From Gulosibacter massiliensis (GTDB lineage Bacteria; Actinomycetota; Actinomycetes; Actinomycetales; Microbacteriaceae): a DNA stretch of 15,824 bases. Every line of letters starts with the position of its first letter. Positions within the stretch are counted from its first letter, which is position 1. Shown here piece by piece: positions 1 to 15,824 of this stretch. The stretch lies in assembly GCA_945901035.1 (NCBI GenBank), contig CAMDKN010000009.1, positions 1-15,824 on the forward strand. Direction: 5' to 3'. Under the pieces are notes generated by a model, which had not been told where the DNA came from, made no database searches, and worked only from the letters and a program-made list of their open reading frames with translations. A program made the position numbers and the translations under genes.

Positions 1-226
1 TGGTCGCGTGCTTTCCTGAATACGACACCGCGGTGTTCTTCGCGAGAATCGTGATGCCCTTTTCGCGCTCGAGGTCGTTTGAGTCCATGACGCGGTCTTC
101 GACCGAACCGTGTGCGGCGAACGAGCCGGTCTGACGAAGCATCGCGTCAACCAGAGTCGTCTTGCCGTGGTCAACGTGAGCGACAATCGCCACATTTCGA
201 AGATCGTTTCGTGTGGCGAGAGCCAT
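1..226 (-). CDS. typA: GTPase TypA/BipA, N-terminal part (cut by window edge)
   Basis: TypA/BipA is a translational GTPase related to EF-G and LepA that binds the 70S ribosome and supports growth under stress and cold. Only the first 75 codons are present. They show the G1/P-loop AHVDHGKTT at residues 16-24 (K22) and the switch I region [14 protein letters not shown] at about 47-60, which is characteristic of TypA rather than EF-Tu. The ATG at 226 is supported by an AAAGGA ribosome site. That site overlaps the TAA stop of the ABC ATPase gene upstream, with 11 bases between stop and start, so the two are probably co-transcribed and translationally coupled. The 3' part lies outside the window. 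Identification is firm from the motifs; operon membership is inferred from spacing. Confidence 0.95.
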
Positions 227-237
227 GGTGAAATCCT

Positions 238-1890
238 TTAGGTAGTAGTGCGCGCACGTCGACGCTCGCGTTGTTCCTCGGGATCCGGAACGGGCACGGC
301 GGCGATGAGCCTCTTTGTGTAGGGGTCTTTCGGGTTACGCAGAATTTGATCCGTCGAACCCTGCTCTACGATTTTACCGTTATGCATGACCGCAATTCGG
401 TCACTGAGTAAATCGATGACCGCGAGGTCGTGCGAGATGAACAAAATGGCGAACTTTTGTACCTTCTGGATCTCAGTGAGAAGCGTCAAAACGCGCGCTT
501 GGACCGAGACGTCGAGCGCCGACGTCGGCTCATCCGCGACCAAAATCGAGGGGTCGAGTGCGAGAGCGCGAGCAATTCCGACGCGCTGACGCTGTCCTCC
601 CGACAACTCGTGGGGGTACCGGTTTCGGTACGTGCGCGGCAGTTCGACCATGTCGAGAAGTTCTTCGACGCGCGCGGAGACCTGTTCGCGAGTGAATCCA
701 CCGGCGAGGTCGAGCGGTTCGCCGATGCTCTCACCGATGGGCCAGCGCGGGTTGAGCGATGAACCGGGGTCTTGGAAAACGATTCCGATCTGTCGCCGAA
801 CCTCTCGCAATTTTGCGGCCGACACGTTGACCATGTCTTGACCCGCCACAACGATTGCTCCCGCGGACACCGGGAGCAGACCGACAACCGCGCGGCCAAT
901 CGTGGTCTTGCCGGACCCGGATTCGCCAACTAGTCCGAGAACTTCGCCGGGGTAGATGTCGATGGTCACGTCCTCGGCGGCGCGGAATGCTGATACTCGA
1001 CCGCGCTTCGGATACGTGATGTCGACGTTTTTGAGTGACAGCACCGGGGTTTCTCCGCTGTGGGATTTCGCCTTCGTTCCCGTGGCTGCGCCCGTACCGA
1101 GGTGAGGTACCGCGGCAAGAAGTTCCTTCGTGTAGTCAACCTGCGGTCGCTTGTAAATGTCCATCACGGAACCGGACTCGACGACTCGACCCTGCTTCAT
1201 GACGAGCACGTGGTCGGCCATGTCCGCGACAACACCCATGTCGTGGGTGATAAGGATGATGCCGGTTCCCAGTCGCTCGTTGAGCGAACGCAACAGATCC
1301 AGGATTTCCGCCTGAATCGTCACGTCGAGGGCGGTTGTCGGCTCGTCCGCGATGAGAACCTTGGGGTCACACGAAATCGACTGAGCAATCATCGCCCGTT
1401 GACGTTGTCCCCCCGACAATTGGTGCGGATACGAGTCAAACGCCTTCTTCGGGTCCGGCAATTCGACCATTCCGAGTAGCTCGATAGCGCGCGCCTTGGC
1501 GGCATTTCGTGAGAGTTTCGGGAAGTGCACTTTCAGTGCTTCGATGATCTGGAATCCGATTGTGTAGACCGGGTTCATCGCGGTCATCGGCTCCTGGAAG
1601 ATCACGGCGATTTCACGACCGCGAATCGCCCGAACTCGCTCGGGCGTTGCGGTGAGTGTGTCTTCTCCGCTGAGCAACACCGAACCCGTGGCTCGACCGT
1701 TGGTGGGCAACAACCCCAGCAAAGACATCGAGGACGCGGACTTGCCCGAACCCGACTCACCGACGATGGCGAGCACTTCACCCGCGCGCACGGAATAGTT
1801 CAACCCCTCGGCAGCCATCACCCATTCGCCGTCGACCCAAAAGTCGACTCCGAGATTTTGTGCCTCGAGGACAACAGTCTTTGCGCTCAT
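238..1890 (-). CDS. Double-domain ATPase of a peptide/nickel-type ABC importer (DppD-DppF fusion)
   Basis: This 550-residue cytoplasmic protein hydrolyses ATP to power the importer encoded upstream. It contains two complete nucleotide-binding domains. NBD1 has Walker A GESGSGKS at 44-51 (K50), Q-loop Q99, signature LSGGQ at 158-162, Walker B ending in E183 and switch H216. NBD2 has Walker A at 322-329 (K328), Q-loop Q373, signature at 429-433, Walker B ending in E454 and H487. Each half ends in an oligopeptide-transporter tail motif ([12 protein letters not shown] at about 252-263; [12 protein letters not shown] at about 522-533). All catalytic residues are intact in both sites, so both should be active. 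The ATG at 1890 has a near-perfect ribosome site, GGAGGTGA. The gene is separated from its permease genes by an opposite-strand gene, so it needs either read-through from upstream or its own promoter. Substrate is not deducible. Confidence 0.96.
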
Positions 1891-1919
1891 CGGGTCACCT
1901 CCGTGACAACATAGTGTTC

Positions 1920-2489
1920 ATGACCACGTTCACGTCGCGTTCCGGCAAAATCATCGCCGCCGTGTTCATCGTCGTTTTCGGCGGCGCTGCAGCAACCACC
2001 GCCGCAACAAGCGGATTCGTCGACGGTTTGCGCGCTATCGGCGTTACCGCATTCCTCGCAACGGCCATCTACGCAACATTCTGGCGACCGCGACTGATCA
2101 TTCGCGAGACGGGAGTGAACGTTCGAAACGGCGTCGCGTCCCACGAGATCGAATGGGGCGCCATCACCCGCATCGACACCAAGTGGGGTTTGACCCTCTT
2201 CCTCGACAAGCGACGCATCAACGTCTGGGCCGCACCCGCACCCAGCCGCTACGCCGCCATGACTGCGAGTCGAGACCAGGGTCAACACCTGCCCGAGTCC
2301 ACCTATCTCGCGGGTACTGTCCGTCCCGGCGATCTCGTCACCACCGACTCCGGCGGAGCAGCAGCCCTGATTCGTCGTCACTGGGAACGGCGTGGGGACG
2401 ATCGCGCCCTGGTCGAGACGCGAATCAGCGTCCCGATGGTTGTCGCGTTGAGCGTTACCGCCGCCGCAGCAGCCGCCCTGGTTTTCTGA
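1920..2489 (+). CDS. PH-domain (bPH_6-type) membrane protein
   Basis: The predicted 189-residue protein has hydrophobic segments at about 11-29 and 38-54, then a soluble domain at about 56-165 and a last hydrophobic segment at about 171-189. The soluble part begins PRLIIRETGVNVRNG and continues EIEWGAITRID and INVWAAPAPSRY. This pattern is typical of bacterial PH-like domains (bPH_6 type) found in actinobacterial membrane proteins of unknown function. I chose the ATG at 1920; an in-frame GTG at 1914 is the main alternative. There is no Shine-Dalgarno sequence, so translation may be leaderless, although no clear -10 box fits. The gene lies on the strand opposite to the ABC operon: its start is 29 bases from the divergent ATPase start and its end is 14 bases from the convergent permease end. 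No specific role can be assigned. Confidence 0.85.
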   Translation: MTTFTSRSGKIIAAVFIVVFGGAAATTAATSGFVDGLRAIGVTAFLATAIYATFWRPRLIIRETGVNVRNGVASHEIEWGAITRIDTKWGLTLFLDKRRINVWAAPAPSRYAAMTASRDQGQHLPESTYLAGTVRPGDLVTTDSGGAAALIRRHWERRGDDRALVETRISVPMVVALSVTAAAAAALVF

Positions 2490-2503
2490 CACGAAATCGC
2501 TCA

Positions 2504-3568
2504 TCAGTTTCCACCCCCGGTGAGTTCGCGGAACTGACGCGAGAGGCTCGCCGTCTTGGGGACGCGTCGTTGACGCGGGTCGAACGCGTCGCGGAGCCCA
2601 TCACCGATGAAGTTGATGCACAGTGCAATCGCGACAATGAAGAGACCCGGATACCAGAACAACCAGGGCCTCGTCTTGAACGCCTCGTTGTACTGCGAGA
2701 TGATTTGGCCCAGTGAAATGTCCGGCGCGGTGATTCCGAAACCGAGGAAGGACAAGGCCGTTTCGGTCAAAATCGCGGCGCTCATCAACAGCGTTGCGTT
2801 GACCACAACGATCCCGATGGAGTTCGGCAGAATGTGGCGGAAAATGATGCGACTGTTGGACGCGCCGGCAACGCGGGCTGCGTCGACGAACTCACGTTCA
2901 CGCAGGGCGAGGAACTCACCGCGCACCAGACGGGCGAGTCCGGTCCACGACACCAGCCCAAGCAGGATTCCCAGCGAGATGGCGTTTCCACCGATGGTGC
3001 GTCCCAGCACGGCACCGAGAATGAGTCCCGGGACGATGATAATGACGTCGGTCATGCGCATCAGCAAGTTGTCGAGCCAACCGCGAATGAAGCCGGCGAT
3101 GGAGCCGATGAGCACTCCAATCACCGTGGCAAGCGAGCCGATGAGTGCGACAACCGTGAGTGATTGCTGGATACCGCGCATCACGCGGGCGAAAATGTCC
3201 TTGCCCAGCGTGTCTTGGCCGAACGGGTGCTCCCACGAGGGCAGACCGCCGGGTGTGGTGATCGGGTAGTTGCGATACCAGTCGTAGGGCCACCAGCCCG
3301 AAATTCGCAGACCATCCAGGATGATCTCGCCGCTTTCGGTATCTGCAGCAAGACGACCCGTTCCACCAATGATTGTTCCGACCGAGGTGAACGCGAGCAG
3401 AACGATGATCCCCAACACGATCATGCTCGTGACGGCGGCTTTGTGCTGGAAGAACCGTCGACGCACGATGGTCGTGAGGCTGAGCCCCTCGATCTGTCGT
3501 TGTTCAATCGTCAGCTCGGAAAGCGCGAGCTGCTCGGTTCGCGGCGGGGTGAGCTTTTTGCGTGCCAT
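2504..3568 (-). CDS. ABC importer inner-membrane permease, DppC/OppC type
   Basis: This 354-residue permease is the second membrane subunit of the peptide/nickel-type importer. It has a charged cytoplasmic N-terminus, a first membrane span at about 49-67 (OppC_N region), and the classical DppC entry motif HPFGQDTLGKDIFARVMRG. The ATPase-coupling EAA loop follows (EREFVDAARVAGASNSRIIF). The end, IGDGLRDAFDPRQRR, is also typical of the family. The length is slightly above the usual 280-320 because of the N-terminal extension and a loop (GGLPSWEHPFG region). The ATG at 3568 lies 2 bases after the stop of the DppB-type gene and has GGAGG eight bases upstream, so the two permeases are made from one message. 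The 3' end converges with the plus-strand PH-domain gene with only 14 bases between stops. Confidence 0.95.
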   Translation of the reverse strand: MARKKLTPPRTEQLALSELTIEQRQIEGLSLTTIVRRRFFQHKAAVTSMIVLGIIVLLAFTSVGTIIGGTGRLAADTESGEIILDGLRISGWWPYDWYRNYPITTPGGLPSWEHPFGQDTLGKDIFARVMRGIQQSLTVVALIGSLATVIGVLIGSIAGFIRGWLDNLLMRMTDVIIIVPGLILGAVLGRTIGGNAISLGILLGLVSWTGLARLVRGEFLALREREFVDAARVAGASNSRIIFRHILPNSIGIVVVNATLLMSAAILTETALSFLGFGITAPDISLGQIISQYNEAFKTRPWLFWYPGLFIVAIALCINFIGDGLRDAFDPRQRRVPKTASLSRQFRELTGGGN

Positions 3569-3570
3569 GA

Positions 3571-5121
3571 TTACGCCTCCGTAATGCGAATGCGCGGGTC
3601 GAGGGCGGAGTACGCCAGGTCAGCGAGAATGTTGAAAATCACGGCGGCGACTCCCGTGACCAGGAACACGCCCATCACGAGGTTGACGTCCACCTGGGAC
3701 AAACCCTGGTTGAACAATGCCCCCATGCCCTGCCACGCGAACACTCGCTCAGTGATGATCGCCCCGCCAATCACCGCACCGAAATCAAACGCGACGATTG
3801 TGGCAATCGGGATCAGGGTGTTTCGGAACGCGTGTCGCATGATGACAGTGGTCTCGGGCAACCCCTTGGCTCGCGCGGTTCTCACGTAGTCCTGGTTGAG
3901 GACCTCGAGCAACGTCGCTCGGGTGTACCGCGTGTAGCCCGCCACCGAGATGATCATGAGGGCGATAGTGGGCAGGATGAGGTGCGTTGACGAATCGAGC
4001 AACCGCATCCACGTGTCCTCGTCCTTCGCGAGGATTGGCGTGTTTGCTCCGATTGTGGAGATGACCCCGGACCGCAACGGGATGATCTGGACGTAATCGC
4101 CCCACCGCATGAACATTTGGTCGAGGACCAGTGGCGCGGTCGCGAGAGCACCCGTGATCGCCGCGACGCGCATCGCTTCGATTCGGTCGTCACCCCCGAA
4201 GAAGAATCCCGCGGCGACACCGACCCCGGCCAGCAGTGCGGCGACGGCGGCGATGGCGAGCGGGTGGTTGAAGTAGAACCACACAAACTGAAGCGGGAAC
4301 CACAGCGCGATGACCGCCAAAACTGTGGCTCCGACCGAGAACTGCATCGTCCGTTTGGTCAGGTTGGAGGTGACGAACAGCATCAGCGCCCCCAACCCCG
4401 CTCCGAGGAGTGCGATACCGATGATTCCGATCGAGGGGCTGCCGAACCACTGGGTGATGTCCGCCAACACCAATACTCCGGTTGTCAACACGAGCGTGAT
4501 GATTGCTGACCGGATTCGCAGGCGAAGGTGACCCCCGACAACGGCCTGGACGATCAACCCGAGGACGAGCCCGATTCCCAGTGCGATCCACCAGGGAATC
4601 GCCGGTTCACCCAAGAATTCGTTGAATCGGATGGCCCCGAATTCTTTGAGCAAAACGGCGACCCAGAAAATGGGGAGTGAGTAAAAAATGAACGCGGTGA
4701 ACGTGACGGTGTAGTCGTACCCGCTGTACTGGCGCAGTGCAACCGTCATACCGATCGCAACACCGAAAAGAATCGAGAGGACTGTCGCCAAGATCACGAG
4801 TGACAAGGTCGAGGCCATCGCGTTTGCGAGCGCACTCGCCACGGGTTCGTCTCCGCGAATGACGGAAATACCCAAATTGCACTGACCGATCACACAGCCC
4901 GCAGCCCCGCCCAGCCACTTGAAATAGCGGAAAAACGGCGGGGTATCGAGGTCGAGCTTTTCGGTGAGCGTCTCGCGCTTGGCGACGGATGCAGGGTCGT
5001 TCTGGATTCGCAGATCCTCGAGCGGGTCACCCGAATTGGCGGTCAGCATGTACACAAAGAAGGACGCAACCAACAAAACGACCAGCGTGGCCGCGAGGCG
5101 GCGTGTGATAAAACTTAACAT
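3571..5121 (-). CDS. ABC importer inner-membrane permease, DppB/OppB type, with extra membrane insert
   Basis: This is the first membrane subunit of the importer. I start it at ATG 5121 (516 residues) because MLSFITRRLAATLVVLL matches the usual DppB beginning; a TTG at 5166 would add 15 polar residues and lacks a better ribosome site. The first span is at about 9-26. Spans at about 105-127 and 138-158 follow. The EAA coupling loop lies at about 402-439 (VLNQDYVRTARAKGLPE...). The C-terminus ALDPRIR is typical. DppB proteins are usually about 310-340 residues. The excess is an insert at about 175-337 holding five or six additional hydrophobic segments between the third canonical span and the EAA half. 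Two cysteines (C76, C81) sit in the external loop. The gene overlaps nothing and is followed 2 bases later by the DppC-type gene. Confidence 0.93.
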   Translation of the reverse strand: MLSFITRRLAATLVVLLVASFFVYMLTANSGDPLEDLRIQNDPASVAKRETLTEKLDLDTPPFFRYFKWLGGAAGCVIGQCNLGISVIRGDEPVASALANAMASTLSLVILATVLSILFGVAIGMTVALRQYSGYDYTVTFTAFIFYSLPIFWVAVLLKEFGAIRFNEFLGEPAIPWWIALGIGLVLGLIVQAVVGGHLRLRIRSAIITLVLTTGVLVLADITQWFGSPSIGIIGIALLGAGLGALMLFVTSNLTKRTMQFSVGATVLAVIALWFPLQFVWFYFNHPLAIAAVAALLAGVGVAAGFFFGGDDRIEAMRVAAITGALATAPLVLDQMFMRWGDYVQIIPLRSGVISTIGANTPILAKDEDTWMRLLDSSTHLILPTIALMIISVAGYTRYTRATLLEVLNQDYVRTARAKGLPETTVIMRHAFRNTLIPIATIVAFDFGAVIGGAIITERVFAWQGMGALFNQGLSQVDVNLVMGVFLVTGVAAVIFNILADLAYSALDPRIRITEA

Positions 5122-5217
5122 GCTTTCCCAACCGACCTTCCCGTCGTTGGAAAGGTCCTTCGGCAATCATAGCCATCCCCGCACCCTCCCCACCAAAGTC
5201 CCGCACGAAACGGCGAA

Positions 5218-5243
5218 GGGCCGGGCGTTTTCACGCCCGACCC
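5218..5243 (-). other. Intercistronic hairpin with GAAA tetraloop after the binding-protein gene
   Basis: Read on the minus strand, an 11-base-pair stem (one G-U pair) of GGGTCGGGCGT and ACGCCCGGCCC closes a GAAA (GNRA) loop. It lies 22 bases after the stop of the binding-protein gene and about 100 bases before the DppB-type start. No U-tract follows, so it is not a canonical terminator. In ABC importers such a hairpin often protects the 3' end of the binding-protein message, or partly terminates, so that more binding protein than permease is made. That role here is inference. Confidence 0.7.
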
Positions 5244-5265
5244 CAGCCTTGATGTGATGAATCGA

Positions 5266-7074
5266 CTACTGCGCTGCAGCAGCCGGTGCCCACTCCCAGT
5301 AGTTCCAGAAGTAGCCGGTCGACAGCGGGTTCGACGAGACGCCGGTCGTGCCCTTGTCCCACCAGGTCAAACCGGGGAACTGGAAGATGGGCAGCGATGC
5401 TGCGTCACCCCACAGTGCCGCCTCGACTGCGGTCTGGAGCTCGACCTGCTTGGCAGGGTCAAGTTCCGTCTCGAGTGCCGCGAGGTTTTCGTCAACCGTC
5501 GGGTTGGCGTAGTCCTGGAAGTTGGACGGCTTGTCCGTTCCGTACTGCTGGTCGTTACCCGTAATCGCGAGGCTCGACGAGCTCCACGCGAAGATAACTG
5601 CGTCGTGCGGGTTGATCGGGTAAAGCGTCGGGTCGGTGAACTCCCAGTTCGGCTCGTTCGTGTCAATCACGTTGAAGCCAGCCTTGAGGCTGTTCGCCTG
5701 GATCAGTTCGAGTTCCTGCGAGCGACGAACGTTGCCCGTGGGGTACCAGAACTTGACATCGATCGGAGTCGAGATGCCGGCGTCCGCGAGGATGCCAATT
5801 GCCTTCTCGACGCGCTCGGCGTCGGTTCCCGAGTAGAAGTCCGAACCGTTAGCCGAAACGATTGCCTCATAGTTGGGCGATCCGGGGATCGTCAACAGCG
5901 AGTTACGAAGTTCAGCGTTGGGGTTCAGCGGCTTGATGATGGTGTCGAGGATCTGGTCGCGCGGGATCGTCAGCAAGAATGCCTGACGGGCTGCGAGAGC
6001 AGTCGCTGCGTCTCCACCATAGGTCGCGGGGTCAAACGGTCCACCGTTGTTGAAGGTGAGGTCAACGTGCTCGTAGGCAGCCTCGTCACCACCGGTGAAG
6101 GTTCCGTTCTGAAGTCCCTCAACAAGCGCGAGGAGGTCAGCCGTGGGCTGTCCCGACGCAACCTGAACGTCACCGTTGTCGACAGCCTGAACTGCAGCGG
6201 TCGGGTCAGCGATTTCGCGGATCGTGATGCGCTCGTACTTGGGCGAAGGTCCCCAGGTGTACAGGGGGTTTGCCACGAGGGTGACGTAGGAGTCGGTGAC
6301 AACTTCTTCGACCCGGTAAGGCCCGTTGGAGAGGAACACCTTGGACATTGCGCCGTCGGTGGGGTCCGTGTCCGCCGCGGTTGCGTCGGTCACCTGGTAA
6401 CCCGTGTTCCACGCGTCTGCGACAGGCTGGAGCCATGCGGTGTCGCCCGCCGTGACGGCCTCGATGAACTTGGCCTTGGCGTCGGCGGGGTCTGTGATGT
6501 CGGGGTGAGCGAGCATGACGGTTCCGTGAGCCGAAACACCAACACCGAAGTTGATCTCCCAGTCCACGTACTTCTTGTCATAGGCGAACTCGAGCGACTT
6601 GCCACTGACCGTCGGAAGAGTCGACGCGAGGTCGTCACGCGGTGCGGCGTGAAGGAACGTGTAGGTGTCGTCGGCGTTCTTGAAGTATCCGAAACCGGCT
6701 ACCCATGCGAGGAGCATGTCTGCTCCGTCCACAGCGACGCCATCCGACCACGTGACAGCGTCGTTGACGGTGTACTTGACGGTGAGGGGCTCATCGCTGG
6801 TCTTCTGGTACGTTCCGAACTGCTCGCTCAGCAAAAGAGCGGGCGTGTTGTCGTAGTAGTTGAAGCCCGAGTTCGCAACGTACGACGGGAGCAGGTTAGC
6901 AACGTTGTTGCCACTGGCCGACGAGGGGTTGAACTCCGACGCGATGTCATTCCAGCCGACCGTGATGGACGTGCCTTCGATGACCTCGGATTGATACGGA
7001 AGCGCGCAACCGGAAAGAACGAGAACGCTCGCTCCGACGGCGGCCACCGAAGCGAGAATTCGCTTGGTTTTCAT
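5266..7074 (-). CDS. ABC importer substrate-binding lipoprotein, SBP family 5 (peptide/nickel type)
   Basis: This 602-residue lipoprotein captures substrate outside the membrane and delivers it to the permeases encoded downstream. The signal peptide MKTKRILASVAAVGASVLVL runs into the lipobox LSGC, so C23 is the predicted lipidated residue. The mature protein has family-5 hallmarks: an N-terminal strand (TSITVGWND), the motif AVTWSDG at about 106-112 followed by a D.LLAW segment, and a C-terminal region rich in Trp (LTWWDKG, YFWNYWEWAP). I chose ATG 7074 because AGGAGG lies seven bases upstream; an in-frame GTG at 7095 would put seven residues before the signal peptide and lie upstream of that site. 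A strong promoter lies just upstream at 7104-7132. The length is in the normal range for the larger members of the family. Whether peptides or another solute are bound cannot be read from sequence. Confidence 0.95.
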   Translation of the reverse strand: MKTKRILASVAAVGASVLVLSGCALPYQSEVIEGTSITVGWNDIASEFNPSSASGNNVANLLPSYVANSGFNYYDNTPALLLSEQFGTYQKTSDEPLTVKYTVNDAVTWSDGVAVDGADMLLAWVAGFGYFKNADDTYTFLHAAPRDDLASTLPTVSGKSLEFAYDKKYVDWEINFGVGVSAHGTVMLAHPDITDPADAKAKFIEAVTAGDTAWLQPVADAWNTGYQVTDATAADTDPTDGAMSKVFLSNGPYRVEEVVTDSYVTLVANPLYTWGPSPKYERITIREIADPTAAVQAVDNGDVQVASGQPTADLLALVEGLQNGTFTGGDEAAYEHVDLTFNNGGPFDPATYGGDAATALAARQAFLLTIPRDQILDTIIKPLNPNAELRNSLLTIPGSPNYEAIVSANGSDFYSGTDAERVEKAIGILADAGISTPIDVKFWYPTGNVRRSQELELIQANSLKAGFNVIDTNEPNWEFTDPTLYPINPHDAVIFAWSSSSLAITGNDQQYGTDKPSNFQDYANPTVDENLAALETELDPAKQVELQTAVEAALWGDAASLPIFQFPGLTWWDKGTTGVSSNPLSTGYFWNYWEWAPAAAAQ

Positions 7075-7103
7075 TGATTTCCTCCTGTTAGACACGGTTA
7101 AAA

Positions 7104-7132
7104 ATTATTCCGCGGTGCGGAACGTGTGTCAT
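7104..7132 (-). promoter_or_regulatory. Promoter of the ABC importer operon
   Basis: On the minus strand the -35 box ATGACA (7127-7132) is separated by 17 bases from the -10 box AATAAT (7104-7109). Each matches the vegetative sigma consensus at five of six positions. Transcription would start near 7097, giving a leader of about 23 bases that contains AGGAGG before ATG 7074. A weaker alternative, TTGACG at 7199-7204 with TAACGC at 7176-7181, lies further upstream. No operator palindrome was evident. Confidence 0.7.
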
Positions 7133-7242
7133 TGGTTCCTCACAGACTATTGCCCCGAGCGACCCAAAAAGGCGAGCGTTATGAAACAGTTAGGTTAGCG
7201 TCAATCATTGTGTCCCGGCTGGCTCGCTGAAAAGAGACAAAA

Positions 7243-8004
7243 ATGCCCCGAATTCGCTCCGAAATCGTTGTTGTTCTGCTGCTGAGCTACGGGATGTCCG
7301 CGCTGTACTCGTTGGTCGGAATCGCCAATCGGCTCTCCCAGCCAACCCCGCTTTCTCAACAGACCGCCACTCTCAATCGTCCGCTCGCCACGCAAGAGTT
7401 GTTCGATTTGCTGTACCAATTGCTCGGAATCGCGTCGGGACTAGCACCCGTCGCTCTCGTTCTCTGGTTAGTGTGGCGAGATTCCACCCCGCGCCTCGGC
7501 GCGATCGGGTTGGGGTGGCCGGGCGGATTCACCTGGCCCAAACTGGGACGCGAAATAGCGGCCGGTTTCGGGCTTGCCGCCCTCATTGGTATACCCGGAA
7601 TCGGGGTGTATCTCGCGGCGCGCGCCCTCGATCTGGGTGTGACCGTGGTCCCCACCGCGCTCGACGCCCACTGGTGGACTATTCTCGTTCTGATTTTGTG
7701 GGCGCTGCGGGCGGGACTCGGCGAAGAAATCATCGTCGTCGGTTATCTGTTCGATCGGCTCAAGGCGATCGGCTGGACACCATGGCTCATCATCGGGGCG
7801 GCCGCTTTGCTACGCGGCACCTACCATCTGTACCAAGGCTTCGGCGGATTCGCGGGGAACATCGCGATGGGACTCATTTTCGGGGCAATCTATACGCGCA
7901 CCAAACGACTCGCGCCGCTGATCGTCGCTCACGTGCTCATCGACATCACCGCGTTCGTCGGTTACCCGCTCGCGGTGATTCTCTTCCCCGGGGTCTTCGC
8001 CTAG
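7243..8004 (+). CDS. CPBP-family intramembrane metalloprotease (CAAX/Abi type)
   Basis: This 253-residue membrane protein belongs to the CPBP (CAAX protease and bacteriocin-processing) family. Hydrophobic spans lie at about 9-28, 58-78, 103-127, 145-158, 178-191, 203-217 and 223-247. The metal-site motifs are motif 1 EEIIVVGYLFDRL at 161-173 (E161, E162), motif 2 with R191 and H195 (RGTYHLYQG), and motif 3 with H230 and D234 (AHVLID). The usual EExxxR arginine is V166 here; EE..VVGYL is, from general knowledge, a recurrent actinobacterial variant. ATG 7243 follows a weak AAAGAGA ribosome site. The gene is divergent from the ABC operon (168 bases between starts) and converges with the glycine-cleavage gene, 18 bases apart. 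Substrate is unknown; family members act in prenyl-protein processing, peptide maturation or immunity. Confidence 0.9.
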   Translation: MPRIRSEIVVVLLLSYGMSALYSLVGIANRLSQPTPLSQQTATLNRPLATQELFDLLYQLLGIASGLAPVALVLWLVWRDSTPRLGAIGLGWPGGFTWPKLGREIAAGFGLAALIGIPGIGVYLAARALDLGVTVVPTALDAHWWTILVLILWALRAGLGEEIIVVGYLFDRLKAIGWTPWLIIGAAALLRGTYHLYQGFGGFAGNIAMGLIFGAIYTRTKRLAPLIVAHVLIDITAFVGYPLAVILFPGVFA

Positions 8005-8022
8005 CAACCCCCGCCCTCGCCT

Positions 8023-11000
8023 CTAGTCGACGAACGCCGACGGATCAGGACACGCACACGCGAGGTTTCGATCACCGTACGCACCGTCCACGCGGCGAAC
8101 CGGTGGCCAGTACTTGAGGTTGTCGACCCTCGAGAACAATCCCGACACGGTGTTCGCGGCGATCGCCCGGAACGGGTACGCAGCGACCTCGCGCGAATAC
8201 GCGTGGTTCCACTCGCCCGCGATGAGCGACTCCGCGGTGTGCGGGGCGTTGACGAGCGGGTTGTCATCGGCCGGCCACTCGCCCGCCGCGACCGCATCTG
8301 CTTCGCGCTTGATGCCGATCATCGCTTCGATGAACCGGTCGATCTCGTCGATGTCTTCGCTCTCGGTCGGCTCGACCATGAGCGTTCCCGGAACGGGGAA
8401 CGACATCGTCGGGGCGTGGAATCCGTAGTCGACGAGGCGCTTGGCCACATCGTCAACGGTGACTCCCGTTTCCGCCGTGAGCGGGCGCAGGTCGAGGATG
8501 CACTCGTGCGCGACGAGCCCGTTTTCGCCCGCGTACAGCACCGGGTAGTGCTCGCGAAGTCGGGCCGCGATGTAGTTCGCGGACAACACCGCCGAGGCGG
8601 TCGCGTGGCGAAGACCGTCCGATCCCATCATGCGCACGTACGCCCATGAAATCGGCAGGATGCTCGGGCTTCCGAAGGGCGCCGCCGAAACCGGTCCGCC
8701 GCCGTGAAGGAAGGGTCCGGCACCGCCGGACGCCGAATCGAATGCCGGGTGAGCGTGCGCTTGCGCCATCGGGTGTCCGGGCAGGAACGGCGCGAGGTGG
8801 GCTTTGGCCCCGACCGGTCCGACGCCGGGACCGCCGCCGCCGTGCGGGATGGCGAAGGTCTTGTGCAGGTTGAGGTGCGAAACATCGCCGCCGATGTCAC
8901 CGTATCGTGCGAACCCGAGCAGAGCGTTGAGGTTCGCTCCGTCGATGTAGACCTGTCCGCCGGCGGCGTGAACCGCATCGGTGATCGCGCGGATACCGTG
9001 CTCGTAGACCCCGTGGGTGGACGGGTAGGTGACCATGAGGGCGGCGAGACGATCGCCGTGCTCGGCGATTTTCGCGTTCAGGTCGTCAATGTCGACGTCG
9101 CCGTTCTCCTTGCAGGACACAACGATGACCTTCATGCCGGCCAGGACAGCGGACGCCGCGTTGGTTCCGTGGGCGCTGGAGGGAATGAGGCACGTGTCAC
9201 GGTGGTCGTCCCCGCGAGACAAGTGGTAGCCACGAATGGCCAGGAGTCCGGCGAGTTCGCCCTGGCTTCCCGCGTTGGGCTGGAGGCTGATGGTGTCGTA
9301 ACCGGTCAGTTCCGTCAGCCACTCCTCGAGCTGCGAAATGAGCAACAGGTAGCCGTTCACGTCACTCGCGGGGGCGAACGGGTGCATCCCCCCGAATTCG
9401 CGCCACGTCACGGCTTCCATTTCCGTCGCCGAGTTGAGCTTCATCGTGCACGAACCGAGCGGAATCATTCCGCGGTCCAGCGCGAAGTCCTTGTCCGCGA
9501 GGCGCTTGAGGAACCGCATCATCGACGTTTCGCTGTGGTGCGTGTTGAACACCGGGTGCGTGAGGATGTCGTCCGATCGAACGAGAAGCGCCGGGATAGC
9601 GGTGTCGCCAATCGTGGCGTCAGTAGCGCGAAGCGGCTCGGGGCTCAGACCGAAAATCGGGTCGATCAGTGGGTCGTCCCCGCTGGCCAAGATTCCCGTC
9701 GCAAACCCGGTCGACAGTTCATCAAACGACAACTGCACGATGTCCGAATCGACGACGTGAATGAGAAGCCCCGCTGTGTGAGCCGAGGCAGCGAGAGACG
9801 CCGCCTTGCCCGGCACACGAATCTGCACGGTGTCAAAGAACTCCGAGTGAACAATGTCGTGACCCGCTGAGGCGGCACGTCGGGCGAAGCGCTGGGCGCG
9901 TTCGGCGACATTGAGAGCAATCTGGCGCAGACCGGCCGGTCCGTGATAGACCGCGTACATCGCCGCGAGCACCGCGAGAAGAACCTGTGCAGTACAGATG
10001 TTCGACGTTGCCTTGTCCCGACGGATGTGTTGTTCGCGGGCCTGCAGAGTGAGGCGATACGCGGGTCGGCCGTCCGCATCACGCGAAACACCGATCAGTC
10101 GACCGGGCATCTGGCGTTCGAGGCCCTCGCTCACAGCGAAGAATGCCGAGTGCGGTCCACCGAATCCGAGCGGCACACCGAATCGCTGCGACGATCCGAG
10201 AACGATATCGGCTCCGAGCGAACCGGGCGAGACGACGAGGTTGAGGGCGAGCAAATCGCTTGCGACGATGACGACTCCGCCGACGCCCTTGACCGCGGCG
10301 ATGTCGGCTGCGATGTCGCGGACGCGTCCGCTCGAGCCAGGGTTTTGGATGAGGGCCCCGAACGCGCCGCCCGCAACCGCGGCCGCAGCTTCGCCACCAG
10401 CGAAGTCGACGAACTTCAGGGTCACACCAATCGGCGCGGCGCGGGTTTCGAGAACCGCGCGCGTCTGCGGGAAGGCGTCGGCGTCAACGAGGAACACCAT
10501 GGACTCGCTGTCGGAAACCCGGCGAGCCATCAGCATCGCCTCGGCCGCGGCGGACGCTTCGTCGAGCATGCCCGCGTTTGCGGTTCCCATTCCGGTGAGG
10601 TCACACACCATGGTTTGGAAGGTGATGAGGGCCTCGAGTCTTCCCTGCGAAATTTCCGGCTGGTACGGCGTATAGGCGGTGTACCACGACGGGTTTTCAA
10701 AAATGTTCCGCTTGATGACACTCGGCATGACCGCGTCGTAATACCCGAGCCCGATCATGTTTCGGCCGACGGTGTTCTCGTTCGCGATCGCGCGCAGTTC
10801 GGCGATGGTTTCCCGCTCGCTCGCCGCGTCCGGGATTCGCGACAGGAACGACTCCTGGCGGATTGCGGCGGGGACAGCACTGTCCATTAGTTCGTCGAGG
10901 GTCGAGTATCCGAGAGACCCGAGCATGAGGCTCTGGGCGTCACCGGTCGTTCCGATGTGGCGGCGGCGGAAATCGTTCACGGGCTCTTCCGCAATCAGTG

Positions 11001-11355
11001 CTGCGTAGGCGTCCGCCGAGATGAGTTCCCCGAGGCTGGACACGCGTACCGAAAAGAGCCACCCGTTCCCGTAGGGATCCGAGTTCACCAGTTCCGGTGA
11101 GTCGATGACCGCTTGGTTCGCTTCGACGATTTCACCGGACACAGGTGCGAACAGTTCGCCCACCGACTTGGTCGATTCTGCCTCACCGACGATGGATCCG
11201 GCCGCGATGGTCTTGCCCACCTTGGGCAGGTCGACATAGACGATGTCGCCGAGCGCGTCGGCGGCGTACTGGGTGATCCCGACGACCGCGGTGTCGCCGT
11301 CGATGCGAACCCATTCGTGTTCGCTGGTGTACTGAAGTTCTGCGGGGATGCTCAT
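8023..11355 (-). CDS. gcvHP: Glycine cleavage system H protein fused to P protein (glycine decarboxylase)
   Basis: One open frame of 1110 codons encodes two normally separate subunits. Residues 1-125 are a complete GcvH with the lipoyl-accepting lysine K63 in [16 protein letters not shown] and a normal H-protein end ([10 protein letters not shown]). Residues 126-1110 are a complete GcvP of normal length: FRRRHIG at 129-135, [16 protein letters not shown] in the middle, the PLP lysine K832 in [16 protein letters not shown] (equivalent to about K707 of a free P protein), and the standard end [16 protein letters not shown] decarboxylates glycine and passes aminomethyl to the lipoyl arm of H; T and L complete the cycle. 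ATG 11355 overlaps the gcvT stop in ATGA and has AAAGG upstream. At the joint a GTG (10978-10980) preceded by GGAAGAG could start a separate P protein. One C less in the preceding CCC run would end H at a TGA overlapping that GTG. A true fusion, a recent indel or a sequence error are all possible. Confidence 0.93.
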
Positions 11356-12464
11356 GCGCGTGCCTTTCGAGAGTAGAACGGTGGAGTGATGACTGTTGCG
11401 GGGATTGATGTGCCACGCACGTCGATGTCGACGACCGTGCCGGGTTCGGCAAAGTCGGGCTCAACGAGTGCGAAGGCGATGGGATAGCCGAGCGTTGGCG
11501 ACAACGCCCCGCTCGTGACGATTCCGATGGTGCGGCCGTTGGCGTGGACCGCATAGCCGGCGCGACCGGCTCGTTTGCCTTCGGACTGGAGCCCCACCAG
11601 AACGGCGGCTCCGGCCGAGACTCCGGCCATGACGCCCTCGCGTCCGACGAAGCTGTCTTTGGTCAGATCCACGGCGCGCGCCGCGTTGACCTGGGACGGC
11701 TTGAGCGAGACGTTCAATTCGTGCCCGTACAGGGGCATACCGGCCTCGAGCCGAAGGGTGTCGCGACACGCGAGCCCACAAGCCTGTAATCCACGGCTCT
11801 CGCCCGCGACGGTCGCCGCGCGCCACAGTTCGGCGGCGTCGGTCGCGGCAATGTACAGTTCGAATCCGTCTTCGCCGGTATACCCGGTGCGGGCGACGAG
11901 GACGGGAGTTCCGCGGAAATCCGCGGGAATGCAACGGTAGTAACCAAGTTCCGCAAGACCCTCGATGGTCAGCCCGTCGACGTGCTCAAGGATGTCAGCC
12001 GAGTTCGGGCCCTGAACGGCAATGAGGGCCACGGTGTCCGAGTCGTCACGGACAACACAGTCGAATCCGCGGGCTCGCTCGCGAATTGCCTCGGCGGCAA
12101 CAAAACGGTTACCCGCGTTCGCCACGACCATGAATTCTTGGTTCCCCGTGCGATAGACCACGAGGTCATCCAGAATGCCCCCGTCCTCGTTGAGCAGGAG
12201 GGAATACTTTGCGCGGCCAACGGGAATCGTCGACAGGGTTCCCGACAAGGCGTAGTCCAGTGTGGCCCCGGAGCCCGGTCCGACCAACAAAATTTCCGCC
12301 ATGTGCGACAAATCAAAGATTCCAGCGGCGGTGCGAACTGCGTGGTGTTCCGCGAGATCGGAGGAATAGCGAACGGGCATGTCCCAACCGGCGAAGTCCG
12401 TAAAGGACGCGCCCAATTCGCGATGAACCGAATCGAGGGGAGACAGTGTGAGGGGCTCTGACAC
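11352..12464 (-). CDS. gcvT: Glycine cleavage system T protein (aminomethyltransferase)
   Basis: GcvT takes the aminomethyl group from lipoyl-H, transfers the one-carbon unit to tetrahydrofolate and releases ammonia. The 370-residue product has the normal family length. It shows the N-terminal [12 protein letters not shown] and [11 protein letters not shown] motifs, the catalytic aspartate region [11 protein letters not shown] (D99/D100), and the folate-site motif [14 protein letters not shown]. The reading frame stays open upstream to 12545, but that part is the second riboswitch aptamer; I therefore start at GTG 12464, five bases after GGAG. An in-frame GTG at 12470 is the alternative. The stop overlaps the start of gcvHP by four bases (ATGA), so the two are translationally coupled. 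Expression should be switched on by glycine through the tandem riboswitch in the leader. Confidence 0.95.
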
Positions 12465-12519
12465 AAACACTCCGAAAGTCAACGCGCGGCCGGCGATCGG
12501 CGACGGGACTCCCCCTCTG

Positions 12520-12682
12520 TTTCTGTGCCTGAGAGTTTCGCGCATCGTGCACGCTTTCCCCTACGGCGGAAGCCTGGGCTTCGCTCTTCAGAGTGACCTA
12601 GCGGTGCGGTACGCGGACCTGAGAGATTGGCGGGGAGGCTTGCTCCTTCGGTGACCGGCTCGAAACCGGTCTCTCCCGCAGC
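12520..12682 (-). promoter_or_regulatory. Tandem glycine riboswitch of the gcv operon
   Basis: Read on the minus strand, two aptamers follow each other. Aptamer I (about 12618-12680) begins GCGGGAGAGACC, contains ACCGAAGGAGCAAGCC and ends ATCTCTCAGG. Aptamer II (about 12520-12598) begins GTCACTCTGAAGAGC, contains GCCGTAGGGGAAAGC and ends AACTCTCAGGCA. The paired GGAGAG/CTCTCAGG stems and the purine-rich cores are the hallmarks of the gcvT glycine riboswitch. The linker is about 19 bases. The expression platform lies between 12519 and the gcvT start at 12464. No clear U-tract terminator is visible there, so control of ribosome access to GGAG is the likelier mechanism (inference). Glycine binding should raise expression of gcvT and gcvHP. 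Confidence 0.92.
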
Positions 12683-12711
12683 GCTAATGGGTCGTGTTCA
12701 CTTGTGGGTTC

Positions 12712-12717
12712 AGTCTA
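12712..12717 (-). promoter_or_regulatory. Candidate -10 box of the gcv operon
   Basis: TAGACT on the minus strand fits the TAnnnT core of actinobacterial -10 boxes and would start transcription near 12705, about 25 bases before aptamer I. It overlaps the TAG stop of the upstream monooxygenase-family gene (12715-12717). No good -35 box is visible at the proper distance, so the call is tentative. Confidence 0.3.
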
Positions 12718-13041
12718 ACGGGGGAAACCGTAGGAACGCGAGACCTGCCCGACGTGAATCGAATAGGTTTCGTACCATTCTTCGCGACCGCGTCGCTGGG
12801 CGTCGCGGTGGGGTTCGTACCCCCGAAACTCGCGGATGGACTCCTCGGAATCAAAATAGGCGACCGTGATTCCCAACCGATTGGAACCCCGTGCCGATTC
12901 ATAGCCGAGAAACCCGGGCATCGCGTTGAGGTACGCGAAGAGTTCGTCGTTCGTCTCGGAATAACCGTTGTCGGTTTCGGTTCGCACCGAGGCGAACACC
13001 GCAAACCACGTTCCGGGCGGGTAGACCGTCAGCCCGCTCAC
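12715..13041 (-). CDS. Antibiotic biosynthesis monooxygenase (ABM)-family protein
   Basis: The 108-residue product is a single ferredoxin-like ABM domain: a first strand WFAVFASVRTE, helix NDELFAYLNAMPGFLGYES, a second strand LGITVAYFDSEESIREF, and the typical C-terminal helix HRDAQRRGREEWYETY followed by the strand VGQVSRSYGF. The AQ..GR..WY..Y pattern is characteristic of a common ABM subfamily of small stand-alone proteins, some of which degrade heme or oxidise quinone-like compounds; the substrate here is unknown. I start it at GTG 13041, which overlaps the stop of the MFS gene in GTGA, so it should be translated by ribosomes terminating on that gene. Longer upstream extensions of the frame lie within the MFS gene and look non-coding. 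Its stop codon overlaps a candidate gcv -10 box. Confidence 0.88.
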   Translation of the reverse strand: MSGLTVYPPGTWFAVFASVRTETDNGYSETNDELFAYLNAMPGFLGYESARGSNRLGITVAYFDSEESIREFRGYEPHRDAQRRGREEWYETYSIHVGQVSRSYGFPR

Positions 13042-14231
13042 TTCGCGACCTCGGGGTCCGGTCTGGTGACGGAACTGAGCACTGCCGCTCCGGCGAGCAT
13101 GACGACGGGGACGAGGAACGAACCGAAGATCCCGGTGATGATGGAAATTCCCCCGAGCACCGGGCCAACGCCGAGGTTGGCGAAATACACCCAGATCCAC
13201 AGCGTGCTTTGGGCTTTCGTGAGCGTCGCTTTGTTGTCCGACACCGCCGACACCGACATCGCGATGCTCAGGGAACCACCGAGTCCCCAGAGCAAACCTC
13301 CGATGTATTCGACCGGCGCGTACGGGGCGAGGGCAAAGATGCCGACGCCGACGGCACACACGATGGCCGAATACAGGACAACCGCTCGGCGCCCGATTCG
13401 GTCCACGACTTTTCCACCAACCACACGGGCAAACGCCATTCCGAGCGAATAGAGGGTGTACGCGAAAGCCGCTTCGGCGGGGGAACGCCCGGCTTCGGCC
13501 AGAGCGAGCGGAATGAAGACCGCGGCGGCCCCTTCGGCGAAGACGAAGATGAAGGCGATGATGGACACGAGAATCGTGCGACGACGGCCCGCGGGGGTCT
13601 GCGCGATTCGAACGCGCGGCTCATCCGACGCGTGATCGGGGTGTTTTCCGTGGTGTGCGGGCAGTCCCGATACGCGGTACAGCACCCACCCGCCGACGAC
13701 CAACGCAGTGACGACGAGTTGAACCCCAACGGGGACGGCCACCAGAATCAAGAGGCTCGTGATGAGTGCGCCGACCAGCACCCCGATGGAATAACCGCCG
13801 TGCAGCATGGGCAGCTTGCTCTTCTCCGACGCGCGGTCGAGCTCGGACGCTTCGATGTTGGCCCCGAAGTCGGCGGCCCCGAACGGGATTCCGAAAAAGA
13901 ACAGTGCGATGGCGGTGATGACAACGGACCCCGCTTGCAATCCGAGCGCCGCCCCGATGAGCGACAGTGGCATCAGGATGTAGGTTCCGACCGCGAGCGT
14001 GCGCGAACCGTACTGCTCGACAATCCGACCCGAGAACAGAACCCCGATGATTGCGCCGGCCGCAAAGACCGTCGCGATGACGCCCATGTCGGCAATCGAC
14101 ACGTCGAGCATGTCGCGCACCTCGGGTCCGCGGCTCGTCCAACTGGCGTTGAGGATACCGCGCCCGAAGAACATGAAGAAGACGGTGACAAACCACACGG
14201 ACGGACGATACGGGACAGCAGTTTTCACCAT
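13038..14231 (-). CDS. MFS transporter, YbjJ-like
   Basis: This 397-residue protein has about twelve hydrophobic segments and the general features of a major facilitator. The N-terminal FFGRGILNASWTSRGPEVRDML (about 21-42) and the mid-protein GAADFGANIEASE followed by LPMLHGGYSIG (about 118-150) resemble the YbjJ-like subfamily. A loop between the halves (about 193-217) is rich in His, Arg and Asp. The second half has the MFS motif GGKVVDRIGRR. Its substrate is not known. The ATG at 14231 has no Shine-Dalgarno sequence, but a TACAGT -10 box ends six bases upstream, so the message is probably leaderless. It overlaps the ABM-family gene by four bases, which suggests the two products act on related compounds (inference). 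Confidence 0.92.
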   Translation of the reverse strand: MVKTAVPYRPSVWFVTVFFMFFGRGILNASWTSRGPEVRDMLDVSIADMGVIATVFAAGAIIGVLFSGRIVEQYGSRTLAVGTYILMPLSLIGAALGLQAGSVVITAIALFFFGIPFGAADFGANIEASELDRASEKSKLPMLHGGYSIGVLVGALITSLLILVAVPVGVQLVVTALVVGGWVLYRVSGLPAHHGKHPDHASDEPRVRIAQTPAGRRRTILVSIIAFIFVFAEGAAAVFIPLALAEAGRSPAEAAFAYTLYSLGMAFARVVGGKVVDRIGRRAVVLYSAIVCAVGVGIFALAPYAPVEYIGGLLWGLGGSLSIAMSVSAVSDNKATLTKAQSTLWIWVYFANLGVGPVLGGISIITGIFGSFLVPVVMLAGAAVLSSVTRPDPEVAK

Positions 14232-14237
14232 TGGCTC

Positions 14238-14243
14238 ACTGTA
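14238..14243 (-). promoter_or_regulatory. Candidate -10 box for a leaderless MFS transcript
   Basis: TACAGT on the minus strand is followed by six bases (GAGCCA) and then the ATG at 14231, the spacing expected if transcription starts at the A of the start codon. No convincing -35 box is seen. The gene lacks a ribosome site, which supports a leaderless message. Confidence 0.45.
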
Positions 14244-14265
14244 TCAGCGCGAGCGCCTCGAGAGA

Positions 14266-14640
14266 TTACGCGGGGCGGACCCACTGACCGTCGGTTTCCA
14301 GCACCCGCATTTTGGCCTCGATGAGTGCGGCGAGAAGTTCGGGCGACAGCGGTTGGTCGATGGGCACGTGGAGGGACCCCGCTGTGCGAACAAAACCCTG
14401 CAGTTCTCGTTCCAACTGTTGAAAAACCCGCCCGCTGTGAGGCAGATACGCGAGGTGGTTCTTGAACGAAGCGAATCCGGCCACGACCCTGCCGGCGACA
14501 GCGAACGCCGGCATCCCATAGGAAATCTTCTGTTCGGCGTCGGGGACGATGTCGAGGATTCGCCGCCGCATCTCCTCGAGGGACGAGCGCTTCGGTTCGG
14601 GAAGTGCGCTGATGTAGGCGTCCACGTCGGCGATGCTCAT
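14266..14640 (-). CDS. DUF1801 (YdhG-like) domain protein
   Basis: The 124-residue product matches the DUF1801 pattern: DVDAYISALPEPKRSSLEEMRRRI at the N-terminus, ISYGMPAF at about 40-47, FASFKNHLAYLPHSG in the middle, and the C-terminal LHVPIDQPLSPELLAALIEAKMR. Proteins of this family are small, soluble, alpha/beta and of unknown biochemical role. The ATG at 14640 is preferred over upstream frame extensions, which run into the lipoprotein gene and carry no family sequence. No Shine-Dalgarno sequence is present; a CAGAAT box ends six bases before the ATG, hinting at a leaderless transcript. It lies 34 bases upstream of the MFS start on the same strand and 40 bases downstream of the lipoprotein stop. 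Confidence 0.88.
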   Translation of the reverse strand: MSIADVDAYISALPEPKRSSLEEMRRRILDIVPDAEQKISYGMPAFAVAGRVVAGFASFKNHLAYLPHSGRVFQQLERELQGFVRTAGSLHVPIDQPLSPELLAALIEAKMRVLETDGQWVRPA

Positions 14641-14680
14641 GCGTTCATTCTGCCCGACCGTCACCGTGTGTCGGCAGCCC

Positions 14681-15322
14681 CTAGCCGTCCTCGGCGAGAA
14701 ATGCATCGACCGCCGCGCGCAGAATCGCGATGTCCGCTTCGGACGGCATTCCGTATTCGACGGTCAGAACTGTGGTTTCGCCACCATTCGTGGACGAGCC
14801 GGTCCGAATCAGCCCGTCACTGACGGTGTAGTCCGCGATATACGCGTCCTTCCCCTCGCCGACCGTGACGGTATACGACCCGTCCGACGCATCGAATTCG
14901 ATGAGACCGTAATCACTGTTCGATTCGTCCGAATACGAAAAACCGACGGACGCGTTGCAGGCGTAGAACACTTCGGTCGACCAGATGAGCTCGCCAACGC
15001 CGCTCTCGCCGACCGAAACAGCGCTGAAATCCTGATATGCGTCCTCTTTCGGAACGAGAATTAACCGTCCACTGCCGTCGGTGGCGATTTCCGTGACACC
15101 GTCGGCCGAGGCCGTCGCGCAACTGGCGTCGGCGATTTCGCGGAACGATCCGACGATGTCGTCCGGAATCGGTAATGCGGTGGCGGTAGCCGTCGGGCTC
15201 GGCGTCGTCGCCGTCGGCTGGGTCGGACTGTTCGGTGGAGTCGTCGGGCTCGGCGAACTCGCGCATCCCGTCACGAGCAACGCGACCGCGCCTATGGTGA
15301 CTCCGATTTTCACAAGACCCAT
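14681..15322 (-). CDS. Small secreted lipoprotein of unknown function
   Basis: The 213-residue product has a lipoprotein signal peptide (MGLVKIGVTIGAVALLVTGC) with C20 as the predicted lipidated residue. A Ser/Thr/Pro-rich linker at about 21-50 probably spans the cell wall. The soluble domain (about 52-213) has two cysteines, C68 and C122, that could form a disulfide, and is acidic. It ends in a short helix, ADIAILRAAVDAFLAEDG. I do not recognise the domain. The ATG at 15322 has no ribosome site, but the -10 box TAGTCT ends exactly six bases before it, so leaderless expression is likely. Neighbours are a DUF4287 gene upstream and a DUF1801 gene downstream; no functional link is evident. Confidence 0.85.
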   Translation of the reverse strand: MGLVKIGVTIGAVALLVTGCASSPSPTTPPNSPTQPTATTPSPTATATALPIPDDIVGSFREIADASCATASADGVTEIATDGSGRLILVPKEDAYQDFSAVSVGESGVGELIWSTEVFYACNASVGFSYSDESNSDYGLIEFDASDGSYTVTVGEGKDAYIADYTVSDGLIRTGSSTNGGETTVLTVEYGMPSEADIAILRAAVDAFLAEDG

Positions 15323-15328
15323 AGGTAC

Positions 15329-15334
15329 AGACTA
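15329..15334 (-). promoter_or_regulatory. Candidate -10 box for a leaderless lipoprotein transcript
   Basis: TAGTCT on the minus strand is followed by six bases (GTACCT) and the ATG at 15322. This matches the TAnnnT-N6-ATG arrangement of leaderless actinobacterial genes. No strong -35 box is visible. Confidence 0.5.
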
Positions 15335-15355
15335 ATGATGAGGTCTGGCGCAGAT

Positions 15356-15568
15356 CTACAGTCCGCGTTCCTTTCGGAACACCGCGACGAGAGCGTTGGC
15401 GTGACCGTGCCCGACCTCGTGATTTTCTTTGAGCCACGCGACCTGGCTCATGTGCGTCGCGTCGAGCACATTGGCCTCCAACAATCCCATCCAATAATCG
15501 ATCGGGTGGCCGTACTTCTTTTCGATCGAAGGGAAGTAACTCTTCGGTCCTTGGACTTTCTCGGTCAT
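15356..15568 (-). CDS. DUF4287 domain protein
   Basis: This 70-residue protein is a single DUF4287 domain. The conserved pattern is SYFPSIEKKYGHPIDYWMGLL at about 10-30, followed by MSQVAWLKENHEVGHGHANALVAVF at about 40-64. The family is widespread in actinobacteria, either alone or fused to DUF5655, and its function is unknown. The ATG at 15568 has an AAGGAG ribosome site eight bases upstream, unlike its leaderless neighbours, so it was probably translated from a message that starts further upstream. That upstream gene is now only a C-terminal stump ending 12 bases before the ATG, so the original operon promoter appears to be lost. Confidence 0.88.
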   Translation of the reverse strand: MTEKVQGPKSYFPSIEKKYGHPIDYWMGLLEANVLDATHMSQVAWLKENHEVGHGHANALVAVFRKERGL

Positions 15569-15580
15569 GCGCGCTGCTCC

Positions 15581-15700
15581 TTAGCTGCGATTGAGGAAGA
15601 GTTCCAGATTATCGAAATAGGACTCCATTCCCGCCTGGGCCTGCCCTTCGGGAAGTTCGCCGTACTGGGAAATATGTCCGACCACTTGCGTATGGTGTCC
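15581..15700 (-). pseudogene. C-terminal remnant of an SRPBCC/AHSA1-like gene
   Basis: Reading backwards from the TAA at 15581-15583, an open frame encodes 39 residues ending QYGELPEGQAQAG, MESYFDNLELFLNRS. The final helix GMESYFDNLELFL resembles the end of actinobacterial SRPBCC/AHSA1-type proteins, which are normally about 140-160 residues. The frame is closed by a TGA at 15701-15703, directly at the start of an opposite-strand AT-rich gene, so the N-terminal three quarters are missing. An in-frame GTG (about codon 6 of the fragment) could give a 34-residue peptide, but it has no clear ribosome site. The fragment lies just upstream of the DUF4287 gene on the same strand. The family assignment rests on a short match and is moderate. 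Confidence 0.5.
15691..15696 (+). promoter_or_regulatory. Candidate -10 box for the plus-strand gene at the right edge
   Basis: TATGGT is followed by six bases (GTCCTC) and the ATG at 15703, again the leaderless spacing. The box lies within the remnant of the opposite-strand gene. No clear -35 box is seen. Confidence 0.4.
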
Positions 15701-15702
15701 TC

Positions 15703-15824
15703 ATGGTGACCAAATTTCTGATCAATAACAACGAGTTCCTGTCGCGCGGACCAGTTGAAGCCTGGTATTCAACGCCATATCGAGGATTTATGGAACCAGG
15801 AAATCCTGATTATCTGAACGTACT
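15703..15824 (+). CDS. Unidentified protein, N-terminal part (cut by window edge)
   Basis: From ATG 15703 a frame of 40 codons runs off the window without a stop. It begins MVTKFLINNNEFLSRG and continues PVEAWYSTPYRGFMEPG, then NPDYLNVL. I do not recognise the family. The start is hydrophilic with no signal peptide or membrane segment. By direct count 54 of the 122 bases are G or C (about 44%), clearly below the flanking genes, and codons ending in A or T (GGA, CCA, TTT, GAT, TAT) are common, which suggests horizontally acquired DNA. It begins exactly where the opposite-strand SRPBCC-like stump ends. A TATGGT box six bases upstream suggests a leaderless start. That it is coding is moderately likely; its function is unknown. 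Confidence 0.6.
   Translation, partial: MVTKFLINNNEFLSRGPVEAWYSTPYRGFMEPGNPDYLNV

What the first reader, a model, noticed from the sequence alone, without database searches (positions are those of the whole stretch)
10960..11000. In-frame fusion of glycine cleavage H and P proteins at a relic GTGA overlap
The sequence shows one uninterrupted frame from the GcvH start to the GcvP end. H keeps its lipoyl lysine (K63) and a natural-looking end, and P keeps its PLP lysine (K832), so both halves should be functional. At the joint the bases read GAGCCCGTGAAC. With one C fewer, H would end ...AEEP-TGA, and that TGA would overlap the GTG start of P in a GTGA overlap, the same kind of coupling used by gcvT/gcvH (ATGA) just upstream. 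So a one-base insertion in a CCC run appears to have turned coupled genes into a fusion. A tethered lipoyl arm on the decarboxylase would be a notable architecture; a sequencing indel is the dull alternative.
Basis: partly seen in the sequence, partly recalled or inferred. Interest (0 to 1): 0.75.

Follow-up and report, generated by a model that had tools for sequence, protein, structure and literature searches.

The report
Lost stop codon fuses GcvH–GcvP
In one draft genome of an uncultured bacterium, two neighbouring genes of the glycine-breaking enzyme system have become one continuous gene because the stop codon between them changed; the parts are ordinary, the joined form was not found elsewhere in our searches, and it still needs confirmation from raw reads.

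Summary
The open frame is real in this assembly: 8023-11355 (-), 1110 aa, 117 kDa; H is residues 1-123 (K63), then Glu-Pro, then P from Val126 (K832). In 9 of the 11 same-genus genomes with a readable joint, H and P already share one frame, separated by TAA plus one codon; G014 reads GAG TAA CCC GTG against GAA GAG CCC GTG here. So CCC is not an insertion: TAA became GAG by substitution, and P's ribosome-binding GGAG weakened at the same place. Among listed rows spanning H and P, only the window lacks a stop (1 of 53 from 398 family genomes, 1 of 10 from 396 phylum genomes; truncated lists). No fused relative surfaced in the protein collection. Both halves show long-term purifying selection. 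Most likely a recent, lineage-specific stop-loss fusion that tethers H to P. It rests on one 80%-complete draft assembly, and a 98%-identical P (P0001) is catalogued as a separate 985-aa protein, so the fusion is species- or strain-limited, or an artefact.

The parts
12597..12688 (-). glycine riboswitch, first aptamer
   Evidence: Rfam RF00504, 65.6 bits, E 5.5e-12
12510..12596 (-). glycine riboswitch, second aptamer
   Evidence: Rfam RF00504, 44.5 bits, E 2e-06
11352..12464 (-). gcvT; start at GTG 12464 is inferred from a GGAG five bases upstream; the mechanical ORF begins at 12545 inside the riboswitch
   Evidence: ORF; tblastn matches 73-85% identical in six loci; sequence. The name rests on reading and context; no family search was run on it
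10987..11355 (-). GcvH part of the fusion, residues 1-123, lipoyl lysine K63
   Evidence: Pfam GCV_H 129.6 bits; most of the 60 free homologues printed are 123 aa long and end at the same place
10984..10986 (-). GAG (Glu124) standing where the nine in-frame relatives have TAA
   Evidence: codon alignment of joints
10981..10983 (-). CCC (Pro125), the one-codon spacer, identical in G014 behind its TAA; not an insertion
8023..10980 (-). GcvP part, residues 126-1110 plus TAG; former start GTG at 10978-10980; PLP lysine K832
   Evidence: Pfam GDC-P and GcvP2_C; the separate P0001 begins at the same codon; K832

Best explanation
A recent, lineage-specific loss of the gcvH stop codon (TAA to GAG) between two cistrons that were already in the same frame, one codon apart, made a single gene for an H-P fusion protein. 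Shown: the open frame, the arrangement in relatives, the substitutions, the weaker ribosome-binding match before P, intact catalytic lysines and long-term purifying selection on both halves. Inferred: the ribosome reads through to a 117-kDa protein in which the lipoylated H domain is tied to the N-terminus of P by a hinge of a few residues, takes the aminomethyl group from the P active site (its own or its dimer partner's), and still presents its arm to T, L and the lipoate ligase; a minority of free P may come from initiation at the old GTG. No free H was found elsewhere in the assembly.
For: Open frame and domains. 9 of 11 readable genus joints are in frame with TAA plus one codon before P's start. 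The fusion aligns without gaps over its length with G007, G014, G011 and G004 (G010 needs 18 gap positions). The predicted Shine-Dalgarno pairing before P is -6.1 kcal/mol in 7 of 9 relatives computed and -3.5 in the window, as expected once P no longer needs its own start. dN/dS of the window against 5 relatives is 0.032-0.062 for H and 0.044-0.065 for P. Of 10 other window ORFs compared with 7 loci, 8 had a match, and 7 of these matched to within two residues of their ends; the window's frames are open. One GCV_H match in the own genome; Lpd and a protein with the LplA/LipB catalytic domain are encoded. The model's H part matches solved H proteins (TMt up to 0.93) and its P part solved P proteins (TMt up to 0.85).
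Against: A single draft assembly (79.94% complete, 2.15% contamination, 163 contigs), no reads, no second genome of the species. P0001, 98% identical to P, is catalogued as a free 985-aa P starting at the same codon. No fused protein was found as a cluster representative or among the 120 hits listed. dN/dS of P is slightly higher for pairs with the window (up to 0.065) than among the relatives (up to 0.054). H is described as a mobile substrate that meets P, T and L (PMC7227101, passages), so a tether could hamper the cycle. The genome is incomplete, so a second, free H could be missing.
Confidence: 0.62

Rival explanations
1. Consensus or assembly artefact: the stop was lost in the computed sequence (strain mixing, polishing or local misassembly), and the organism has separate genes like its relatives.
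For: All 11 readable genus joints have a stop; the 98%-identical P0001 is catalogued as a separate protein; draft genome in 163 contigs; no second instance in the searches made.
Against: Against G014 the difference is three substitutions in six bases, not a single indel; flanking H and P align without gaps to four relatives, and other ORFs of the window are open; the ribosome-binding site changed in a way that fits loss of an independent start, although these bases overlap the joint and could change together by error too.
Confidence: 0.2
2. The fused frame is real, but free P made from the old GTG start is the main P product and the fusion serves mainly as the H carrier, so P is in excess rather than strictly tethered one to one.
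For: GTG is kept at the ancestral start position and a weak purine-rich match remains upstream.
Against: The predicted pairing with the anti-Shine-Dalgarno is weaker than in the eight in-frame relatives computed (-3.5 against -6.1 or -5.5); termination-coupled reinitiation is not possible without a stop (inference).
Confidence: 0.13
3. One-base insertion in a CCC run turned a GTGA overlap into a fusion.
For: Removing one C would give a TGA overlapping the GTG.
Against: Nine of 11 readable genus relatives are already in frame, and G014 carries the same CCC before the same GTG.
Confidence: 0.02
4. The fusion is a damaged, decaying operon in a genome that is losing glycine cleavage.
For: Small genome; 41 of 398 family genomes have no match to the query.
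Against: dN/dS of both parts far below 1; catalytic lysines intact; of 21 differences between window P and P0001, 5 are derived in the window, 4 in P0001, 12 ambiguous. These measure mostly the time before the fusion.
Confidence: 0.03

Closest known systems
Separate gcvH-gcvP of the same genus (for example G014/L007, and Microbacteriaceae bacterium MWH-Ta3, L035, taken to be G010 because contig length and place agree)
   Same: Same gene order, same frame, same H end, P start one codon after the stop
   Different: They keep a TAA between H and P and a GGAG before P; here TAA is GAG and GGAG is lost
GcvP P-protein, single-chain type (PDB 4lgl/4lhd, 9uz6, 6i33)
   Same: GDC-P plus C-terminal domain, PLP lysine motif, same fold
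   Different: Carries a whole H-protein at its N-terminus
GcvH H-protein (PDB 3a7l, 1onl, 3ift)
   Same: Full domain with lipoyl lysine in ESTKS, fold matched
   Different: Not free: its C-terminal helix continues through Glu-Pro into P
Lipoyl domains built into dehydrogenase-complex subunits such as E2 (recalled, not tested here)
   Same: Principle of a lipoyl carrier tied to an enzyme
   Different: Different enzyme system; no membership claimed

Membership tests
GcvH (PF01597) | Above Pfam cut-off over nearly the whole model | tested here: met
   129.6 bits against 22.2, positions 1-120 of 122
GcvH (PF01597) | Lipoyl lysine present | tested here: met
   K63 in [10 protein letters not shown]; that this is the lipoyl site is recalled
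GcvH (PF01597) | Lipoylated and accepts the aminomethyl group | not testable with these tools
   No experiment; a protein with the LplA/LipB catalytic domain is encoded
GcvP (PF02347 + PF21478) | Both P domains above cut-off | tested here: met
   545.2 and 191.6 bits
GcvP (PF02347 + PF21478) | PLP lysine | tested here: met
   K832 in [16 protein letters not shown]; its role is recalled
GcvP (PF02347 + PF21478) | Glycine decarboxylase activity | not testable with these tools
   No experiment
Recurrent family of H-P fusion proteins | More than one fused member | tested here: not met
   None of 1367 candidates of 610-1942 aa scored with H residues 1-125; longest of the 120 listed hits 986 aa; no other stop-free spanning row in the truncated listings
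Fusion by one-base insertion at a GTGA overlap | Relatives have P in another frame, with a TGA overlapping its start | tested here: not met
   9 of 11 readable genus joints are in frame with TAA; the other two (G003, G009) are out of frame, but their TAA/TAG ends before the P start

The most novel reading that the evidence does not exclude
This would be a natural glycine decarboxylase whose mobile lipoyl carrier protein is permanently tethered, the first as far as my searches reach: all H in the cell is tied one-to-one to P, so the cycle runs as a P-H enzyme visited by T and L instead of a free shuttle.
Probability: 0.4. Interest if true: 0.62.

Novelty: new variant of a known kind. Interest (0 to 1): 0.38.

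Why it matters
The glycine cleavage system is described as a set of proteins served by a mobile H protein (PMC7227101, passages). A natural strain in which H can only work while attached to P would test directly whether free diffusion of H is needed, and would give a ready-made design for channelled glycine synthesis or cleavage. The case also shows a simple route to enzyme fusion: genes spaced by a stop plus one in-frame codon are one or two substitutions from becoming one protein.

Tried and rejected
Indel in the CCC run: rejected by the joints of relatives. Pseudogene decay: not supported by dN/dS. Phage collection search with 161 bases around the joint and a degenerate joint pattern in viral contigs: no match, as expected for a chromosomal gene. 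Second free H in the own genome: none, but the genome is 79.94% complete. G008, 84% identical over 7.2 kb, could not settle the joint: its contig ends inside P.

Literature: seven searches, five aimed at fusions of H and P or of lipoyl domains or linkers (one search returned no paper), one at stoichiometry (27), one at stop-loss fusion (36). In titles and abstract starts listed I saw no natural H-P fusion; lists were cut (25 of 42; 20 of 21; 20 of 36; 12 of 19). Passages were seen in PMC12844395 (writes GcvP-GcvH for co-expression on one plasmid; 'fusion' and 'fused' do not occur), PMC6395887 (nothing on bacterial stoichiometry), PMC7227101 and PMC3711429 (frame transitions between adjacent genes, nothing on this case). 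No paper was read whole.

Its alignment (89 sequences: the fusion and 88 of the 240 found proteins) drew the first residues of many P rows to the start of H, which may have lowered quality.

Limits of the counts: the 53 and 10 spanning rows were counted by hand in truncated listings. P0001's cluster has 242 members that I cannot see; if representatives are not the longest members, fused members could be hidden there. One search has no dedicated positive control; the H part searched without that length bar gave 7995 scoring proteins of 8000 candidates. The -2.5 value of G003 was taken at a fixed distance and not at its own, out-of-frame start. In one search the permease ORF 3571-5166 shows a frame break against G008; the window's frame is open there, so I assign the break to G008, untested.

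Full report
What is there. The window is the whole of contig 9 of a draft genome of 1,196,294 bases in 163 contigs, 79.94% complete. On the minus strand lie two glycine riboswitch aptamers (12510-12688), gcvT, and then one open frame 8023-11355 of 1110 codons and a stop. It holds a GcvH domain (7-122), the GcvP domains (best stretches 131-549 and 918-1039), the lipoyl lysine K63 and the PLP lysine K832. gcvT and gcvH overlap by ATGA; the calculated mass is 117.3 kDa.

How it arose. Fifteen genomes of the genus are held, the window's own included. Of the 14 others the H-P joint can be read in 11: nine (G001, G002, G003, G004, G006, G007, G010, G011, G014) and two (G005, G009); G008, G012 and G013 give no joint. 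All 11 have a stop after H (ten TAA, one TAG). In nine of the 11, P follows in the same frame, the stop being followed by one codon and then ATG or GTG (in G007 that codon is itself ATG). G014 reads GCG GAG TAA CCC GTG AGT; the window reads GCG GAA GAG CCC GTG AAC. The CCC and the GTG are thus shared, and the stop codon stands replaced by GAG, with a silent GAG/GAA difference beside it. G003 and G009 are out of frame, but their stop ends before the P start.

The ribosome-binding site. In seven of nine relatives computed the last codon of H completes a GGAG six bases before the P start codon aligned with the window's GTG, with a predicted pairing of -6.1 kcal/mol to the anti-Shine-Dalgarno; G002 has -5.5, the out-of-frame G003 -2.5 (not measured at its own start). 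The window has -3.5. Loss of the stop and weakening of P's start signal lie in the same few bases. This fits a real fusion better than a random error, though it could be coincidence because the bases overlap.

Is it unique? Of 99 genomes searched as relatives (own included) 91 have a match, and in the listed rows only the window's genome spans H and P without a stop (list truncated). In 398 family genomes (357 with a match) the listed rows include 53 spans from H into P in one frame; 52 contain a stop, one, the window's, does not (hand count, list truncated). In 396 phylum genomes (323 with a match) there are 10 listed spans, again only the window's without a stop (same limits). In the protein collection, H residues 1-125 gave 1367 candidates of 610-1942 aa, none scoring, while H alone gave 7995 scoring proteins of 8000 candidates, the 120 listed being 118-126 aa. 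The full fusion as query gave 120 listed hits of at most 986 aa. One of them, P0001, is 98% identical to P and starts exactly at the former start. The fusion is therefore at most species- or strain-level, or an artefact. The closest free H listed is 96% identical; the H belonging to P0001 was not identified, and I draw no conclusion from that.

Is it working? Against five relatives (G007, G014, G002, G011, G004) dN/dS is 0.032-0.062 for the H part and 0.044-0.065 for the P part; among those relatives it is 0.023-0.063 and 0.032-0.054, so P is slightly higher in pairs with the window. dS is high, so the ratios are rough. Twenty-one amino acids differ between window P and P0001; polarised with 10 outgroup proteins, 5 are derived in the window, 4 in P0001, 12 are unclear. 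This shows constraint over the long term; if the fusion is recent it says little about the fused state itself. L protein (one match over cut-off) and a protein with the LplA/LipB catalytic domain are encoded. LipA had no match in this genome or in any of the 15 genus genomes, so the genus probably scavenges lipoate. The AlphaFold2 model (mean pLDDT 73.1, pTM 0.74) has H's last helix at 114-122, a low-confidence hinge at 125-127 and P's first helix at 127-133; 222 of 1110 residues are below 50, including parts of P near the active site. Foldseek finds solved P proteins and solved H proteins. The relative placement of the domains is not determined.

Mechanism, shown and inferred. Shown: continuous coding, conserved parts, lost stop, weaker internal start signal. 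Inferred: translation through the joint, lipoylation of K63, transfer of the aminomethyl group within the P dimer, and visits by T and L to the tethered H. PMC7227101 (passages) describes lipoylated H as a mobile substrate that meets the other three proteins; a tether makes this a different working mode. Some free P from the old GTG is possible.

Verdict. A well-defined, simple event with an unusual product, known from one draft assembly. The parts are ordinary; the architecture was not found elsewhere in the searches named here. Read-level confirmation is needed before it can count as a discovery.

Noticed in passing
G000 and the 14 other genomes of the genus: LipA (TIGR00510) is matched in 0 of 15 genus genomes, including 0 of 5 that are at least 90% complete, while an LplA/LipB-type catalytic domain and Lpd are present in the own genome: likely lipoate scavenging (the LipA control rang in 12 of 14 known genomes).
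   Followed up: partly
12510-12688 (-): Tandem glycine riboswitch ahead of gcvT, so the fused gene is probably glycine-controlled.
   Followed up: no
L127 (G008) about 2749-2750; window 3571-5166: The permease ORF is open in the window but its match in G008 changes frame in the middle: a frameshift in one of the two drafts, probably G008.
   Followed up: no
P0128: A 118-aa GcvH with five residues missing near position 88 and no source listed, otherwise nearly identical to the window's H.
   Followed up: no
3571-5166 (-): Permease-like ORF of 531 aa with a long hydrophobic stretch in its middle, longer than usual for such transporters (reading; usual length recalled).
   Followed up: no
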